Of a stretch of DNA of 64,000 bases, positions 1 to 64,000 are shown piece by piece. Under the pieces are notes generated by a model. It was not told where the DNA came from. It saw only the letters and a program-made list of their open reading frames with translations, and did not search any database. Source of the DNA: Halobacillus salinarum (GTDB lineage: Bacteria; Bacillota; Bacilli; Bacillales; Halobacillaceae); assembly GCF_022919095.1 (NCBI RefSeq), contig NZ_CP095073.1, forward strand, positions 1,116,001-1,180,000. The letters run 5' to 3'. The position numbers were made by a program, and so were the translations under genes. The first letter of the stretch is position 1. Each line of letters opens with the position of its first letter.

Positions 1-239
1 TGAGCGATCGGCAAGGCGCCTTCTGGAACCTGATTCCCGGCCAATATCGCTGCTCCTTCTTCACTTTCCAGGCCATCAGCATCCAGGCCGAGTTCTGCTG
101 CCAAGGCTCTATTAAAAATGAACAGTTCCGGTGCCCGTACAGGAGTTGGAGCTGTTTTTGAATAGAATCTTTCTGGAAGACGGGCATAACTGTTTTCTAA
201 GTTCCAGCCTGTAAGAATTCCTTCTTTTTCTGTAGCCAT
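1..239 (-). CDS. selO: Protein adenylyltransferase SelO/YdiU, N-terminal part (cut by window start)
   Basis: SelO (YdiU, UPF0061) is a pseudokinase-fold enzyme that transfers AMP from ATP to Ser, Thr or Tyr of target proteins. Only the first 79 codons lie in the window. They read [20 protein letters not shown] and continue with the family-typical N terminus in which an [12 protein letters not shown] segment is followed by PTPVRAPEL and a LAAELGLD-like helix. The catalytic region lies outside the window. The start is ATG with a GGAGAT-type ribosome site just upstream on the minus strand. Family assignment is by recognition of the conserved N-terminal block; no activity can be judged from this fragment. 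Confidence 0.85.
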
Positions 240-300
240 TTTATCTCCTTTACTAATTGTGACATGATCATTCTCCAAGCTTAGTTTGCTGCAAAAAGCA

Positions 301-327
301 AAAAATCATAGCTCGCCTATGATTTTT
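301..327 (-). terminator. Rho-independent terminator after the yuiD-like gene
   Basis: An 11-base stem (AAAAATCATAG with CTATGATTTTT) around a 5-base loop is followed on the minus strand by a T run. It lies 57 bases past the stop of the leftward yuiD-like gene and before selO, so selO probably has its own promoter. Confidence 0.75.
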
Positions 328-384
328 AGTTACCTTCATTATAATAAATCTTAACGTTATTCTCACACATGAACGGTTCACGCT

Positions 385-852
385 TCATTTATTTTCAAAC
401 TTGGCGGAAATCAAACCTAAAATGGTTCCGAATATGGCGCCTCCGAGAACTTCCAGTGGCTGGTGGCCTAAAAGCTCCTTTAATTCTTTTTCCCTTTCTT
501 GAAATTGCAAGGCGGGAAAGTCCTGTGCAATCGTAACGAAATTATCTTCCAAATCGTTTACAAGCCTGGCGATTTCTCCTGTGTGACGCCTGATGCCCTG
601 CGCGTCGTACATAACAATAACACCGAAGACTGCTGCCAGCGCCGTTTCTGTGTGTCTTGAGCCTCTATTCGCACCAATGTAAGCAGCGAGCGCTGATACT
701 CCCGCCGAATGAGAGCTTGGCATGCCGCCGGTCGTTGCTACCTGCTTGACGTCCCATTTTCCGGTTAACCGTTTATGGGTTACGATTTTGAGTGCTTGAG
801 CAAGCCCGATCGCTGATAGGGCAGTAATTATTCCTCTGTTCATGTTCTGCAT
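385..852 (-). CDS. yuiD: YuiD-like divergent PAP2 (acid phosphatase/vanadium haloperoxidase-related) membrane protein
   Basis: A 155-residue integral membrane protein of the DUF212/divergent PAP2 family; the biochemical role of B. subtilis YuiD is not established. The hallmark block TTGGMPSSHSAGVSAL lies near residues 40-55, with hydrophobic segments at about 8-22, 52-65, 75-87 and 130-148. The middle carries an RRHTGE segment and an acidic stretch. The ATG encoding MQNMNRG is chosen because GGAGGG sits 7 bases upstream; a GTG five codons earlier overlaps that ribosome site and is unlikely. The gene is single, followed by a terminator. Confidence 0.8.
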   Translation of the reverse strand: MQNMNRGIITALSAIGLAQALKIVTHKRLTGKWDVKQVATTGGMPSSHSAGVSALAAYIGANRGSRHTETALAAVFGVIVMYDAQGIRRHTGEIARLVNDLEDNFVTIAQDFPALQFQEREKELKELLGHQPLEVLGGAIFGTILGLISAKFENK

Positions 853-1291
853 TTGATTTCCCTCCACTTATTAATCGTGCCTAGTATTTCCTTTACCCTT
901 AGTGAAAGGTTTTATTCAATAATGATTCATTTAGATTATTTGCGATGTAAAGAAAAACTTCATCCCGCTCCTGCTGAAAAACGAAATGATTTTGAAATTT
1001 GGGGATAAGGAGCTTTAGGAGACTCAGCCCTCATAACAGCAATTTTTCCTGGATTTATCATGCTAGTTCAATTGAACACAAGAGAATGAAAGGAAATTGA
1101 CAGATCACCAAAAACCAACTATCCTAAATAACAACGTTGTTATTTTAAAATGAATCCGCTTACATCATTTGAGATTCCCGCTTGTTCCGGATGGCCAGCA
1201 TAGTCATTCCGATGACAATAAAATTATTTGACAGGAGGGTTGGAGTCAGGATTGTCGCTGTTCGCTTAGAGAAGAAGAAGGAGATGACTGA
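853..1291. other. Intergenic region upstream of the pectate lyase gene
   Basis: This 439-base stretch lacks a convincing gene. It holds the ribosome site of the leftward yuiD-like gene, and a candidate sigma-A promoter plus a 20-base perfect palindrome at 1097-1145. AAGGAG at 1278-1283 serves the rightward gene. No terminator-like hairpin was seen. Confidence 0.5.
1097..1145 (+). promoter_or_regulatory. Candidate sigma-A promoter with a palindromic operator for the pectate lyase gene
   Basis: TTGACA (1097-1102), a 17-base spacer and TATCCT (1120-1125) fit a vegetative promoter. Immediately after the -10 lies a perfect 20-base palindrome, AAATAACAAC followed by its complement (1126-1145), covering the expected start of transcription. 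That position suggests a repressor operator. The cognate regulator is unknown. Confidence 0.5.
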
Positions 1292-4200
1292 ATGAAAAAA
1301 AGTGGAACGAGGATAGCGGTCGTTAGTTTAGTGCTGCTCTTAATTTTTTCAAGCTTTTCTAATTCCGTTTTTGCTATGACAAGCCCAAAAGCAGCAGCGG
1401 ATGTATCAGATTGGAGCTTCAGTGCCTTCGGGTCTAACACAGGTACGGATAAAAATCCGCCGGCGGTCGTGAATCAGGATGGCTCTGTCACGATCGATGC
1501 TTCGGGTGGAAAAATTGCGAGCAGTGAGGAAGGTCTGTCTTATTATTTTACGAAGTTGTCTGCAGGGGATAACTTTGAACTGCATGCCACTGTTCATGCC
1601 GACCATTACAGTCCCGACAGTCAGCGTGCCTTCGGATTGATGATTCGTGATCAAGTCGGTGAGAACGGCGATTCGAGTAAGCATTCCTCCAACTATGCTG
1701 CCGTCGGTGCGCTTGATGATGCGATGAGAGGCTTTACAAGCACGGGTGATTTAAATAAACTTGCTCCTTTCGAGGACAGCCCTGCACCTGCGACGGATGG
1801 AACGTATGAGCTTACGCTTCGCAAATCGGGCGATACGTTTGTCATGACGTCAAACGGAGAGAGTGAGACCATTGAGCTCGATCAACCGTTTTCTGACGAC
1901 ATTTATGCCGGACTGTTCGTCGCTCGTAATGGAACGGTGACGTTTAGTGATGTGTCTTTAAATGTCGCTGACAAACAGGTCAAATCTCTTCAGGTAGATG
2001 CCAGTCAAATGAAAAAGGAATACTTAGTGGATGAACCGCTCGATATAAGCGGGCTTGAAGTGACCGCTGTTTATGAGGATAACAGCGAGGAGAAGCTCAC
2101 AGACGACGATTACATTGTGACCGGTTTTGACAGCAGTAAGCCTGGTACCAATACGATAACCATCCATTACAACGGTGCTGAGGAAACCGTTGACTTATCA
2201 ATCAAAGAACTGCAATTAACAGGGATGGAAGTGAAATACTACCCCGCGAAAACGAACTACTATTTACAAGACACCTTTGACCCGCTCGGCCTTGTGGTCA
2301 CGGGAAACTACGAGGATGGCTACCAGACGAATGAGCTGACAAAGGAACAGTACTCCATTTTTATTAATGGTGAAGAAATCAGTGATTCAGGGTACATATT
2401 CGAGCAGCCTGGAAAGCAAACGGTAACCCTGCAATCGAAACAGAACCCTGATGTGAAAACGACGTTCTCAGTCCAAGTGAAAAATGAGCAGCTGGACTCG
2501 CTGGAAATCAAGCATGCCCCGACGAAGCAGCTGTATTTCTTAGGGGATCCATTAGATCTGGATGGTCTGATCGTCGAAGCCCATTACACGGATGGGGTGA
2601 GCGAACGCGTTCCTAAAGATCAATTGAAAACCTCATCTTTTGATTCCAGTACTACGGGAGATAAGAAGGTGGAAATGACTTATAAAGACAAGCAGGCAAG
2701 CTTTACCGTTCATGTGAAGAAAAAGGAATTACAAGGACTGGAGGTCAGTGAATATCCACAAACCACTTATCAAAAAGGGGAATCCTTTAACCAAGATGGT
2801 TTAGTCGTTTCAAAGGTTTATGATAACGGAGATAAAGAGATGTTAAATGAGTCGGAGTACGAGGTGTCTACTGCTGATTATGATGCGTCTACAATGGGTG
2901 TTTACCCGATTCAGATCAATCCTTCAAGCAGTACACTTTCCTCCATTTCCTTTGATGTAACCGTAAGAGAGAAGCAGAATTATCAATGGAAAACGATTGA
3001 ATTTGGCCAATCCACTGACCCGGAAACGAACTACGTGGAAAAATTGGAGGATGGAAGCGTCCATATCGTTGCCGAACCGGGGGCCGGAAAAATTACCGGC
3101 GACCATGATGGGATCACTTTTTACTATACGGAAATCGATGCGGACCAAGATAACTTCACACTCTCTGCAGATATTCAAGTGAATGAGTATGCCAAAAGCC
3201 CTCATCATGACGGGCAGGAGTCTTTTGGAATGATGGCACGAGACGCCATAGGGACAGAAGGAAATTCAAATGTGTTCGCTTCCAACATTGCAGCTGTTGG
3301 TGGTTTTAGCGGCGGCACGCAGGATCCTAATGGCACGCAGTTCTTTATCCGCTCCGGCGTCAGCTCACCGGACGGAGCAGGAAGCAATGGCATTGAAAAA
3401 GTCATGCTGAATGACGAAAAGCCGACGACTTCCAATACGTATCCTGCGAAAAACTATCACCTGACTTTAAGCAAAACAAACAGCGGCTTTTCCGGGCAGT
3501 TCAATGACGGAGATCAGCCCATGTTCTTTACCCCGGAGCTTCTTCAAGTCCAGGATGATAAAGTTTATGTCGGCTTTTATACGGCACGGCTAGCGGACAT
3601 TGAAGTCAGCAACATGGATTTTAACGTGACAGCTGAAGCAACGGACCCGCCAAAAGTTACACCACCAGAATCGCCGGTTGAACCTGAATTCGATGTGGTT
3701 TCCCGGACAAAAACCTCGGATTCTGATTATGAGCTTTTACTAAAAGCGAACGCCGATGGTGTCGTCAAAGTAAAAAAAGGCCAGGAAATTATAGCGCGGG
3801 ATGAGCCGGTTAAAAAAGGAGAAATAAAATCCGTACCCGCTCAGTTAGACGAAAACAAGGATACTAATTTCAGCGTCACTTTCCTACCCGACGATACCCA
3901 GAACTTGACCTCTTACACAAAGCAGGTTAAAAACGTGACCGTAGCGATGAAAACGTTTGCCAACGGAGAAGCGATTCACGTGTCCCCATCCGGGCAGGAT
4001 TCCGGAGATGGAACGGAGTCTTCCCCGCTTGATCTGGATACAGCGGTCGAATTCGTTCAGCCTGGCCAGAAAATCATCGTGAAAGACGGGACGTACGTAA
4101 GAAACGGCAAGCTGGAAATTGCCAAATACAATGACGGTAAAAAAGACGCCATGAAATCTTTAGTCGCTGAAAAAGGTGCACGGCCAGTCATTGATTTTGA

Positions 4201-5947
4201 CAAGCAGACCGAAGGAGTCATCTTAAGCGGAGATTACTGGCATGTGAAAGGCATAGATTTTGCCAGAACCGCAGGGAACACGAAAGGATTTGTAGTAGGG
4301 GGCAGCCACAATATTGTGGAGCAGAGCCGCTTTTATGAAAACGGGGATACCGGACTGCAGATCAGCCGTACGGACAATAGTGAATCGATCGAGGACTGGC
4401 CGTCCGATAACTTCATTCTTAATTCGGAGTCGTTTGATAACCGTGATCCTTCCGATAATAACGGGGACGGCTTTGCAGCCAAATTAACCGCAGGCACCGG
4501 GAATGTGTTCCGCGGCTGTATTTCCCACAATAACATTGACGATGGCTGGGATCTATACACGAAGGCGGGAAGTGGTGCGATTGGTCCCGTCTTGATTGAA
4601 GACAGTATTGCCTATGAAAATGGGAAACTGACCGATGGTACCGTTGGCGATGGTGACAAAAACGGATTTAAATTAGGTGGAGAAGGCATTAATGTTCATC
4701 ACGTCATCCGTAACAGCATCGCTTTCAATAATGGAGCCGTGGGAATAACGAGCAACAGCAACCCTGGGATTATCGCGGAAAATAACAAATCCTACAACAA
4801 CGCGGGAGGAAATCTTGATTTCTCTACGTATTCCAACATTGAAGAAGACTTTAAGATTGATGGATTTGTATCCTATCAAAAAGACTACGATGCTAAAGAT
4901 ATTTATCCTGATGAATTAGCCTCAAATGAGAACTTTTTCTTTAACGGCCAAGTAAGCCGGAACAAGTCAGGACGGACGCTTACGGAAAATGATTTTGTGA
5001 GCTTGGATCCGAACCTTCCGTTTGAACGAGAGGAGCAAGGAGAGATCCTGACCGGCGATTTCCTTAAGGTCCAGTTTGCTCCTGTCCGGCTGGCTGGAAA
5101 AGACCGCTATGAAACAGCGATCGAAGTGTCCAAACAAGGATTTAAGAAGGCGGATACCGTCGTCATTGCCCGCGGCGATGAGTTTGCCGATGCACTGGCC
5201 GGCGCACCGCTTGCCTATAAAGAAAATGCGCCGATTTTGTTAAGCCATACCGATTATTTAAATCAAAAGGTTCGAAAGGAAATCTCGCGGCTCGGTGCTA
5301 AGAACGCCATTATGCTCGGCGGGCCGAATGCTTTGGACGAATTCGTGAAGTATCAATTACAAGGACTTGGTCTTCACGTGGAACGGGTGTATGGAAAGAC
5401 GCGTTATAAAACAGCAACGAATATTGCAGCCCGATTAGATGGAAATCCGGAAAAAGCCATCGTCGTTAATGGTTCGAAGTTTCCGGATGCCTTAGCTGCC
5501 GCCCCGTTTGCAGCGAAGCAAGGCTACCCGATTTTGCTTGCCAAGCAAGGAAGTCTGCCGCAAAGCACGAAGTGGGCGCTTGAAGGCATAAATGAGTCAA
5601 TCGTTGTTGGCGGGGAAGGTGTTGTTGGGGGAGATGTATACAAGCAGCTTCCGAATCCGACCCGCTACAGTGGAACGACTCGTTATAAAACGGCAGCGGT
5701 CGTGATGAATGAATTAGAAGACGATACAAGTCAGACCGCTTTTGTCAGTACCGGCGAAGAATTCGCAGATGCCTTGACTGGTGCAGTCCTTGCAGCAAAA
5801 CAAAACGCAGCGATGACTCTCGTCAAAGAGGACACGGTTCCTAAAGAGGTGCAGCAGGCCTATAACCGATTACCGATTAAATATTTGTATATTCTAGGAG
5901 GACGGAATGCCGTAAGCGATCAAGCTGTGGACCAATTACAAAAGTAA
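1292..5947 (+). CDS. Secreted, cell-wall-bound family 9 pectate lyase with Big_3 and CWB2 repeats
   Basis: A 1551-residue modular surface enzyme predicted to cleave pectate by beta-elimination. A signal peptide (1-28, ending SVFA) is followed by a ConA/laminin-like domain (about 40-225), four bacterial Ig-like (Big_3) modules starting near 230, 307, 401 and 480, a second ConA-like domain (about 563-780), an Ig-like linker, a PL9 right-handed beta-helix (about 894-1245) and three CWB2 repeats (about 1264-1551). D1059, D1083, D1084 and D1087 keep the exact spacing of the Ca-binding aspartates of Erwinia Pel9A, and K1127 in NGFKLGG is the likely catalytic base. CWB2 repeats bind anionic wall polymers, so the enzyme should stay on the cell surface. 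It is monocistronic with its own promoter and terminator. No pectin uptake genes are nearby. Confidence 0.88.
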   Translation: MKKSGTRIAVVSLVLLLIFSSFSNSVFAMTSPKAAADVSDWSFSAFGSNTGTDKNPPAVVNQDGSVTIDASGGKIASSEEGLSYYFTKLSAGDNFELHATVHADHYSPDSQRAFGLMIRDQVGENGDSSKHSSNYAAVGALDDAMRGFTSTGDLNKLAPFEDSPAPATDGTYELTLRKSGDTFVMTSNGESETIELDQPFSDDIYAGLFVARNGTVTFSDVSLNVADKQVKSLQVDASQMKKEYLVDEPLDISGLEVTAVYEDNSEEKLTDDDYIVTGFDSSKPGTNTITIHYNGAEETVDLSIKELQLTGMEVKYYPAKTNYYLQDTFDPLGLVVTGNYEDGYQTNELTKEQYSIFINGEEISDSGYIFEQPGKQTVTLQSKQNPDVKTTFSVQVKNEQLDSLEIKHAPTKQLYFLGDPLDLDGLIVEAHYTDGVSERVPKDQLKTSSFDSSTTGDKKVEMTYKDKQASFTVHVKKKELQGLEVSEYPQTTYQKGESFNQDGLVVSKVYDNGDKEMLNESEYEVSTADYDASTMGVYPIQINPSSSTLSSISFDVTVREKQNYQWKTIEFGQSTDPETNYVEKLEDGSVHIVAEPGAGKITGDHDGITFYYTEIDADQDNFTLSADIQVNEYAKSPHHDGQESFGMMARDAIGTEGNSNVFASNIAAVGGFSGGTQDPNGTQFFIRSGVSSPDGAGSNGIEKVMLNDEKPTTSNTYPAKNYHLTLSKTNSGFSGQFNDGDQPMFFTPELLQVQDDKVYVGFYTARLADIEVSNMDFNVTAEATDPPKVTPPESPVEPEFDVVSRTKTSDSDYELLLKANADGVVKVKKGQEIIARDEPVKKGEIKSVPAQLDENKDTNFSVTFLPDDTQNLTSYTKQVKNVTVAMKTFANGEAIHVSPSGQDSGDGTESSPLDLDTAVEFVQPGQKIIVKDGTYVRNGKLEIAKYNDGKKDAMKSLVAEKGARPVIDFDKQTEGVILSGDYWHVKGIDFARTAGNTKGFVVGGSHNIVEQSRFYENGDTGLQISRTDNSESIEDWPSDNFILNSESFDNRDPSDNNGDGFAAKLTAGTGNVFRGCISHNNIDDGWDLYTKAGSGAIGPVLIEDSIAYENGKLTDGTVGDGDKNGFKLGGEGINVHHVIRNSIAFNNGAVGITSNSNPGIIAENNKSYNNAGGNLDFSTYSNIEEDFKIDGFVSYQKDYDAKDIYPDELASNENFFFNGQVSRNKSGRTLTENDFVSLDPNLPFEREEQGEILTGDFLKVQFAPVRLAGKDRYETAIEVSKQGFKKADTVVIARGDEFADALAGAPLAYKENAPILLSHTDYLNQKVRKEISRLGAKNAIMLGGPNALDEFVKYQLQGLGLHVERVYGKTRYKTATNIAARLDGNPEKAIVVNGSKFPDALAAAPFAAKQGYPILLAKQGSLPQSTKWALEGINESIVVGGEGVVGGDVYKQLPNPTRYSGTTRYKTAAVVMNELEDDTSQTAFVSTGEEFADALTGAVLAAKQNAAMTLVKEDTVPKEVQQAYNRLPIKYLYILGGRNAVSDQAVDQLQK

Positions 5948-5954
5948 ACGATAA

Positions 5955-5983
5955 GCCGCTAACTTTTTAGTTAGCGGTTTTTT
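5955..5983 (+). terminator. Rho-independent terminator after the pectate lyase gene
   Basis: CCGCTAAC and GTTAGCGG form a perfect 8-base stem followed by six T residues, 8 bases past the stop codon. Confidence 0.9.
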
Positions 5984-6339
5984 ATTGTCAAAAAAGTCAT
6001 TTCTTGTTCTATAGGAGGGAAGGGGAGTGGATTTCCGAAGCGGTTATTTAGTCCCGTCGATGGCTTCGGAATTCGGTTTCTCATTGTTTATCTTTAGCAG
6101 GATTGCTTTTAATCATGTCCCATCCCTATTTTTCATTACCCCCTTAATAATGGAAGGATTTAATCAATTGATCCATGTGTTTATTTTTGCAAATTTATGA
6201 CTTACAAACTCTGTACACTGAAATCCCTTACAAAACTGATAAACAGCCGCTATACTTAATCCATAAGATGATCATATGAATCACAACCGTATAATTCTGC
6301 AAAATTCACTAGTTTGCAAACTTGAATAAGGGGATCCCC
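5984..6339. other. Intergenic region upstream of the PTS operon
   Basis: This 356-base stretch contains no convincing gene. The only signal I can support is the promoter at 6228-6256 and the ribosome site AAGGGG at 6328-6333 for the downstream regulator gene. No RNA antiterminator hairpin or cre site was recognised. Confidence 0.45.
6228..6256 (+). promoter_or_regulatory. Sigma-A promoter of the PTS operon
   Basis: TTACAA (6228-6233), a 17-base spacer and TATACT (6251-6256) lie 84 bases upstream of the regulator start codon. Five of six -10 bases match the consensus. Confidence 0.6.
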
Positions 6340-8451
6340 ATGGTATTGGATAAAAGACGTGCACACTTATTATCCATCATTCAACAATCCACTGGTCCCG
6401 TCCCAACGAAAGATTTGGTTGCAAAAATGAATGTATCCCAGCGCACGATCTATTACGACCTTGATCAAATCAACAGTTGGTTAACAGATCAGAACTTAGA
6501 GCCTATAGAAAGCAAGCATGGAGAAGGACTTTATCTTCCCGACGCTTCCAGGTCCAGATTAACTTTCCACAAGGATGAAGGCTTTGACGATTGGCAGTAT
6601 CAATTGTCCAAGCAGGAACGAGAAGTGCTCATTAAAGTGAAAATCGTGTTAGATGAACAGGCTGCTTCGATGCAGAGCTTCATGGATCTTACGAGTATGA
6701 GTCGAGGTACAGTCGCAAAGGTTCTTAAAGTCATTAAAGGCGAGTTTAAGCAGGCAGGCCTGAAGCTGTACTATCAAAAAGGCTCGGGCTACCGGTTAAG
6801 CGGGCCGGAGGAAGCGAAAAGAAAGATGCTTTCTGATATCCTGGCGATGATCTTTTCCCACCAGGATTGGCACAACGTCCGGGAGAAGGTTCACCGCATG
6901 ATCCAGCCGGGAGACGGATCTTCGTCCAGCGACGCGGATCAACGGTTATTCGTTAGAAACCTTCTTTTTGAAGCTGAACAAAAATTGGGGCTCACGTTAA
7001 CGGATGAAATGGTGGAAATTCTTTCGTTACAGATTTTAATGGTTATGAAGCGAATTCAATTACAGAAATATATCGTGCTTGAATCCGAAGAAAAGCAGGT
7101 GCTGCAGCAAACCGAGGCCTACCAGGCGGCCTTGCTGATTACGAATAAACTCAAGGATTTATGGAAGGTTTCCTTTCCAGACGATGAGATCTGCTTCATT
7201 ACTATGAATCTGCTAGGCTCCAAAGTCCAGCATGATGATTTCAGTCGTTATACAGAGCGTGAGCTTTCCGGACTGCGTGAAGTTGTTCAACGGATGATTT
7301 CTGATTTTCAATTGTATTCTTGTGTCGTGTTTGATGATAAGACAGGGCTTGAGGAAAACCTGATTTCTCACATTAAGCCTACGTATTACCGTCTGAAGTA
7401 CGGCGTGAAAATCGCTAATGATCTAGCGGAAAGCATTCAGGAGAATTATCAGGATCTCTTTCACTTAACGAAACGTGTGATGAAGCACCTTGAGCTGTAT
7501 GTTGGTGAGCCGATCCCTGATAAGGAAGCAGCTTATATCACCCTGCATTTTGGAGGGTGGCTTACGAAAGAGAAAAAGCGGGTCGAAACAAAGTTCAGAG
7601 CCCTCATCGTCTGTGAAAATGGGATCGGAACATCGAACATGTTACGGACTCAGCTCGAAAATATGATTGCCGGTCTAAATGTGATCCAAACGATGTCCAT
7701 CAGGGAATATCAATCCATCGAACCGAACGCGGACGTGATCTTTTCTACCAATTATATTAAGGCCAAGGATATTCCTGTGATCCATGTCCCAGCGATCCTG
7801 ACCAATCTGGACAAGGAACAGGTCATACGCCGGATGAATGATCTTTTTCATGCAAAGCAGCAGGAGAAGGATTCGACGGACCTGTTGATCGATGTCATCG
7901 AAAAATATGCGACCATCCATCAGAAGGATGAACTGAAAAGAGAAATGGTTCATCTTTTAGAAGAAAATACTCCGCTGACAAAGGAGCTGCGTAAGCCTAT
8001 GCTCAATGAATTATTAACCGAACAAACGATCCAATTCAAAGATCATGTCTCCAGCTGGCAGGAGGCGATCGAAATCGCCGCCGAACCGCTGGTCAAGCAG
8101 CAATCGATCCGACCGCAGTATATTCAGGCGATGATCGATAATGTGAATGAATTAGGGCCCTATATTGTCATTGCGCCACGCATTGCGATCCCCCATGCAC
8201 GGCCCGAAGCGGGAGTCGAAAAACTGGGAATGAGTTTTTTACGGGTAACAGAACCTGTTTATTTCTCAGAACAGGAAAAACATCGGGCTCAGTTAGTCAT
8301 CGTGCTAGCAGCGATCGATAACCAAACGCACTTGACCGCATTAGCCCAGCTCACTGAAATGTTATCCAATGAAAATAATGTGGAGCATTTAATTTCAGCC
8401 AATGAAGCTGAAAGCGTGATTGAATTGATTCATAAATCAGTTGAAGTATAA
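6340..8451 (+). CDS. PRD-containing PTS transcriptional regulator (BglG/MtlR type) with EIIB and EIIA domains
   Basis: A 703-residue regulator that reads PTS phosphorylation to switch a sugar operon on or off. Domain order: N-terminal helix-turn-helix domains (about 1-165), two PTS regulation domains (about 190-400), an EIIB-like domain with Cys425 in VCENGIGTS, and a fructose/mannitol-type EIIA domain at the C terminus with the phosphorylatable His619 in IPHARP. The ATG at 6340 follows AAGGGG by six bases; an in-frame TTG at 6322 has no ribosome site. It is first in an operon with EIIB and EIIC, 21 bases ahead of the EIIB gene. No separate EIIA gene is present, so this EIIA domain could serve the transporter too; that is inference. 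Confidence 0.85.
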   Translation: MVLDKRRAHLLSIIQQSTGPVPTKDLVAKMNVSQRTIYYDLDQINSWLTDQNLEPIESKHGEGLYLPDASRSRLTFHKDEGFDDWQYQLSKQEREVLIKVKIVLDEQAASMQSFMDLTSMSRGTVAKVLKVIKGEFKQAGLKLYYQKGSGYRLSGPEEAKRKMLSDILAMIFSHQDWHNVREKVHRMIQPGDGSSSSDADQRLFVRNLLFEAEQKLGLTLTDEMVEILSLQILMVMKRIQLQKYIVLESEEKQVLQQTEAYQAALLITNKLKDLWKVSFPDDEICFITMNLLGSKVQHDDFSRYTERELSGLREVVQRMISDFQLYSCVVFDDKTGLEENLISHIKPTYYRLKYGVKIANDLAESIQENYQDLFHLTKRVMKHLELYVGEPIPDKEAAYITLHFGGWLTKEKKRVETKFRALIVCENGIGTSNMLRTQLENMIAGLNVIQTMSIREYQSIEPNADVIFSTNYIKAKDIPVIHVPAILTNLDKEQVIRRMNDLFHAKQQEKDSTDLLIDVIEKYATIHQKDELKREMVHLLEENTPLTKELRKPMLNELLTEQTIQFKDHVSSWQEAIEIAAEPLVKQQSIRPQYIQAMIDNVNELGPYIVIAPRIAIPHARPEAGVEKLGMSFLRVTEPVYFSEQEKHRAQLVIVLAAIDNQTHLTALAQLTEMLSNENNVEHLISANEAESVIELIHKSVEV

Positions 8452-8472
8452 AAAACCGAGGAGGAATTAGAA

Positions 8473-8739
8473 ATGAAAAAAATCTTAGTCGTATGTGGAA
8501 ATGGGTTAGGAAGCAGCATGATTGTCGAAATGAACGTGAAAGCTGCCTTGAACGAAATGGGAAAAGAAGGCGAAGTTTCCCACACGGATTTGACGACTGC
8601 CAAGACAGAACAAGCGGACATCTACTTAGGATCCGAGGACATCGTGGGCAGTCTGGAAGATGGAAATAAGAATGTGGTGAAACTGAAAAACTTAATGGAT
8701 AAAAATGAGCTCCGTGAAGCGTTAGAAAAGCACATGTAA
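8473..8739 (+). CDS. PTS EIIB component, ascorbate (UlaB/SgaB) type
   Basis: An 88-residue cytoplasmic phosphocarrier that takes phosphate from EIIA on its active cysteine and passes it to the incoming sugar. Cys8 sits in the VCGNGLGSSM loop typical of the lactose/ascorbate EIIB fold. It is preceded by GAGGAAT and followed 29 bases later by the EIIC gene. UlaB-type proteins normally work with a UlaA EIIC and a UlaC EIIA. Substrate is not proven: the ula catabolic genes (UlaG, UlaD, UlaE, UlaF) are absent here. Confidence 0.85.
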   Translation: MKKILVVCGNGLGSSMIVEMNVKAALNEMGKEGEVSHTDLTTAKTEQADIYLGSEDIVGSLEDGNKNVVKLKNLMDKNELREALEKHM

Positions 8740-8768
8740 TTCAACATTAAAACAAAGGAGCGTTATAC

Positions 8769-10136
8769 ATGATTGACTTAATAATGAAGGATATTTTAGG
8801 AACCCCAGCCATACTAGTCGGTTTATTCGCACTCATCGGGCTCCTTGTGCAACGAAAAAATTCGGGGGATATTGTTTCAGGAACCCTTAAAACAGTAATG
8901 GGCTTCGTCATTCTCGGGGCAGGGGCGAATGTACTCGTTCAGTCCCTGGGTCAGTTCAGCAGCATGTTCAGCGAAGCCTTTTCTGTCGATGGCGTCATTC
9001 CTAACAATGAAGCCATCGTAGCCCTGGCGCAGGAAAGCTTCGGTACAGAGACGGCTATGATTATGCTGTTCGGTATGGTCGTCAATATTCTCCTTGCCCG
9101 CTTCAGCCCTTTTAAATATATCTTTCTTACGGGGCACCATACGATGTTCATGGCCTGTTTAATCGCCGTCATATTAACGACAGGCGGATTTTCCGGGGCA
9201 GCCCTGGTTATTTTAGGTTCCATTATCCTAGGTTCCTTAATGGTGCTATCCCCAGCCATGCTTCAGCCGTTTACTCGTAAAGTAACGGGTTCAGACGACT
9301 TTGCCATCGGGCACTTCGGTTCCTTCGGCTATTTTGTTTCCGCCCTAGTAGGAAAAGCCGTCGGCAAAAACTCCAAGTCCACCGAAGAAATTAAAGTGCC
9401 TAAATCCCTCAGCTTTCTTCGAGACACGTCCGTTTCCGTGTCTTTAACGATGACGATCCTCTTCTTTGTCGTAGCAGGAGCGGCTGGACCTGCCTTCGTT
9501 GAGGGGCAGCTAAGTGACGGACAGAATTTTCTCGTCTTCGCTTTTATGCAAGGGCTTACGTTTGCAGCAGGTGTCTACATCATTTTAGCCGGCGTCCGTA
9601 TGCTGCTTGGTGAAATTGTACCGGCCTTCAAAGGGATTGCGGATAAGATTGTTCCTCATGCGAAACCAGCACTGGACTGTCCAGCTATTTTTCCATTTGC
9701 AGGAAACGCCGTAATTATCGGATTCTTTTTCAGTTTTATTGCCGGTCTTGTGAGTATGATGTTCCTGCCGCTTCTAGGGTTAAAAGTCATTGTGCCGGGA
9801 CTCGTTCCTCATTTTTTCACTGGCGCAGCCGCAGGTGTGTTCGGGAATGCAACCGGTGGAAGAAAAGGGGCGATCTTCGGCTCCATGGCGAATGGGCTAA
9901 TCATCAGCTTCCTGCCCGCGTTATTGCTGCCTGTTCTTGGATCACTTGGATTCCAGGGGACAACGTTTGGCGATGCCGACTTTGGAGTCGTAGGTATTAT
10001 CCTTGGCAACCTGATTCGAATCATTGAATCGAATGGTATTGTTTTTGCAGCGCTGTTAATTCTGCTGGCTCTCTTGTTTTTCCTTGGTTCAAGGTCAAAA
10101 GCGAAGGAGAAAGAGCAGAATCCAGATGTCGCTTAA
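8769..10136 (+). CDS. PTS EIIC component of the UlaA/SgaT family
   Basis: A 455-residue polytopic membrane permease of the ascorbate-galactitol PTS class. The N terminus (LVGLFALIGLLVQRK, then KTVMGFVILGAGANVLV) and the conserved GHHTMFMACL segment near residue 120 identify the UlaA family. About ten or more hydrophobic segments are visible. AAAGGAG lies upstream of the ATG. It closes the operon and is followed by a strong terminator. Ascorbate is the best-known substrate, but paralogues carry other sugars, and no metabolic gene here decides the matter. Confidence 0.88.
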   Translation: MIDLIMKDILGTPAILVGLFALIGLLVQRKNSGDIVSGTLKTVMGFVILGAGANVLVQSLGQFSSMFSEAFSVDGVIPNNEAIVALAQESFGTETAMIMLFGMVVNILLARFSPFKYIFLTGHHTMFMACLIAVILTTGGFSGAALVILGSIILGSLMVLSPAMLQPFTRKVTGSDDFAIGHFGSFGYFVSALVGKAVGKNSKSTEEIKVPKSLSFLRDTSVSVSLTMTILFFVVAGAAGPAFVEGQLSDGQNFLVFAFMQGLTFAAGVYIILAGVRMLLGEIVPAFKGIADKIVPHAKPALDCPAIFPFAGNAVIIGFFFSFIAGLVSMMFLPLLGLKVIVPGLVPHFFTGAAAGVFGNATGGRKGAIFGSMANGLIISFLPALLLPVLGSLGFQGTTFGDADFGVVGIILGNLIRIIESNGIVFAALLILLALLFFLGSRSKAKEKEQNPDVA

Positions 10137-10145
10137 TCTCTGTTG

Positions 10146-10180
10146 AAAAATCCCTTCCTCGAAGCAGGAAGGGATTTTTT
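10146..10180 (+). terminator. Terminator of the PTS operon
   Basis: AAAATCCCTTCCT pairs with AGGAAGGGATTTT around a short loop, ending in a T run, 10 bases past the EIIC stop. Confidence 0.92.
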
Positions 10181-10265
10181 ATCTAGAGCCTTACTAAAAT
10201 ATCTTACTGCATGATTAATAAAGAACTGTAGCTCGTACTACGGAACCTCTTCCTTAAAGTTTAGG

Positions 10266-10451
10266 TTATAAGCGGTGGCTTCCCGGAGACATGGTTAAGA
10301 TGCAGTCTAAATGATCAGTTAACAATGAAACTAAATCACTGGTTTTATCATTTTCCAGCCATTTTTCTACAGAGACTCGAAAAGTAGCCATGTAGATGGC
10401 AACATTCGGATTTACTATGGGCTGAAAATCTTTTATGCCAGCACCTATTTT
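10266..10451 (-). pseudogene. Remnant: C-terminal 61 codons of a TetR-family regulator
   Basis: On the minus strand an open frame without a start codon begins just after an in-frame TAA and ends at a TAA at 10266. It encodes a helical segment containing IYMATFRVSVEKWLEND and then DLVSLLTDHLDCIL, which resembles the last two helices of TetR ligand domains. No HTH-coding sequence remains. It lies 42 bases beyond the stop of the broken exporter gene on the same strand, so it may be what is left of that exporter's regulator. The assignment rests on pattern only. Confidence 0.45.
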
Positions 10452-10492
10452 TTAATTTAATTAATGTCTCTAAGTACGGTTAGAAAACACCG

Positions 10493-11742
10493 TTAACTGA
10501 ACTTTTGTTTGCTTGGTAATGGTTTTTTTAGTTGAGACGGTCTGTGGATGAGGAATACGTAACTGGCTAATGCCCCCAGATCCGCCATCATAATTGTAAG
10601 CCCCATCGGTACAGCTGTGTCTTCTCCAGCGATCCCGACAAGCGGAACGGAAATGCCCCAAGCAGGTAAGGCATTAGACCTAAAAGGGCCGCAGCACTTC
10701 CTGCCGTGTCACCTTTCGACTGCATCGCTAAGGCAAAGCTTGCTGTTGTAACAATTCCTACACAGGAAACTATGAAAAAGATGGGAAGAACGATCAAAAC
10801 AAGCGGAGCTTGAATCAGAATCATTATCATCAAAAAGAGGCTTGCTGATGTTGAGATCATTAGTCCCGTTAAGAGAATTTTGCTTTCAGAAAATCTCCCA
10901 GAGAGCCGACCTGTTAATTGGCTGCCAGCTATAATGCCAATCCCATTCATGGAAAAGAGCACGCTGAACGTTTGCGGGCTGATCCCATAAATCCCCTGAT
11001 AAATAAATGGGGTGCCGGAAACGTAGGCGAATGTGCCGGCCATAAACAGACCTTGGATCAATACATAGCCGGCAAACGTTTTATCTTTAATGAGTGTCCC
11101 GAAGATTCCAAAGGTTTCACGGACATTACTTTTTGTCTGCCTCTCCTCAGGCAGCGTTTCTGGAAGCGTCATCGATACAGCGGCCACCATCAAAAGAGCA
11201 ATTACTGCAAGAACGCCGAACACCCCGTGCCAGGTGGTGACCTTTAACACGGCCCCGCCTAAGATAGGAGCTAGGATAGGGGAAACCCCAAGCACTAACA
11301 TTAACATCGCAAAAAACTTCGTCAATTCTTTCCCTGAGAAAAGATCACGGACGATGGCCCTCGAGATCACGACTCCACCCGCAGCAGAAAATCCTTGGAG
11401 CAGCCTTGCGCCAATGAATACCCAAATCGAAGGAGACAGCACACATAAGAGAGACGCTGTTATATATAACAAAAGAAAAAAGAGTAACGGACGTTTTCTT
11501 CCTTTGGCATCACTTAACGGGCCGATAACGATTTGACCAATGGCCAGTCCAAACAAAGCCGCTGTTAAGCTCAACTGCACGAGAGAGGCGCTTGTATGAA
11601 ACTCTTCAGCGATAGAAGGGAACCCTGGCAGGTACATATCCAACGTAAGGGATCCATAGGCTGCAAGGGAACCAAGAAGGAGGGTGAGCCATATGCGACT
11701 TTTTATATTTGAAGATGGAGAAGCAGAATTTGTGAACTTCAT
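10493..11742 (-). pseudogene. Bcr/CflA-type drug exporter with a C-terminal frameshift
   Basis: A 12-helix MFS proton antiporter of the Bcr/CflA family (bicyclomycin/chloramphenicol exporters); LTLDMYLPGFPSI lies at the end of helix 1 and RGGVV-type motifs follow. ATG at 11742 has AAGGA upstream. Reading runs normally to LLGLMPYLLGA, then derails at a GGGG run (10656-10659) and stops at 10588. One extra G there would restore a frame encoding GISVPLVGIAGEDTAVPMG and onward to a stop at 10493, matching the intact paralogue at 14053-15282. Either a real one-base deletion in a homopolymer or a sequencing error. The last two helices would be lost. Confidence 0.8.
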
Positions 11743-11933
11743 AGGATTCCTTCTTTCTGAAAGGGATGCGACTCTTGTTTTGTTCCCATTCCCTCTTTTG
11801 TATTTTAATAAGTCTATCACTTAGATGTAACTCGAAGTCAAGCGGATAAAATAGAAAAGAAGGGAAGCGTTACCCAGGAGTACACTGATAGTTTTATAGT
11901 TATAAAGATTATTTCATCGGTTTGCAAAGCTGC

Positions 11934-11964
11934 TTGACCTGGAGTTAACTTTAAGTATTACAAT
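11934..11964 (+). promoter_or_regulatory. MerR-type promoter with 19-base spacer
   Basis: TTGACC (11934-11939) and TACAAT (11959-11964) are separated by 19 bases, the overlong spacer typical of MerR-activated promoters. The spacer carries the dyad-like core TGGAGTTAACTTTA, similar to operators of AdhR/YhdM-type MerR proteins. It precedes the MerR gene by 56 bases, so autoregulation is likely. Confidence 0.65.
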
Positions 11965-12020
11965 TTTACATAGATGGGAATTATGGAAGAAGAAATAAAA
12001 ACCAAAGGGAGTGAAATCAT

Positions 12021-12440
12021 GTGGCGTATCGGATAGGTGAATTAGCTAGATTGATTGGTGTAAGCGAACATACGTTGAGATATTATGAAAAAGAAGGCTT
12101 AGTGGTACCAGAACGAGGCAGCAATAATATCCGCTCCTATACTGAAGATAATAAGCTGTGGGCAGAATTCATTTTGCATATGAAAAATACGGGCATGTCT
12201 TTAGAGGACTTGAAGAAATATACACAATTATGGGAATCCGGCGAGGAAGGCATCAACGGAATGCTGGAAATTCTTATTAACCACAGGGTCAACGTGATGG
12301 AGAAGCTGGAAACCTACAAAAAAAATCTGGAGCTGTTAAATACGAAGATCGATTTTTATCAAAGCAATCTAGAGAAAAACAAGGCGGCCGATTTATATGA
12401 GAAGTTTATTCAAAAGAAAAAAGACGAGGAGGAGAGTTAA
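12021..12440 (+). CDS. MerR-family transcriptional regulator
   Basis: A 139-residue dimeric DNA-binding regulator. Winged helix at residues 3-70 (RIGELARLIGVSEHTLRYYE, then LVVPER and the second wing helix), followed by a long coiled-coil helix (about 80-120) and a charged C terminus rich in Lys and Glu. No cysteine-based metal site is seen, which fits the aldehyde/drug-responsive AdhR-like branch more than metal sensors. GTG at 12021 is the start, with GGGAGTG eight bases upstream; the overlapping ATG at 12019 reads into a stop after five codons. Its promoter has the 19-base spacer of MerR targets. The divergent gene is the broken Bcr/CflA exporter. Confidence 0.85.
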   Translation: MAYRIGELARLIGVSEHTLRYYEKEGLVVPERGSNNIRSYTEDNKLWAEFILHMKNTGMSLEDLKKYTQLWESGEEGINGMLEILINHRVNVMEKLETYKKNLELLNTKIDFYQSNLEKNKAADLYEKFIQKKKDEEES

Positions 12441-12489
12441 ACTTTTCATTTCCCTCTTCATTGTTTCGATTATGTAAGTGACAAACTAA

Positions 12490-12714
12490 AGCTTGTTCAT
12501 TTACCGGATCCTGCAAGGGGAGCATGGCAGCACGCTTTCCCAAATGGCGGTAGAGGGAAGTTCTACGTCTCAAATCAGTGACGTGATCGAATTTATCATG
12601 AAAAATTACCATAAGTCTCTCCGAATTGAGGAGCTTGCGACATTAGCGAATAGGGGGCCGTCTTCTCTCCATAGGCATGTTAAAGAGATTGATAAACATT
12701 ACTCACAGTTCTAA
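12490..12714 (+). pseudogene. Remnant of an AraC-family regulator (AraC_N type)
   Basis: After an in-frame TAA at 12487-12489 the frame encodes FIYRILQGEHG, then a linker and the first AraC HTH (IMKNYHKSLRIEELATLANR, then SSLHRHVKEID), and stops before the second HTH. Intact members have about 280-300 residues with an N-terminal AraC_N domain, a complete pair of HTHs and a MSP-type turn; here the N-terminal domain and the C-terminal HTH are missing. No convincing ribosome site precedes it. It fills most of the 324-base gap between the MerR gene and the next gene. Confidence 0.6.
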
Positions 12715-12764
12715 TGCTGTCTTCCATAGGGAAGAGGAGAAATCAGTAAAGGAGGACATGGAGG

Positions 12765-13214
12765 ATGGAACATCGGATTTCGCATAAGGAAATGGATGGA
12801 GCCTTAAAGCAGCTGGAAGATGATTATGTTCAAGCGGTGAAAAGTAATGAAAGCACAACCGTAGAAGACTTCATCGAACAGTTTTTGTATGATTCTTGGA
12901 CTTACAATGATCAGAATTTAGAATATTTAAAGAGGGTGTTGGAGCGTTACACCAGTGGAGATATTTATCCGAGGACGTTTATCGGAGCCTTTAATGAAAT
13001 GGTGGATCATCTTCAAGTGAAATTAGAGCAGCTGGATCAAAACAATGATTATCCAGCGCTTCACTCGAAGCATGGAGCTTCTTTACTCGTTGCTTTCGTC
13101 GACGGTCTGGTGATCCAGTACTATGTCGGGGTTTATAGTGTGGAGCAATTAAGAGAAATGACCCCTTATCTAAAAATCGTCATTCTTCAAGCGTTGAAAG
13201 CGGATGCTGAATGA
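12765..13214 (+). CDS. Orphan TetR-like ligand-binding domain protein without HTH
   Basis: A 149-residue all-helical protein of uncertain family. The C-terminal part (HGASLLVAFVDGLVIQYYVG and a final amphipathic helix) resembles the last helices of TetR-family effector/dimerisation domains, yet no N-terminal DNA-binding helix-turn-helix is encoded and none lies in frame upstream. It has a good ribosome site (AAAGGAGG nine bases before ATG), so it is probably expressed. It might be a truncated regulator, or a stand-alone effector-binding partner. Neighbouring regulator fragments (AraC remnant just upstream) suggest a decaying regulatory cluster. Confidence 0.45.
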   Translation: MEHRISHKEMDGALKQLEDDYVQAVKSNESTTVEDFIEQFLYDSWTYNDQNLEYLKRVLERYTSGDIYPRTFIGAFNEMVDHLQVKLEQLDQNNDYPALHSKHGASLLVAFVDGLVIQYYVGVYSVEQLREMTPYLKIVILQALKADAE

Positions 13215-13292
13215 TGAAAGACCCCTTATTTCAAGCCATTCTATCATAAAAAAACGGTAAAAAATAAAGTGAAAAAAATTATAAAAAAAGGG

Positions 13293-13317
13293 GTTTAATT
13301 TCGAAAGACCGTGGTAT
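13293..13317 (+). promoter_or_regulatory. Sigma-B promoter of the hsp20 gene
   Basis: GTTTAA (13293-13298), 13-base spacer, TGGTAT (13312-13317), against the sigma-B consensus GTTTAA-N12-15-GGGTAT; eleven of twelve positions match. It sits just ahead of the CIRCE element. Confidence 0.65.
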
Positions 13318-13331
13318 AAGTTCAGTAGAAA

Positions 13332-13358
13332 TTAGCACTCTGCCAGTTAGAGTGCTAA
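13332..13358 (+). promoter_or_regulatory. CIRCE element (HrcA operator)
   Basis: TTAGCACTC, nine bases, GAGTGCTAA: a perfect copy of the CIRCE inverted repeat bound by the heat-shock repressor HrcA. It lies between the sigma-B promoter and the hsp20 start, in the 5' untranslated region. Confidence 0.95.
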
Positions 13359-13388
13359 AACAAAAAATAGTATAAGGAGTGGTTAAGA

Positions 13389-13838
13389 ATGGCTGGATTG
13401 ATTCCTTTTAACAACAGAAATCGGAGTCTTAGAAAGGATGTACCTGGCAATCTCTTCAACATGATTGACGACTTCTTTAATGATTCTTGGTTCCCAACGA
13501 GAAATCCTATGTTGGATACCTTCAAGGTGGATGTCAAAGAAACGGAGCATCAGTACTTCGTTGAAGCAGAACTTCCAGGTGTAAAAAAAGAGGATATTCA
13601 TCTTCGTCTAAATGATGGGCGGCTTACCATTTCTGTTCACAAAGAAGAAAATGTGGAAGAGAAGGATCATGATACGTATATTCATAAAGAGAGACGTTAT
13701 GATTCCATGCAGCGTTCCCTCTATCTGGAAGATGCTAAGTCAGACGATGTATCTGCGAAACTGGAAGATGGATTATTAAAAATCACCGTCGCTAAAGAAG
13801 ACAATCCCGACAATTCCCGTAATATAGAAATTGAATAA
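13389..13838 (+). CDS. Small heat shock protein (Hsp20/alpha-crystallin family)
   Basis: A 149-residue ATP-independent chaperone that holds unfolding proteins. The alpha-crystallin domain spans about 42-140, with FKVDVKETEHQYFVEAELPG at its start and the conserved end motif KLEDGLLKITV; the N-terminal arm holds NLFNMIDDFF. The family IxI-type tail is represented by IEIE. AAGGAG precedes the ATG. Upstream signals indicate double control by sigma-B (general stress) and HrcA through CIRCE (heat). A terminator follows directly, so the gene is monocistronic. Confidence 0.93.
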   Translation: MAGLIPFNNRNRSLRKDVPGNLFNMIDDFFNDSWFPTRNPMLDTFKVDVKETEHQYFVEAELPGVKKEDIHLRLNDGRLTISVHKEENVEEKDHDTYIHKERRYDSMQRSLYLEDAKSDDVSAKLEDGLLKITVAKEDNPDNSRNIEIE

Positions 13839-13850
13839 GGGGATCTGGAA

Positions 13851-13885
13851 AACCCTGTGGAGAGTTGCTCCCACAGGGTTTTTTT
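13851..13885 (+). terminator. Terminator of hsp20
   Basis: AACCCTGTGG and CCACAGGGTT form a 10-base stem followed by seven T residues. Confidence 0.92.
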
Positions 13886-14052
13886 CAGATAGAGAAACGA
13901 TCATGATCCAATTTTTGCGATGACATTCATCTAAACCCTGCAATACAAAAAAGCAGATTTCTGGAAATATCAAGCCGGCTGGCTTAAACTGAATTCCATA
14001 TTCTATTTCCCTTGCTTTTACGGCAATCGGGAACAAATGAAGGTGTGCGGGT

Positions 14053-15282
14053 ATGCAAGCGAAGAGTATGGAACAAACAACAACTTTAAATTTAGATAAA
14101 AAGTCAGCACGTATCGGAATGGCTTTATTATTGGGAGCATTGACCGCTCTCGGTCCGTTATCCATTGATATGTATCTGCCTGCTCTGCCGAAATTGACAA
14201 ACGATTTACATACGGTCACTTCTCTCGGTCAGGCGAGTTTGACGGCGTGTCTTTTCGGACTCGCCATCGGTCAGGTAATCTTCGGTTCGCTCAGTGATGC
14301 TAAAGGACGACGCATGCCTTTGGTATACACGCTTTTCTGTTATGCGGCAGTCTCGGCTTTGAGCGGATTTTCGCCTTCCATCTGGATATTAATTGTCATG
14401 CGTTTCCTGCAGGGGATGATGGGAGCAGCAGGAGTGGTGATTTCGCGGGCAGTCGTCCGGGATTTGTTTGATGGCTCTGAGATGACCAAGTTCTTCTCAA
14501 TGCTGATGCTGGTCAACGGGGCAGCCCCGGTGTTTGCACCGATTATTGGCGGCCAGATTTTACGAGTGACCGGCTGGAACGGCATTTTCTTTGTGCTGGG
14601 AGCGGTCGGTCTTGTCCTGTTTTTTGTGATTACCACTGTCTTTCCCGAAACACTGGCCGTGGAAAAGCGCAATACCCTTGGAATTCGGGAAACGGTTCGT
14701 ACCTTTGGCAGCCTTTTTGCCAATCGCAGTTTCATGGGCTATGTTCTTTCCCAGTCCTTCATCTTTGCGATGATGTTTTCCTATATCTCCGGCGGTTCTT
14801 TTGTAATCGAAGGCGTGTTTGGCGCATCACCGCAAATGTTCAGTATTATTTTTGCCGTCAACGGGGTCGGCATTGTGCTCGCCACCCAGGTGACTGGGTT
14901 TCTTTCCGGGCGTGTGAGTGATACGCGGCTGTTAGTCGCCGGACTCGGACTCGCTGTCGTCAGCAGTCTGTGTTTATTAGGAGTCATTCTGGCTGGCACC
15001 GGGCTGATGCCTGTATTGGTATTTCTGTTCTTCGTGGTTTCCAGTATGGGAGTCGTCAATACGACCGGCTTCTCGCTGGCGATGCAGGACCAGTCCCAGC
15101 ATGCAGGGAGCGCTTCTGCACTGCTTGGTGTCATCCGGTTTGCCTGCGCAGGGATTGTTGCTCCGTTTGTCGGTATTGCCGGAAGTGATACGGCCGTACC
15201 GATGGGCATTTTAATCACCCTTTGTGCGCTGCTCGGAACAGTGTTTTATTTTGGCATGGTGCGCGTGAAAAAAACAGCATAG
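14053..15282 (+). CDS. Bcr/CflA-family multidrug efflux MFS transporter
   Basis: A 409-residue proton-driven exporter with 12 predicted membrane helices. The DMYLPALPKL motif after helix 1, GSLSDAKGRRMPL in the first cytoplasmic loop (MFS motif A) and RFLQGMMGAAGVVISRA in helix 4 to loop 4-5 place it in the Bcr/CflA (DHA1) family of bicyclomycin, sulfonamide or chloramphenicol exporters. The actual drug cannot be told from sequence. It is a close paralogue of the frameshifted gene at 10493-11742 and shows what that gene's C terminus should look like. Start ATG at 14053 has AAGGTG seven bases upstream; MEQTTT five codons later is an alternative. Confidence 0.88.
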   Translation: MQAKSMEQTTTLNLDKKSARIGMALLLGALTALGPLSIDMYLPALPKLTNDLHTVTSLGQASLTACLFGLAIGQVIFGSLSDAKGRRMPLVYTLFCYAAVSALSGFSPSIWILIVMRFLQGMMGAAGVVISRAVVRDLFDGSEMTKFFSMLMLVNGAAPVFAPIIGGQILRVTGWNGIFFVLGAVGLVLFFVITTVFPETLAVEKRNTLGIRETVRTFGSLFANRSFMGYVLSQSFIFAMMFSYISGGSFVIEGVFGASPQMFSIIFAVNGVGIVLATQVTGFLSGRVSDTRLLVAGLGLAVVSSLCLLGVILAGTGLMPVLVFLFFVVSSMGVVNTTGFSLAMQDQSQHAGSASALLGVIRFACAGIVAPFVGIAGSDTAVPMGILITLCALLGTVFYFGMVRVKKTA

Positions 15283-15300
15283 ATCAGTGAATAAGAAAGA

Positions 15301-15331
15301 GAGAGGGCTTGGATCAACCCTCTCTTTTTTT
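15301..15331 (+). terminator. Terminator of the Bcr/CflA gene
   Basis: GAGAGGG and CCCTCTC with a 10-base loop and a T run, 18 bases after the stop. Confidence 0.85.
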
Positions 15332-15436
15332 ATGTGAATCCTTCCGTTTATCAAGAGGACCGTCAGCTAAAATCACCATAATCATATGGTAAACTAAAGT
15401 TTGAATGAAAGAATGGTATTTTGCAGGAGGAATCAT

Positions 15437-16051
15437 ATGTATAGACACATCATTTGGGATTTTGACGGCACTCTTTTTGACACATACCCCGTTATGGCAG
15501 GAGTCTTTAAAGAGTTACTAGAGAGCGAGGGAATGATAGAATCTGTAGAAACGATCGAGAAACAATGGAGAATCTCTGCTTCTCATGCCTTAAGTTATTA
15601 TCAAGATAAATATAAGATCGACGATGCCTTCATAGCAGATTATAAAAGGAAAAAACTCGCAGCAGAAATGGAGCAGTCAAAACCATTTGCGGAAATCGAA
15701 GCCCTATGTAAATACATCGCTTCCACCGGTAGAAAAAATTATTTACTCACTCATAGAGGAGAGTCTTCCATTGAGTTACTACGGAAATATGATTTGGAAC
15801 GTTATTTCTCCCAATGTATTACCTCTAAAGAAGGTTTTGCAAGAAAGCCAAGCCCTGCAGCCATCCATCACTTAATGAGTGAGCATCAAATTGAAAAAAC
15901 AGAAGCAATCATGATTGGTGACAGAGACTTAGATTTGATATCTGGTAAAAATGCAGGAATAAGTGCTTGCTATTTTACTAATGAATCAGAGGGAAATGAG
16001 CATTGTGATTACATCATCCATGACTTTAAGCAGTTATACTCCATTATTTAA
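15437..16051 (+). CDS. HAD-superfamily hydrolase (phosphoglycolate phosphatase-like)
   Basis: A 204-residue cytoplasmic phosphatase of HAD subfamily IA. Motif I is DFDGTLFDT (nucleophile Asp9, acid Asp11), motif II is the Thr of LLTHRG, the motif III Lys is in RKPSP, and motif IV is GDRDLD. A helical cap lies between motifs I and II. The ATG at 15437 follows AGGAGG; an in-frame TTG 12 codons upstream has no ribosome site. Substrate is unknown; B. subtilis relatives are broad-specificity sugar-phosphate phosphatases. It stands alone between a terminator and an unrelated nucleotidyltransferase. Confidence 0.85.
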   Translation: MYRHIIWDFDGTLFDTYPVMAGVFKELLESEGMIESVETIEKQWRISASHALSYYQDKYKIDDAFIADYKRKKLAAEMEQSKPFAEIEALCKYIASTGRKNYLLTHRGESSIELLRKYDLERYFSQCITSKEGFARKPSPAAIHHLMSEHQIEKTEAIMIGDRDLDLISGKNAGISACYFTNESEGNEHCDYIIHDFKQLYSII

Positions 16052-16115
16052 TAAGCGGATAGAGAGTAAATAGAGAGAGTGCAGACGTGATTCTGTGCAT
16101 GTCGAGGTGAAATGA

Positions 16116-16814
16116 ATGATAAGACTTGATCCGGTTGAGGCAGCTAAACAATTTATTGATACACACTTTCCAAACTGCCAGGGGGCTTTATTATCTGGAA
16201 GTGTGGTAAGAGGTGAGGCAACAGAAACGTCTGACCTTGATCTAGTGATTTTTGACAAAAAAATTCTTGCATCCTATCGAGAATCCCTGTTTGATTATGG
16301 ATGGCCGATAGAGGTGTTTGTACATCATTTAACATCCTATAGAAAATTTTTCGAAATGGATTGCAAAGCTGCTAAGCCCTCTATGCCAAGAATGGTCGCT
16401 GAGGGGATCATTTTAAAAGATGAGGGAATGTTAGAATCTATAAAAAAAGAAGCCGCTGATCTATTAAAAAAAGGACCTGAAAAATGGTCAGAAGAAGTGA
16501 TTAATACGAAGCGGTACTTTATTTCTGATGCTCTTGAAGATTTTTTGGGAAGGAATAACCGCGCTGAAGATCTATTTATTGCTAACACCTTGGCAGAGCT
16601 TGTTCATGAATTTGTTTTACGAACCAACCAGCATTGGATAGGTTCTTCAAAATGGATTATCCGTGCTCTGAAGCAATATGATGAAGCGTTTACGAGCGAA
16701 TTTGTCGAAGCTTTTGACCGATTTTATTTATTTGGAGACAAGGAAAAAGTGGTGCACTTAGTAGATAAGGTTTTAGAGCCTTATGGGGACGGTTATTTGA
16801 AGGATTTTCTCTAG
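16116..16814 (+). CDS. Nucleotidyltransferase-fold protein
   Basis: A 232-residue protein with a Pol-beta-like nucleotidyltransferase head: GSVVRGEATETSDLDLVIF (about 28-46) provides the GS motif and the DxD metal-binding pair, and IEVFVHH gives the third acidic strand. The C-terminal two thirds are helical, as in small antibiotic- or tRNA-type nucleotidyltransferases. I cannot name the substrate. It is preceded by GAGGTGA and has no obvious partner genes; the HAD and alpha/beta hydrolase genes nearby are separately spaced. Confidence 0.75.
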   Translation: MIRLDPVEAAKQFIDTHFPNCQGALLSGSVVRGEATETSDLDLVIFDKKILASYRESLFDYGWPIEVFVHHLTSYRKFFEMDCKAAKPSMPRMVAEGIILKDEGMLESIKKEAADLLKKGPEKWSEEVINTKRYFISDALEDFLGRNNRAEDLFIANTLAELVHEFVLRTNQHWIGSSKWIIRALKQYDEAFTSEFVEAFDRFYLFGDKEKVVHLVDKVLEPYGDGYLKDFL

Positions 16815-16933
16815 GAAAGGCATAATCCTGTTAAACAGAGGGGTTGTTTCTATCAAGATCATTGCCCTTACTTTAAATTGGCAAAGATAAAGGAAGGTAC
16901 GTTACTGTAAGACTAGGAAAAGGGGAGAAAAGA

Positions 16934-17620
16934 ATGAAGAAAATCTATATGCTGCACGGTTTTATGGGGACTGCTGACGCGCACTTCTCAAACCAAATCT
17001 CTTATTTTAATGAGCAATACGAAATTATACCAATAGATTTACCAGGGCATGGGGATAGCTCCGTTGATGCTGCTGAAAACTATTTTGATCGTACACTGGA
17101 CTACGTGGAAGCTCAGATTGAAGAAAGCGGAGCTGGCTATTTACTAGGTCTATCGCTAGGTGCTTCACTCGCTGGTCATATGGCTTTAAGAAAACCCGAG
17201 CTCGTTGATGGAATTATCCTAACCGGATACACCCCATACATACCTGAGGGATTAAAAGAGGCTATGGAAAAGCAATATGATTATTTCTTAACTATTGAAG
17301 AGAACGACATCACTATTGCCCGGACTTTTGAACAACTGCACGGTGATAAATGGAAGAAAACGCTTCAACACGTCCTTCACAACATAACCTTTCATTACCC
17401 CACCCTCACAGAAGAGAAGATTAAACAGCTGAATGTCCCAGTGCTATTACTCAATGGAAGTGTAGATCAGCACGAAGTAGAGGCGGTGGCTTATGTGAAA
17501 AACGTAAAAAATGATGCCCTGATTGGATTGATTCCAGGTGCAGGTCATACAGCAAATATGGATCAACCGGAGATGTTTAATAGGATCGTTGAAAATTTTT
17601 TACTAGAGAATAAAAGGTAG
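16934..17620 (+). CDS. Alpha/beta hydrolase, MenH-like
   Basis: A 228-residue cytoplasmic hydrolase. The oxyanion strand LHGFMG (about 5-10), nucleophile elbow GLSLGAS, the acid in NGSVDQHE and the His of PGAGHTANMDQP complete the Ser-Asp-His set. Overall size and layout resemble MenH (menaquinone synthesis) and related carboxylesterases, but no men genes are nearby, so a generic esterase or C-C hydrolase is as likely. Start ATG follows AGGGGAG. Monocistronic by spacing. Confidence 0.75.
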   Translation: MKKIYMLHGFMGTADAHFSNQISYFNEQYEIIPIDLPGHGDSSVDAAENYFDRTLDYVEAQIEESGAGYLLGLSLGASLAGHMALRKPELVDGIILTGYTPYIPEGLKEAMEKQYDYFLTIEENDITIARTFEQLHGDKWKKTLQHVLHNITFHYPTLTEEKIKQLNVPVLLLNGSVDQHEVEAVAYVKNVKNDALIGLIPGAGHTANMDQPEMFNRIVENFLLENKR

Positions 17621-17670
17621 AGGCTGCATTCTAAGGAAATCTCATCTTTGAGTATTTGAATGGGAAGAAT

Positions 17671-17706
17671 AAAAGGGGAGTGACTGTTCATAAAAAGTCA
17701 CTCCCC
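17671..17706 (-). terminator. Terminator of the DUF4317 gene
   Basis: GGGGAGTGACT pairs with AGTCACTCCCC (11 bases). The T-rich tail is on the minus strand, so it serves the leftward gene ending at 17743. Confidence 0.85.
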
Positions 17707-17742
17707 AACTAGGAAAGTAGAGCTGTGCTTGCGGGAAGTGGC

Positions 17743-18909
17743 TTACTCCCCAAACGCTTCCGGGAGCATTTTGAAGCCTTCGATTTCCGCGTCTTCTTCG
17801 ACCTCGATCATAATGCAGCGTTTTCCTTTATAGTTCACTTGCCGGACAAACTCCAGATCCTGCGGGCTGATGGAGATATTTGCAATCTTCGTATTAATTT
17901 TGATCGATTTTGATTTGTATTTAGGGACGACGCTGCTTGCTTTCAGTTCGTAGCCTTCATTATCGGTAATGCGGTGGAAGGCGGTTTTCACTTTTTCTGA
18001 ATCGACCTGTTCTCCGCTTTGAGTGAGCACCCGTTCGACGTCCCGGTAGTCGAGCTTAGGCGCTTCATCTTCTTCATTTTCCTCGATCACCCGGTTGATT
18101 TCTCCATATACATTCGCAAGGGTGGAAGGATTGAGCTGGTTTCCTACAACTTCTTTCATCACTTCTTCAAAGACGGCTTTATCTTCTTTCGCTGTCATGA
18201 ATTCTTCGCTGTTTAATACCTCTTCGATAAATCGGTAGTCTGGTTCATTGGCTTTTCCTGCAGAGTAGAGCACACGGTTCACATCTGAGGCACCATCTGT
18301 GATGCTTGGGAAAAGAAACCCGCCCATCGGATTTTTCAGGTCGATCACGGGAGAGACTTCGATTTTATACTTAAATTCCTTTTCAATATAATCAAACTGG
18401 ATTTCTTTCTTAGGTTCCTCCGTTTTATTCAGACTGCAGAAAATAAACGGGTTTGAATAAACGGCGTCCCGCTCACTTTCTTCTGCCTCTTCATTCCTCC
18501 GCTTCGTTGGGATTAAATATTCGGCACGAATGAAGGTGATAACCATGTCCTTTTCATAAGGATGGTCTTTGATCATTTTTTCTGTCATGGCAAGCATCTG
18601 CTCGTTCCAGTCCTCAACCTCACTGCTTAACAGGCCTTTATGTAATAGGAGCTGGCTGTGGTTCTCAGCGTCCCGCTTAAATTTCAATTCGAATAATTTC
18701 TCATCCAGCTGCCCGCTTAATACCTTTTTAAAATTGTTCATAAACAGCTCCTGCTGGTCTTGATCCAGCATTTCGAACGGCTGACTCTGATAATGATAAA
18801 TGTCCGTTGTATCCTTCATAATATACACGTTAAAGATATCAGAGATCTTTAGTAAATCGTTGTCTACTTTTAACTGTCTGCGGATGCCCGCTATATCTTT
18901 TTTATCCAA
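17743..18909 (-). CDS. DUF4317 family protein
   Basis: A 388-residue soluble, acidic protein of unknown function recognised as DUF4317 by its N terminus (DKKDIAGIRRQ followed by DNDLLKISDIFNVYI). No signal peptide, membrane segment or catalytic motif is visible. It is rich in Glu and Lys and probably cytoplasmic. The start is taken as TTG at 18909 because AGGAGTG lies eight bases upstream and the family begins at this point; an ATG 24 codons earlier has no ribosome site. It is single, with its own terminator. Confidence 0.8.
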   Translation of the reverse strand: MDKKDIAGIRRQLKVDNDLLKISDIFNVYIMKDTTDIYHYQSQPFEMLDQDQQELFMNNFKKVLSGQLDEKLFELKFKRDAENHSQLLLHKGLLSSEVEDWNEQMLAMTEKMIKDHPYEKDMVITFIRAEYLIPTKRRNEEAEESERDAVYSNPFIFCSLNKTEEPKKEIQFDYIEKEFKYKIEVSPVIDLKNPMGGFLFPSITDGASDVNRVLYSAGKANEPDYRFIEEVLNSEEFMTAKEDKAVFEEVMKEVVGNQLNPSTLANVYGEINRVIEENEEDEAPKLDYRDVERVLTQSGEQVDSEKVKTAFHRITDNEGYELKASSVVPKYKSKSIKINTKIANISISPQDLEFVRQVNYKGKRCIMIEVEEDAEIEGFKMLPEAFGE

Positions 18910-19092
18910 TGATTGTTCACTCCTAAGCTGGTTGTTCTTTGACTCTACTATTTTATCATAGCCCCCCTTTGTAATATCCATAATTTAATAGAGCTGCGGT
19001 TTTGTCGACCCCGGTAATGATGGAGTTCGTTCTGCTGATAAAAAGTGTGTCCATGTAGTAAACTTTAAAGTAGTGAGGAGTGAATAATTTCT

Positions 19093-19683
19093 ATGTATGC
19101 AGACGTAGAGATCAAATTGAAAAAAAGAAATAAGTTACTGTTTTCCCGTGACAGTGAGAGTTTACAAGAATTAAGAGAACTTATTCAACAGCAGAATCAT
19201 CGAACACTCGTCATGTGGGCATTAGATTGTGCGAAACAACCCTTAACATTATTTGAAGCAAAATATCCTGAAGAACAACGGCCCGGCACTTGTCTTGAGC
19301 TTTGTGAAGATTGGGCGCGTGGAAAAATCAAAATGCCTGAAGCAAGGAAGGCCATCTTAGCTTCCCATGCTGTCGCCAAAGAAATTGACGACGAGGTGTA
19401 CGGCCTTTTCTGTCAGGCTGTTGGTCATGCCGGAGCTACGGTCCATGTAGAAACGCACGCGTTTGGACTACCTATATATGAACTGACAGCGCTCGTCCGC
19501 CGGTACGGAAAGGATAACTTTCAAGCTCCAGTAAACGAAAGGATCGAGGACTACTATCAACGTCTTCTTTACTGGCAGGAGCATACCGATAAACTTGGAC
19601 TTCCGTGGGCTGAATTTCTATTGGATGATACTAAACCAAATAAGGAAAAGTTAGTAAGTGAGAATAGAAATTCTATTCAATAA
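19093..19683 (+). CDS. Putative immunity protein (Imm-5-like)
   Basis: A 196-residue helical protein resembling the NCBI family called putative immunity protein (Imm-5-like). Recognised segments are LRELIQQQNHRTLVMWALDCA, the block with FEAKYPEEQRP, AILASHAVAKEIDD and GHAGATVHVETHA. Such proteins are named from association with polymorphic toxins, but many are stand-alone and not tested. No toxin gene is within reach here: the neighbours are DUF4317 and a methyltransferase. GGAGTG precedes the start by about 11 bases. Confidence 0.6.
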   Translation: MYADVEIKLKKRNKLLFSRDSESLQELRELIQQQNHRTLVMWALDCAKQPLTLFEAKYPEEQRPGTCLELCEDWARGKIKMPEARKAILASHAVAKEIDDEVYGLFCQAVGHAGATVHVETHAFGLPIYELTALVRRYGKDNFQAPVNERIEDYYQRLLYWQEHTDKLGLPWAEFLLDDTKPNKEKLVSENRNSIQ

Positions 19684-19788
19684 TTAACCATTGGAATTTT
19701 TTCTCATCGTGGGGTTCAAATTGTTTCTCGGGTAATAACGGATTCATGAATAAACTTCGGCAACTCTTTAGCGAAAGAAGGAATGACG

Positions 19789-20550
19789 ATGACGAACTCA
19801 AATGAGATTTTAGACCAAAACAGGAAAAGCTGGAACACTGTAGCCCATCATTTTAATGGGATTGACGCTTTACCCAGCTATGGCCCTTTTACACAAACCG
19901 AAGAGGAGCTGCAGTTGTTTGGTAACTTACAAAATAAAAAAGTCCTTGATATTGGGTATGGAAGTGGACATTCCCTGCAATACATGGCGTCCAAAGGCGC
20001 ATCTGAATTATGGGGGGTGGATCTTTCCGATTCCCAACGGAACACTGCTGAAGAATTACTTAAAGAGTTCAATCCTCACCTCTATTGTGCAGCGATGGAA
20101 GTGGATATCGATTTACCGAAACAGTATTTTGATTACGTGTATTCCATCTATGCCATCGGGTGGACGACTGATCTGCCGGCAACCTTTCACTTAATTTACG
20201 CTTATTTGAAGCAGGGAGGAACATTTATTTTCAGCTGGGACCATCCGTTGTATGCCCATTTACATAGTGAAAACGGTAAGATCTTTCTTGAGGGGTCGTA
20301 CCAGAATGAAGGACGTACAGTATTTGATCGTTTCAAGGGAGAAGAAGCCAGAATGGTAGTCCATCGCCGTAAAATGGCTACTTACATCAATGAATTAATC
20401 AAAGCAGGATTTACCATTGAGTCCGTTATAGAGAGTGACGTCCCATCCAGTGAAAAAAATAAGGAAGTGGAATTCTCTGATCGTTATTATTCGTTATACA
20501 AAGCGCAGCAGTTTCCTTCCACAATGATTATAAAAGCAAGGAAAAGATAA
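19789..20550 (+). CDS. Class I SAM-dependent methyltransferase
   Basis: A 253-residue cytoplasmic methyltransferase with Rossmann fold. Motif I reads VLDIGYGSGHSL near residue 50, with Tyr in the usual Cys/Gly place; the acidic residue ending strand 2 is in WGVDLS, and motif post-I and the DYVYSIYAIGW strand 4 segment follow. The substrate is not predictable. The second ATG is chosen (AAGAAGGA six bases upstream); the ATG at 19783 would abut the ribosome site. Followed by a terminator, so monocistronic. Confidence 0.85.
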   Translation: MTNSNEILDQNRKSWNTVAHHFNGIDALPSYGPFTQTEEELQLFGNLQNKKVLDIGYGSGHSLQYMASKGASELWGVDLSDSQRNTAEELLKEFNPHLYCAAMEVDIDLPKQYFDYVYSIYAIGWTTDLPATFHLIYAYLKQGGTFIFSWDHPLYAHLHSENGKIFLEGSYQNEGRTVFDRFKGEEARMVVHRRKMATYINELIKAGFTIESVIESDVPSSEKNKEVEFSDRYYSLYKAQQFPSTMIIKARKR

Positions 20551-20600
20551 AACATTTTGGCTGACATGGCAGCATTTTATAGAGCCACTTATTAGTAAAA

Positions 20601-20638
20601 GCCAGCTTCCTTAAAGGGAGCTGGCATCATTTTTTTCT
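20601..20638 (+). terminator. Terminator of the methyltransferase gene
   Basis: GCCAGCTTCC and GGGAGCTGGC form a 10-base stem with one mismatch around a 5-base loop, then ATCA and seven T residues. Confidence 0.8.
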
Positions 20639-20730
20639 ATAGGTCTTTCACAAAAACGATCTGCTGCCCGACAGGCAGGACTGTATGAAATCAATCAAAC
20701 TAGGAAGGTGTTCGCCTTAAATCAATTAAA

Positions 20731-20943
20731 TTAGCAAGGGAAGCTGCAGCCGACAATGATTAGTAAGATAAACAACACAACAATCAATACAAAGTTATTT
20801 CTGCGAGGACAACAGCGTCTTGCAGGGGCGTAATAAGGCATGTAAGGCATATTGGCACCCATATATGGCGCGTTCTCGCTGGCACCCATGTATGGCGAAT
20901 TCGCATTAGCACCCATGGAATACGGAGAATACATATTTTCCAT
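20731..20943 (-). CDS. YjcZ-like small sporulation protein
   Basis: A 70-residue protein with a repetitive N terminus (three units resembling PYMGA separated by Asn/Ser-rich spacers), a basic Cys-containing middle (RRCCPRR) and a C-terminal membrane helix FVLIVVLFILLIIVG. The tail is the signature of YjcZ/SscA-like spore-associated proteins of Bacillales. AAGGAAG lies upstream of the ATG. Function in coat assembly or germination is known only for a few relatives. It stands beside the spore coat transglutaminase gene, in keeping with a sporulation role. Confidence 0.75.
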   Translation of the reverse strand: MENMYSPYSMGANANSPYMGASENAPYMGANMPYMPYYAPARRCCPRRNNFVLIVVLFILLIIVGCSFPC

Positions 20944-21058
20944 TTGAAAACTTCCTTTCGTTTTGTGTGTTCGTCTCTATATCGTACTCGCCTACGTCCA
21001 AAGTTGAGCCCGTCAACCTTAAAAATGGGTAAGTGTCACAAAACGAATATCAACATTT

Positions 21059-21898
21059 TCAAATTTTGAACTGAATACGGAGCACATACAAATAATGCAT
21101 GAACGAGATGGAGTTCCTGTTATGGTGAACGAGCGGTGGAGCCGTTTTTTGAGCGCTTCTTCCTTGTGCGGTGTACGCACCTAATTGCTGGAAGGATGGT
21201 CTTGTGATCAGACTGGTTAAATAGGCAGATTGCTGGCTGCCCGCTTTTCTTTTTTCATTGAGCACTTCAATGATTTCGTCATCTGTTCGAATACCGAATC
21301 CATGGCCAAAATAATGATCATTTCCCATGGCTATTGCATTGACTCCTCTAAACCATGGGGTCGAGGCATCCACGTCCGGATTCATAAAATAGACGACATC
21401 CCCAGGGATAGAATGATCGGAATAAAACGTATGCAGTCCTAGATCATCATCGCTGTACCAGCTGTATAAATAAATGCTTGGGAAGAGGTAGTTAAAGGAT
21501 GGGCTTCCTATCGTCTGTAAAAGGCCGTCGTATAAAAGGATGACGCAAGCGGTCGCGCATTCGAACCGGTAGAGATCGCTGTTCGTGAAAATATCCTGAA
21601 CTGCATTTCCGGGTTGGGCATCACGCTTTAATAGAAACCCGCCAGCTTCAGTTAAATTCCAATACTCTGAGTTGCACCGGGCATTCTTGAAGGTGGCAAA
21701 GACCGACTCCCCTGCATCCATCGCTTTTGCGCTCTCGACAATGTTTCTTCTCGCTTTTATTTCAAACAAAAGACCCTGCTCTGAATAATAGGCGTAGACG
21801 TTCGGAGACTTCTGCAAAGCTTCAATGATATCACTGTCCACTTTATTCGTTTTCCATGAGTCACTTGGTTGAAAAGGCCTCCCTGATACTTGAATCAT
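21059..21898 (-). CDS. tgl: Protein-glutamine gamma-glutamyltransferase Tgl (spore coat)
   Basis: A spore coat transglutaminase that crosslinks GerQ and other coat proteins through glutamyl-lysine bonds. The catalytic Cys is Cys114 in FECATACVILLYDG; later blocks GDVVYFMNPD, PWFRGVNAIAMG and YFGHGFGI match the family. The length is 279 residues against about 245 in B. subtilis; the surplus is a C-terminal tail of about 30 residues. ATG at 21898 (MIQVSGRPF) is chosen because GGAGA precedes it and the family begins there; the open frame extends 17 codons upstream. Monocistronic. Late-sporulation expression in the mother cell is expected from known homologues. Confidence 0.9.
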   Translation of the reverse strand: MIQVSGRPFQPSDSWKTNKVDSDIIEALQKSPNVYAYYSEQGLLFEIKARRNIVESAKAMDAGESVFATFKNARCNSEYWNLTEAGGFLLKRDAQPGNAVQDIFTNSDLYRFECATACVILLYDGLLQTIGSPSFNYLFPSIYLYSWYSDDDLGLHTFYSDHSIPGDVVYFMNPDVDASTPWFRGVNAIAMGNDHYFGHGFGIRTDDEIIEVLNEKRKAGSQQSAYLTSLITRPSFQQLGAYTAQGRSAQKTAPPLVHHNRNSISFMHYLYVLRIQFKI

Positions 21899-22067
21899 AC
21901 GGTTTCTCCTTTCCAAAAAAACTGCAGTACTTGTACCTATTGTATTCATGAACGTCTGCGGTCATGTTTAATTCCATAGTTGTCAGCAGGTGCAGTTATC
22001 TTTAAGGAGCAGATGTAAGGGAGTAACGATGGATTCTCTAAGCAGTAAAAATTTCAGAAAATTCATA

Positions 22068-22120
22068 TTGACCTTACAGGTAAATGAAGTTACAATGGTT
22101 TTGACCTGATAGGTAAATGA
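22068..22120 (+). promoter_or_regulatory. Promoter with two tandem operator copies for the TetR gene
   Basis: TTGACC (22068-22073), 17 bases, TACAAT (22091-22096) forms a sigma-A promoter. A 20-base unit beginning TTGACCT and ending AGGTAAATGA occurs at 22068 and again at 22101, exactly 33 bases apart. Each contains the dyad ACCT-N3-AGGT. One copy overlaps the -35 region and the other follows the start point, the arrangement expected for autorepression. Confidence 0.65.
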
Positions 22121-22140
22121 AAGATTGAAGGTGATTTCCC

Positions 22141-22764
22141 TTGGCTGTAAAACTAATGGATATGGAAAACAAACGAAGAGACGTACTAATGAATGCGGCA
22201 CTAAAGGAATTTGCCGAAAAGGGCTTTGATAAAGCCTCGACAAATGTGATCGCCAAAGAGTCGGGAATTTCAAAAGCGTTAATGTTCCACTATGTCAGTA
22301 GTAAAAAGGAGCTGTTTTTATTTCTCTATGAACATTGCACGAACATGATTCATGAAGAGTATTTGGCTTATATGAATTTTAACGAGAAAGATATTTTTGA
22401 GAGGCTGCAGCAATCCTATGCTCTTCAGATTGAATTATTGAAAAAGCACCCTTGGATTTTTGAATTTATCCAGATGACGGCCGCCGCCGAAGCAGAGGAA
22501 ATCAATGAAGCAATGGAACAAAAGGCCGCAAAGATCCAGACTTTATGCCAGGAGACTATGTTTGAGGTCGTAGATGAAACGAAATTCAGAGACGGGATGA
22601 ACATTGAAAGGTGCAAGCAAATCATTTACTGGGCGAATATTGGTTTTACTAACCAGTTACTGAATGAGATGAGAAATACGGAAGCTTCGGATTTAGATTA
22701 TGACAAGGTTCAGGAGGAACTTGATGGGTTCCTGAATGAACTCAGAAAAAGTTTCTATAAGTAG
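22141..22764 (+). CDS. TetR/AcrR-family transcriptional regulator
   Basis: A 207-residue dimeric repressor. The HTH lies at about 14-60 (NAALKEFAEKGFDKASTNVI, then KESGISKALMFHYVSSKKEL). The effector domain is helical and contains several Met and aromatic residues, in keeping with a hydrophobic ligand. TTG at 22141 follows GGTGA; an ATG five codons on is an alternative. Two tandem operator-like repeats in its own promoter suggest autorepression. The alpha/beta hydrolase gene 112 bases downstream on the same strand is the likely co-regulated target. Confidence 0.85.
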   Translation: MAVKLMDMENKRRDVLMNAALKEFAEKGFDKASTNVIAKESGISKALMFHYVSSKKELFLFLYEHCTNMIHEEYLAYMNFNEKDIFERLQQSYALQIELLKKHPWIFEFIQMTAAAEAEEINEAMEQKAAKIQTLCQETMFEVVDETKFRDGMNIERCKQIIYWANIGFTNQLLNEMRNTEASDLDYDKVQEELDGFLNELRKSFYK

Positions 22765-22876
22765 CGACGATGATTAACATGGAGCCAGAAACATGAAGAA
22801 GCTGCTGGGATGGCTCGTTATTTTTCCTCGGTGCTGAACCCCTTCGAACAATACTATGGAGAGGACGATCCATTTG

Positions 22877-23824
22877 ATGAAAGAAGAAACAATAAAGAAA
22901 CGGCAGAGTAAATCCTTAGAAAGTCATCTCCCGCTTGGAAGTTTCTATAAGGTGGAAGGACGACGTATGTTCCTTCATCGTTCTGGCACAGCGGGTATTT
23001 CCGTAGTCTTTTTACCTGCTGCGGGCATGGTCGGGCTCGATTATCTAAATATCCACACAAAGATCAGCCAGCGGACGACTTCAGTGATCTATGATCGAGC
23101 TGGCACGGGATGGAGTGATGATACACAACTGCCACGAAGTGCATACGAAATCACTGAAGAATTGCGCAGCCTTCTTCAGACGGCAGAGATCCCACCCCCT
23201 TATTTGTTCGTCGGCCACTCGCTGGGTGGATTATACGCGTGCCATTACGCCCAGCGCTTTCCTGAGGAGACAGCAGGCATGCTTCTCCTCGAGCCGCCTC
23301 ATGAAGATTTTGTCAATCAAACTCCTAAGTTAAAAAAACGCTACCTTCCTGAGCAAGGTTTTACATTGCTCCGGACGCTTCTCTCCTACAAACGAGTCTT
23401 CCGTCGGTTATTTAATCACATGTTTACAGAGTGGCCAGCTTCGATCCGTGAGCCATTGATTGACTATCATCTTCGTTCATTACCAAAAACCATGACGGAA
23501 AGAAAAAATTTGAATGACCGCCTCTATGAAGAAGTAAGCAGAGGAGGGAGCATTCCAGATGTTCCTTTGATCGTGTTTTCAACGATGGGAATCGATCCAT
23601 TCATGCCTCCGCTTACCAGTAAATCTTTTCTTCGTGAAACTATGGAGCCCTTCAATCAAATTAAGGATAACGTCTACACGAAATTAGCAGGTTCAGTACC
23701 GAGGGGAGAGCATCGAAAGCTTAAGAATGCCGGACATACAACGATTCATACCGATGCTCCAGACGAAGTGATCGAGGCAGTGGGGGAATTGCTTGATCGT
23801 ATGGAGAACGAAAGGAATGGATAA
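22877..23824 (+). CDS. Alpha/beta hydrolase
   Basis: A 315-residue hydrolase of the alpha/beta fold. Strand 3 and oxyanion region are in VVFLPAAGMVG, a conserved YDRAGTGWSD segment precedes the nucleophile elbow GHSLGG, the acid is probably in STMGIDPF, and the His is in NAGHTTIH. A lid region of about 80 residues is rich in Arg and Leu. Substrate unknown. The start is uncertain: the ATG at 22877 has GGAGAGGA 11 bases upstream; an ATG seven codons earlier has no ribosome site. Probably co-transcribed with the TetR gene. The 92 bases before it also contain an unassigned 43-codon frame that overlaps this start. Confidence 0.78.
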   Translation: MKEETIKKRQSKSLESHLPLGSFYKVEGRRMFLHRSGTAGISVVFLPAAGMVGLDYLNIHTKISQRTTSVIYDRAGTGWSDDTQLPRSAYEITEELRSLLQTAEIPPPYLFVGHSLGGLYACHYAQRFPEETAGMLLLEPPHEDFVNQTPKLKKRYLPEQGFTLLRTLLSYKRVFRRLFNHMFTEWPASIREPLIDYHLRSLPKTMTERKNLNDRLYEEVSRGGSIPDVPLIVFSTMGIDPFMPPLTSKSFLRETMEPFNQIKDNVYTKLAGSVPRGEHRKLKNAGHTTIHTDAPDEVIEAVGELLDRMENERNG

Positions 23825-23906
23825 AAGTATGTTAACGTCTATTTGTCAAACCCTGTAGATAACCGGAGCTCATGGAGCATTAAAAATGAAACGTGGAGGT
23901 ATAGGA

Positions 23907-24257
23907 ATGAAAGTAAAGCGGATTGTTGCCAATATTGAAACGCAAGACATTTCTAAAGCCCGTGCTTTTTATCAGGACATATTAGGACTTGAGACGTTAA
24001 TGGATCTTGGATTTATTGCCACGTACGGCACGGAGGAGAAGATGACTACCCAAATCAGTTTTCTTTCAGAGGGAGGTTCCGGCACACCGGTCCCTGATTT
24101 GTCCATTGAAGTGGATGATCTTGAGGAGGTACTCGCGAGGATTAAAGAGGCAGGCATTGCTATTGAGTATGGACCGGCAGAGGAGCCGTGGGGTGTGCGG
24201 CGGTTTTTCGTAAGAGATCCATTTGGAAAACTCGTAAATATTTTGGCTCATTTATAA
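23907..24257 (+). CDS. VOC family (glyoxalase/bleomycin resistance/dioxygenase) protein
   Basis: A 116-residue protein of two beta-alpha-beta-beta-beta modules. VKRIVANIETQDISKARAFY opens module 1 and PDLSIEVDDLEEVLARIKEAG opens module 2; RRFFVRDPFGKLVNIL is the closing strand with Asp and Asn in place of a clear Glu metal ligand. Members act as dioxygenases, isomerases or drug-binding proteins; the role here is not decided. ATG at 23907 has GGAGG eight bases upstream; an ATG seven codons before lacks one. Confidence 0.85.
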   Translation: MKVKRIVANIETQDISKARAFYQDILGLETLMDLGFIATYGTEEKMTTQISFLSEGGSGTPVPDLSIEVDDLEEVLARIKEAGIAIEYGPAEEPWGVRRFFVRDPFGKLVNILAHL

Positions 24258-24368
24258 AGCGATTGATATAATCCAGATCAACGATTTCCTGAAAGGGAAC
24301 AGGGATCTATTGACGAGTAACGAATAAGGAAGGGGGAGCAGTTTTTTAATACAAGTAAGGAGGCAGCT

Positions 24369-25697
24369 ATGTTAAAACGCACCATTCATTTATCAAACAA
24401 AATCATGCAGCGTTACTTACCCGATCCATTCTTATTCGTTATTCTTTTGACCTTTGTTGTATTCGGTCTCGGGTTGATTTTCACAAGCAGTTCCCCGGTA
24501 CATATGGTTCAATATTGGGGGGAAGGCTTTTGGAATCTGTTGACTTTCTCTATGCAGATGGTTCTTGTGCTCGTCACCGGCTTTGTCCTGGCCAGCAGCC
24601 CGATCTTTAAAAAAGGGCTGGGCCGTTTAGCTTCTTTTGCCCGTAACCCAGGGCAGGCTGTCGTTTATGTGACGTTCATTTCTTTACTGGCAAGCTGGAT
24701 TAACTGGGGATTCGGTCTTGTCATCGGGGCTCTCTTTGCCCGGGAGCTTGCTAAGCAAGTAAAAAACGTCGATTACAGGCTCTTAATTGCAAGCGCTTAC
24801 GCAGGATTTATTGTTTGGCACGGCGGGTTAGCCGGCTCGATACCGCTGACAATCGCCACACCTGGTCACTTTTCTGAGGATTCGATCGGCCTCATTCCGA
24901 CTTCGCAAACCATTTTTTCAGGCTTTAACCTCGGCATTGTGGCAGCGATTTTTATCGTGCTGCCTATCTTAACCCGGCAGATGCTACCTGGAAAAAAAGA
25001 TCGAGTCACCATTGATCCCGCTTTACTGGAAGATGAGTCGTCGACGGGAGCAGCCGCGCTTGAAGAAGAAGCTGTGACTCCGGCTGTACGTATGGAAAAC
25101 AGCCGAATTTTATCAGGAATTACAGCCTTATTAGGGATTTCGTTTCTCATCTATTATTTCATGACCACGGGATTTAAATTGAACTTGAATATCGTCAATT
25201 TCGCTTTTCTATTTCTCGGCATTCTTTTTCACGGAACCCCAAGGAATTTCCTGAATTCTGTGACGGACGCGGTCAAAGGGGCGAGCGGGATTATTATTCA
25301 ATTTCCTTTCTATGCAGGGATTATGGGAATGATGGTTTCTTCCGGTCTCGCTGCGATGATGTCAGAAGGGTTTGCGTCGATTTCCACCGATTTCACTTTT
25401 CCATTCTTTGCTTTTCTCAGCGCTGGAATCGTAAACTTTTTTGTACCCTCCGGCGGGGGACAGTGGGCGGTCCAGGCACCGGTCATGATTGAGGCGGCGC
25501 AGCAGTTAGGCGTCTCGATACCGAAAACCGCCATGGCTGTCGCCTGGGGAGATGCGTGGACGAACTTAATCCAGCCTTTTTGGGCCCTTCCTGCACTTGC
25601 GATCGCAGGATTAAAGGCCAAAGACATTATGGGCTTCTGTTTAATTGTTCTTTTTGTAAGCGGTGTCATCATCTCGCTTGGCTTGCTGTTTTTATAA
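24369..25697 (+). CDS. Short-chain fatty acid transporter, AtoE family
   Basis: A 442-residue membrane permease of the AtoE family (short-chain fatty acid/acetoacetate uptake). The N terminus ends the first loop with QRYLPDPFLFVILLTFVVFG, conserved blocks NWGFGLVIGALFARELAK and WHGGLAGSIPLT lie near residues 115-170, and VPSGGGQWAVQAPVMIEAA with AWGDAWTNLIQPFWALP mark the C-terminal half. About 11-12 helices. GTAAGGAGG precedes the ATG. No acyl-CoA transferase genes are adjacent, so the physiological substrate is inferred from the family only. A possible terminator lies 98 bases downstream. Confidence 0.88.
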   Translation: MLKRTIHLSNKIMQRYLPDPFLFVILLTFVVFGLGLIFTSSSPVHMVQYWGEGFWNLLTFSMQMVLVLVTGFVLASSPIFKKGLGRLASFARNPGQAVVYVTFISLLASWINWGFGLVIGALFARELAKQVKNVDYRLLIASAYAGFIVWHGGLAGSIPLTIATPGHFSEDSIGLIPTSQTIFSGFNLGIVAAIFIVLPILTRQMLPGKKDRVTIDPALLEDESSTGAAALEEEAVTPAVRMENSRILSGITALLGISFLIYYFMTTGFKLNLNIVNFAFLFLGILFHGTPRNFLNSVTDAVKGASGIIIQFPFYAGIMGMMVSSGLAAMMSEGFASISTDFTFPFFAFLSAGIVNFFVPSGGGQWAVQAPVMIEAAQQLGVSIPKTAMAVAWGDAWTNLIQPFWALPALAIAGLKAKDIMGFCLIVLFVSGVIISLGLLFL

Positions 25698-25794
25698 GAA
25701 GTCACAGCGAGTGAAACTGTCCATTAATGAGCAGCGGCTGACGTAATTTTAGAAATAGGAAATGTTGGCCATAATGAGGAAACATACAGAAGTT

Positions 25795-25833
25795 AAGTCT
25801 TCCAGCTGACTAAGGGTGGAAGACTTGATTTTA
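25795..25833 (+). terminator. Probable terminator downstream of the AtoE gene
   Basis: AAGTCTTCCA and TGGAAGACTT form a perfect 10-base stem with a 12-base loop; the following GATTTTA is a weak T tract. Confidence 0.5.
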
Positions 25834-25881
25834 GAGTACAGGAGAAAAGGATTTTGAGTCAGGAAAAAATGCACATACACC

Positions 25882-25910
25882 TTGCTTCTGAAATAGATTA
25901 TGTATAAAAT
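25882..25910 (+). promoter_or_regulatory. Promoter of the T-box/proS transcript
   Basis: TTGCTT (25882-25887), a 17-base spacer and TAAAAT (25905-25910) lie about 60 bases ahead of T-box Stem I, leaving a leader of about 250 bases. Confidence 0.55.
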
Positions 25911-25970
25911 AAGTTCAACTTAACAATCGCATCTGCCTTGATCAGGAATAGTAACTTGGATTCCACTTTT

Positions 25971-26150
25971 ACAGAGAGGGAATATTTGCTGAAAAGTTCC
26001 CATTGAATGAACAAGTGAACCTGCCTGGGAGTTCTGTATTCAATATACAGCGGTCGATACCGTTATCATAGGAAGTGTAAAGCTGTGCTTTAAATTAGGG
26101 TGGTACCACCAGGAATGGTCCCTAACTTAAAGGACAGCTTTTGTAATTTT
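25971..26150 (+). ncRNA. T-box leader (tRNA-Pro-sensing riboswitch) of proS
   Basis: A T-box antitermination leader. The Stem I base is ACAGA (25971-25975) with TCTGT (26033-26037); AGAGAGGGAA and a GAACCTG segment lie within. The T-box core TTAGGG-TGGTACC (26095-26107) pairs with GGTCCCTAA (26117-26125) in the antiterminator, with TGGTA as the tRNA-acceptor bulge. A Stem III-like hairpin CGGT-CGAT-ACCG precedes it. AAAGCTGT and ACAGCTTTT with a later T run give the competing terminator. The probable specifier codon is CCT (26020-26022), proline, followed by a purine, in accord with the downstream gene. Uncharged tRNA-Pro should allow read-through. Confidence 0.88.
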
Positions 26151-26168
26151 TCAAGGAGGGGATCTACG

Positions 26169-27599
26169 ATGGCTAAAGAATTTGTGGAAAAAATAACGAG
26201 CATGGATGATGATTTTGCCCAGTGGTACACAGATATCGTAACAAAAGCCAAGCTTGCTGATTATTCCAGTGTGCGGGGGAGTATGATCATTCATCCGTAT
26301 GGATACAAAATATGGGAGAACATCAGGGATGAGCTGGATAGGAAAATTAAACAAACCGGTCATGAGAATGTTTACATGCCGCTGCTTATTCCAGAGAGTC
26401 TGCTGCAAAAGGAAAAAGATCACATCGCAGGGTTTGCTCCTGAAGTTGCGTGGGTGACTCATGGAGGCGAAGAGGAGCTGCAGGAGAGGCTCTGTATCAG
26501 ACCAACCTCTGAAGTTCTGTTTGGAGAATATTATAAAAATGTCATCCACTCTTACAGGGATCTGCCTAAGTTGTATAACCAATGGTCCAACGTAGTCAGA
26601 TGGGAAAAGACGACTCGTCCATTTTTAAGAACACTCGAGTTTTTATGGCAGGAGGGCCACACCTGTCATGAAACGGAAGAAGAAGCGGTGGAAGAGACGG
26701 AAAAAATGCTCAATGTCTATGCGTCTCTTTGCGAAGACTTACTGGCTATTCCAGTGATTAAAGGGAAGAAAACAGAGAAGGAAAAATTCGCAGGAGCTAC
26801 GTTCACCTACACGGTTGAGAGCTTAATGCATGATGGCAAAGCCTTGCAAACCGCTACCTCACACTTCCTGGGAGACGGGTTTGCGAAAGCTTTTGGCATT
26901 GAATTTTTAAACAGGGATGGCAATTTACAAACCGTACAGCAGACGTCGTGGGGATTCACCACAAGGATCATCGGAGCGATGATCATGGTCCACAGCGACA
27001 ACAGAGGGCTGGTATTACCACCAAAAGCAGCTCCAACCCAAGTGATGATTGTGCCGATCGCAAGTCATAAGGAAGGCGTGTTGGATCATGCTTATGAAAT
27101 TAAAAACAGCTTGAAAGATTCAGTGAGAGTAGAGATTGATGCAAGTGATAAAAAGCCTGGCTGGAAATTTAATGAGTACGAAATGCAAGGGGTGCCACTC
27201 AGGTTAGAGGTGGGACCAAGAGATATCGAAAAGGAACAGGTCATGTTCGTGCGGCGTGATACGGGTGAGAAACGACAAGTATCTGTTCACGATTTAAAAT
27301 CGGAAGTTGAAAAGCTGCTGGCCGACATCCACGACGAGCTTTACAAAAAAGCAAGCCTCTATCTCAAAGAGAAGACGTTAATAGCCTTTACATTAGCAGA
27401 CATGGAAAACTTCCTGCGGGAAGATAACTATTTGATCCAAGCGATGTGGTGCGGAAATAAAGACTGTGAAAACGAGATCAAAGAAAAAACCGGGGCTACA
27501 TCACGGTGCATCCCGTTTGAGCAGGAATCGATCGCTGAGACATGTGTCTGCTGCGGGAAACAGGCGGAAGATATGGTGTACTGGGCGAAAGCTTACTAA
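26169..27599 (+). CDS. proS: Prolyl-tRNA synthetase, archaeal/eukaryal-type (ProS type 3)
   Basis: A 476-residue class II aminoacyl-tRNA synthetase that charges tRNA-Pro. Motif 1 is around [13 protein letters not shown], motif 2 includes [23 protein letters not shown], motif 3 is [19 protein letters not shown]. An anticodon-binding domain (about 280-380) and a C-terminal zinc-like domain with CGNKDCE and ETCVCCGK complete the short type 3 architecture without an editing insertion. Bacilli often carry this enzyme besides the long bacterial ProRS. ATG at 26169 has GGAGGGG upstream. The T-box leader indicates induction by proline starvation, which would suit an osmoadapting halophile that uses much proline; that last point is inference. 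Confidence 0.95.
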
Positions 27600-27624
27600 A
27601 AATGCTGATGCGTTTATTAGTGAA

Positions 27625-27661
27625 GAGAAGTTTCCAAATATGGGAAACTTCTCTTTTTTTC
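27625..27661 (+). terminator. Terminator of proS
   Basis: GAGAAGTTTCC and GGAAACTTCTC form an 11-base stem followed by seven or more T residues. Confidence 0.92.
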
Positions 27662-27760
27662 CAGGCCGATCGACTTCTTAAGAAAGGCTCGCAGCTTGAC
27701 TGAAAGCTGTTCTCGTTGTGTTAGTATACATTTAGTACATATTGGAAGGTGTGAAGGCTT

Positions 27761-27832
27761 ATGGCATATATTCTCAATGAGTCTAATCAAGTAAAAACGA
27801 GGATTAAAAAATTTTCCACGCAGAGGAGCTAA
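27761..27832 (+). CDS. Possible 23-residue leader peptide ahead of a GNAT gene
   Basis: ATG at 27761 opens a frame of 23 codons (MAYILNESNQVKTRIKKFST and three more) ending in TAA four bases before the TTG of the acetyltransferase gene. GGAAGGTG lies 10 bases upstream. Its stop region contains GAGGAG, the ribosome site of the next gene, so translation could be coupled. It may equally be the tail of a lost gene. I do not recognise it. Confidence 0.25.
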   Translation: MAYILNESNQVKTRIKKFSTQRS

Positions 27833-27836
27833 CCCA

Positions 27837-28397
27837 TTGAAAACGAAAGAAATGCACCTTCAATCAGAGACTGAACGATTGATTTTAAGACCGTTACAGA
27901 ACGACGACTATGAGCGGTGGCTAGAAGGGTTTCGCGACCGATTTTCATCGCAGTACAAATATGACGGCGACAGTCTGGATGTGAACGAATGGACGCAGAA
28001 AAAGTTTGATGATGTTGTTACTAAATTTCAAGCATTAGCTGCACAGGATGAAGTCTATGTATTTGGGGTCTTTCGAAAAGAGGACGAGAAGCATATTGGT
28101 AAAGTTGAGCTTTCAACGATTATAAGGGAAGAATTTCAGTGGGGTTTGTTAGGTTACAGGATTCATAACCAATTCTGGAGACAGGGTTATGGTAAAGAGG
28201 CAGTCCAAGCGGGTCTGAAAATAGCCTTTGACGACCTTGATTACCACCGGATTGAGGCTCACATCAACGTCGATAATAAGCCTTCCATTCGGTTGGCAGA
28301 GGCGGCAGGCATGATTTATGAATGTACGCGGAAAGGATTTATTTACGAGTACAACGAGTGGACGGATAACCTTGTATATTCTATGAATGCAAAATAG
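27837..28397 (+). CDS. GNAT-family N-acetyltransferase (RimJ/RimL type)
   Basis: A 186-residue acetyl-CoA-dependent acetyltransferase. SETERLILRPLQNDDYERWL is the usual N terminus of the RimJ/RimL branch, WGLLGYRIHNQFWRQGYGKEA contains the CoA pyrophosphate loop (QGYGKE), and HRIEAHINVDNKPSIRLAEAAG is the C-terminal strand-helix. Its target (ribosomal protein, antibiotic or metabolite) is not predictable. TTG start at 27837 with GAGGAG nine bases upstream; the first ATG would be five codons later. Confidence 0.85.
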   Translation: MKTKEMHLQSETERLILRPLQNDDYERWLEGFRDRFSSQYKYDGDSLDVNEWTQKKFDDVVTKFQALAAQDEVYVFGVFRKEDEKHIGKVELSTIIREEFQWGLLGYRIHNQFWRQGYGKEAVQAGLKIAFDDLDYHRIEAHINVDNKPSIRLAEAAGMIYECTRKGFIYEYNEWTDNLVYSMNAK

Positions 28398-28542
28398 TTA
28401 ATGACAAGTGATTAGTTGTATGAAAATAAAGAAAATTGTGATAATATTTAGGTAAGAATTTGATTTACCATAAAGTTAATAATATTCGCGAATTCGGGCA
28501 TTTTAGGGATAATAGGCTAATAACCTTCAGGAGGTTTTTATT

Positions 28543-28725
28543 ATGATGTGGTGGGTGTTATTGTTACTAATCATTGCCGGTGGATTGGTTGCCCTGAATG
28601 TTTATTACGAGCGGAAGCGTAAGAAGAAAACTTCTGTTGAAGACGAAAACGCAATTAAAGAGAAGTATAAATCTGAAGGTGCTGGCAGCAAAGCGGCGGA
28701 TCCTAAAAACTCAAAGAATCTTTAA
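28543..28725 (+). CDS. Small single-pass membrane protein
   Basis: A 60-residue protein with one N-terminal helix (WWVLLLLIIAGGLVALNVYY, residues 3-22), a strongly basic stop-transfer region (RKRKKK) and a hydrophilic cytoplasmic tail rich in Lys, Ser and Ala. AGGAGG lies eight bases upstream and a good terminator follows, so it is surely expressed. I do not recognise a family or function. Confidence 0.75.
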   Translation: MMWWVLLLLIIAGGLVALNVYYERKRKKKTSVEDENAIKEKYKSEGAGSKAADPKNSKNL

Positions 28726-28734
28726 AAGGACAAG

Positions 28735-28773
28735 GAAAGACGGAAGCTACCTTTAGCTTTCGTCTTTTTTTAT
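28735..28773 (+). terminator. Terminator of the 60-residue membrane protein gene
   Basis: AGACGGAAGCTA and TAGCTTTCGTCT form a 12-base stem (one wobble) around a CCTT loop with seven T residues. Confidence 0.88.
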
Positions 28774-28916
28774 TTGTCTGGCACGTAACAGATGATCTGA
28801 AAACTCCATGTATCTTCAATCAATATTTTCTTTTCACACAAGAAGAGCAGGTGAATCTTGCTGCCAATTTTTTAATAAAATAATAATAAACACTGCACAA
28901 AAAAAGGGGTGGAAGT

Positions 28917-29015
28917 TTGTTAGGGTATTACAGCAGTTTGTCATCTGAAGTCTATGATATGGACAAACCAGTCGGTCATTCATTCGGAGACGTAGAATTT
29001 TATATCGACCGATGA
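28917..29015 (+). pseudogene. Remnant: N terminus of a class I methyltransferase
   Basis: TTG at 28917, after AGGGGTGGA, opens 32 codons containing YYSSLSSEVYDMDKPVG and SFGDVEFYIDR. This is the usual N terminus of a SAM-dependent methyltransferase family, in which a glycine-rich SAM motif should follow within 20 residues. Here a TGA and a terminator hairpin follow instead. The remaining 200 or so codons are gone. It lies in a 442-base stretch between two terminators and the DinB gene. Confidence 0.6.
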
Positions 29016-29031
29016 GCGGGAGAACTCATAA

Positions 29032-29063
29032 AAGAGGCAAACCAAGTACTTGGTTTGCCTCTT
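29032..29063. terminator. 32-base perfect palindrome, terminator-like
   Basis: AAGAGGCAAACCAAGT is followed at once by its exact complement, ending CTCTTTCC. It stands after the methyltransferase remnant and is probably that gene's original terminator left behind after the deletion. Confidence 0.6.
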
Positions 29064-29167
29064 TCCTATGTCTGATTTCATTATAGCATGTATTCTTGTA
29101 CATTATCAGACTGGTTTATTATCCATATACTGATAGCCTGATTATAAACTAGTCAGGAGGGTATTGG

Positions 29168-29692
29168 ATGATTGATTATAGAATAAAGAGCGTCGAGAGG
29201 TTTGCAGGGAGAATAGGGGAACTTGCGTCTATGTTGGATCACACCAGGGCAGTGACGCTGGAAGAAGTTAAAGATTTAAATGATTATGAGTTGGATTATT
29301 TAGTGGATGAGGGTTCAAATACAATCGGCAGTCTGCTGCTGCATATAGCTTCTATCGAATTTGTTCATCAGATCATTTCATTTGAAAATCGGGATCTACA
29401 TAAGGAGGAACTAAAAAAATGGCAGACGGCTTTAGAACTTGGCTCAAAAGCTAGAACACAGATAAGAAAAAATGGTGTAGAGTATTATCTTTATGAGTTA
29501 GCCCAAGTTAGAGAACAAACATTGCGTACATTCGAGCACTTTACAGAAGAGTGGTTATTTGAAGAAAGAGTTTGGGATAACGGCACACCATACAATAACT
29601 ACTATCTGTGGTTCCATGTTTTAGAGGATGAAATCAATCACCGCGGGCAAATCAGGGCAATCAAGCGGTGGATTGCCGCTAATCACAAGTAA
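29168..29692 (+). CDS. DinB-family (DUF664-like) protein
   Basis: A 174-residue four-helix-bundle protein of the DinB/YfiT superfamily, whose members bind a divalent metal through three His and often act as thiol-dependent transferases. Candidate ligands are His in SLLLHIASIEF and the two His of LWFHVLEDEINHRGQIR. The DinB annotation does not imply DNA damage control. AGGAGG lies seven bases before the ATG. Its downstream end is convergent with the sigma factor operon and shares a hairpin with it. Confidence 0.82.
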   Translation: MIDYRIKSVERFAGRIGELASMLDHTRAVTLEEVKDLNDYELDYLVDEGSNTIGSLLLHIASIEFVHQIISFENRDLHKEELKKWQTALELGSKARTQIRKNGVEYYLYELAQVREQTLRTFEHFTEEWLFEERVWDNGTPYNNYYLWFHVLEDEINHRGQIRAIKRWIAANHK

Positions 29693-29785
29693 TTCTTTTA
29701 GTCAAAGGTTGCGTGACAAGTCTGCTCTCTATCCGCCATTCTGGCTTAGAGTAAAAATTAAAAAACAAGGTCCATTTCTTATGCA

Positions 29786-29820
29786 TAAAAAAACGCCCAG
29801 TACAATCCGAGCGTTTTTAA
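29786..29820. terminator. Bidirectional terminator between DinB and SpoIIP-like genes
   Basis: AAAAACGC and GCGTTTTT flank a 12-base loop with A/T tracts on both sides; it sits between two convergent genes. Confidence 0.65.
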
Positions 29821-29827
29821 AGAGTAT

Positions 29828-30724
29828 TTATTCAACTAAGCTGTCTAGTGCATTCGCCAGGATGTTAACTGTTCTTTTTTCTTCTTTCAGTGTATTCTCT
29901 GCTCCCCCAATATTAATCAACAATGTGTTAGGGGATAGATCCTGATTATAAGCACCGGCTTCCGTGATTGCCTTTTCCTTCGTGATGATCCTTGATAAAC
30001 CAGGATACTGATCATTTATTTTATCATTTAGATTCTTGGCTAACCTGTGATTGTCTTCATAATAATAACTTAGTTTTGAGACAACAAACGTGATCTTAGC
30101 TGAAGTTTTCCCATTCATGGTAGACGTGGTGGTTTCTTTATCTAATGAATTCCTGTGGATATCTAAAAAAATGATGTTTTCCTTGTTAAGCTCTGTGTTG
30201 TCCAAGAAATTCGTTAAGTTTTTTCTGGATAGTCCGTAAAGTTCCTGGAAACTTTTATCTTTCTTGATCGCAATATCCATGAAGTTAGTCTCGTCATGAA
30301 ACACTTCAAAATTTTCCTTTTCTAAATATGAAGCTAAGTAGTCTCCAACCTTTATTATATTTGAGTTCTCATCAAACGCCTTAGCAGGGTCGGTTTCATC
30401 TAACTCTGGTAAAAAAGATTCTGAAGAATGAGTATGATAAATATAAAAGTGAGTATTTTTCTTATCAGCAAGGGACGATTGGAACCATGAAGATGATGAA
30501 GAGTTATTCGTAATCGTTGAAAAATCAATGGAAAGAAGGAATAAAGTACAAATAGGAATGAATAACGCAAAGCTCACCAAAGGAATTCTTTTGTTGCTTC
30601 TGCCTGAATAGTTTTTGCTTGCTAACATAGTTTTCGTTTCTTGTATGAAAGCTGGATCTGGCTTTAAAGGGTCTGATGCTTTTAATTCCTGCAAGTTTTG
30701 TTGAAGGTCGTCATGCATTTTCAT
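29828..30724 (-). CDS. Membrane protein with degenerate SpoIIP domain, candidate anti-sigma factor
   Basis: A 298-residue protein with a 46-residue cytoplasmic N terminus, one membrane helix (about 47-66) and an external SpoIIP-type amidase/endopeptidase domain (about 90-298). SpoIIP normally cleaves peptidoglycan during engulfment. His97, His99 and Glu102 (YHTHSSE) and His190 (DIHRN) keep the zinc-site pattern, but the family DxHRD reads DIHRN and the acidic residue of the LIExGG strand is Asn271 (LINIGG). The domain may therefore bind rather than cut cell wall. The gene starts 14 bases inside the ECF sigma gene, as anti-sigma genes do, and its topology suits a sensor that holds the sigma factor. 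ATG at 30724 has AGGGGG upstream. Sensor role is inference. Confidence 0.72.
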   Translation of the reverse strand: MKMHDDLQQNLQELKASDPLKPDPAFIQETKTMLASKNYSGRSNKRIPLVSFALFIPICTLFLLSIDFSTITNNSSSSSWFQSSLADKKNTHFYIYHTHSSESFLPELDETDPAKAFDENSNIIKVGDYLASYLEKENFEVFHDETNFMDIAIKKDKSFQELYGLSRKNLTNFLDNTELNKENIIFLDIHRNSLDKETTTSTMNGKTSAKITFVVSKLSYYYEDNHRLAKNLNDKINDQYPGLSRIITKEKAITEAGAYNQDLSPNTLLINIGGAENTLKEEKRTVNILANALDSLVE

Positions 30725-31256
30725 GGTAGATCCCCCTTTCAATCGAGTAATTCTTCAGGCTTTCTTTTAATTGCTTAATCGCACGGTGGTAGGTTGTTTT
30801 CACTTTACTTTCACTCCAATTCAGAACAGCAGCCGTTTCAGCAACGGTAAGTTCATTAATGCTTCTTAGAATAACTACTAAGCGGTAATTAGCTTTCAAA
30901 GCATTGATTTTATTCAAGAGCTCTGCTTTGGTTTCTTCTCTCCCGCTCAATTCTTCAGGAGAAGGTAAGGGACTCGGAATCTGATGTAACAATTTTTCCT
31001 GAAAGAAAATAAGAAACTTTCTCTTCCGGTACTGATCAATGGCCTTGTGTTTCGCGATGGACAATATCCAGGTCTTTGGGTTTTCTATGTTCTGAAGTGT
31101 ACGCTCAGCTTTTATCAGCTGCATGAATGTTTCCTGAGTTAAGTCTTCTGCATCGCTTTTATTGCCTGTGAATGTAATTAAGAATTGAAAAACATCTACG
31201 TGGTATAGATCGAAGTACTTTTCAACTTCCTCAATGTGACTGTTTTTCTTTTCCAT
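30711..31256 (-). CDS. ECF-type RNA polymerase sigma factor
   Basis: A 181-residue extracytoplasmic-function sigma factor. Region 2 spans about 15-85 (FLITFTGNKSDAEDLTQETF, then PKTWILSIAKHKAIDQYRKR) and region 4 about 115-172 (LKANYRLVVILRSINELTVA, then ETAAVLNWSESKVKTTYHRAI). The ATG at 31256 follows AGGGGG; an in-frame start nine codons earlier is weaker. Its 3' end overlaps the SpoIIP-like gene by 14 bases, implying coupled translation. A tentative self-recognised promoter lies upstream (31290-31316). Targets are not visible in this window. Confidence 0.9.
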   Translation of the reverse strand: MEKKNSHIEEVEKYFDLYHVDVFQFLITFTGNKSDAEDLTQETFMQLIKAERTLQNIENPKTWILSIAKHKAIDQYRKRKFLIFFQEKLLHQIPSPLPSPEELSGREETKAELLNKINALKANYRLVVILRSINELTVAETAAVLNWSESKVKTTYHRAIKQLKESLKNYSIERGIYHENA

Positions 31257-31289
31257 TTCATTCCCCCTCTTTAACTTTCTCATAGATAA

Positions 31290-31316
31290 CTCGTTTCATC
31301 TGCAGTGGAAGTTACA
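31290..31316 (-). promoter_or_regulatory. Tentative ECF-type promoter of the sigma operon
   Basis: On the minus strand TGTAAC (31316-31311), 17 bases and CGAG (31293-31290) resemble the TGAAAC-N16-CGTC pattern of Bacillus ECF promoters, two bases off consensus and one base longer in spacing. It lies 34 bases ahead of the start codon. Confidence 0.3.
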
Positions 31317-31552
31317 GTTTTTACCTAATCTTTTTCTTTAGAAATTAGTTCTTTTCCTTCTACATTTGTGATGTCGTTATTGAAAGGGTAATTAGGATGA
31401 GTAAAATGATCGAGAAAAACGTTCGTAATAGGTGTAAATGAGAGAATCAATGGGGTAAAGAAATGAACGGAGAGGGGGGGTTGATCAAAACTCATGCGTT
31501 GCTTATTGGCCAGCCTGGAATTCACGTAATAGGGTGAGAGGGTAAAAATAAG

Positions 31553-31586
31553 AAAGGTCCTTCCAACTAGCGTAAGAAAGACCTTT
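31553..31586 (-). terminator. Terminator of the GntR gene
   Basis: AAAGGTCTTTC and GAAGGACCTTT on the minus strand form a long stem with one mismatch, followed by CTTATTTTT. Confidence 0.7.
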
Positions 31587-31591
31587 TGCTA

Positions 31592-32326
31592 TTATTCATA
31601 TTGGTCTTGTAAAGCGGTAAGAATTTCGGTCCTTGCCCGTTTTCTATGTGACTGCATAGAGGCTTGGGCCGCGTCACCATTCCTCGCTCTCATGCAGGCT
31701 ACAATAGCGCGATGTTCGACTATAGATTGAAAAGGTAAAGGACGTTTGTTGATAGTCAGCAAGCGGGCTCTGTACAATTGATCAGCATGGACTTCTATTA
31801 CGTTAGAAAGTCTTTTATTTTCAGCAAACTCAATAATTTTAAAATGGAATAAATTATCCAGCCTTGCCCATTCTTCTAAGTCTTTTTCATTGATTGCTTT
31901 TTCTTGTTGTTCGATCAGCCATTCTAAATTCAAGATCTCTTCTTCACTCGTGGTATTTGTTGCAAGCTTGGCAGCTAATCCTTCGAGCATTTCTACCACT
32001 TCATAAATTTCACGCAAATCTCTCTCTTCGATCGGTTCTATTTTAAAGCCTTTTCTCGGGATAAGGTTCACAACGCCTTCGGTCTGCAGACGAATTAAAG
32101 CTTCTCGAACAGGCGTGCGGCTCATTCCGAGAACCTCTGCTATTTCCCTTTCCAAAATGGTTTTACCCGGCAATAATTTTAAGTTTCTAATGGCTAATCG
32201 GAGTATTTGATACGCGCGAAGAGGAAGTTTTCTCTCAGTGACATTCATGATAATCGGTTCCAAGTCTTCCTGAACTTTTTGGATGTTAATCGACGATGCT
32301 GTATTTTTCGTAGTTTGATCTTTCAT
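31592..32326 (-). CDS. GntR-family regulator, FadR/FCD subfamily
   Basis: A 244-residue regulator. The winged HTH at about 35-105 contains LERELIAEVLGMSRTPVREAL-type sequence (here ILEREIAEVLGMSRTPVREAL is split across residues 57-77) and GVVNLIPRKGF; the FCD effector domain follows with a probable metal-binding set in ARLDNLFHFKIIEFAEN and IVEHRAIVACMRARN. Such proteins sense carboxylates. It lies next to a tartrate/D-malate dehydrogenase gene and a dicarboxylate transporter, whose divergent promoters both carry a GTATAC box, the probable binding site. GGTGA lies three to four bases before the ATG. A terminator separates it from the dehydrogenase gene. Confidence 0.88.
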   Translation of the reverse strand: MKDQTTKNTASSINIQKVQEDLEPIIMNVTERKLPLRAYQILRLAIRNLKLLPGKTILEREIAEVLGMSRTPVREALIRLQTEGVVNLIPRKGFKIEPIEERDLREIYEVVEMLEGLAAKLATNTTSEEEILNLEWLIEQQEKAINEKDLEEWARLDNLFHFKIIEFAENKRLSNVIEVHADQLYRARLLTINKRPLPFQSIVEHRAIVACMRARNGDAAQASMQSHRKRARTEILTALQDQYE

Positions 32327-32378
32327 AATTCACCACTTCATCTTTTGTCTTTCTAACCATTATAACAAGTAGGGAAAC

Positions 32379-32404
32379 TAAAAAGAGGGCTCGCCCTCTT
32401 TTTA
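32379..32404 (-). terminator. Terminator of the dehydrogenase gene
   Basis: AAAAAGAGGGC and GCCCTCTTTTT make an almost loop-less 11-base stem with T runs on both strands, between the dehydrogenase stop and the GntR start. Confidence 0.85.
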
Positions 32405-32416
32405 GTGTGCTGAGTA

Positions 32417-33502
32417 TTACACGCTGGCGTACATTTTTGAAATGTGGGCAATAATTGAATCGGTTACTTCCTTCGTTGAATTATTGCCGCCGATATCAGC
32501 GGTTAAGATTCCATCTTTTGTCGCAGCCCTAATTGAATCATTGATCAGCTTTGCTTCCTCAGGTAATCCTAAGTGTTCGAGCATTAAAGCGGCACTTCCG
32601 ATCGTTCCGATAGGATTAGCAATTCCCTGGCCGGCGATATCAGGGGCAGAGCCATGTACGGATTCAAACATACTAGGGAAGCGGCCATCAAGGTGCAGGT
32701 TTGCGCTTGGAGCAAGCCCGAGACTTCCTGACAGCGCACTTCCAAGATCAGATAAGATATCTGCATGGAGATTTGAAGCAACGACGACTTCCAAATCTTC
32801 AGGATGCAGCACAAAGTTTGCAGCCATTGCATCGACAAGACATTGATCTGTTTCGACTTCCGGGTATTCTTTGCTTACTCTTTGGAACACTTCATCCCAT
32901 AAGACCATTCCGTATTGCTGGGCATTGCTTTTCGTTACGCTCGTTACTTTCTTTCTATCTCTTGTCAACGCTAACTCAAAGGCATGTCTAATGACTCGCT
33001 CACAGCCTTCTTCTGTGAATATGGATGATTGGACGGCGACTTCTTTTCCTGGACCTCTGCCAGTGAAGTTGCGGCCGCCTATCCCTGAGTACTCGCCTTC
33101 GGTATTTTCTCTTACCAGTACCCAATTCAGCTTTTCTTTATCAGGATGGTTCAGTTTTCCTTCAATTCCGGGCAGAAATTCAACCGGTCGGATATTAGCC
33201 CATTGGTCAAAACCTTGGCAAATCGCAAGGCGAAGTCCCCAGAGACTGATATGGTCGGGGACAGTTGGGTATCCGACAGCCCCAAAGTAAATCGCATCGT
33301 GATTTTTTATTTTATTTAAACCATCTTCATGCATCATTTTTCCATGTTCCAGGTAGTATTCACAGCCCCACGGAAAGTAATCGCTTTCAAAAGTGAACGT
33401 GTTTGATGTTTGGGAAAGGTGTTCCAGAACTCGAAGTCCTTCGTTAATGACTTCTTTCCCAATCCCATCGCCAGGAATGACTGCTAAGCGAAAATGTTTC
33501 AT
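32417..33502 (-). CDS. Tartrate/D-malate dehydrogenase (TtuC/DmlA family)
   Basis: A 361-residue NAD-dependent decarboxylating dehydrogenase of the beta-hydroxyacid family. It would convert D-malate to pyruvate or act on tartrate. PGDGIGKEV opens the Rossmann-like half, NIRPVEFLPGIEG and ENTEGEYSGIGGR hold substrate-loop residues, DAMAANFVLHPEDLEVVVASNLHADILSDL carries the metal-binding Asp residues, and HGSAPDIAGQGIANPIGTI closes the nucleotide site. These features match TtuC and B. subtilis YcsA rather than isopropylmalate dehydrogenase. GGAGGA precedes the ATG. Divergent from the DASS transporter and followed by the GntR gene, so a C4-dicarboxylate catabolic locus. Confidence 0.88.
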   Translation of the reverse strand: MKHFRLAVIPGDGIGKEVINEGLRVLEHLSQTSNTFTFESDYFPWGCEYYLEHGKMMHEDGLNKIKNHDAIYFGAVGYPTVPDHISLWGLRLAICQGFDQWANIRPVEFLPGIEGKLNHPDKEKLNWVLVRENTEGEYSGIGGRNFTGRGPGKEVAVQSSIFTEEGCERVIRHAFELALTRDRKKVTSVTKSNAQQYGMVLWDEVFQRVSKEYPEVETDQCLVDAMAANFVLHPEDLEVVVASNLHADILSDLGSALSGSLGLAPSANLHLDGRFPSMFESVHGSAPDIAGQGIANPIGTIGSAALMLEHLGLPEEAKLINDSIRAATKDGILTADIGGNNSTKEVTDSIIAHISKMYASV

Positions 33503-33544
33503 CGTTGATTCCTCCTAAATGGTAAAATTGTTCCTCTATTCAAA

Positions 33545-33573
33545 ATATTAATTAATGTATACGTTATTGTCAA
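33545..33573 (-). promoter_or_regulatory. Promoter of the dehydrogenase gene with GTATAC operator
   Basis: Minus strand: TTGACA (33573-33568), 17-base spacer, TAATAT (33550-33545). GTATAC lies inside the spacer at 33557-33562. Confidence 0.65.
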
Positions 33574-33619
33574 CATTTATTTGTTTTTATTGCATTTTAC
33601 AGATATTTTCGAAAATATA

Positions 33620-33648
33620 TTGACTTTAATGTATACGCAAAGTATGAT
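33620..33648 (+). promoter_or_regulatory. Promoter of the DASS transporter gene with GTATAC operator
   Basis: TTGACT (33620-33625), 17-base spacer, TATGAT (33643-33648). GTATAC lies inside the spacer at 33631-33636, mirroring the dehydrogenase promoter. Confidence 0.7.
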
Positions 33649-33655
33649 TCAAATA

Positions 33656-33669
33656 TGAAAGCGTTATCA
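33656..33669 (+). promoter_or_regulatory. cre site (CcpA operator)
   Basis: TGAAAGCGTTATCA matches the cre consensus TGWAARCGYTWNCW at all 14 positions. It covers the expected transcription start of the transporter gene, so it should confer glucose repression. Confidence 0.85.
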
Positions 33670-33698
33670 ATAAATGGAGGAAGGAAGGGATAAAAAGA

Positions 33699-35333
33699 AT
33701 GTACTTTTATTCATTTTGGGAGCAGTTATGGCGTTGGGATCATAAGTGGAAACAGGACATTAAGAAGACTGCCTCTTTTTTATTCGCGAAAGCCTCATCT
33801 AGTGCGACCGCCAGCAAAGTAGTCGATGTCTCCGAACAAAAATTTGAAGATAAGCCTCCGCAGCCAGGGAATTACTCCATCGTGCAAAGGATCGGTTTGC
33901 TTCTCGGTCCATTGCTCTATCTTTCTATTATTTTACTTGTTCATCCAGAGGGAATGAGTAATGAAGCGGTCCAGATGCTCGGGCTTATCTGCTGGATTGC
34001 TACTTGGTGGGTAACCGAAGCTTTACCTATTCCAGTCACATCCTTACTTCCACTGCTTTTATTCCCTATCACTGGAGTGATGGAGATGGGGGAAGTTTCT
34101 TCATCCTACGGAGATCCGCTCATCTTTCTTTTTGCCGGCAGCTTTATGATTGCTCTGACAATGGAGAAATGGAACCTTCATAAACGTATTGCACTCGCGA
34201 TTATCGCCTTTATCGGAAGCAGTCCGAATATGATCATTTTAGGATTCATGGTAGCTACCGGGTTTTTGTCGATGTGGATTTCCAATACCGCTACAACAAT
34301 GATGATGGTACCGATCAGCTTAGCGGTGACGAAGCATGTCGCAGATTTGTTAAAGGACACTACAAATGCTGATTTTTCTCCGGGAGACTTTCCTTTCGGT
34401 ACCGCCATCATGCTTGGAACAGCCTATTCAGCAACAATAGGGGGATTCGGAACACTGATTGGTGCCCCGGCGAACACGATTTTAGCTGCTACCGTTGATC
34501 GTTTGTATGGTATAGACATTTCTTTTGCACGGTGGATGTTATTTGGAATTCCTATGGTTGTCGTGCTCATTCCTGTCATGTGGATTTATCTCGTAAAAGT
34601 CGCTTACCCGATGGAAATAAAGCATCTTCCCGGAGGAAGAAAAATAATTAAAAAAGAGCTGAAGGAACTCGGGAAGATGAGTTATGAAGAAAAAGTTGTG
34701 TTAACGATATTTTCAATTACGGCATTAGCTTGGATTACGAGAAGCCTGGTACTTGAAAATTTCATTCCAGGAATTAATGACACCATCATCGCTTTGTTTG
34801 GAGCGTTCGCCTTGTTTCTAATCCCATCTAAAAACAGAAAGGACAGTATCTTAGACTGGAACACCGTGTTAAAACTGCCATGGGGGATATTGTGGCTGTT
34901 TGGAGGAGGGCTTGCGCTCGCGGCTGGGATTGTAAGTTCCGGTTTGGATAAATGGATTGGTCATCAACTTGTGAATTTTAGTGAGATTCCTTTTTTTATC
35001 ATGGTGGGATTAATTATAGCGGTCATAACCCTGTTGACAGAGTTTACTTCGAATACTGCTACCTCAACAATGGTTTATCCCATTGTTGCTGCAGGAGCTG
35101 CTGCATTAGGGACTGACCCCATTATACTTATGGTAGCTGCATGCATGGGGGCAACATTTGCATTTATGTTCCCGGTGGCTGCCCCGCCTAATGCCATTGT
35201 ATTTGCAACAGGCTATATAAAAATGAGTCAAATGGCGAAGACAGGCATTTGGTTAAATCTTTGCAGTATCGTCTTTTCAGTCATTATTGTTTACTTCTTT
35301 GTCCCGCTGATATTTGGAGGATTATTAAACTGA
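33699..35333 (+). CDS. DASS-family sodium/dicarboxylate symporter (SLC13 type)
   Basis: A 544-residue sodium-coupled di/tricarboxylate importer. After a hydrophilic N-terminal region of about 60 residues, 11 or so helices follow. The two SNT signature motifs of the family are present (SNTATT near 195 and SNTATS near 450), and a PVTSLLPLLLFP segment lies in the N-terminal half. By context it brings in D-malate, tartrate or a similar acid for the divergently transcribed dehydrogenase. The promoter has a GntR-type box, and a perfect cre site overlaps the start point. AGGAAGGGA lies upstream of the ATG. The N-terminal extension is longer than in SdcS-like proteins. Confidence 0.9.
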   Translation: MYFYSFWEQLWRWDHKWKQDIKKTASFLFAKASSSATASKVVDVSEQKFEDKPPQPGNYSIVQRIGLLLGPLLYLSIILLVHPEGMSNEAVQMLGLICWIATWWVTEALPIPVTSLLPLLLFPITGVMEMGEVSSSYGDPLIFLFAGSFMIALTMEKWNLHKRIALAIIAFIGSSPNMIILGFMVATGFLSMWISNTATTMMMVPISLAVTKHVADLLKDTTNADFSPGDFPFGTAIMLGTAYSATIGGFGTLIGAPANTILAATVDRLYGIDISFARWMLFGIPMVVVLIPVMWIYLVKVAYPMEIKHLPGGRKIIKKELKELGKMSYEEKVVLTIFSITALAWITRSLVLENFIPGINDTIIALFGAFALFLIPSKNRKDSILDWNTVLKLPWGILWLFGGGLALAAGIVSSGLDKWIGHQLVNFSEIPFFIMVGLIIAVITLLTEFTSNTATSTMVYPIVAAGAAALGTDPIILMVAACMGATFAFMFPVAAPPNAIVFATGYIKMSQMAKTGIWLNLCSIVFSVIIVYFFVPLIFGGLLN

Positions 35334-35362
35334 AAAATGGACGTGCCAACTACACTATAGCT

Positions 35363-35415
35363 GAAACGAAAACCACGAGGGATTTCCATTCCTGCGTGGT
35401 TTTCGTTTCGTTTGA
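35363..35415 (+). terminator. Terminator of the DASS transporter gene
   Basis: GAAACGAAAACCACG and CGTGGTTTTCGTTTC form a perfect 15-base stem around a 17-base loop. Confidence 0.8.
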
Positions 35416-35588
35416 AAAAATAGATTGGTGGGAGTACGAGCTTTCGATTTAATCTCCTAGGAAAATGGAGCTCCGCACAAATAAAATGGTCTGTTAAACT
35501 GGAATGTAGGAAGAGTTGCAGTCAGTTTCATAGCTGCATCTACTGCTGCAGAATGTGTAAGCAGCTTACGGGAAACGGTTGCTTCTGC

Positions 35589-36551
35589 TTATTGAAGATA
35601 TACATCCATTCTTTGTTGTAAACCTGCCGCCACTTCTTCCGGCACTTCCCTGACCTTAATATCCTCTCCAAGAAAAAGCAGCCAATTTGTCATTTCGGCC
35701 AATTCTTCTGGATGATGCACATTCATATAGGCCTTTAGCACAGCTGTTGTTTGATAAGGGTTCGTATAGGATATTGAAGCTTTGATGGGGTGGTACTTCT
35801 TGAACTGGGTAATCGCTTTTGGCCCAAGTTCAAGGACGAGGTTGCTCCCTTCTTCCTGCTTGTTTAGTTTTGCTGTTATTTGGCTTTTATTTAATCGCTT
35901 TTTTTCCAGGTATGGCTCAACATCGACAAGATGGTTGACAGGGATCACCTGCTTCTTTTCCTCCTTTAAGTCAAACCCTTCAATCAGCCAGAAACTTTTT
36001 TCATTATAAAGGTGCAGGAGATAAATGGGATAAGACTTTATGATCTGTTCTTCTTTAATAGTTATCCATAAATAGCTGTCTGAAAGAAGCATTTGGATGA
36101 GTTTCTCCAACATCGGATGGGGGAGATCGGCTAGATCGAGAAGATCAGGGTTGTGGGGATTGGTCCCGGTAAAAAGCAAAATTTGATTTAAAAGCACGAG
36201 GTCATCCTGCTGGTTTTCTGAGATCAGGCCAAGTAATTTTTCCGCTAAAGACTGACGACTTTTTAAATAAGGAAGCTGCTGGTTTCTTGTCGCCATAAAG
36301 GCTATAAAAAGAGCTTTAACCTCGCTGTCTGTAAACTGGACGTCAGGGAGGAGAGAGTTGGGCATAACGAAATAACCGCCGTCCCTTCCAACTTCAGCGA
36401 CAAGGGGCATTCCCATGGATTCAATCTCTTTAATATCTCTAATCGCGGTCGATCGCGAGATGTTAAATTCCTGCATGATTTCAGAAATGGTAAAGTGCGC
36501 CCGGTTGTTGATATAACGCATAATGATATTGATTCGTTCAACTTTTTTCAT
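35589..36551 (-). CDS. WYL-domain transcriptional regulator (YafY/YobV type)
   Basis: A 320-residue regulator: N-terminal HTH_11/DeoR-like domain (about 1-60, with TISEIMQEFNISRSTAIRDI and a winged GGYFVMP), then a WYL ligand domain (about 140-215, LHLYNEKSFWLIEGFD) and a C-terminal WCX extension. WYL proteins bind small ligands or nucleic acid. It is divergent from a GyrI-like gene, a common pairing in Bacillales, and probably controls it. TCATGACGAC overlaps the start region; the ribosome site is weak (AGGAG about 6 bases upstream on the minus strand). Confidence 0.85.
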   Translation of the reverse strand: MKKVERINIIMRYINNRAHFTISEIMQEFNISRSTAIRDIKEIESMGMPLVAEVGRDGGYFVMPNSLLPDVQFTDSEVKALFIAFMATRNQQLPYLKSRQSLAEKLLGLISENQQDDLVLLNQILLFTGTNPHNPDLLDLADLPHPMLEKLIQMLLSDSYLWITIKEEQIIKSYPIYLLHLYNEKSFWLIEGFDLKEEKKQVIPVNHLVDVEPYLEKKRLNKSQITAKLNKQEEGSNLVLELGPKAITQFKKYHPIKASISYTNPYQTTAVLKAYMNVHHPEELAEMTNWLLFLGEDIKVREVPEEVAAGLQQRMDVYLQ

Positions 36552-36576
36552 GACGACTCCTAAACAGTATCATTTT

Positions 36577-36604
36577 TTGACATGGTTTAAGGATATGATA
36601 TACC
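36577..36604 (+). promoter_or_regulatory. Promoter of the GyrI-like gene
   Basis: TTGACA (36577-36582), 16-base spacer, TATACC (36599-36604), within the 105-base region shared with the divergent WYL regulator. Confidence 0.55.
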
Positions 36605-36656
36605 TAACAAATGATAAAGACAATCATTTGAAAAAAGTAGAAGGAAGGTTTTAGAA

Positions 36657-37136
36657 ATGGCCAATTATACGCTTGAAGAAAAAGACAGCTTTACTGTAGT
36701 CGGTTTAGGCACTGAGCTTAAGAGCGATTACAGAGACTTTGCCGGCATAAACAAAGAAAAGGAAGAGTTCTGGCGGGAAGTCAGTGAAGATGGCAGATTG
36801 GACACTTTACAATCCCTGGCCTCCAATGACTACATTTTTGCCGTGAACGAAGCGGTAAATAACAAGATGATGCATTATGCTGGTGTGATGACAGAAGCGC
36901 AAGCACCAGAAGAAGCGCGGGTGATTCAATTTCCTAAAGGGCAATACCTTGTTGTGAAAGGGGAAGACAAAACGGCTGATGAACTGAATGTAAAGCTTAC
37001 GGGCATGGCTTTTGGCGAAGCCTTACCAGAAGCAACGGATGTAGCTTACGTTGGCGGCCCTAATACAACGGTTGAAATGGGGCAGCGGGACGGCGTCGTT
37101 TATGGAGAAATGTGGATTCCTGTTGTTCGCAAGTAA
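36657..37136 (+). CDS. GyrI-like/AraC effector-binding domain protein
   Basis: A 159-residue stand-alone effector-binding protein (SHS2 duplicated fold). YTLEEKDSFTVVGLGTEL opens the first half; ARVIQFPKGQYLVVKGEDKT and the closing GVVYGEMWIPVVRK are typical for AraC-associated GyrI domains. Members bind drugs or hydrolyse small molecules; the role here is unproven. AAGGAAGG precedes the ATG. It is probably controlled by the divergent WYL protein. Confidence 0.82.
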   Translation: MANYTLEEKDSFTVVGLGTELKSDYRDFAGINKEKEEFWREVSEDGRLDTLQSLASNDYIFAVNEAVNNKMMHYAGVMTEAQAPEEARVIQFPKGQYLVVKGEDKTADELNVKLTGMAFGEALPEATDVAYVGGPNTTVEMGQRDGVVYGEMWIPVVRK

Positions 37137-37230
37137 GGAGATCAAGGAGAGACGATTCGGGGCTTCTTTTTTGTCATAAAAATAGTAAACAATGCAAATG
37201 TCTTCAGCCATTCATCTATAAAAAAAGCTG

Positions 37231-37272
37231 AAAGCAGGTCGGTAATCCATTTGATCGCCTGACCTGCTTATT
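37231..37272 (+). terminator. Terminator-like hairpin before the secreted peptide gene
   Basis: AAGCAGGTCGG and CCTGACCTGCTT pair over a 14-base loop with one bulge, followed by ATTTAT. It probably ends the GyrI-like transcript. A similar hairpin follows the peptide gene at 37670. Confidence 0.6.
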
Positions 37273-37314
37273 TATAGGGCAAGTTAAAAGAAAGTGCTGA
37301 GTGTAATTAGGATA

Positions 37315-37375
37315 CCTTACCTTGTTTAATCGTTGGAATACGATTAAAATAAAGAACTGAAGTTTCAAGGTAAGG
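37315..37375 (+). promoter_or_regulatory. Promoter/leader with nested inverted repeats
   Basis: CCTTACCTTG (37315-37324) is repeated inverted at 37366-37375, and inside it TTTAATCG (37325-37332) pairs with CGATTAAA (37341-37348). A possible promoter, TTGTTT-N17-TAAAAT (37322-37350), is embedded in the same bases. The outer right arm abuts the ribosome site AGGAGAG of the peptide gene. Confidence 0.5.
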
Positions 37376-37388
37376 AAGGAGAGAACAG

Positions 37389-37583
37389 ATGAAGAAAAAA
37401 ATTGCCGCATTAGTGTTTACAGGACTTCTTTGTGTAAGTGCAGCCTCCACTGTCTCTGCAAATGATTTTAAAACAGGGAAAGCAGGTTATGATTTGAGCT
37501 GTAACCTATGGAACGCCAATCACGAGGATAAGATTTGCGTCGGAGATGACAAGTCCTGGTGGGAAAATTTATTTGGAATTTAA
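37389..37583 (+). CDS. Small secreted peptide with two cysteines
   Basis: A 64-residue precursor. KKK and a hydrophobic core (IAALVFTGLLCVSAAS) with a predicted cleavage after TVSA give a mature peptide of about 40 residues containing two Cys (CNLWNANHEDKIC), a Trp pair and a C-terminal hydrophobic WWENLFGI. It could form one disulfide. AGGAGAG precedes the ATG and hairpins flank the gene, so it is a discrete unit. I do not recognise a family. No immunity or export gene adjoins it, although the next gene encodes a multi-pass membrane protein. Calling it a bacteriocin would be speculation. Confidence 0.7.
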   Translation: MKKKIAALVFTGLLCVSAASTVSANDFKTGKAGYDLSCNLWNANHEDKICVGDDKSWWENLFGI

Positions 37584-37669
37584 GGTAAAGGCTTTGATCT
37601 GCATAGCATCCTTGAATGTTGATTCAACCGAGATTTACATAGGTTAAAAGACTGTTCATTTTTTAGTCT

Positions 37670-37717
37670 GAAGCAGGTGCCATTTATTCACATGATAAAG
37701 TGTACCTGCTTTATTTA
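37670..37717 (+). terminator. Terminator of the secreted peptide gene
   Basis: AAGCAGGTGC and GTACCTGCTT pair with one bulge around a loop of about 24 bases, followed by TATTTAT. It shares its stem core with the hairpin at 37231. Confidence 0.55.
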
Positions 37718-37807
37718 TGCTGATGGAGACCATCCATTTGAAAACAGATGAGTTCATATATCGCAGTTAACATACTGTCATTTTTTTAAGAGAAGAGCTG
37801 AAGATAA

Positions 37808-38359
37808 ATGGTACTAACAAAAAACTCAATCATTCCTGCGTTCACCGTGGCATTGGTTGTGTTCCTGATAGTTGTTTCCCCTATACTTCCATTTAGTAAA
37901 GGGTTACTTTCTGTTTTTGTCCTTACATTATTGATCCCTACAGCAAGAAAAATCATGTTCGATCATGGAAAAACCAAAGCTGCTTTTTATACGGCCCTTA
38001 TTTTCTCCATTGGATTTAGTGGAGTGGCGGTTTTGCAAGATATCCATTCGTTTGATCTTACCTATGTTGTAGAATTTCTTCTCGTATTTTTCGTGACTTG
38101 CCTCGGCGTTTTTTGTTACGGATTACCGGTTTCTATTATTGCAGAGCTCGTCTCCAGCAGATTTCCTGCTTCACGTAAAGGGGTGTCTGCTATGATCTAT
38201 GTTGGCTTTGGACTTTGTACAGCGATTTTTGGTTTGTTCGATGGTCTGGACTTTAGAGTTTTCATTTTTTCCACGATTTGTGCCGTCCTATTCTTCTTCA
38301 TGGATGAATGGAATAGAAGAAAAAAGAGTACGCTCCCCCGTCTTCCTCAGCCCAGCTGA
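37808..38359 (+). CDS. Uncharacterised multi-pass membrane protein
   Basis: A 183-residue protein with five or six predicted helices (about 9-30, 32-47, 58-75, 82-105, 120-140, 145-165) and a basic C terminus RRKKS. No conserved motif was recognised. GAAGAGCTGAAG precedes the ATG. The stop codon lies in the loop of a hairpin (38343-38369) that may act in termination. Located next to the small secreted peptide gene, but a functional link is not shown. Confidence 0.65.
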   Translation: MVLTKNSIIPAFTVALVVFLIVVSPILPFSKGLLSVFVLTLLIPTARKIMFDHGKTKAAFYTALIFSIGFSGVAVLQDIHSFDLTYVVEFLLVFFVTCLGVFCYGLPVSIIAELVSSRFPASRKGVSAMIYVGFGLCTAIFGLFDGLDFRVFIFSTICAVLFFFMDEWNRRKKSTLPRLPQPS

Positions 38360-38369
38360 TGCTGAGGAA
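38343..38369 (+). terminator. Hairpin spanning the stop codon of the membrane protein gene
   Basis: TTCCTCAGC and GCTGAGGAA form a perfect 9-base stem; the stop codon TGA is in the loop. The tail TTCTATTCT is only moderately T-rich. Confidence 0.45.
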
Positions 38370-38509
38370 TTCTATTCTATGACAGCATAGCAGCCTTACA
38401 AACCAATAATCTTTTCAAAAAATTCCAATCTATGTTTATTTATGCCTTTCGAGGGTACTGGTTGAACAAGCCTGCTATAGGAGGCAGTTCATGAGTCACT
38501 TGATTTCTT

Positions 38510-38998
38510 TCAGCTCTCATGAGTGACCCTGCTCACATTTTTCACCTGGCTTTGCTTTTTTGAGTTCAGAATTTGAAAGGTTATTTCCTTTGTCAGATGA
38601 TAAGGGAATTCATTCTGATCTCCAATCATTAATTCATACTCTCGATCATTGCTGTCTTTGAATTTAGAAGAAGAAAGCTCTCCTGCCTTTTCCTTTACGG
38701 CATGGGAATCAATTGCGAGATTTGGAATGAGCTTTCTAAAGTAATAATCACCCTGAGTTTCTTCGATCTTACCGAGGCTGATGATTGCTTTCCCTTCTTT
38801 AGTTAACAAGAAGGAATGATCATTTTTTACGGTTACATGAAGCACGGAATCGTCTTCATAACCATAATGATGAATAAAAGCATCTATGGCTTCATTCATA
38901 GATTCATAGGTGGAGGAACTTTCTTTTTCATGACTAGAGCAAGAGGTAAGAGTTAATGATAATGTCAGAATTAACAGAGGGCTGACCCTTTTGGACAT
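38510..38998 (-). CDS. Uncharacterised lipoprotein
   Basis: A 162-residue lipoprotein: signal peptide with lipobox LTSC (Cys20), a Ser/Glu-rich linker, then a small domain with HHYGYEDDSVLHVTVKNDHSF and GDYYFRKLIPNLA segments. It should be anchored on the outer face of the membrane. AGGAGG precedes the ATG. I do not recognise the family. It is divergent from another small lipoprotein gene (39170), which may share the promoter region. Confidence 0.7.
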   Translation of the reverse strand: MSKRVSPLLILTLSLTLTSCSSHEKESSSTYESMNEAIDAFIHHYGYEDDSVLHVTVKNDHSFLLTKEGKAIISLGKIEETQGDYYFRKLIPNLAIDSHAVKEKAGELSSSKFKDSNDREYELMIGDQNEFPYHLTKEITFQILNSKKQSQVKNVSRVTHES

Positions 38999-39169
38999 AT
39001 GTTTACCTCCTATCTGGGATACAAGGGCTTTTCATATAAGAGACTAACCGTCTCTTTTTACTATACTATCCTTTGCAATTCACATAAAAATTCGTTTCTG
39101 ATTTCTAAAAAACTGATATAAATGGGAACATTACTAGCACACCCACCACAAAAAGAAGGGAGGTAAAGA

Positions 39170-39541
39170 ATGCGGGTAATCGTTGTTTTAATGAGTACGC
39201 TGTTTCTGCTTATAGGCTGTCAGCAAAGGATTGACAACGAATACAGTCATGTTTCCATTAAAGACGAGGCCGGAGATGTTCTCGTTACGGCTTCGGACTT
39301 TGAAAAAGCCAGTGTCCAGCAGCAAGAAGAGCAAGTCGTGATCACGGCAGATTTTAAACAGGGTAAAACATCTAAAGAAATGACTAAGGATCATTTGCAT
39401 GAAAAGATTCATGTTTATTTAGGAGACACGGAGATCGCTTCTCCGGTCATTCACACGGTCATCAATAGCGGTTCAATACAAATCGCAGGTGATTTCTCGA
39501 AAGAAGATGCTGAAAAGTTTGTGGATGTTATTCATCACTAA
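39170..39541 (+). CDS. Small lipoprotein with a SecDF P1-head-like domain
   Basis: A 123-residue lipoprotein (lipobox LIGC, Cys17). The middle resembles the region before the P1 head of SecD, and the C-terminal part IHVYLGDTEIASPVIHTVIN followed by SGSIQIAGDFSKEDAEKF closely follows the SecD P1-head pattern YLDGEVISAPVV, then SGSAQITGNF, then EEA. SecD uses this domain outside the membrane to assist protein export. Here it is detached from any membrane channel. GGGAGG precedes the ATG. An insertion-element remnant splits or copies its terminator. Domain match is by eye; function is inference. Confidence 0.6.
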   Translation: MRVIVVLMSTLFLLIGCQQRIDNEYSHVSIKDEAGDVLVTASDFEKASVQQQEEQVVITADFKQGKTSKEMTKDHLHEKIHVYLGDTEIASPVIHTVINSGSIQIAGDFSKEDAEKFVDVIHH

Positions 39542-39549
39542 GATGGAAT

Positions 39550-40027
39550 GGAAGGCCGCATGATGCGGCCTTCTCAGCTTGTAGAAAAACCTCGTGTTTT
39601 CTACAAGTTTTCTTACCGCGAGGAGCAATTGTCCCTTCCCTTTCCGCGGACGAGCGCCCGAGCTTCCTCGCGAAACCCACGCTCGGCGATCTCGGCTCAC
39701 TCGTTCTTCCGCAGGAGTGGAAGGGACCTCGCTCCTTGCTATTCTTTAAAGACAGAAAAAGACTTCCTTCACCTATCTCACCCTAGTTAGATGGAGGACA
39801 ATCTTTTTCATGTTCTGACAGGCAGCTGTCATCAGCGCCTGTTCCTTTACTTTTTCTTTTCCACGCAAACAGCAATAAAGCAGCGCATACAGTTTTTTTT
39901 CTAACACAAGTTCTTCAATCGTTACGATTTCCATTTCATTTTGTCGTGCTTTTCTTGATTGAAACAAAAAATCAAGCTGCTGAGACCTTTCTCGACAGCC
40001 TGGGAAGGCCGCATGATGCGGCCTTCT
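39550..40027 (-). mobile_element. Internally deleted IS1182-type element flanked by a duplicated terminator stem
   Basis: A 25-base palindromic sequence (GGAAGGCCGCATGATGCGGC and five more) occurs at 39550-39574 and 40003-40027. Between them lie 428 bases with a hairpin near the left end (CTTGTAGAAAA with TTTTCTACAAG, 39578-39607), a GC-rich imperfect palindrome (about 39620-39735), and a leftward transposase relic. Near the right end GCTGTCGAGA with TCTCAGCAGC forms another imperfect hairpin on the minus strand. The flanking copies are stems of a rho-independent terminator; only the right copy keeps the T run. I infer that an IS1182-family element entered a terminator stem with duplication of the target and later lost its middle. 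Confidence 0.6.
39773..39967 (-). pseudogene. IS1182-family transposase with large in-frame internal deletion
   Basis: The frame begins at TTG (39967) with FQSRKARQNEMEIVTIEELV, the usual N terminus of this transposase family, and passes without a stop into LYALLYCCLRGKEKVKEQAL, then MTAACQNMKKIVLHL, the usual C terminus. Full proteins have about 450-550 residues; 64 remain. The catalytic DDE core is missing entirely, so it cannot be active by itself. The join is in frame, roughly after EELVLE. Confidence 0.7.
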
Positions 40028-40035
40028 TTTTTTAT
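40003..40035 (+). terminator. Terminator, right copy of the duplicated stem
   Basis: GAAGGCCGCAT and ATGCGGCCTTC (stem 10-11 bases) followed by eight T residues. Probably the original terminator of the lipoprotein gene at 39170. Confidence 0.8.
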
Positions 40036-40153
40036 TACCCATTTATGTGCAGGTTCTAAGCTCATAAAAACAAATTGGGATATATTTGAAACTTATTTCT
40101 ACGTGGAACGTAGAATAAGTACAACCAATGAAACATAATTGGAGAGGGATTCG

Positions 40154-40393
40154 ATGATGGAACTTCTTATTGGCGGGCTGTTTATTGTATGGGGAGCAAT
40201 GATCGTGTACGCTGCTTTATTTAGATTGAAGAAAAAAGATGACTACAAGGATGACATTCCGTTTGGAGCCAGGGGAGATATGGAGTGGGAGCTTTTATGT
40301 AAAGTGTTTAATAGTTTCCCCTACGGTCTGATTAAAAGTGTTGTTATCCTTATGGGTATTTCATTTATCATCATTGGAGTAACAGTTATTTAA
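40154..40393 (+). CDS. Small two-helix membrane protein
   Basis: A 79-residue protein with helices at about 3-22 (LLIGGLFIVWGAMIVYAALF) and 58-78 (SVVILMGISFIIIGVTVI), joined by a charged loop (KKKDDYKDDIPFGARGD). GGAGAGGG lies upstream of two adjacent ATGs. Family and function not recognised. The next gene starts 79 bases later on the same strand and may be co-transcribed. Confidence 0.6.
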   Translation: MMELLIGGLFIVWGAMIVYAALFRLKKKDDYKDDIPFGARGDMEWELLCKVFNSFPYGLIKSVVILMGISFIIIGVTVI

Positions 40394-40472
40394 TTTTATT
40401 TGTATTTGCAGGTCTTGAACCTTGGAAGTGGGACTACATGAGAAATAAGAGACATCCAATGGAGGGAATAAA

Positions 40473-40790
40473 TTGATTGTTTTAGAAAATATAGCAGGCG
40501 TCCTTATTGTATTGGCTATTTTATCAGGGGCATTTCTGTTGATGTACATAGGTATAAAAGGCATATACAAACTCTATAAACCAAGCCCATCTAATCAAAA
40601 ATGTCCTAAATGTAAGAACAGCGATTGGAAATACGGAAACATTAAGGATTCCATTGGAGTGGCCGGGGATCAAGGAAATCAGTTTTCCACGGTCCGAACG
40701 CAATTTTGTGCGAACTGTGGCTACATAGCAGAGTGGTATGTGAATTCTCCGGAAAAATTAAATGGAGTCCAGTTTGATAAAAAGAACTAA
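40473..40790 (+). CDS. Membrane protein with C-terminal zinc ribbon
   Basis: A 105-residue protein: one or two N-terminal helices (about 8-34), then a cytoplasmic zinc-ribbon-like domain with CPKCKNSDW and CANCGY, two CxxC pairs about 38 residues apart. Such domains bind zinc and often mediate nucleic acid or protein contact. TTG start at 40473 with GGAGGG six bases upstream. Function unknown. Probably in one transcription unit with the small membrane protein gene before it. Confidence 0.65.
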   Translation: MIVLENIAGVLIVLAILSGAFLLMYIGIKGIYKLYKPSPSNQKCPKCKNSDWKYGNIKDSIGVAGDQGNQFSTVRTQFCANCGYIAEWYVNSPEKLNGVQFDKKN

Positions 40791-40933
40791 ATTAACATTA
40801 ACGTGCTAAGGAAACCGTTCCGTCCTACATATCGAGAGCTTTCATTTGGTTTCTCTGCTTGAAGCTATTATTCAATGAATAGATATCTCCTGGTTTGTTT
40901 TGTTAGCTTTCTACTAGTAAGTGAGGTGTTTTT

Positions 40934-41248
40934 TTGAGGAGGCGGACTCTGTTAGCTGCTGTAGTTTCCTTGATCGTGTTTGTAAGTTCATTATATATTC
41001 TGCTCCATCTAACACCACGAATCGCTCTTAGGACGCACCTGTTTTTTGAAGGTCATCCCATAGCGGCCATTACATCACAGATTGTTCATGAAAAAGCTCA
41101 TAATAATGAAGAAGAAATGGGGAAAAGGTATAAAGATTATAAACTAACGGATCCCCCAAATGAAAGAGCCACCCAAAGCCAATTGAGAAATTTTAGAGTG
41201 GTGAAGAAGAGGTACTTATATTATGCTGAATATAGAGGAGTGTTTTAA
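40934..41248 (+). CDS. Uncharacterised membrane-anchored protein
   Basis: A 104-residue protein with a positively charged N terminus (RRR), one hydrophobic helix (TLLAAVVSLIVFVSSLYILL) and a charged, mostly hydrophilic external part. TTG start at 40934, with GTGAGGTG five bases upstream. I do not recognise it. It ends before a bidirectional terminator. Confidence 0.5.
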   Translation: MRRRTLLAAVVSLIVFVSSLYILLHLTPRIALRTHLFFEGHPIAAITSQIVHEKAHNNEEEMGKRYKDYKLTDPPNERATQSQLRNFRVVKKRYLYYAEYRGVF

Positions 41249-41294
41249 TGAATAGCATTTCCTCTTAGTATGAATCTCTTACTTAACAATGCAA

Positions 41295-41327
41295 TAAAAA
41301 AAGAACCTGATGCCGGCTCTTTTTTTA
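41295..41327. terminator. Bidirectional terminator
   Basis: AAAAAGAACC and GGCTCTTTTT pair with one mismatch between two convergent genes; T runs exist on both strands. Confidence 0.75.
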
Positions 41328-41337
41328 TCCTTTTCGT

Positions 41338-42516
41338 TTATCCTGCCATCTCAGCTTCTATTTCACTTTTCTTCTCCAGTTTCCTGTAAATGATCGCTAC
41401 CAGCATAGATGGAATGGTAGAGACGATCATGCCGAGAAACGCATAACCAGGCTCGATCTCATAGAGAAAACCGCCAAAAATAGTAAATACGGCCGTGCTC
41501 CAGCTTAAGGCGAGGGCAGCGTAAATGCCTTGCGCTTTAGGGATTGCTTCCGGGGCAATATTTTTAATTAAGTACTGCATAAAGGCGTAATGCCCCATGG
41601 CAAATGAACAGGCATGCAGTACCTGGGCGATTGAGAATACGACGACGTTCGGAAAAGCAAAGACGAGAATCCAGCGGATCGTCGAGCCGAGCGCTGCCAA
41701 AATGAGCAGGGAGCCCGGAGAGAAGTTGCGAAACGTCGTGTCTGCCTTCATGAAAAAGATGATTTCTGCGATCACGGCGATATTAATAATGACTCCGATC
41801 AAATAGGTCGGCGCTCCGATTTCCTGCAGATAAATATAGCCATAGTTGTAATACGACGCGTGAGCGGCCTGCAGCAAAATGACGATGACCAGGACGATGC
41901 CAAAGTGCTTCACCTTAAATACCTTCAGCATCCCGCCTCTTTTTGTTTCTTCGACCTGAGGCTTCTCGGATAACACACCCGGTGCTCGCATGAGGCTGAG
42001 GCAGATAAAGATAAATAAGCTGACAAGCAGAGCCCAAAGGATTGCTTCATCACCAAATTGTCCGGTAAACAAGGTCAGCATCAATCCGCCTACGACAAAC
42101 CCCATTGACCCCCACGAACGGCTTTTTCCATAATCACGCAGCAGTCGATGCTGCACGAGTACACCTGCTGCAGTATCTAACGCAGGCATCAAAGTTGGGT
42201 AGAAAAAGTGTAAAAATAAAACGACGATCAGCAGACTCATAAATGAGTTTGCCAGGATGGATAACAGCAGGGCGATGAAAGTACCGATGGCCATCGCATT
42301 GATTAAAAATTTACTGCTGAATTTCTCCGATAGCTGTGGAAAAGCAAATAAGGTGGACAGTCCGCGGATGATAAGACCTAAGCTCATAATTAAGCTTGCC
42401 TCTGACACGGATATTCCCTTCGTATGGATCATCCATCCTGTAAAATAAGGGAGAAAAATTCCCCACGTTAAGTAAAAACTGATAAATTGTCTGCTCATCC
42501 AGCGGTGTACATTCAT
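41338..42516 (-). CDS. MFS transporter, HcaT/PPP (LacY-like) family
   Basis: A 392-residue MFS permease with 12 helices. FYLTWGIFLPYFTGWM in helix 1, DYGKSRSWGSMGFVVGG after helix 4 and the AQGIYAALALSWSTAVFTIF segment fit the phenylpropionate permease/nucleoside-type MFS_1_like branch. The substrate is unknown. ATG at 42516 has GGAGGA seven bases upstream; the open frame extends nine codons further. It is divergent from a YeiL-like Crp/Fnr regulator gene, which likely controls it through a palindrome at 42566-42581. Confidence 0.82.
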   Translation of the reverse strand: MNVHRWMSRQFISFYLTWGIFLPYFTGWMIHTKGISVSEASLIMSLGLIIRGLSTLFAFPQLSEKFSSKFLINAMAIGTFIALLLSILANSFMSLLIVVLFLHFFYPTLMPALDTAAGVLVQHRLLRDYGKSRSWGSMGFVVGGLMLTLFTGQFGDEAILWALLVSLFIFICLSLMRAPGVLSEKPQVEETKRGGMLKVFKVKHFGIVLVIVILLQAAHASYYNYGYIYLQEIGAPTYLIGVIINIAVIAEIIFFMKADTTFRNFSPGSLLILAALGSTIRWILVFAFPNVVVFSIAQVLHACSFAMGHYAFMQYLIKNIAPEAIPKAQGIYAALALSWSTAVFTIFGGFLYEIEPGYAFLGMIVSTIPSMLVAIIYRKLEKKSEIEAEMAG

Positions 42517-42565
42517 GTTCGATTCCTCCAATGATTGCATCATATCAGGAAGAACCCTACAATAA

Positions 42566-42581
42566 TATGAGAAATCTCATA
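42566..42581. promoter_or_regulatory. Crp/Fnr-type operator candidate
   Basis: TATGA-N6-TCATA within the perfect-armed palindrome TATGAGA-AA-TCTCATA. Spacing equals that of CRP/FNR sites (TGTGA-N6-TCACA). It lies between the divergent MFS and YeiL-like genes. Confidence 0.6.
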
Positions 42582-42596
42582 GTTTGGGTGGATAAA

Positions 42597-43268
42597 ATGA
42601 AAAAAATGAAAAATGAAAAAAGACGCCAGTATTTACAGAAGCACTCGATTTCCCATTTGTTTTCGTTTCCAGTAGAAGAATTTTTGGAAATCCATGAATA
42701 TGCGCGGGATGAATGGATTATTAAAGAGGGCATGCGCCCCGACTACCTGTTTTATGTGGTCGAAGGAAAAGCGAAGATCTATGTGACGTATCAAAATGGG
42801 AAAAGCTCCCTGATTAATTTTATCAATGCCGATGCATACATCGGGGAAATGGAGCTCGTCAATGACGTGCATTACACAAAAGGGATCCAAACCTTAACAA
42901 AAACGATCTGCTACGCCATTCCTCTTACCCGTTTTCAAAAACAACTGCTCGAGGATACAAAATTTTTGCGTGAGCTGACGAAGTTTTTAAGCGTGAAAGC
43001 GAGTAAAATGGCAGAGAAGTACTCACAAAGCCTCTCGTTCCCACTGGAAAACCGGCTCGCTGATTTCATTATGCAGACTGCGGACCAAGACGTTTATAAG
43101 GAAAAACACGTCACGGTCTGTGACTTTCTCGGTGTGTCCTATCGTCATCTATTACACGTGTTGTCCCAGTTTTGTGAGAAGGGATATTTGCAAAAAGAGG
43201 GGCATCACTATCATATTATAGATCAGGCCCGGCTTCGAGAGCTTGCGGGGATGTTGAAAAATGGGTAA
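42597..43268 (+). CDS. Crp/Fnr-family regulator, YeiL-like
   Basis: A 223-residue regulator with an N-terminal cyclic-nucleotide-binding-like jelly roll (about 25-140: DEWIIKEGMRPDYLFYVVEGKAKIYVTY is visible around 40-67, INADAYIGEMELV later) and a C-terminal winged helix (about 160-215: CDFLGVSYRHLLHVLSQFCEKGYL). The sequence and the pairing with an MFS gene match the YeiL branch. No clear Fe-S cysteine cluster of the Fnr kind is present. ATG at 42597 has GGTGG upstream; the open frame reaches back over the divergent gene start. Ligand unknown. Confidence 0.82.
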   Translation: MKKMKNEKRRQYLQKHSISHLFSFPVEEFLEIHEYARDEWIIKEGMRPDYLFYVVEGKAKIYVTYQNGKSSLINFINADAYIGEMELVNDVHYTKGIQTLTKTICYAIPLTRFQKQLLEDTKFLRELTKFLSVKASKMAEKYSQSLSFPLENRLADFIMQTADQDVYKEKHVTVCDFLGVSYRHLLHVLSQFCEKGYLQKEGHHYHIIDQARLRELAGMLKNG

Positions 43269-43475
43269 GTAAATGGTCTATCCCCATTTATACTTTACCT
43301 GCCGTCCTGTCTAATCCTGAATACTATTGGATTAGCTGCTCAAGTACTGTCTATTAAGTTCGCTGTTATGGTTGGCTCACTATTCATGCTTATCGTTACG
43401 AGTCTCTTATGCTTGATGAGTAGTTTCTTTGAGAAAAAGTCCGCTTCCTATGTTAAAAACATGGAGCTGTTTTGA
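43269..43475 (+). pseudogene. Remnant: C-terminal end of an MFS transporter
   Basis: Directly after the YeiL-like stop, in the same frame, 68 codons are open and encode two membrane helices (FILYLPSCLILNTIGLAAQV and AVMVGSLFMLIVTSLLCLM) followed by a charged end and TGA. This looks like the last two helices of an MFS permease. No start codon or ribosome site is available, and the upstream helices are gone. The in-frame joining to the YeiL-like gene may be chance. Confidence 0.5.
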
Positions 43476-43514
43476 AACGGACCCAGTTCTAAATCGTAAT
43501 AAAAAGGAGATGTC

Positions 43515-43535
43515 ATGAGATTGGGAGGGTTCTGA
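43515..43535 (+). CDS. Possible six-residue leader ORF
   Basis: ATG-AGA-TTG-GGA-GGG-TTC-TGA after AAAAAGGAGA; its TGA overlaps the ATG of the next gene as TGATG, and it contains that gene's own GGGAGGG ribosome site. Coupled translation is possible but not shown. Confidence 0.2.
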   Translation: MRLGGF

Positions 43536-43753
43536 TGAATGAAGAAAGATTTTTTTATCAGCTGGGCACTATCGCTTACCTGTCATGGCCGCTGTATTTT
43601 TTAATCTATAAAGCTGAATATTCTACGGAAGAGATCATCGAAGCCATTACATTTATCTCTATTCTAATGGTGATCTATTTTGCTATCACAATCATTTATT
43701 TTCGTATTGTGATGAAGAAAAAGAAGACAAAGGTAAGAGAAAGTTCGTTCTGA
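43535..43753 (+). CDS. Small two-helix membrane protein
   Basis: A 72-residue protein with helices at about 12-25 and 38-57 (ITFISILMVIYFAITIIYF) and a Lys-rich cytoplasmic tail. GGGAGGG lies six bases before the ATG. Not recognised. The serine hydrolase gene starts 21 bases after its stop, so the two likely form an operon. Confidence 0.6.
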   Translation: MNEERFFYQLGTIAYLSWPLYFLIYKAEYSTEEIIEAITFISILMVIYFAITIIYFRIVMKKKKTKVRESSF

Positions 43754-43774
43754 AATTTAAGAGGGGGAAGCAGA

Positions 43775-44803
43775 GTGAGAGAAAATAATGAATTGATCGA
43801 AACTATTACTAAGATGAGCGATAAGATTGACTTTTCAGGCGTGGTGTATGTGAAGGATGATGAGGAGATAAGAGCTAGTTCTGCCTTTGGTTTTGCAGAT
43901 AGAGTAGAAGAACGTCCGAATACTCCGGACACTCGTTTTGGAACAGCTTCCGGTTGTAAACTGTTTACTGCCATTGGAATCTGCCAGTTAGTTGAGGGAG
44001 GGTTCATCCATTTCGATACGCGATTAGCAGATTGCTTACCGATAGAATTTCCTGCCTTTGACAAAGAAATCACCATCCACCATCTATTAACTCATACATC
44101 TGGTATACCTGATTATTTTGATGAAGAAGTAATGAGTGATTTTGAGGACTTGTGGAAGGACTACCCGGTTTACCGAATCCAATCGCTTCAAGATTTTCTG
44201 CCGTTATTTCAATCCGGCCAAATGAAGTTTAACCCTGGTGAGAGGTTCCATTATAACAATGCCGGCTATATCCTCCTGGGCCTTATCATTGAAGCACAAA
44301 CTGGCAGACGTTTTACAGAATATATAGAGTCCGAAGTTTTCCATAAATGCACCATGACAGATTCAGGGTATTTTAGACTGGATCAGCTCCCGAAAAATAC
44401 CGCAATCGGATACATAGACAACCAGGAAAAGAAGACGTGGCGAACGAATATTTATTCGATTCCCATCCTAGGAGGCTCCGATGGAGGTGCTTTTGTTACG
44501 GCGCCTGATATGGTTAAGTTATGGGAGTCATTATTTGCTTGTAAACTATTAAATGAAAAGACTACGCACCAGCTGCTCATGCCCCACGTTCACGTAAAGG
44601 GAGAAATTTATTATGGCTATGGTATTTGGATGAACCAAAGGAATGAGGACATATACAAATATCATGTGATGGGATATGATCCAGGTGTCAGCTTTAGAGC
44701 CTCATTTTATCCAGACTCTCATTTGAAAATTGTTATTCCCTCTAATAATGAATCTGGCCCTTTTGAAATGACTAAAGGACTCGAAGATCTTCTAGTGAGA
44801 TAA
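43775..44803 (+). CDS. Serine hydrolase of the beta-lactamase (class C/PBP-like) family
   Basis: A 342-residue enzyme without signal peptide, so probably cytoplasmic. The nucleophile motif SxxK is in TASGCKLFTA, the second motif YxN is in FHYNNAGYILLG, and a HTSGIPDYF block follows the family pattern LLTHTSG. The third motif (K/H-x-G) may be HVMGYDPG near the C terminus. Relatives are esterases, D-aminopeptidases or peptidases rather than true beta-lactamases. GTG start at 43775 after AGGGGGAAG. Downstream terminator is shared with the convergent gene. Confidence 0.85.
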   Translation: MRENNELIETITKMSDKIDFSGVVYVKDDEEIRASSAFGFADRVEERPNTPDTRFGTASGCKLFTAIGICQLVEGGFIHFDTRLADCLPIEFPAFDKEITIHHLLTHTSGIPDYFDEEVMSDFEDLWKDYPVYRIQSLQDFLPLFQSGQMKFNPGERFHYNNAGYILLGLIIEAQTGRRFTEYIESEVFHKCTMTDSGYFRLDQLPKNTAIGYIDNQEKKTWRTNIYSIPILGGSDGGAFVTAPDMVKLWESLFACKLLNEKTTHQLLMPHVHVKGEIYYGYGIWMNQRNEDIYKYHVMGYDPGVSFRASFYPDSHLKIVIPSNNESGPFEMTKGLEDLLVR

Positions 44804-44855
44804 GATTGGTTAATAAGCTGCCGACTTTTATTGAACCAAATAATTTTTAACACAG

Positions 44856-44889
44856 AAGGAAATGGCTCTATAGAAGAGCCATTTCCTTA
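44856..44889. terminator. Bidirectional terminator
   Basis: AAGGAAATGGCTCT and AGAGCCATTTCCTT form a perfect 14-base stem around a short loop between two convergent genes. Confidence 0.9.
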
Positions 44890-45486
44890 TTTCATCAGAT
44901 TTTCCTCACTTAAACCACCGGCCTGAAGTGCATCACTCCTGTTGTCATATCTAGCTAAGAAAGCGACCTTCTCATCACTCACTTTCATGTACGTAAATAC
45001 GATGGACTCTCCTTTAATTTGACCGCTGTCTTCATACCAAGTACCTTGCTGCTCTAAAACAATATGTTGCCCTTTGGCAAAGCGCTGGATGGTATAAAGG
45101 TGAAGATTTGCCCGTTTGAACCAGTCCGCTAAATGATGACTACCTCGAATCGAACCTTTTGGCCCCAGAATTTCCATGTCTGAATGAGATAATTCGATCA
45201 CGCCGGGGATATCTTGTTGATTTGATTTTTCCACCCATTCTTCTGCAATCTCTACTGTAGAATAAAGGGGAGCTTGATTAGAACGATGTCGTCTAAATGC
45301 TGTGGTTCTATCATTTAGTTCACGTTCTGTTAGTCCAAATGTGTTCTCTAACAGCCTTTTTGCTTCCGATTGGTTTGATTCGTCGAGAAACAAGTACGAT
45401 TGAATCAACAGCTCCCGTAAACTAGAGTACTCACTTTCAGAAAATACTTCCCCAAATGCTTTCGTTCTCAATTCGGAATAATTCAT
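44887..45486 (-). CDS. SnoaL/NTF2-like domain protein
   Basis: A 199-residue protein. The N-terminal 80 residues are helical and charged; the C-terminal part (about 85-185) looks like a SnoaL/NTF2 fold, beginning IAEEWVEKSNQQDIPGVIEL and continuing with HSDMEILGPKGSIRG and a WFKRANLHLYTI helix. Such domains bind or isomerise small molecules. The gene starts two bases after the stop of a TetR gene and must be coupled to it, so it is probably part of a TetR-controlled response. Exact function unknown. Confidence 0.65.
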   Translation of the reverse strand: MNYSELRTKAFGEVFSESEYSSLRELLIQSYLFLDESNQSEAKRLLENTFGLTERELNDRTTAFRRHRSNQAPLYSTVEIAEEWVEKSNQQDIPGVIELSHSDMEILGPKGSIRGSHHLADWFKRANLHLYTIQRFAKGQHIVLEQQGTWYEDSGQIKGESIVFTYMKVSDEKVAFLARYDNRSDALQAGGLSEENLMK

Positions 45487-45488
45487 GA

Positions 45489-46094
45489 TTAGAAATCTCC
45501 TTTACTATGAATCGCTCTCATAAAAAAAGCAGTGGACTGGTTGACAAAGTTTTGAGCACTCATCGTACCTGAAGATACTAAGGTTTGATAAATCAGAGGA
45601 TCAAATAGCTGCATCAGCTGCAGCGACAAAAAATCCGCGGGTGCCTTCGTTTGAAAAGTTGCATTTCTCTTGCCAGCTTCTATAACTTGTTCAAAGTTGG
45701 AAATAATTCTTCTCTGAGATAAAGCAAGTTCAGAGTTATGATCTTCATTGAATATGGCAGCCATATCAGGGAAACTTGATAAAACAAAATGGAAAAAATC
45801 ACTGAGAAAACCCTCGTTAATAAACGAGATCACCTTTTTGTTTTCTGAAAGTGTGCTTTCAGTGATTTCTTCTACACTACTTAAAAAGCTGTCTATTTTC
45901 GGTTTAACAATGGAAAAAACTAACTGCTCTTTGGATTGGTAGTGCGAATACAGCGTGCCTTTCGCTATATCAAGTTTTTCGGAGATATCACTCATTTTTA
46001 CTTCATGATAACCGTGAGTTTTTATTAACTCTTCAGCTGTGTTTAAAATGAGCGTATTTCTTTGATTGAATTTTTTAGACATTCGATCAGACAT
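45489..46094 (-). CDS. TetR/AcrR-family transcriptional regulator
   Basis: A 201-residue repressor. HTH at about 10-58 (ILNTAEELIKTHGYHEVKMS, then EKLDIAKGTLYSHYQSKEQL). The effector domain holds a TetR_C-like core with FSIVKPKIDSFLSSVEEI. ATG at 46094 is preceded by AGGAG; the open frame extends 49 codons upstream but lacks a ribosome site there and crosses the operator. Two copies of TGACT-N4-AGTCA lie right before the start, indicating autorepression. First gene of a pair with the SnoaL-like gene. Confidence 0.87.
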   Translation of the reverse strand: MSDRMSKKFNQRNTLILNTAEELIKTHGYHEVKMSDISEKLDIAKGTLYSHYQSKEQLVFSIVKPKIDSFLSSVEEITESTLSENKKVISFINEGFLSDFFHFVLSSFPDMAAIFNEDHNSELALSQRRIISNFEQVIEAGKRNATFQTKAPADFLSLQLMQLFDPLIYQTLVSSGTMSAQNFVNQSTAFFMRAIHSKGDF

Positions 46095-46109
46095 CATACC
46101 GCTCCTTTT

Positions 46110-46141
46110 TGACTTTTTAGTCAAAAATGACTCATAAGTCA
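46110..46141. promoter_or_regulatory. Double TetR operator
   Basis: TGACTTTTTAGTCA (46110-46123) and TGACTCATAAGTCA (46128-46141) share the pattern TGACT-N4-AGTCA with 18 bases between centres, just upstream of the TetR start. Typical of QacR/YfiR-like repressors. Confidence 0.75.
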
Positions 46142-46317
46142 TTTTAGTGTAAAAGGTTGATGCTGTCAACAATGGCAAATGTCTGGAAAATTTAATAAAT
46201 AAACTAGTGGGGACTGGTCCTATCATTAGTGAGGTGCTCATATAGTTCGTTTTTTGTTATGATGAAAGAAATGAAAATGGATAGAAATGGAATGGATGTA
46301 TGGGTGGAGGGGAAGTC

Positions 46318-46662
46318 TTGAATCTGATTTTTTTAGGTCTTTTCATATGCGGTGTCCTGATTGTCGCTCTTGCCTGGTACCGGGGGCGCGGGGAAACGAA
46401 TAAACGTTATTCATGGCTGAGTTACTTATCTATTGGACTTCCAGCTGTAGTCATCGTGCTTATGTACATAATACCTAAAAGTACCATTTTATTCATTTCT
46501 ACACCCATTGGCTCCCCCATTGCATTTATTGTGAGCGTCATTGCGTTATTTAAAAGAAGGGAGAAACATTTGCTGGCTGTCCTTGGTTTGTGTCTTTCAC
46601 TCATCCTGCTCGGATTCGTCATCATCTATGGAATTTTTTTAATCAATCCTTATCAACCTTAG
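46318..46662 (+). CDS. Uncharacterised multi-pass membrane protein
   Basis: A 114-residue protein with four predicted helices (about 3-20, 35-52, 62-78, 87-108). TTG at 46318 is chosen, as GGAGGGG lies five bases before it; an ATG six codons earlier has the ribosome site inside its coding region. No family recognised. Confidence 0.6.
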   Translation: MNLIFLGLFICGVLIVALAWYRGRGETNKRYSWLSYLSIGLPAVVIVLMYIIPKSTILFISTPIGSPIAFIVSVIALFKRREKHLLAVLGLCLSLILLGFVIIYGIFLINPYQP

Positions 46663-46716
46663 AAATGAATACCACTTTGCTGGAAGGCAAAGGTAATTCA
46701 TAACAATAAAAATATA

Positions 46717-46746
46717 AAGCTCCCTTCTCGTAAAGACGGGAGCTTC
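46717..46746. terminator. Bidirectional terminator
   Basis: AAGCTCCC and GGGAGCTT form an 8-base stem with inner pairing, between convergent genes. Confidence 0.75.
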
Positions 46747-46755
46747 ATATTCTTA

Positions 46756-47892
46756 TTACTTACAGCATCCATTAAATTTTTCTTCATGAATGATTTCCAT
46801 CTGAAGTTCATGATCTTTGACGTATGCCTTAGGAAGCAACGTGTTTTCAAAGTCAAAGGGTTTGATTTCGTGGTGGTTATACACTTTGTTTGGTAAGTCT
46901 GGATTAGCCAGGGCGCTTGTTCCTAAGGAGACAAAATCGGCGTGATTGTCTTTTAAAAGGGTCTCTGCTTTTTCAGGATCACCAAGCTTTCCATTGGCGA
47001 TAACCGGGAGGCCGCTGAAATCTTTAGCGGCTTGAGCAAGCGTTCTGCTTTGATTTCCAAAAGCGGGAGCTGCTGCATCCTTGTCGGTTACATGGATGTA
47101 GTCGAGTGCAGTTTTTCCTAACTCGGAAAAGATCGTCTCTGCGTCTTGCTCTCCTTCCGCCCATTTGTGTTCAGCATCTGAGACTTTTATTTGGGAAATG
47201 CGGATGCCTACAACAAAATCAGGACCGACGGCGTTTCGGATATCCGTGATGGTTTCTCTAATGAAACGCAGACGATTGGTTAGTGAAGGGCCATAGGAGT
47301 CCTGTCTTTGGTTGAAATAGTCGGTTAAGAACTCATCCAGCAAATATCCATTGGCTCCATGAATTTCAACACCGTCAAATCCAGCTTCTTTTGCACGGAG
47401 GGCGCTTTGAACGAAGGCTTCTTTTACTTGTTGAATATCCTCATCAGTCATCGCTTTAGGAGTTTGGTAAGGTCCGGAGCCGCCATAGAAACCTAACTGT
47501 TCTCCCTTTGGTGCCACAGGAGCGGGCGCGATCGTTTCATCTGTATATCGATTTGCCTGACTCTGCCCGCCTGCATGCATAAGCTGCGCCAGGAATAAAA
47601 CGCTGTGTTTATGGACAGCATCAACGACAGGTTTCCAGGAGTTCACGTGTTCAGCGCTGGAAAGACCAGGCTGATCTGCATAGCCCTGGCTGTAGCGGTC
47701 GTCTATATAGATTCCTTCAGATATAATGGCACTAAAGCCGCCTTTCGCGTACCGCTCATAATAGTTCCGCATCCGTTCATTAGCCCGGCCGTCTTGTTCA
47801 GCGCTGATCCGGGTCATGGGTGCCACGACATATCGATTCTTGAATGTATTGTTATTGATTTCCGTTTTTGAGAAAAGCTTTTCGTTCGCCAC
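46756..47892 (-). CDS. NADH:flavin oxidoreductase (Old Yellow Enzyme family)
   Basis: A 378-residue FMN enzyme reducing activated C=C bonds with NAD(P)H. VVAPMTRISAEQDG holds the flavin-near Pro-Met-Thr, AQLMHAGGQ is strand 3, HGANGYLLDEFLTDYFNQR contains the His and Asn that bind the phenolate ligand, and ANGKLGDPEKAETLL plus DFVSLGTSALANPDLPNK are the phosphate-binding loops. The C terminus ends in CCK. GTG at 47892 (ANEKLFSK follows) is chosen because GGGTG lies seven bases ahead. Physiological substrate unknown; relatives answer oxidative or electrophile stress. Confidence 0.9.
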   Translation of the reverse strand: MANEKLFSKTEINNNTFKNRYVVAPMTRISAEQDGRANERMRNYYERYAKGGFSAIISEGIYIDDRYSQGYADQPGLSSAEHVNSWKPVVDAVHKHSVLFLAQLMHAGGQSQANRYTDETIAPAPVAPKGEQLGFYGGSGPYQTPKAMTDEDIQQVKEAFVQSALRAKEAGFDGVEIHGANGYLLDEFLTDYFNQRQDSYGPSLTNRLRFIRETITDIRNAVGPDFVVGIRISQIKVSDAEHKWAEGEQDAETIFSELGKTALDYIHVTDKDAAAPAFGNQSRTLAQAAKDFSGLPVIANGKLGDPEKAETLLKDNHADFVSLGTSALANPDLPNKVYNHHEIKPFDFENTLLPKAYVKDHELQMEIIHEEKFNGCCK

Positions 47893-48034
47893 TTTACACA
47901 CCCTTTCTTTTTATTAACCATACACGTATCGTATCAGGATGTATGAATCGAAATCAGTAAATCTGCTTAGAACTAATGCGTTCAGATTTGATGAGCTTCC
48001 TATAAAATTCATAATTTAGAATGGAGGGAGAAGT

Positions 48035-48538
48035 ATGATTGAAGTGAAAAGAGGAAGGCCGGAGCATGTGGCAGGCATCGCCAGGGTTTGCATAGAGGGG
48101 AGACAGGATGCAATCGCTGGTCTTAAGAGTTTAGAAAATATAAAAAGAAATAACCAAATCTTTTATAATCATGACCGGATCACCCGGGAATTAAGTGAAG
48201 CAGAGGGCTGGGATGGTTATTTCGCAGCACTAGATGATGGAAACGTAGCAGGAGCGATTGGCGGCGGCATGGTTGACGCTGAAAAAAGTGAAATTTACGT
48301 ACTCTATTTAGATCCCAAACGCCGTAGAGAAGGCATAGGCACTCAACTCTTAAATTACCTGACAGAAATACAGCTTCAAAAGGGGTCTAAGGAACAGTGG
48401 GTGTCTGTGCTCAAAGGAAATGATAAAGGCATTCCATTTTATGAGGCAAAAGGATTTCAGTTTATGCATGAAAAAGATGCGTATGGGAACGTTGAAGGGG
48501 AAGATTATCTTTCCTTAAGATACCGCCGGTACATATAA
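48035..48538 (+). CDS. GNAT-family N-acetyltransferase
   Basis: A 167-residue acetyltransferase. The core motif is IYVLYLDPKRRREGIGTQLL (CoA loop RRREGIG), followed by WVSVLKGNDKGIPFYEAKGF, the usual last strand and helix. GGAGGGAG precedes the ATG. Followed 34 bases later by a second, dissimilar GNAT gene on the same strand; they may be co-transcribed. Substrate unknown. Confidence 0.87.
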   Translation: MIEVKRGRPEHVAGIARVCIEGRQDAIAGLKSLENIKRNNQIFYNHDRITRELSEAEGWDGYFAALDDGNVAGAIGGGMVDAEKSEIYVLYLDPKRRREGIGTQLLNYLTEIQLQKGSKEQWVSVLKGNDKGIPFYEAKGFQFMHEKDAYGNVEGEDYLSLRYRRYI

Positions 48539-48572
48539 TTTAAGAACCAATTTTTACTTAGGAGCGAATGAA

Positions 48573-49115
48573 ATGCTGCAGACTTTTGAAACAGACCGGT
48601 TAATATTGCGGGAACGAACGTTGGAAGACATTGAACAATGCATGGAGATGGACCAGGATCCAGAAGTAGTGAAGTATATTCCTGAAATCATGGAGGTCCT
48701 GCACGGCCCCAAGCCTAACCTTGAAAAGCATAAAGGATTTGTTATCAAGAGATTGGAAGCGGATTATCCAGATGGATTAGGGTACTGGACCATTGAATCA
48801 AAGGAGCATGGTAGACGGTTTATGGGCTGGATCCTGCTGATTCCCGCTGATGGGATTGGTCCGGAAGTTGAAATTGGCTGGAGACTGAAAAGAATCTATT
48901 GGGGAAAAGGGTATGCTACGGAGGCTGCCAAGACTATTGTAGACCACGCTTTTGATACCGTCGGGCTGGCAAAAGTAATCGCGGACATCCATTACTTAAA
49001 TCAGGGGTCGATAAGAGTGGCTGAGAAACTTGGGTTCAGGCTGGAAAATACGAATGAGGATAGTACAGCTCCTTATGTTAGCTACTCTATTGATAACAAA
49101 TCGTTTTTTTCTTAA
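48573..49115 (+). CDS. GNAT-family N-acetyltransferase (RimJ/RimL type)
   Basis: A 180-residue acetyltransferase of the RimJ/RimL branch: FETDRLILRERTLED at the N terminus, EVEIGWRLKRIYWGKGYATEAA with the CoA loop GKGYATE, and ADIHYLNQGSIRVAEKLGF at the C terminus. TTAGGAGCG precedes the ATG. It differs from the adjoining GNAT protein, so this is not a recent duplication. Target unknown. Confidence 0.87.
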   Translation: MLQTFETDRLILRERTLEDIEQCMEMDQDPEVVKYIPEIMEVLHGPKPNLEKHKGFVIKRLEADYPDGLGYWTIESKEHGRRFMGWILLIPADGIGPEVEIGWRLKRIYWGKGYATEAAKTIVDHAFDTVGLAKVIADIHYLNQGSIRVAEKLGFRLENTNEDSTAPYVSYSIDNKSFFS

Positions 49116-49189
49116 GGGATGGAATGAAAAGCAATCTGTAGGAAAGCATAGGAATATAGGATGCGGTTGTACAGAAAGGGTGTTTTATC

Positions 49190-49477
49190 TTGGGGAAGGT
49201 GTCCGTAGCTTTTGTCGTTAATACCGTTATAAGTGGATGTATAGCAGGCTTTATTTCGTTATTTTTTGCCCAGGGCACCATTGCAGAGAACTATACGGAC
49301 AAGACGTTTGTCGCGCCTGAGTTTTTTGTAATTATGGGTATATGGGCCGTCGGATTTTTAATAGGATTGTTCATCTATACTAAAAAAGGTGTGTCCTGGT
49401 TCTTATTTATCTCTATTGTCATGACATGGGCTTCCATTCCGCTCGGGGTCAAAATAGGAATGATCTTAGCAACGTGA
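49190..49477 (+). CDS. Small three-helix membrane protein
   Basis: A 95-residue protein with helices at about 6-27, 43-62 and 70-92. TTG start at 49190 with GGGTG seven bases upstream. The loop between helices 1 and 2 is short and acidic. I recognise no family. It ends before a hairpin that serves the convergent permease gene. Confidence 0.55.
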   Translation: MGKVSVAFVVNTVISGCIAGFISLFFAQGTIAENYTDKTFVAPEFFVIMGIWAVGFLIGLFIYTKKGVSWFLFISIVMTWASIPLGVKIGMILAT

Positions 49478-49498
49478 TCGAATGCTTCGAAAGCGTAA

Positions 49499-49549
49499 GA
49501 AAAACCCTATCCTATTTAGGAGAATGCCGCCTACATAGAATAGGGTTAT
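49499..49549 (-). terminator. Terminator of the GntP-type operon
   Basis: AACCCTAT and ATAGGGTT plus inner pairing CCTAnnTAGG; on the minus strand the hairpin is followed by a T run. It ends the leftward four-gene unit. Confidence 0.65.
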
Positions 49550-49556
49550 TTGTTTC

Positions 49557-50930
49557 TTAAAAGAAAATGGACAAGATCACTAACAAAATAAACGCAGTCA
49601 GCCATGCTAAGGTTGTCGGGATCGACCATACCATCATTTGTTCCTTGGCGTTACGGATGCCAAGCATACGGTTGACGACCCAGTAAAAGCTGTCGTTAAA
49701 ATAAGAGAACAGCAGAGATCCGGTGGTCGCTCCAATGGCTGCGAGCGGCATGTAGACCCCATCAACTCCAGAAAGAATGGGGGCCGTGATTGATGCGGCC
49801 GTTATCATCGCAACGGTTCCACTCCCTTGCACGAGTCGTACAAAGCTTGATACAAAGAAAGGCAGCAGCACGAGTGGAATCGACATGTCCACGATCGATT
49901 GGGCTACGTAATCACCAGAGCCGCTTTCGCGAAGGACGTTCCCAAGCGCCCCGCCTGCCCCAGTAACGAGCAGGATGATGCCGGCAGATTTAATGCCTTC
50001 TTCCATCCGATCAAGAGAATCGGTGCGGCTTAGCCGCTTCGTTAACGTGTAAATAGCAAAGACAAGACCGATGCCGACCGCAATAACCGGGTTACCAAAG
50101 AACTGGATGTACCCGAATATGCCACTGGTTAAATCCTGAGCCGTCACGACGGTATTAGCAAAAATCAATAAAATAGGGATTAGAATAGGTGCGATGGATA
50201 GAGCCAAAGAAGGAAGGTGTTTGTTTTCCTGCTGCTCGACGAATTCTTCATACGTTTCTGTGGGTTTTTCCGGACGAACCCAGCCTTCCCCGTCTTCAGC
50301 TGGGAGCTGGTGAATTTTCTTACCGATCCATTTGGCATAGAGGACTCCGACGATAATCAATGGGACGGAGATGAGGAGTCCCCACAAAATCATAACCCCT
50401 ACACTGACACCAAAAATACCAGCGACTCCGAGCGGCCCTGGTGTAGGAGGAACTAAGGAGTGGGTGACGACGAGACCGATGGCTAAGGCTACGCCGAGCG
50501 TGATAACCGATCGCTTTGTTTTCTTTGAAACCGCTTTCACTAATGGCGTTAAAATAACGAAGGCCGAATCAACGAAGATCGGAATGGAAACGACATAACC
50601 GGTTAAAGCCATCGCCCAGTCTTCTCTTCGTTTTCCTAACATCCTTACAAAGGAGTAGGCGAGGCGTTCAGAGGCTCCGGCGACTTCCATAACGCGGCCG
50701 AGCATCACCCCGAAACCAATGACAATCCCAATCGATCCAAGTGTACCTCCGAATCCGTTGGTAATTGCTTCAGCGACTTTTGGAGGAGTCATGCCCGCAA
50801 TAAGACCGATAACAGAAGCAGATGCAATTAATGCGATAAAGGCATGTACCTTTGTTTTCATAACTAAAAAAATCAGCAGGGCAATTCCTATGACCAAACC
50901 TAAAATAATTTGTCCGCCTGGTGCTTCCAT
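49557..50930 (-). CDS. GntP-family permease
   Basis: A 457-residue proton-coupled sugar-acid permease with about 12-14 helices. FGGTLGSIGIVIGFGVMLG and VSIPIFVDSAFVILTPLVKA are conserved GntP blocks, and SLVPPTPGPLGVAGIFG lies in the middle. By context it imports D-threonate or D-erythronate for the kinase and dehydrogenase encoded upstream in the same direction. AAAGGAGAGG precedes the ATG. A 146-base gap separates it from the PdxA2 gene, with no evident terminator. Confidence 0.88.
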   Translation of the reverse strand: MEAPGGQIILGLVIGIALLIFLVMKTKVHAFIALIASASVIGLIAGMTPPKVAEAITNGFGGTLGSIGIVIGFGVMLGRVMEVAGASERLAYSFVRMLGKRREDWAMALTGYVVSIPIFVDSAFVILTPLVKAVSKKTKRSVITLGVALAIGLVVTHSLVPPTPGPLGVAGIFGVSVGVMILWGLLISVPLIIVGVLYAKWIGKKIHQLPAEDGEGWVRPEKPTETYEEFVEQQENKHLPSLALSIAPILIPILLIFANTVVTAQDLTSGIFGYIQFFGNPVIAVGIGLVFAIYTLTKRLSRTDSLDRMEEGIKSAGIILLVTGAGGALGNVLRESGSGDYVAQSIVDMSIPLVLLPFFVSSFVRLVQGSGTVAMITAASITAPILSGVDGVYMPLAAIGATTGSLLFSYFNDSFYWVVNRMLGIRNAKEQMMVWSIPTTLAWLTAFILLVILSIFF

Positions 50931-51076
50931 GCTTCTTCCTCTCCTTTACAGTCATGATCTATTTTATAAACGTGAGAAATTCATTTATACTACTAGGCAG
51001 AGTCCTCCCTTGGGTCGCGAGTTTGGAATCTGTGGCAGGGTTTAAACTCTTTTCAACACCAAGGGGGCTCGTTTTC

Positions 51077-52096
51077 TTATGCCTTTTGCTTTTCAAAGAA
51101 CGGGGTGTACTTCGCCGCTGCTTTAATTGCTTCCACCATGCTGACAGGGCTAGCCAGTCCTTTTCCGGCAATGTCAAAAGCCGTGCCGTGATCGACGGAA
51201 GTGCGGAGGTATGGAAGTCCGTTCGTCACTGATACGGTTCGTTCGAAATCATACATTTTCGCTGCAATATGTCCCTGGTCGTGATAGAGGGATAAAACCG
51301 CATCATATTTTCCGTTCGCAGCCTGGTGAAAAACGGAATCAGCGGGAACCGGTCCGTTGACGTCTACACCTTGCTTTTTGGCTGCCTCTATTCCTGGCGT
51401 TAATTCATCAATTTCTTCTCTTCCGAACAGCCCGCCTTCACCGGAATGAGGGTTTAATCCTGCAAGCGCAAGCTTAGGCTTTTCAATGCCTAGCAGCTGC
51501 AGTGCTTCTTTACAGCGCACAAGGTAATCCTCCACGCGTTCTTTTGTCATGAGCGGGATGGAATCTTTTAAAGAAACGTGCCGCGTTAAAAAGAAAATGC
51601 GTAAATCGTTCACTTCAAACATCGTCATCGGGTCATGGGAGTTCGTGAATGCCGATAACATCGCGGTGTGGTCGATATAAGGAACATCTTCACTCGCTTG
51701 AAGGGACTCCTTGTTAATGGGCGGGGTGCAGATCGCATCCGCTTCGTCGTTTTCTATTAAGTCGTGTGCTTTTTTAATATATTCATAGGAAGCCTTCCCG
51801 CACATGCCGGAAACCTGGCCCATTTCATAGCTCGCGATGTCTACATTATCCAGGTCGATTAAATGAAGGGTGCCCGGTTGGTAGTGGGCTTCGTCTGGTT
51901 TTTTGATAACGTGGATGTCCAGGCGGGTGTCAATCGCTTCCATAATCGTTTCTAAGACGTCTCTATCACCAATAACTACTGGATCACAGATTTCATAAAT
52001 TTCTTTCTGCTTCAGTGATTTAATGACAATTTCAGGTCCGATTCCGGCAGGGTCTCCGGTGGGTATCGCAATGACAGGCTTGTTGTTTTTTTTCAT
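51077..52096 (-). CDS. pdxA2: 4-phospho-D-threonate/D-erythronate dehydrogenase PdxA2
   Basis: A 339-residue NAD- and metal-dependent dehydrogenase of the PdxA family. It oxidises the 4-phosphorylated C4 acid, which then decarboxylates to [17 protein letters not shown] at the N terminus, [23 protein letters not shown] and [11 protein letters not shown] are family blocks; the metal-binding His residues lie in those motifs. The context with a DUF1537 kinase, not pyridoxine genes, points to PdxA2. ATG at 52096 is preferred over one three codons upstream for spacing to AAAAGGA. It starts 15 bases after the kinase gene. Confidence 0.9.
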
Positions 52097-52111
52097 AGTA
52101 ACCATCCTTTT

Positions 52112-53401
52112 TTACGTATTTATTGTTGATGAAATCAAATAGCTCATACACGTGTGCAGGGCTTTTTTGTCACCAATCATGCCCCCTTTCGTGACGACAG
52201 GCATGCCGTCTAAATAACCGCCGATAAAGCTTCCAAACGCAGCTAAAGGGATGATTTCGTCGTTTAATTCAATGCCGTGGGCTCGCGTAATTGAACCGAC
52301 CGAGGCCGTCACATCGCCTCCGCTCAGGTAACAACCTTTGAAAAGCTCCCGGTTGTTTTCTAAAATTCTCCGGCTGATCATACCTAGACCATCTGTGATT
52401 CTCTTCGCAAGGCTGTCTTCGGTCGTATTTTCCTTTGCAGCCAATGAGGAAAGGTCTAACATTTTTTGGCCGGGAGAGTAAGTGGTGATCATAAGTATAT
52501 CGGTGTCTTGAAGTTTATCCTCCGCTTCTTCAACAACACGGTTGACTTCTTTACCCCAGTCGTCCGTAAAGGTTGCGAGGTTTGCAGGGGTGACATAAAT
52601 CGGTTTCACATTCATTTTGTGAGTGAAATAATCTATCTGCATCCCGGTTTGAGTGGTCACGCTCCCGATCGTGATTAAGTATTTGTGGCTTCTTTTCGCC
52701 TGGTTCAATTTTTTGCTGGCATAAGCGGCTGTAAACGGTCCCGGATCGACAGAGAGGACCGGGGTCTCTATATTCTTCACTACTTCAGCGATCAAATCGA
52801 TATGCTCCTCGGTGACGGCATCGATACAAATAATTTTAGAATGCTGTTTCGCTTGATTGATTTGCTGTTCTAGTTTTTCCCGTCCTCCAAGCACCACATC
52901 CAAGCCCAGTGTTGTAGTCGGCAGCTCCGTTTGAAACTGGATGATTTCCTCTACTTTTGACGTCGTAAGCGGACGTACAGGGTCCTGGGCGACATCGGTT
53001 TGCTGAAGGGGAATGTTGTCAACGAGAAGAAAGCCGCCGATCGTTGTGCGTCCTGAGTCGGGAAAAGAAGAGACGACAACCGCTACAGTCTCCTTCCCTA
53101 AAAATTCCAGCATCGCTTCCATTTCACTGCCGATATTTCCTCTTAAAGTACTATCGATTCTTTTGCTGTAAATAGCGGCCCGTCCGTTTTTTGTGCTTTC
53201 TTTAAGAGCAGCCGTCACACGGTTTCGTGCCTGGTTCTCTGGTGCATAGCGGCTGTCTATATCTAAACAAAGTGCATCGTATCCGGATTGAGGTAATGGA
53301 AGTCCATGAATCACGGTAGCCGTTTTAAACCCTTGTTTGGACAATTTTACGCCTGTCGCATTCGCTCCTGTCAGATCATCACAAAGAACCACAATATCCA
53401 T
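52112..53401 (-). CDS. Four-carbon acid sugar kinase (DUF1537; D-threonate/D-erythronate kinase)
   Basis: A 429-residue ATP-dependent kinase phosphorylating the 4-OH of D-threonate or D-erythronate. VVLCDDLTGANATGVKL is the N-terminal signature, KRIDSTLRGNIGSEM the second conserved block, and the C-terminal nucleotide domain has LSGGDVTASVG and GKALH-like endings (here GDKKALHTCM). DUF1537 enzymes with PdxA2 and a GntP permease define the published D-threonate/D-erythronate pathway; which epimer is preferred cannot be read from sequence. AGGAGG precedes the ATG. Lies 19 bases after the DeoR gene. Confidence 0.9.
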   Translation of the reverse strand: MDIVVLCDDLTGANATGVKLSKQGFKTATVIHGLPLPQSGYDALCLDIDSRYAPENQARNRVTAALKESTKNGRAAIYSKRIDSTLRGNIGSEMEAMLEFLGKETVAVVVSSFPDSGRTTIGGFLLVDNIPLQQTDVAQDPVRPLTTSKVEEIIQFQTELPTTTLGLDVVLGGREKLEQQINQAKQHSKIICIDAVTEEHIDLIAEVVKNIETPVLSVDPGPFTAAYASKKLNQAKRSHKYLITIGSVTTQTGMQIDYFTHKMNVKPIYVTPANLATFTDDWGKEVNRVVEEAEDKLQDTDILMITTYSPGQKMLDLSSLAAKENTTEDSLAKRITDGLGMISRRILENNRELFKGCYLSGGDVTASVGSITRAHGIELNDEIIPLAAFGSFIGGYLDGMPVVTKGGMIGDKKALHTCMSYLISSTINT

Positions 53402-53420
53402 GTATCATTCCTCCTTTCAA

Positions 53421-54170
53421 TCAGTAAACATTAGTTACTTGGTGAAGTTGTTCTTTTGTGTGCGCATCGATTTGATCATCGGTAATGATGCCATTAACTT
53501 CGTCAAAATCACATACATGGGCAAAGGATCGTTTATTAAACTTGCTGTGGTCGGCCACAATCCATTTGGAACTGGCATTTTTCAGCATCAGTTTTTTAAT
53601 ATACGATTTTTCTAATGTAGGGGTAGAGATGCCTTCTGTTAAATGGACAGCATTCGCTCCTATAAAAACGATGTCCACTTTAATCTGCCGCAACAATTCC
53701 TGTACGTGGGTGCCGATAAACGCCCCGACATCTTTTTGCAGCTCTCCCCCTGTTGAAATCACCTTACAGTCTGAATGAAGAAGCTCAATCGATATTTTCG
53801 CATCATTTGTGACGATCAATAGGTCATCTCTTGACTTTAAAAGTTTTGCAATTTCAAGGTTTGTCGTACCTGAATCGAGTAAGATTCTTGCTTGATCAGG
53901 AATGAGCTCTACCGCTTTTTTAGCAATTTGTTCTTTTTCAGCCGTATAGCTGGAAAGCTTCGTTTGGTAGGGGACTTCCTGCGTCAGTGATTCTGGAAGG
54001 ACCGCTCCCCCGTGGGACCGTATCAGCTTGCCTTCTTCTTCCAGAGCAGCGAGATCCCGGCGGACGGTCATGGTGGATACGTTATATTGAGTGGCTAATT
54101 GCTCGATATAAACGGTTCCTGATGTTTGAAGTTGTTTTAAAATGTTATGGCGTCGTTCTGCTTGCAGCAT
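53421..54170 (-). CDS. DeoR-family transcriptional repressor of the C4 sugar acid operon
   Basis: A 249-residue repressor: HTH at about 4-57 (RHNILKQLQTSGTVYIEQLA, then YNVSTMTVRRDLAALEEEG), then the DeoR sensor domain with ILLDSGTTNLEIAKLL, a phosphosugar-binding loop of the ISOCOT fold. First gene of the leftward operon, so it probably represses its own promoter until a phosphorylated intermediate accumulates. ATG at 54170 has AAGGGTGA upstream; a GTG three codons earlier overlaps that site. Its likely operators are the inverted 14-base repeats at 54186-54243. Confidence 0.9.
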   Translation of the reverse strand: MLQAERRHNILKQLQTSGTVYIEQLATQYNVSTMTVRRDLAALEEEGKLIRSHGGAVLPESLTQEVPYQTKLSSYTAEKEQIAKKAVELIPDQARILLDSGTTNLEIAKLLKSRDDLLIVTNDAKISIELLHSDCKVISTGGELQKDVGAFIGTHVQELLRQIKVDIVFIGANAVHLTEGISTPTLEKSYIKKLMLKNASSKWIVADHSKFNKRSFAHVCDFDEVNGIITDDQIDAHTKEQLHQVTNVY

Positions 54171-54185
54171 GGGCTTCACCCTTAA

Positions 54186-54243
54186 TGTTTGTTTGTGTTA
54201 AATTATAAAGGTGAATTCGAGCATAAGTCAACACAAATAAACA
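54186..54243 (-). promoter_or_regulatory. Promoter of the DeoR operon flanked by inverted operator repeats
   Basis: Minus strand TTGACT (54231-54226), 18-base spacer, TATAAT (54207-54202). TGTTTGTTTGTGTT (54186-54199) and AACACAAATAAACA (54230-54243) are inverted copies with 13 of 14 bases matching, one past the -10 and one upon the -35. They suit DeoR binding with looping or double occupancy. Confidence 0.7.
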
Positions 54244-54324
54244 TTTTATGTTTGATATTGTTATTGAGAAGCAGAGAAGATTATGGATAGCTGTTAATAA
54301 ATTATTTAAATTATAGAACCCTCT

Positions 54325-54352
54325 TAAAGCCTGGCTGACAGCCGGGTTTTGT
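54325..54352 (+). terminator. Terminator-like hairpin in the divergent region
   Basis: CCTGGCT and AGCCGGG pair (one wobble), followed on the plus strand by TTTTGTTTATTTT. No rightward gene precedes it, so it may block stray transcription toward the sulfoquinovose operon, or end an unseen short RNA. Confidence 0.4.
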
Positions 54353-54361
54353 TTATTTTCA

Positions 54362-54389
54362 TTAGAATTCACCAGGTGGAAAATTCTAA
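54362..54389. promoter_or_regulatory. Inverted repeat, candidate GntR/UTRA operator
   Basis: TTAGAATT (54362-54369) and AATTCTAA (54382-54389) flank the smaller palindrome CACC-A-GGTG (54370-54378). It lies 18 bases before the -35 element of the rightward operon, so it is a candidate site for the GntR-family regulator encoded in that operon. Confidence 0.45.
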
Positions 54390-54406
54390 AAATTTTAAAA
54401 ATACTC

Positions 54407-54435
54407 TTGCAATTTTGAAGGCGGTTACATAGAAT
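54407..54435 (+). promoter_or_regulatory. Promoter of the sulfoquinovose operon with overlapping cre-like site
   Basis: TTGCAA (54407-54412), 17-base spacer, TAGAAT (54430-54435). TGAAGGCGGTTACA (54416-54429) in the spacer matches the looser cre consensus TGWNANCGNTNWCA at 13 of 14 positions, suggesting catabolite repression. Confidence 0.55.
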
Positions 54436-54499
54436 AGAAAACAAATTGGTAGTGATGTTTTATTAAAGGTTGATACCTTTTTGTTGGGAGGAGGTACAT

Positions 54500-55183
54500 A
54501 TGATTGAACGATTGAAAGAAATGAATCCGCATTTGAGGCTGGAGGATGTGCGAGCGGAAGCTTTTCTTCGCTATGGAAAGGTTCTTGATGATTTTCCATT
54601 GGATGAATTACGGGCGGGGATGAAGGAGCTTGAGATTCCTGAAAGAGGGAATGTGTACGTTCCCTCGGAACCGATTCTTGAGACTCGAGCAATACAATCT
54701 TTCGTTGAACGGAAGTATTATGGGGGGATGAGTGTCCAATTAGGTTACTGCAATGGAAAGAATTCTAAGCTCGGGGGTCTTGAGTACCATAAGGGAAGTG
54801 AAATCAATGTTGCTATCACAGAACTCGTGATGCTTGTCGGCCATCTTAACGAAGTGAAAGGTCACCGTTTTCATACACAAGATTTGAAAGCGTTTTATAT
54901 TCCTAAAGGAATTGCTATCGAAATGTATCAGACGACACTTCATTTAGCTCCTTGTAAAGTTCATCCAGCCGGGTTCAAGTGTGTGGTTATTTTGCCTGAA
55001 GGGACGAATATGGAACTGAGTGAAGAAGAGAAGGGAGAGGATCCGCTTTTATTTATGAGGAACAAGTGGCTTATCGCGCATGAGGAGCACGATCGGTTTG
55101 TAGCAAATGGAGCCTGTATCGGGATAGAAGGTCCGAATGTCGAGGTTCACCATTTTATTAATGAGGAGGAAAAATATGAATAG
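54500..55183 (+). CDS. DUF4867 family protein, candidate sulfosugar isomerase or accessory protein
   Basis: A 227-residue soluble protein with a cupin-like beta-rich middle (YHKGSEINVAITELVMLVGH, then the His-containing HRFHTQDLKAFYIPKG and a HLAPCKVH strand). Several His and Glu residues there could bind a metal. It is DUF4867 by overall resemblance; the family occurs in Bacillota sugar operons. Here it heads a sulfoquinovose-type operon, so it may isomerise sulfoquinovose to sulfofructose, act as a mutarotase, or serve another step; a fucose-isomerase-like protein in the same operon competes for the isomerase role. ATG at 54500 has GGGAGGAGG upstream. It overlaps the transporter gene by 8 bases. 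Confidence 0.7.
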   Translation: MIERLKEMNPHLRLEDVRAEAFLRYGKVLDDFPLDELRAGMKELEIPERGNVYVPSEPILETRAIQSFVERKYYGGMSVQLGYCNGKNSKLGGLEYHKGSEINVAITELVMLVGHLNEVKGHRFHTQDLKAFYIPKGIAIEMYQTTLHLAPCKVHPAGFKCVVILPEGTNMELSEEEKGEDPLLFMRNKWLIAHEEHDRFVANGACIGIEGPNVEVHHFINEEEKYE

Positions 55184-56936
55184 CATCATTTTTACCATAG
55201 TGACTTGCGTATTCTTTATGGGGCTTGTGGGCTGGATCTCGTATGTGAAGTCAAAAGGCCAAGTAAATGATTCAGACGGTTATTTTCTTGCCGGCCGCGG
55301 ACTGACAGGGGGATTTATTGCCGGGAGCCTGTTATTAACCAACCTTTCTGCTGAACAATTAATTGGTTTAAATGGACAGGCTTATCGTGAGAACTTGTCA
55401 AATATGGCGTGGGAAGTAACGGCGCCAATTGCGATTATCATTATGGCTTTGATTTTACTGCCGAAGTATTTAGGAGGTGCCTTTTCTACCCTGCCGGAAT
55501 TTTTAAGCAGCCGGTTTGATGACGGGGTGAGAAGATACATCGTTGTGTTATTCATGCTTGGATATGCGTTTGTCACGATTCCTTCGGTACTTTATTCCGG
55601 GGCGCTGGCGGTGTTGAAACTGTTCGATGTTCCTGGTTTGCTCGGCATTTCCTTACAATCGTCCATTTGGCTGACGATTTGGGTGATCGGGATTATTGGC
55701 GCCATCTATGCGATTTTTGGCGGTCTGAAAGCGGTCGCGGTATCGGATACGTTAAATGGAGTCGGCCTGCTTGTAATCGGATTACTTATTCCGATTCTAG
55801 GGCTCATCGCGCTAGGAGACGGCAACCTCTTCCACGGCTTCAAAACACTTGCTACAGATAATGCTGAGAAGCTGAATGCAATCGGCTCCAGTGAAGATTC
55901 TGTCCCTTTTTCTGCCATCTTTACCGGAATGATCTTCATGAATATGTTCTACTGGGGTACTAACCAGTATGTAATCCAGCGCGCACTAGGGGCAAAGAAC
56001 CTGGCAGAAGGGCAGAAAGGGGTTCTGTTCTCTGGATTTTACAAGCTGATTGTTCCGCTATTAATGATGATACCGGGAGTCATCGCCTTTCATTTATACG
56101 GATCCAATTTAAAAACGGTGGATTTGGCTTACCCGACCATCGTTACGAACTTAATGCCGTCCATTTTCTCCGGACTTTTCCTGGCAGTGCTGCTTGGTGC
56201 CGTATTCTCAAGTTTTAACTCTTTACTGAACAGTGCGGCCACGATGTTTGCGTTAGACATTTACAAGCCTGGTTTTAATCCTGATGCAAGCGATGAACAA
56301 TTGATCCGCGTGAGTAAGTTTTTCGGAACAATTCTGGCGCTCGTATCATTCTTTATTTCGCCAATGCTGTTAAAAGCACCGGACGGATTGTGGGACATTA
56401 TCCGTCAGTTTACCGGCTTCTTTAACATTCCAATTATCGCAATTGTACTCGTCGGGATTACTTCCAAGTATGTTCCGCCATTGGGGGCAAAAATTGCCGT
56501 CATCTTTCACGTCATTACGTATTATATGCTCGTCTGGGGATTGGACCAGCTCTTTGGTGTGACCATTACGATGAACTTCATTCATATTTCTGCGATCTTA
56601 TTTGTCATTGAGGTTGGCATTATGCTTGCGGTTGGCTATATCCGTCCACTCCCTGAACCTTATGCAGTTAAATATAATCCGAAGGTGGATATGACCCCAT
56701 GGAAATACGGAATGTCGACCGCAGTCGTGATCTTAAGCCTGATCGTATTTGCTTACCTTGTCTTTTCGCCAGTCGGTTTAGCTTATCCTGAAGCGGTTGT
56801 ATCCGGCTATTTCTGGCCTTCTGCTATTGGTCTCATGGTTGTAACCGGCTTTGTGCTGAGGCTTACTGTAAAGCGCTGGAAGAAAAAATATGAAACAGAA
56901 GAGCAGGAATCATTAGAAAAAGCGGAAAGTTTATAA
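55176..56936 (+). CDS. Sodium:solute symporter (SSS/SGLT family)
   Basis: A 586-residue sodium-coupled symporter with about 14 helices. GYFLAGRGLTGGFIAGSLLL and LSAEQLIGLNGQAYRENLSNMAWE lie in the first helices, AIFGGLKAVAVSDTLNGVGLLVIG in helix 5 to 6, and FSSFNSLLNSAATMFALDIY near helix 9 contains the Ser-rich sodium site typical of SGLT/vSGLT proteins. In this operon the substrate should be sulfoquinovose or a sulfoquinovoside such as sulfoquinovosyl glycerol. ATG at 55176 follows GAGGAGG by six bases and overlaps the DUF4867 stop, so translation is coupled. Confidence 0.85.
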   Translation: MNSIIFTIVTCVFFMGLVGWISYVKSKGQVNDSDGYFLAGRGLTGGFIAGSLLLTNLSAEQLIGLNGQAYRENLSNMAWEVTAPIAIIIMALILLPKYLGGAFSTLPEFLSSRFDDGVRRYIVVLFMLGYAFVTIPSVLYSGALAVLKLFDVPGLLGISLQSSIWLTIWVIGIIGAIYAIFGGLKAVAVSDTLNGVGLLVIGLLIPILGLIALGDGNLFHGFKTLATDNAEKLNAIGSSEDSVPFSAIFTGMIFMNMFYWGTNQYVIQRALGAKNLAEGQKGVLFSGFYKLIVPLLMMIPGVIAFHLYGSNLKTVDLAYPTIVTNLMPSIFSGLFLAVLLGAVFSSFNSLLNSAATMFALDIYKPGFNPDASDEQLIRVSKFFGTILALVSFFISPMLLKAPDGLWDIIRQFTGFFNIPIIAIVLVGITSKYVPPLGAKIAVIFHVITYYMLVWGLDQLFGVTITMNFIHISAILFVIEVGIMLAVGYIRPLPEPYAVKYNPKVDMTPWKYGMSTAVVILSLIVFAYLVFSPVGLAYPEAVVSGYFWPSAIGLMVVTGFVLRLTVKRWKKKYETEEQESLEKAESL

Positions 56937-56958
56937 GTAACAAGGGAGGAATGTAAAC

Positions 56959-59013
56959 ATGCAGATGACTGAGCCGCAGGGGTTGCAGCTGAAAAAAAGA
57001 AACGAAGGTTTTGAAATCTATTTAGAAGGAAGAAAAATTCTTGCTCATACTTCCAAATCTCCCTGTCTCTATGTAGGCAGCGGTATCGATAAAATGGAAA
57101 TGTACCGGGGCAACTTTGACATTGAGGATTATATTGTGGAGCGGATCGGTCTGAGGGAGGCGATGGTCAAAGAAACGGACAACGGTTATGTAGTGGAGTT
57201 CAGACGCTCTTCTGAAGATCGGCCGTCGGTAAGTGTGACGTTAACCCATGAGAAAGAGCGTTTGACGATGAAGTTTTCTCAAACAGAGTCGATTTACAAT
57301 CGTTTCTGGCTCAGGATTCCTGCAGAAGAAGAGGAGAGAGTGTACGGCTGCGGGCAGCAGATGTCCCATTTAAACTTGCGCGGCAAGCACTTTCCGCTGT
57401 GGACTTCAGAGCCAGGTGTCGGCAGAAATAAAGCAACGTATACGACGTGGCAGGCTGATGTCCATGATAAGGCAGGTGGAGATTATTACCATACGAACTA
57501 TCCACAGCCCACTTACTTATCGACTAAGAAGTATTTCTGCCACGTTGAGACGACGGCTTATGCTGACTTTGATTTCCGCAATAGCGAATTCCATGAGCTT
57601 CATATCTGGGAAATCCCGGAAGCGATTATTTTTGAAACGAGTGATTCCTATAAAGGGCTCGTTACCCAATTGACCGCTTATCTCGGCCGGCAGCTGGAAC
57701 TGCCGGAGTGGGTTTATGACGGCATGTGGCTTGGAATGCAGGGAGGTACGGAAAAGGTCCAGGAAAAGATTGACCTCGCGCTGGAAGCTGGAATCAAGCT
57801 TGGAGCCGTCTGGGTACAGGATTGGCAGGGGAAACGGGTCACTTCATTTGGACGCAGGTTGAACTGGAACTGGCAGTGGGATGAGCTGGAATACCCGAAT
57901 CTTGACCAGAAGCTGAAGGAATGGAGGCAGCAGGGCATTCACTTTCTCGGTTATTTAAATCCTTACATCATTGTCGATGGCAGTCTCTATCAAGAGGCAC
58001 TTAAGCAGAACTATCTTGTCCGTAAACAAGCAGATGAGGTGTACAATGTGGATTTCGGAGAATTTGACTGCGGGATTGTTGATTTCACAAATCCTGACGC
58101 ATTTGCGTGGTATAAAAACGTGATTAAAACAAATGCGATCGACTTTGGATTGGATGGCTGGATGGCGGACTTCGGCGAATATTTACCGACAGATGCGGTG
58201 CTTTATAACCAGCAGCCAGCCAAACTCATGCACAATGCCTGGCCGATGCTGTGGGCAAAAGCGAATTTTGAAGCGGTCGAAGAAGCGGGAAAACAGAAGG
58301 AGATCGTTTATTTCATGCGCGCCGGCTATACAGGCAGCCAAAAATACTGCCGACTTTTGTGGGCCGGGGATCAAAGTGTTAATTGGGAGCTTGATGACGG
58401 CATTGCCTCTGTCATTCCTGCAGCGCTGTCTGCTGGACTGTCGGGAAATGGCCTCCATCACAGCGACATTGGCGGGTATACAAGTTTGCATGGCAACAAG
58501 CGGACGAAAGAGCTTTTGTTACGCTGGCTTGAGCTTGCCGCGTTTACACCTGTCATGAGAAGCCATGAAGGCAATCGGCCGCAGGACAGTTTTCAATACG
58601 ACGGCGATGAAGAAACGCTTGCTGGTTTTGCCCGGATGTCACACGTGCATGCAGCGCTTGCTCCATACTTGAAAGAACTAGTCCGAGTGAATGCGGCAGA
58701 GGGCATTCCCGTCCAGCGTCCGCTATTTATGGAATATGAACAGGATGATCAGACGTATGACATCCAGTATCAGTATATGCTTGGCTCTGACATGCTTGCA
58801 GCTCCTGTTTACGAAGAGGGAGCTTCCCTATGGAAGGTGTATCTTCCTGAGGATGACTGGATCCATTTATGGAGCGGAACATCTTTTACCGGAGGAACGG
58901 TAGAAGTAGATGCCCCGATTGGTGAGCCGCCTGTCTTTTACCGGAAGGAGTCAAAATATAGTGATTTATTTAACCAGATTCGAACCGATTACCTCTTGAC
59001 GGATAAAAAGTAA
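56959..59013 (+). CDS. yihQ: Sulfoquinovosidase (GH31, YihQ family)
   Basis: A 684-residue alpha-glycosidase that releases sulfoquinovose from sulfoquinovosyl glycerol and lipids. It follows E. coli YihQ with an offset of one residue. The sulfonate-recognition set Q262, Q288, R301, W304, Y508 of E. coli is present as Q261 (MQGG), Q287 (VQDW), R300 and W303 (RLNW) and Y507 (DIGGY); the nucleophile is Asp404 (ADFGEY) and the acid/base Asp471 (AGDQ). Ordinary alpha-glucosidases lack this set. There is no signal peptide, so substrate is imported first, presumably by the preceding symporter. GGAGGA lies eight bases before the ATG. 22 bases separate it from the symporter gene. This is the anchor of the operon's assignment. 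Confidence 0.95.
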   Translation: MQMTEPQGLQLKKRNEGFEIYLEGRKILAHTSKSPCLYVGSGIDKMEMYRGNFDIEDYIVERIGLREAMVKETDNGYVVEFRRSSEDRPSVSVTLTHEKERLTMKFSQTESIYNRFWLRIPAEEEERVYGCGQQMSHLNLRGKHFPLWTSEPGVGRNKATYTTWQADVHDKAGGDYYHTNYPQPTYLSTKKYFCHVETTAYADFDFRNSEFHELHIWEIPEAIIFETSDSYKGLVTQLTAYLGRQLELPEWVYDGMWLGMQGGTEKVQEKIDLALEAGIKLGAVWVQDWQGKRVTSFGRRLNWNWQWDELEYPNLDQKLKEWRQQGIHFLGYLNPYIIVDGSLYQEALKQNYLVRKQADEVYNVDFGEFDCGIVDFTNPDAFAWYKNVIKTNAIDFGLDGWMADFGEYLPTDAVLYNQQPAKLMHNAWPMLWAKANFEAVEEAGKQKEIVYFMRAGYTGSQKYCRLLWAGDQSVNWELDDGIASVIPAALSAGLSGNGLHHSDIGGYTSLHGNKRTKELLLRWLELAAFTPVMRSHEGNRPQDSFQYDGDEETLAGFARMSHVHAALAPYLKELVRVNAAEGIPVQRPLFMEYEQDDQTYDIQYQYMLGSDMLAAPVYEEGASLWKVYLPEDDWIHLWSGTSFTGGTVEVDAPIGEPPVFYRKESKYSDLFNQIRTDYLLTDKK

Positions 59014-59076
59014 ATGTAATAACCTTTAGTTTAAAGGTAGGTATCTTTTAAAGATGAATAGTGGGAGGGGCAGCAA

Positions 59077-60414
59077 ATGAATGTATTGTACGTACCTATA
59101 GGGAGAAAAACGTTTGATTTGGAAGCGGGGGAAGAAGTAAGGCAGAATAGCTCCGACATGCTGCGGCAGTTAGGACTAAATGTGATTGAGCCTGAAGGCA
59201 TTTTAACTTCACCCGATGAATTACAGGATTTTTTGAAAACGGTTCAGGCAGAAGAAGTGCTGATGTCGATTTACCAGAGCGTAACTTTTGCTGATGGAGA
59301 ATTCGTGGAGACATTAATTCAACAGGTACAGGCGCCTGTGATTGTCTGGTCGATCCGTGAGCCAAGCATAAATGGGCGGCTTCGGCTGAATTCGTTAACG
59401 GGAGGAAACAGCACATCCCATGTCTTAACATGTGCCAAACACCCGTACTCCTTTTTATTCGGGAATCCCGAGGAAGCGCAGATTCGAAGTCGTTTAAAGA
59501 AATACTTAAAAGTTCAGCAGGTCATCAAAGACCTTCAGGAATTGAAAATCGGTGTCATCGGTGAACATCCACCTGGATTTTTCTTTTCCGGTACCGATGA
59601 AGAGCTGTTACATAAGCAGCTCGGAGTCAAGGTAAAGGAAGTTGATTTGATGAAAGCCTTTAAGGAATCAAAACAACTGCCTAAAGAAAAGTGGGTGCAC
59701 GCCATTGACCGTGCCGAAAAACAGGTCATTGGCTTGAATCGGAACGATGAAACTGTCGAACGCTTTGCCCAGTTTACAACTTATGTTGAATCCCTGATTG
59801 CAGAAGAAAACTTCTCTGGACTTGCCATTCGCTGCTGGCCTGATTTTTTCAACGAACTGGGAGCGGCAGCCTGCTCTACCCTTTCGCAGTTTACGGAAGA
59901 CGGAATTGTATCTGCTTGTGAGTCGGATATACATGGCTCGGTATCGATGTTCATTCTTCAGCAGCTGAGCGGTGGAAGTGCGCCTTATCTTGGGGATATG
60001 GTGCATGTGAATGAAGCAAGTAATTCGGTCGTTTTCTGGCACTGTGGAGCGGGAGCCTATTCGCTCGCACATCCAGAGCAAGGAGCTAAACCAGGCGTGC
60101 ACCCGAACAGGAAGCTCGGTTTTACGATGGAATTCGGATTAAAACCAGGACAGGTTACCATTTTCCGAGTTGGCTACACACCGAACGGGTACCGGCTGCT
60201 GGTCATGCGCGGTGACGCATTAGACACGCCGCAGCGATTCAACGGCACTTCTGTTGAAGTGGAACTGGAAACAGAGATTAACGAAACGCTTTACAGTTTA
60301 ATGGAGGAAGGCTTTGAGCCTCACTATGCACTAGTTTATGAAGACGTGACAGAAGAACTTATCGAACTCGGGCGAAAGCTCGGTCTTGAAACGGTCGTGT
60401 ACACCAATGAATGA
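59077..60414 (+). CDS. L-fucose/L-arabinose isomerase-like protein, candidate sulfoquinovose isomerase
   Basis: A 445-residue protein of the FucI/AraA aldose-ketose isomerase superfamily. The C-terminal half carries CWPDFFNELGAAACSTLSQF, the metal-ligand block ACESDIHGS, and FWHCGAGAYSLAH where the His of WHCG completes the divalent metal site. The N-terminal half is a Rossmann-like region. In this operon the logical reaction is sulfoquinovose to 6-deoxy-6-sulfofructose; E. coli uses the unrelated YihS for it. GGAGGGG precedes the ATG. A short palindrome, ACCTTTA-GT-TTAAAGGT, lies in the 63-base gap before it. Its stop overlaps the start region of the kinase gene. Confidence 0.75.
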   Translation: MNVLYVPIGRKTFDLEAGEEVRQNSSDMLRQLGLNVIEPEGILTSPDELQDFLKTVQAEEVLMSIYQSVTFADGEFVETLIQQVQAPVIVWSIREPSINGRLRLNSLTGGNSTSHVLTCAKHPYSFLFGNPEEAQIRSRLKKYLKVQQVIKDLQELKIGVIGEHPPGFFFSGTDEELLHKQLGVKVKEVDLMKAFKESKQLPKEKWVHAIDRAEKQVIGLNRNDETVERFAQFTTYVESLIAEENFSGLAIRCWPDFFNELGAAACSTLSQFTEDGIVSACESDIHGSVSMFILQQLSGGSAPYLGDMVHVNEASNSVVFWHCGAGAYSLAHPEQGAKPGVHPNRKLGFTMEFGLKPGQVTIFRVGYTPNGYRLLVMRGDALDTPQRFNGTSVEVELETEINETLYSLMEEGFEPHYALVYEDVTEELIELGRKLGLETVVYTNE

Positions 60415-60428
60415 AAGGGGGACGCCCG

Positions 60429-61595
60429 ATGAGAAAAGTGGCAGTCGGCCAGGCGGGTGGCCCATCAGCGGTGATCAATGCCACACTTGCAGGGTTTATC
60501 GAACAGACGAGAAAAAATCATAAGCTCGTACTTGTAGAAAACGGCTATCAAGGACTGGTGGAGGAAAGGTTTCTTCCAGGGACCTCCGATTCCCTTACCT
60601 GGGTGGTGAACCACCGGCACGTTCCGGGGGCCTGTTTGAAGTCCGGCAGATATCCGCTTGAGAAGGCGGCGATTGCAAAAGCGGTCGCCAACTTAAAAAA
60701 ACACCAGATTGATACTCTTGTATTTATCGGAGGCAACGGGACAATGGAAGCCCTCTACCATATTCAGCAAGAGGCGGAAAGAAACGGCTATCCGCTCCAG
60801 GTGATCGGTCTTCCGAAAACAGTGGATAATGACATCGGAGCAACGGATCATGCCCCTGGTTTTGCGAGTGCCGCTAATTACGTAGCAAGGACGACAAAAG
60901 ATATGAGCCGCGACTTATATGCGATGAATAACTTCGAACAGATCCGCGTGCTGGAAACGATGGGCAGAAATGCCGGATGGCTGGCGCTGGCCGCAGGTGC
61001 TTATCGCACCTTTAACGAAGAAGGGCCGCACTTTATTGCCGTCCCTGAAGAACAGCTGAATAAAGAAGCACTCCTTCAGACGGTAAGGAAGGCGATTAAA
61101 TCGTACGGATACGCTCTCGTAGTTGTCAGTGAAGGTGTTCAGTGGCAAGAGGGCAGGCAAATGGAACTGAATCGCGTAGACGGACGGACGGTGCTGGGTG
61201 GAATTTCTAAAGAGATACGTGACTTTTTAAGTCAGGAATGCAAAGGAACCGCAAGAGCTGAGCTGCTGGGGATGAATCAGCGCTCTTCTTCTGCTTATGT
61301 ATCCAAGGTGGATGCATTAGAAGCCTATCAGGCAGGCGTTGAAGGCGGCAGATGGGTCGAGGAAGGCAGAAATGGCTGTATGGTTTCGATTCGTCGAAAA
61401 CAGGCAGATTATTATACAATAGAATTAAGACCTGTAAATCTATACGAGGTTATAGCTGAGGGAGAGCGACGCCTGCCGCCTTCTTTTATTAAAGAACGGG
61501 AGTCCTATTTCAAGTGGCTGCGCCCGCTTTTAGGAGGTGATGATCCTTCCTACCCTCCGCTTAAGCAAAGGAGAGTAGAATATAGTGAGTACTAA
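60429..61595 (+). CDS. PfkA-family phosphofructokinase-like kinase, candidate sulfofructose kinase
   Basis: A 388-residue PfkA-superfamily protein, nearest by motif to PPi-type/long phosphofructokinases. The N-terminal loop GQAGGPSAVINATL binds the phosphodonor. The GGDGS motif of the family reads GGNGT, with Asn103 for Asp and Gly104 (ATP-like) while the catalytic loop is PKTVDND with Lys130 (PPi-like). The C-terminal sugar-phosphate motif GHxQRGG reads GMNQRSS (282 Met for His, Arg285 kept). In this operon it should phosphorylate sulfofructose at C1. E. coli uses the PfkB-type YihV. ATG at 60429 has AAAGGGGGA upstream. Donor and substrate need assay. Confidence 0.75.
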   Translation: MRKVAVGQAGGPSAVINATLAGFIEQTRKNHKLVLVENGYQGLVEERFLPGTSDSLTWVVNHRHVPGACLKSGRYPLEKAAIAKAVANLKKHQIDTLVFIGGNGTMEALYHIQQEAERNGYPLQVIGLPKTVDNDIGATDHAPGFASAANYVARTTKDMSRDLYAMNNFEQIRVLETMGRNAGWLALAAGAYRTFNEEGPHFIAVPEEQLNKEALLQTVRKAIKSYGYALVVVSEGVQWQEGRQMELNRVDGRTVLGGISKEIRDFLSQECKGTARAELLGMNQRSSSAYVSKVDALEAYQAGVEGGRWVEEGRNGCMVSIRRKQADYYTIELRPVNLYEVIAEGERRLPPSFIKERESYFKWLRPLLGGDDPSYPPLKQRRVEYSEY

Positions 61596-62316
61596 GATCG
61601 ACCCGAATAAAGATTTAGCCCTTTACTTACAGCTGAAGGAATTGTTTATCGAACGCATTCACAACGGTGACTGGGCACCAGATCAATTGATCCCGACAGA
61701 GCAAGAACTAATGAAAGAATTCGATGTCAGCCGGACGACGATCCGCCAAGCTGTGTCCATTCTTGTTCAGGAAGGATTGGTCGAAAAAAAACAAGGCCGC
61801 GGCACAATTGTTAAGCCGAGAAAGCTCAGTGGCAACCTTACACAGCTGAAAGGCTTTGCCGAAGAGGTATTAGAAAGAGGTCAGACACCCCGAAGTAAAC
61901 TGATTCGCGCCGAATTCAAATCCAACTTGTTTCATGAAAAGGCGATGCTTGAAGTGAAGGACGACGAGCCGATTCTGCTTGTAGAACGTATCCGTCTAGC
62001 CGATGAAACGCCGGTCGCCTTAGAGCGGACATGCTGGCCAAAAGATATCGGTGACATTCTAATCAAATATGACCTCGATGAAGCCCGCTATTATGAACTA
62101 TTGGAAAACTACAAAGTGTACTTAAACCGGGCTAATGAAAAGATCTCTGCTATCAATGCAACCATTGATGAAGCGGATGCGCTTGGCATCCGGGCTGGCG
62201 AAGCGCTGCTTGAGATGACGCGCTTAAGCTTTGGAGTGAATGATCGTCCCATTGAATATACGAAAACGAAATATCGAAATGATCAGTACCATTATAATAT
62301 TGACCTGAAACGATAA
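61585..62316 (+). CDS. GntR-family regulator, HutC/UTRA subfamily
   Basis: A 243-residue regulator: winged HTH (about 10-78: LIPTEQELMKEFDVSRTTIR, then VQEGLVEKKQGRGTIV) and a UTRA ligand domain (about 95-240: NLTQLKGFAEEVLERGQTPR, RIRLADETPVALERTCWP). UTRA domains bind sugars or sugar phosphates, so it probably senses sulfoquinovose or a phosphorylated intermediate. GTG start at 61585 overlaps the kinase stop by 11 bases, with AAAGGAGAG upstream. Inclusion in the middle of the operon argues for feedback control. Its site may be the inverted repeat at 54362-54389. Confidence 0.88.
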   Translation: MSTKIDPNKDLALYLQLKELFIERIHNGDWAPDQLIPTEQELMKEFDVSRTTIRQAVSILVQEGLVEKKQGRGTIVKPRKLSGNLTQLKGFAEEVLERGQTPRSKLIRAEFKSNLFHEKAMLEVKDDEPILLVERIRLADETPVALERTCWPKDIGDILIKYDLDEARYYELLENYKVYLNRANEKISAINATIDEADALGIRAGEALLEMTRLSFGVNDRPIEYTKTKYRNDQYHYNIDLKR

Positions 62317-62332
62317 GAAGGAGGATTTTGTA

Positions 62333-63223
62333 ATGCCTTTTGTAAATGGAAAAACGATGCTTGAACAAGCCCGAAAGCATGGCTATGGAGTCGGTGCCTT
62401 CAGTGCCCATAACGCTGAAACAATTGTCGCCATTCTAGAGGCGGCAGAAGAAAAGCAAGCGCCGGTTATGATTCAAATTGGACAGAAAGTCATTCAAACC
62501 CTTGGGCTTGAACCGATGAAAGCAATGGTTGACAGCTTTGCCGAACATTATTCGATCCCAGTGGCCATCCACTTGGATCACAGCAGGGAGTTTGCTCAAA
62601 CGATGCGCGCCATTCAGCTCGGCTTCCAATCGGTCATGTTTGATGGTTCAGCCCTATCGTTTGAAGAAAATACAACGATTTCACAACGCGTGGCAGCAGC
62701 AGCGAAGGCGCTTGGTATCGGCAGCGAAGGCGAAATTGGCAAAATCGGCGGAACTGAGGATGACATTACAGTGGATGAAAAGGATGCTCTCATTACGACG
62801 ACAGATGAAGCGCTTGATTTTGTCAACGCGACGGATGTCGATTACTTAGCGGTATCGATCGGCACCGCCCATGGTATCTATAAGGAAACACCGAAGCTCC
62901 GTTTCGAGCGTTTAGAGGAAATTGCAAAAGCAGTAAATCGTCCGATTGTTCTTCATGGCGGCTCAGACGTACCTGACGAGCAGGTGAGGCAGGCCATTAC
63001 GCTTGGCATCGCCAAAATCAATGTAGATACTGAACTGCGCCAGGCCTATACGAAAGGTCTGCAGGCCTACATGAACGAGAATCCGGATGACTTTGTACTC
63101 GCCAATTCATTAGGGGAAGCGGGGCAAGTGATGAAGGAAAAAGTGAAAGAAAAGATTGACGTATTTGGAAGTACCGGGCGTGCCGCTGATTTCTACGTAA
63201 ATAAAAAGGTCGTAACGTTATAA
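62333..63223 (+). CDS. Class II aldolase (FbaA/GatY/KbaY type), candidate sulfofructose-1-phosphate aldolase
   Basis: A 296-residue zinc-dependent aldolase. Zn and catalytic ligands lie in HLDH (His80, His83 with Asp82), SEGEIGKIGG (Glu), SIGTAHGIY (His180) and LHGGSDVP (His208); the last is usually LHGGSGxP, so Asp replaces a glycine in the DHAP-phosphate loop. It would split sulfofructose 1-phosphate into DHAP and sulfolactaldehyde. E. coli uses the class I YihT for this, so the enzyme here is non-homologous. AAGGAGG lies eight bases before the ATG; 16 bases separate it from the regulator gene. A general fructose- or tagatose-bisphosphate aldolase is the alternative. Confidence 0.82.
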   Translation: MPFVNGKTMLEQARKHGYGVGAFSAHNAETIVAILEAAEEKQAPVMIQIGQKVIQTLGLEPMKAMVDSFAEHYSIPVAIHLDHSREFAQTMRAIQLGFQSVMFDGSALSFEENTTISQRVAAAAKALGIGSEGEIGKIGGTEDDITVDEKDALITTTDEALDFVNATDVDYLAVSIGTAHGIYKETPKLRFERLEEIAKAVNRPIVLHGGSDVPDEQVRQAITLGIAKINVDTELRQAYTKGLQAYMNENPDDFVLANSLGEAGQVMKEKVKEKIDVFGSTGRAADFYVNKKVVTL

Positions 63224-63244
63224 TCTTTAAAGGAGGTCATCACA

Positions 63245-64000
63245 ATGAATGTAATGACAGCAGCCCATTCATACGGATTGTTTATCGGAGGTGAATGGGT
63301 CGACAAGCAGGAAACAGCCCCAGTCGTTAATAAATATACGCAAGCGGTGATGGCAGAAACAGCAGTCACCGAGAAAGAGGACGTCAAGCAAGCCGTGGAA
63401 GCAGCAAAATCTGCCTTTCAAACTCCATTTTCCATGTATGATCGCTACCAGATCCTGCTTAACGTCGCCCGTCTGTTACGAGAACATACAGACGAATTCG
63501 CAAATGTCATCGCTGAGGAAGTCGGCAAGCCGATCAATGAGGCCAAAGGAGAAGTAGCACGCTCCGCTTTAACGTTGGAAAATTCCGCAGAAGAGGCGAA
63601 GCGGATTCACGGAGAAGGTATTCCAGTGGAAGCAGCCCCCGGTTCAGAAAACCGCACCTCCTTTACCCGCCGTTATCCAGTCGGCATCGTTGCTGCAATC
63701 ACGCCATTTAACGTACCGTTAAACCTCGTCTGTCATAAAATTGGTCCGGCTATTGCCGCCGGTAACAGTGTGATCTTAAAGCCTGCCGAACAGACCCCTG
63801 TCTCAGCTCTATTACTGGCACGATTGTTTGAAAAAGCCGGTCTGCCAAAAGGCCGCCTAAATGTTCTAACAGGAGAAGGACATGTGATCGGGCCAATGCT
63901 GACAGCTCAACCTGATATCACAATGTTTACCTTTACCGGCAGCCCAAAAGTCGGGCAGTTGATTCGTGAACAAGCAGGTCTGCGTAACGTCGCTTTAGAG
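63245..64000 (+). CDS. Aldehyde dehydrogenase, candidate sulfolactaldehyde dehydrogenase (cut by window end)
   Basis: The first 252 codons of an NAD(P)-dependent aldehyde dehydrogenase. The nucleotide-binding region is recognisable: ITPFNVPLNLVCHKIGPAIA, with catalytic Asn in FNVP, then KPAEQTPVSALLLARLF and FTFTGSPKVG. The catalytic Cys and general-base Glu lie past the window. In sequence it belongs with lactaldehyde/succinate-semialdehyde-type enzymes, a group that includes known sulfolactaldehyde dehydrogenases. In this operon it should oxidise sulfolactaldehyde to sulfolactate for export. AAAGGAGG precedes the ATG, 21 bases after the aldolase stop. Further genes, such as a sulfolactate exporter, may follow. 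Confidence 0.8.
   Translation, partial: MNVMTAAHSYGLFIGGEWVDKQETAPVVNKYTQAVMAETAVTEKEDVKQAVEAAKSAFQTPFSMYDRYQILLNVARLLREHTDEFANVIAEEVGKPINEAKGEVARSALTLENSAEEAKRIHGEGIPVEAAPGSENRTSFTRRYPVGIVAAITPFNVPLNLVCHKIGPAIAAGNSVILKPAEQTPVSALLLARLFEKAGLPKGRLNVLTGEGHVIGPMLTAQPDITMFTFTGSPKVGQLIREQAGLRNVALE

Follow-up and report, generated by a model that had tools for sequence, protein, structure and literature searches.

A two-gene operon in Halobacillus salinarum is best explained as a self-regulated ECF sigma/anti-sigma cassette, and this reading as a whole is probably correct. The cytoplasmic tail of a membrane protein would hold the sigma factor, and the external SpoIIP fold of the same protein would act as a wall receptor. 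The gene pair, its spread, its own promoter, the exchange of modules and the pattern of residues are established at the level of sequence. Throughout, ‘the window’ refers to the whole stretch of DNA that was analysed (64,000 nucleotides).

The operon, its promoter and its distribution

The operon comprises the following elements.

31287..31316 (-): ECF-type promoter upstream of the sigma gene, TGTAAC-N17-CGAGTTA, conserved in position and spacing
30711..31256 (-): ECF sigma factor gene, 181 aa, sigma2 and sigma4 only (Pfam)
30711..30724 (-): gene overlap, 14 bases common to the sigma gene and the SpoIIP-domain gene
29828..30724 (-): SpoIIP-domain membrane protein, candidate anti-sigma factor, 298 aa
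29789..29818 (-): terminator hairpin closing the two-gene operon, a 12-pair stem followed by a T run (-14.4 kcal/mol, z = -4.3)

The sigma protein matches Sigma70_r2 (4.5e-16) and Sigma70_r4_2 (2.8e-12) in Pfam and has no sigma3, and its operon is preceded by an ECF-type promoter, as judged by sequence; both are features of ECF factors. Its closest NCBIfam models are SigX/SigM, with scores far under their cut-offs. The SpoIIP-domain gene starts with an ATG at 30724, preceded by AAGGGGGATCTACC, and ends at 29828. Coordinates and Pfam/TIGRFAM matches thus confirm the sigma/SpoIIP pair with a 14-base overlap that had been described in the initial annotation.

That annotation also proposed looking for the pair in other Bacillaceae. 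It is found there and beyond: a SpoIIP protein directly follows a sigma gene of the same type in 60 distinct proteins, with an overlap in 59 of them (overlap lengths across relatives were counted from the first in-frame start codon and are upper bounds). Because the overlapping pair recurs so often, it is not a product of chance. Relatives on genome contigs were retrieved by sigma alignment, a protein query of the contigs having given no match. The hosts include Bacillaceae, related families, many Bacillales genomes and one Paenibacillus, and the pair is carried on chromosomes, on Priestia megaterium plasmids and on one Niallia megaplasmid. Its occurrence is patchy (9/80, 8/36 and 25/200 genomes of three families), and among the genomes searched from its own family, only that of the window has a full-length copy. 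Gene neighbours vary and no conserved third gene was found around the pair, which fits a transferable two-gene cassette. The cassette was absent from viral contigs, where there was one weak SpoIIP-like match; promoter-pattern matches in these contigs were taken as chance.

Canonical SpoIIP is also encoded elsewhere in the window’s own genome and in most genomes searched. The copy in the window’s genome matches the profile from position 1 and retains the Glu, the Asp and both essential histidines. In public annotation, the sigma-linked genes are labelled simply ‘stage II sporulation protein P’.

Several other genes were observed in the course of this survey. Loci L302 and L303 encode ECF-linked proteins of ~230 aa, possibly truncated sensors; the former matches the C-terminal part of SpoIIP only, and the latter adjoins a transposase-like gene. 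Unlinked SpoIIP genes lie on large plasmids of Sporosarcina and Alkalihalophilus (L006, L007), near genes for a multicopper oxidase, a cupredoxin and a copper-binding protein. Within the window, positions 1292-5947 encode a 1551-aa putative surface protein in which Ig-like repeats, a right-handed-helix lyase-like part and C-terminal cell-wall-binding repeats were recognised by eye only.

The family promoter has the consensus TGTAAC...CGAWTAAT upstream of the sigma gene, in fuller form TGTAACYTTTT...CAAACGAWTAAT. The window promoter reads TGTAACTTCCACTGCAGATGAAACGAGTTA, with a weaker -10 element (CGAGTTA), and its edge coincides exactly with position 31316, the right edge of the region initially annotated. 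By a strict expression, the promoter is present at the same position and spacing in 57 of the 60 relatives; the remaining three keep TGTAAC and have an altered -10. A scan of 12 genomes with the strict motif gave 13 matches, each of them in front of one of these sigma genes, and the reversed control gave 0. Since the conserved promoter occurs essentially only before these sigma genes, the cassette looks self-regulated. No targets beyond the operon were found with a relaxed motif, which gave 12 matches outside the operons vs 16 in the reversed control; as these are no commoner than the control, no further targets are claimed. In the window’s own genome, the relaxed pattern gives 3 matches (control 2). 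A match at chance frequency there, TGTAAC-N16-CGACTAA near 717700 (L203), precedes a gene for a 163-aa lipoprotein-like protein, a possible target.

The tail-plus-helix module and its external domains

The membrane protein is organised as follows.

30587..30724 (-): cytoplasmic two-helix anti-sigma-type segment, aa 1-46, motif LKxxxxLxPxxxFxxxTxxxL, with tail-profile matches
30527..30577 (-): single membrane helix, aa about 50-66 by sequence, helix 50-64 in the structure model
29831..30460 (-): external SpoIIP domain, aa 89-298, by PF07454 and the fold of the structure model

Both SpoIIP models match above their cut-offs, PF07454 at 3.1e-54 (residues 74-293, 184.7 bits vs 24.4) and TIGR02867 at 5.6e-50. 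The match begins at profile position 74, and the canonical N-terminal region (profile positions 1-73) is missing. In the structure model, cytoplasmic helices at 2-16 and 24-39 and the membrane helix are followed by a zinc-carboxypeptidase/amidase-like external domain. The pLDDT is mostly high in this domain and about 60-70 in the cytoplasmic helices. Among solved structures, its fold comes closest to those of zinc aspartoacylases, M14 carboxypeptidases and the C. difficile amidase Cwp6, with modest TM scores and a best E of 9e-4. A sequence search of the PDB returned no match for the membrane protein and chance matches only for the tail, which matched no solved anti-sigma domain.

A class II anti-sigma domain is described as a pair of short helices extending to sigma4 and sigma2 (PMC7406223). 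The membrane protein shares this plan, having a short two-helix cytoplasmic segment (helices from the model) and a membrane helix, encoded beside an ECF gene. It does not resemble class I factors of the RsiW type, as it has ~46 cytoplasmic residues, no Hx3Cx2C and no Pfam match in this part.

Sigma factors of the same subfamily also precede proteins that have the same tail and helix but a different external part. A profile of the tail plus helix was searched against all reading frames of about 245 loci. It matched solely proteins adjacent to ECF sigma genes, non-SpoIIP ones included (E down to 1e-23), and no canonical SpoIIP. The stronger matches are at L045, L052-L054, L058, L059 and L318; more distant ones (L062-L068, L073, L076 and the like) are weaker, with E about 1e-8 to 1e-3. 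The external domains joined to the tail and helix are SpoIIP, SpoIID, IseA, DUF4030 and domains without a Pfam name. SpoIID (PF08486, 1.4e-22, motif FEMEALKSQALLART) is fused to the tail and helix at L318:630-1796 (+) in genome G379, where the gene overlaps an ECF sigma gene of the same subfamily. IseA, a DL-endopeptidase inhibitor, was identified by Pfam (PF16800, 6e-19 to 7e-14) in the ECF-linked membrane proteins L062, L064 and L068, and is presumably present in L063, which is near-identical to L064. At least seven changes of the SpoIIP label are required on the sigma tree, where members with other external domains fall inside the main SpoIIP-linked clade. Genome G379 also has a second copy of the L318-type sigma, at L053.

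The strongest argument for a tail directed at the sigma factor and for a replaceable input domain on the outside comes from this module swap. The comparisons support an anti-sigma factor of modular, class-II-like build, in which domains related to wall hydrolases replace one another as the external part. The anti-sigma role originally put forward for the protein is likewise favoured by the conserved overlap, the conserved promoter, and a module found only beside ECF genes with several unrelated external domains. A single-chain model of the sigma factor and tail, read through the natural overlap by a +1 step, has low confidence (pLDDT 57, pTM 0.40); larger alignments for this chain were discarded when SpoIIP rows fell on the sigma factor. 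Distance correlations indicate co-inheritance that does not single out the tail from the external domain. Wall sensing by the external domain is plausible, and because SpoIIP, SpoIID and IseA all touch peptidoglycan cleavage, wall turnover may be the input.

Active-site residues and competing explanations

Residues were mapped by alignment, with H99, E102, H190, N192 and N271 equivalent to H189, E192, H278, D280 and E359 of B. subtilis SpoIIP.

30419..30430 (-): H99-x-x-E102, a retained motif of the metal-ligand type, without variation in the linked (60/60) or the unlinked (31/31) proteins; H99 is B. subtilis H189
30149..30157 (-): H190, retained and invariant in 60/60 linked proteins, and N192, which is Asp in canonical SpoIIP
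29912..29914 (-): N271, where a catalytic Glu would be expected; Glu in 24/60 linked vs 31/31 unlinked proteins

H99, E102 and H190 are invariant across all 60 sigma-linked and 31 unlinked SpoIIP proteins, so that the pair of essential SpoIIP histidines (H189/H278 in B. subtilis) is present throughout. In C. difficile SpoIIP, H142 and H222, picked via alignment with B. subtilis, are needed for activity, and zinc was not found (PMC6221140). The two remaining positions vary among linked proteins. Position 271 is Glu in 24, Asn in 27, Asp in 5, Gln in 2, Ser in 1 and Thr in 1; the expected catalytic-base Glu is therefore absent from 36/60, vs 0/31 of the unlinked proteins. At position 192, Asp is found in 52/60 of the linked proteins and in 31/31 of the unlinked ones (departures in 8/60 vs 0/31). 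On a tree built without columns 192 and 271, the Glu/non-Glu state at 271 changes at least 16 times, gains or losses alike, a figure that is only approximate because many branches are weak.

The initial annotation had read DIHRN and N271 in the window protein, correctly, since these align with B. subtilis D280 and E359. Where a catalytic SpoIIP has the Glu of LIExGG and the Asp of DxHRD, the window protein has N271 and N192. Judging from the carboxypeptidase/amidase fold, the Glu at position 271 would be the general base, and its loss suggests that hydrolysis has probably been given up in many members, the window copy included. The earlier proposal that catalysis may be lost is thus supported: the presumed catalytic Glu is recurrently lost while the metal-type ligands stay intact, but it is kept in 24/60. 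The family is consequently not uniformly dead, and some members may be active enzymes.

These 24 members also speak for an alternative in which the SpoIIP protein is mainly an output: a wall hydrolase in the membrane that the sigma factor has produced when needed, the tail serving for feedback. Further in its favour, no strong promoter match was found other than that of the operon itself, which leaves the SpoIIP protein as the sole product in sight. This explanation is nevertheless unlikely, given that the presumed base is repeatedly lost while fold and ligands are kept, and that the same tail bears a non-enzyme, the IseA hydrolase-inhibitor-type domain.

The sigma/anti-sigma reading suggests the following mechanism. 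The two-helix tail would keep the sigma factor inactive, in the manner of a class II anti-sigma domain, and the external SpoIIP amidase fold would be a receptor for peptidoglycan or its fragments. Its HxxE...H site, with a presumed metal, would be retained for binding, hydrolysis probably having been abandoned in many members. Release of the sigma factor would follow from a change in ligand, probably with proteolysis of the membrane protein as the next step; once free, the sigma factor would transcribe its own operon first. A broader proposal, about as likely as not, is that an anti-sigma family of Bacilli repeatedly swapped its sensor (SpoIIP, SpoIID, IseA-like inhibitor), and that the SpoIIP branch repeatedly became a metal-site pseudoenzyme reading wall fragments instead of cutting the wall.

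A role in sporulation, in which the protein would be a partner or a competitor of the SpoIID-SpoIIM-SpoIIP machine and would signal engulfment to the sigma factor, would accord with the co-occurrence of canonical SpoIIP and with the sister protein that bears SpoIID. It is very unlikely, as presence is patchy, copies occur on plasmids, no sporulation gene context was seen, the promoter is of ECF type and the N-terminal extension of canonical SpoIIP is missing. It is equally improbable that the window copy is a decaying, laterally acquired cassette without present function: although its protein has the longest SpoIIP branch (0.89), a unique DIHRN and a weaker -10, and is the only full-length copy among own-family genomes searched, both frames are intact and the start sites, promoter, overlap, ligands and terminator are all retained.

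Related systems and significance

The window protein shares with canonical SpoIIP (PF07454, TIGR02867; B. subtilis, C. difficile) the external fold, both essential histidines and the HxxE Glu. It differs in having a cytoplasmic tail in place of the canonical N-terminal region, and in having lost the catalytic-type Glu and the DxHRD Asp; its gene lies beside an ECF sigma gene, while that of canonical SpoIIP lies beside gpr. Class II anti-sigma factors of the CnrY type similarly have a short two-helix segment before one membrane helix, encoded beside an ECF sigma factor. Unlike them, the protein described here has another external domain, no detectable sequence similarity and a presumed sigma contact.

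In the RsiV-SigV and SigP-RsiP/PbpP systems of Bacillus, ECF sigma factors respond to cell-wall attack, and, as proposed here, a wall-related protein serves as the sensor. RsiV senses lysozyme through a different domain. PbpP is a separate protein (PMC8092216), whereas the protein described here combines the wall-enzyme fold and the presumed anti-sigma segment in one chain. A further group with exchangeable external domains on a common regulator is that of the RsgI anti-sigma factors of cellulosome clostridia, whose outside parts are carbohydrate-active or binding domains; that the sensor of an anti-sigma factor can derive from an enzyme is thus known in general. RsgI differs in its SigI-class sigma factor, its cytoplasmic domain and its domains for plant polysaccharides, not peptidoglycan. 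No paper linking SpoIIP with an ECF anti-sigma role was found in a literature search of main texts outside subscription journals, in agreement with the initial view that no such system had been described.

How wall turnover is monitored in Gram-positive cells is largely an open question. In this cassette family, engulfment enzymes seem to serve as interchangeable receptors attached to a module that controls a sigma factor. The finding suggests that enzymes of the wall were converted into sensors governing gene expression. The natural series of proteins that keep or lose the catalytic residue offers ready-made pairs for distinguishing activity from binding alone as the signal. Many proteins annotated as ‘stage II sporulation protein P’ probably act in regulation and not as enzymes of sporulation.
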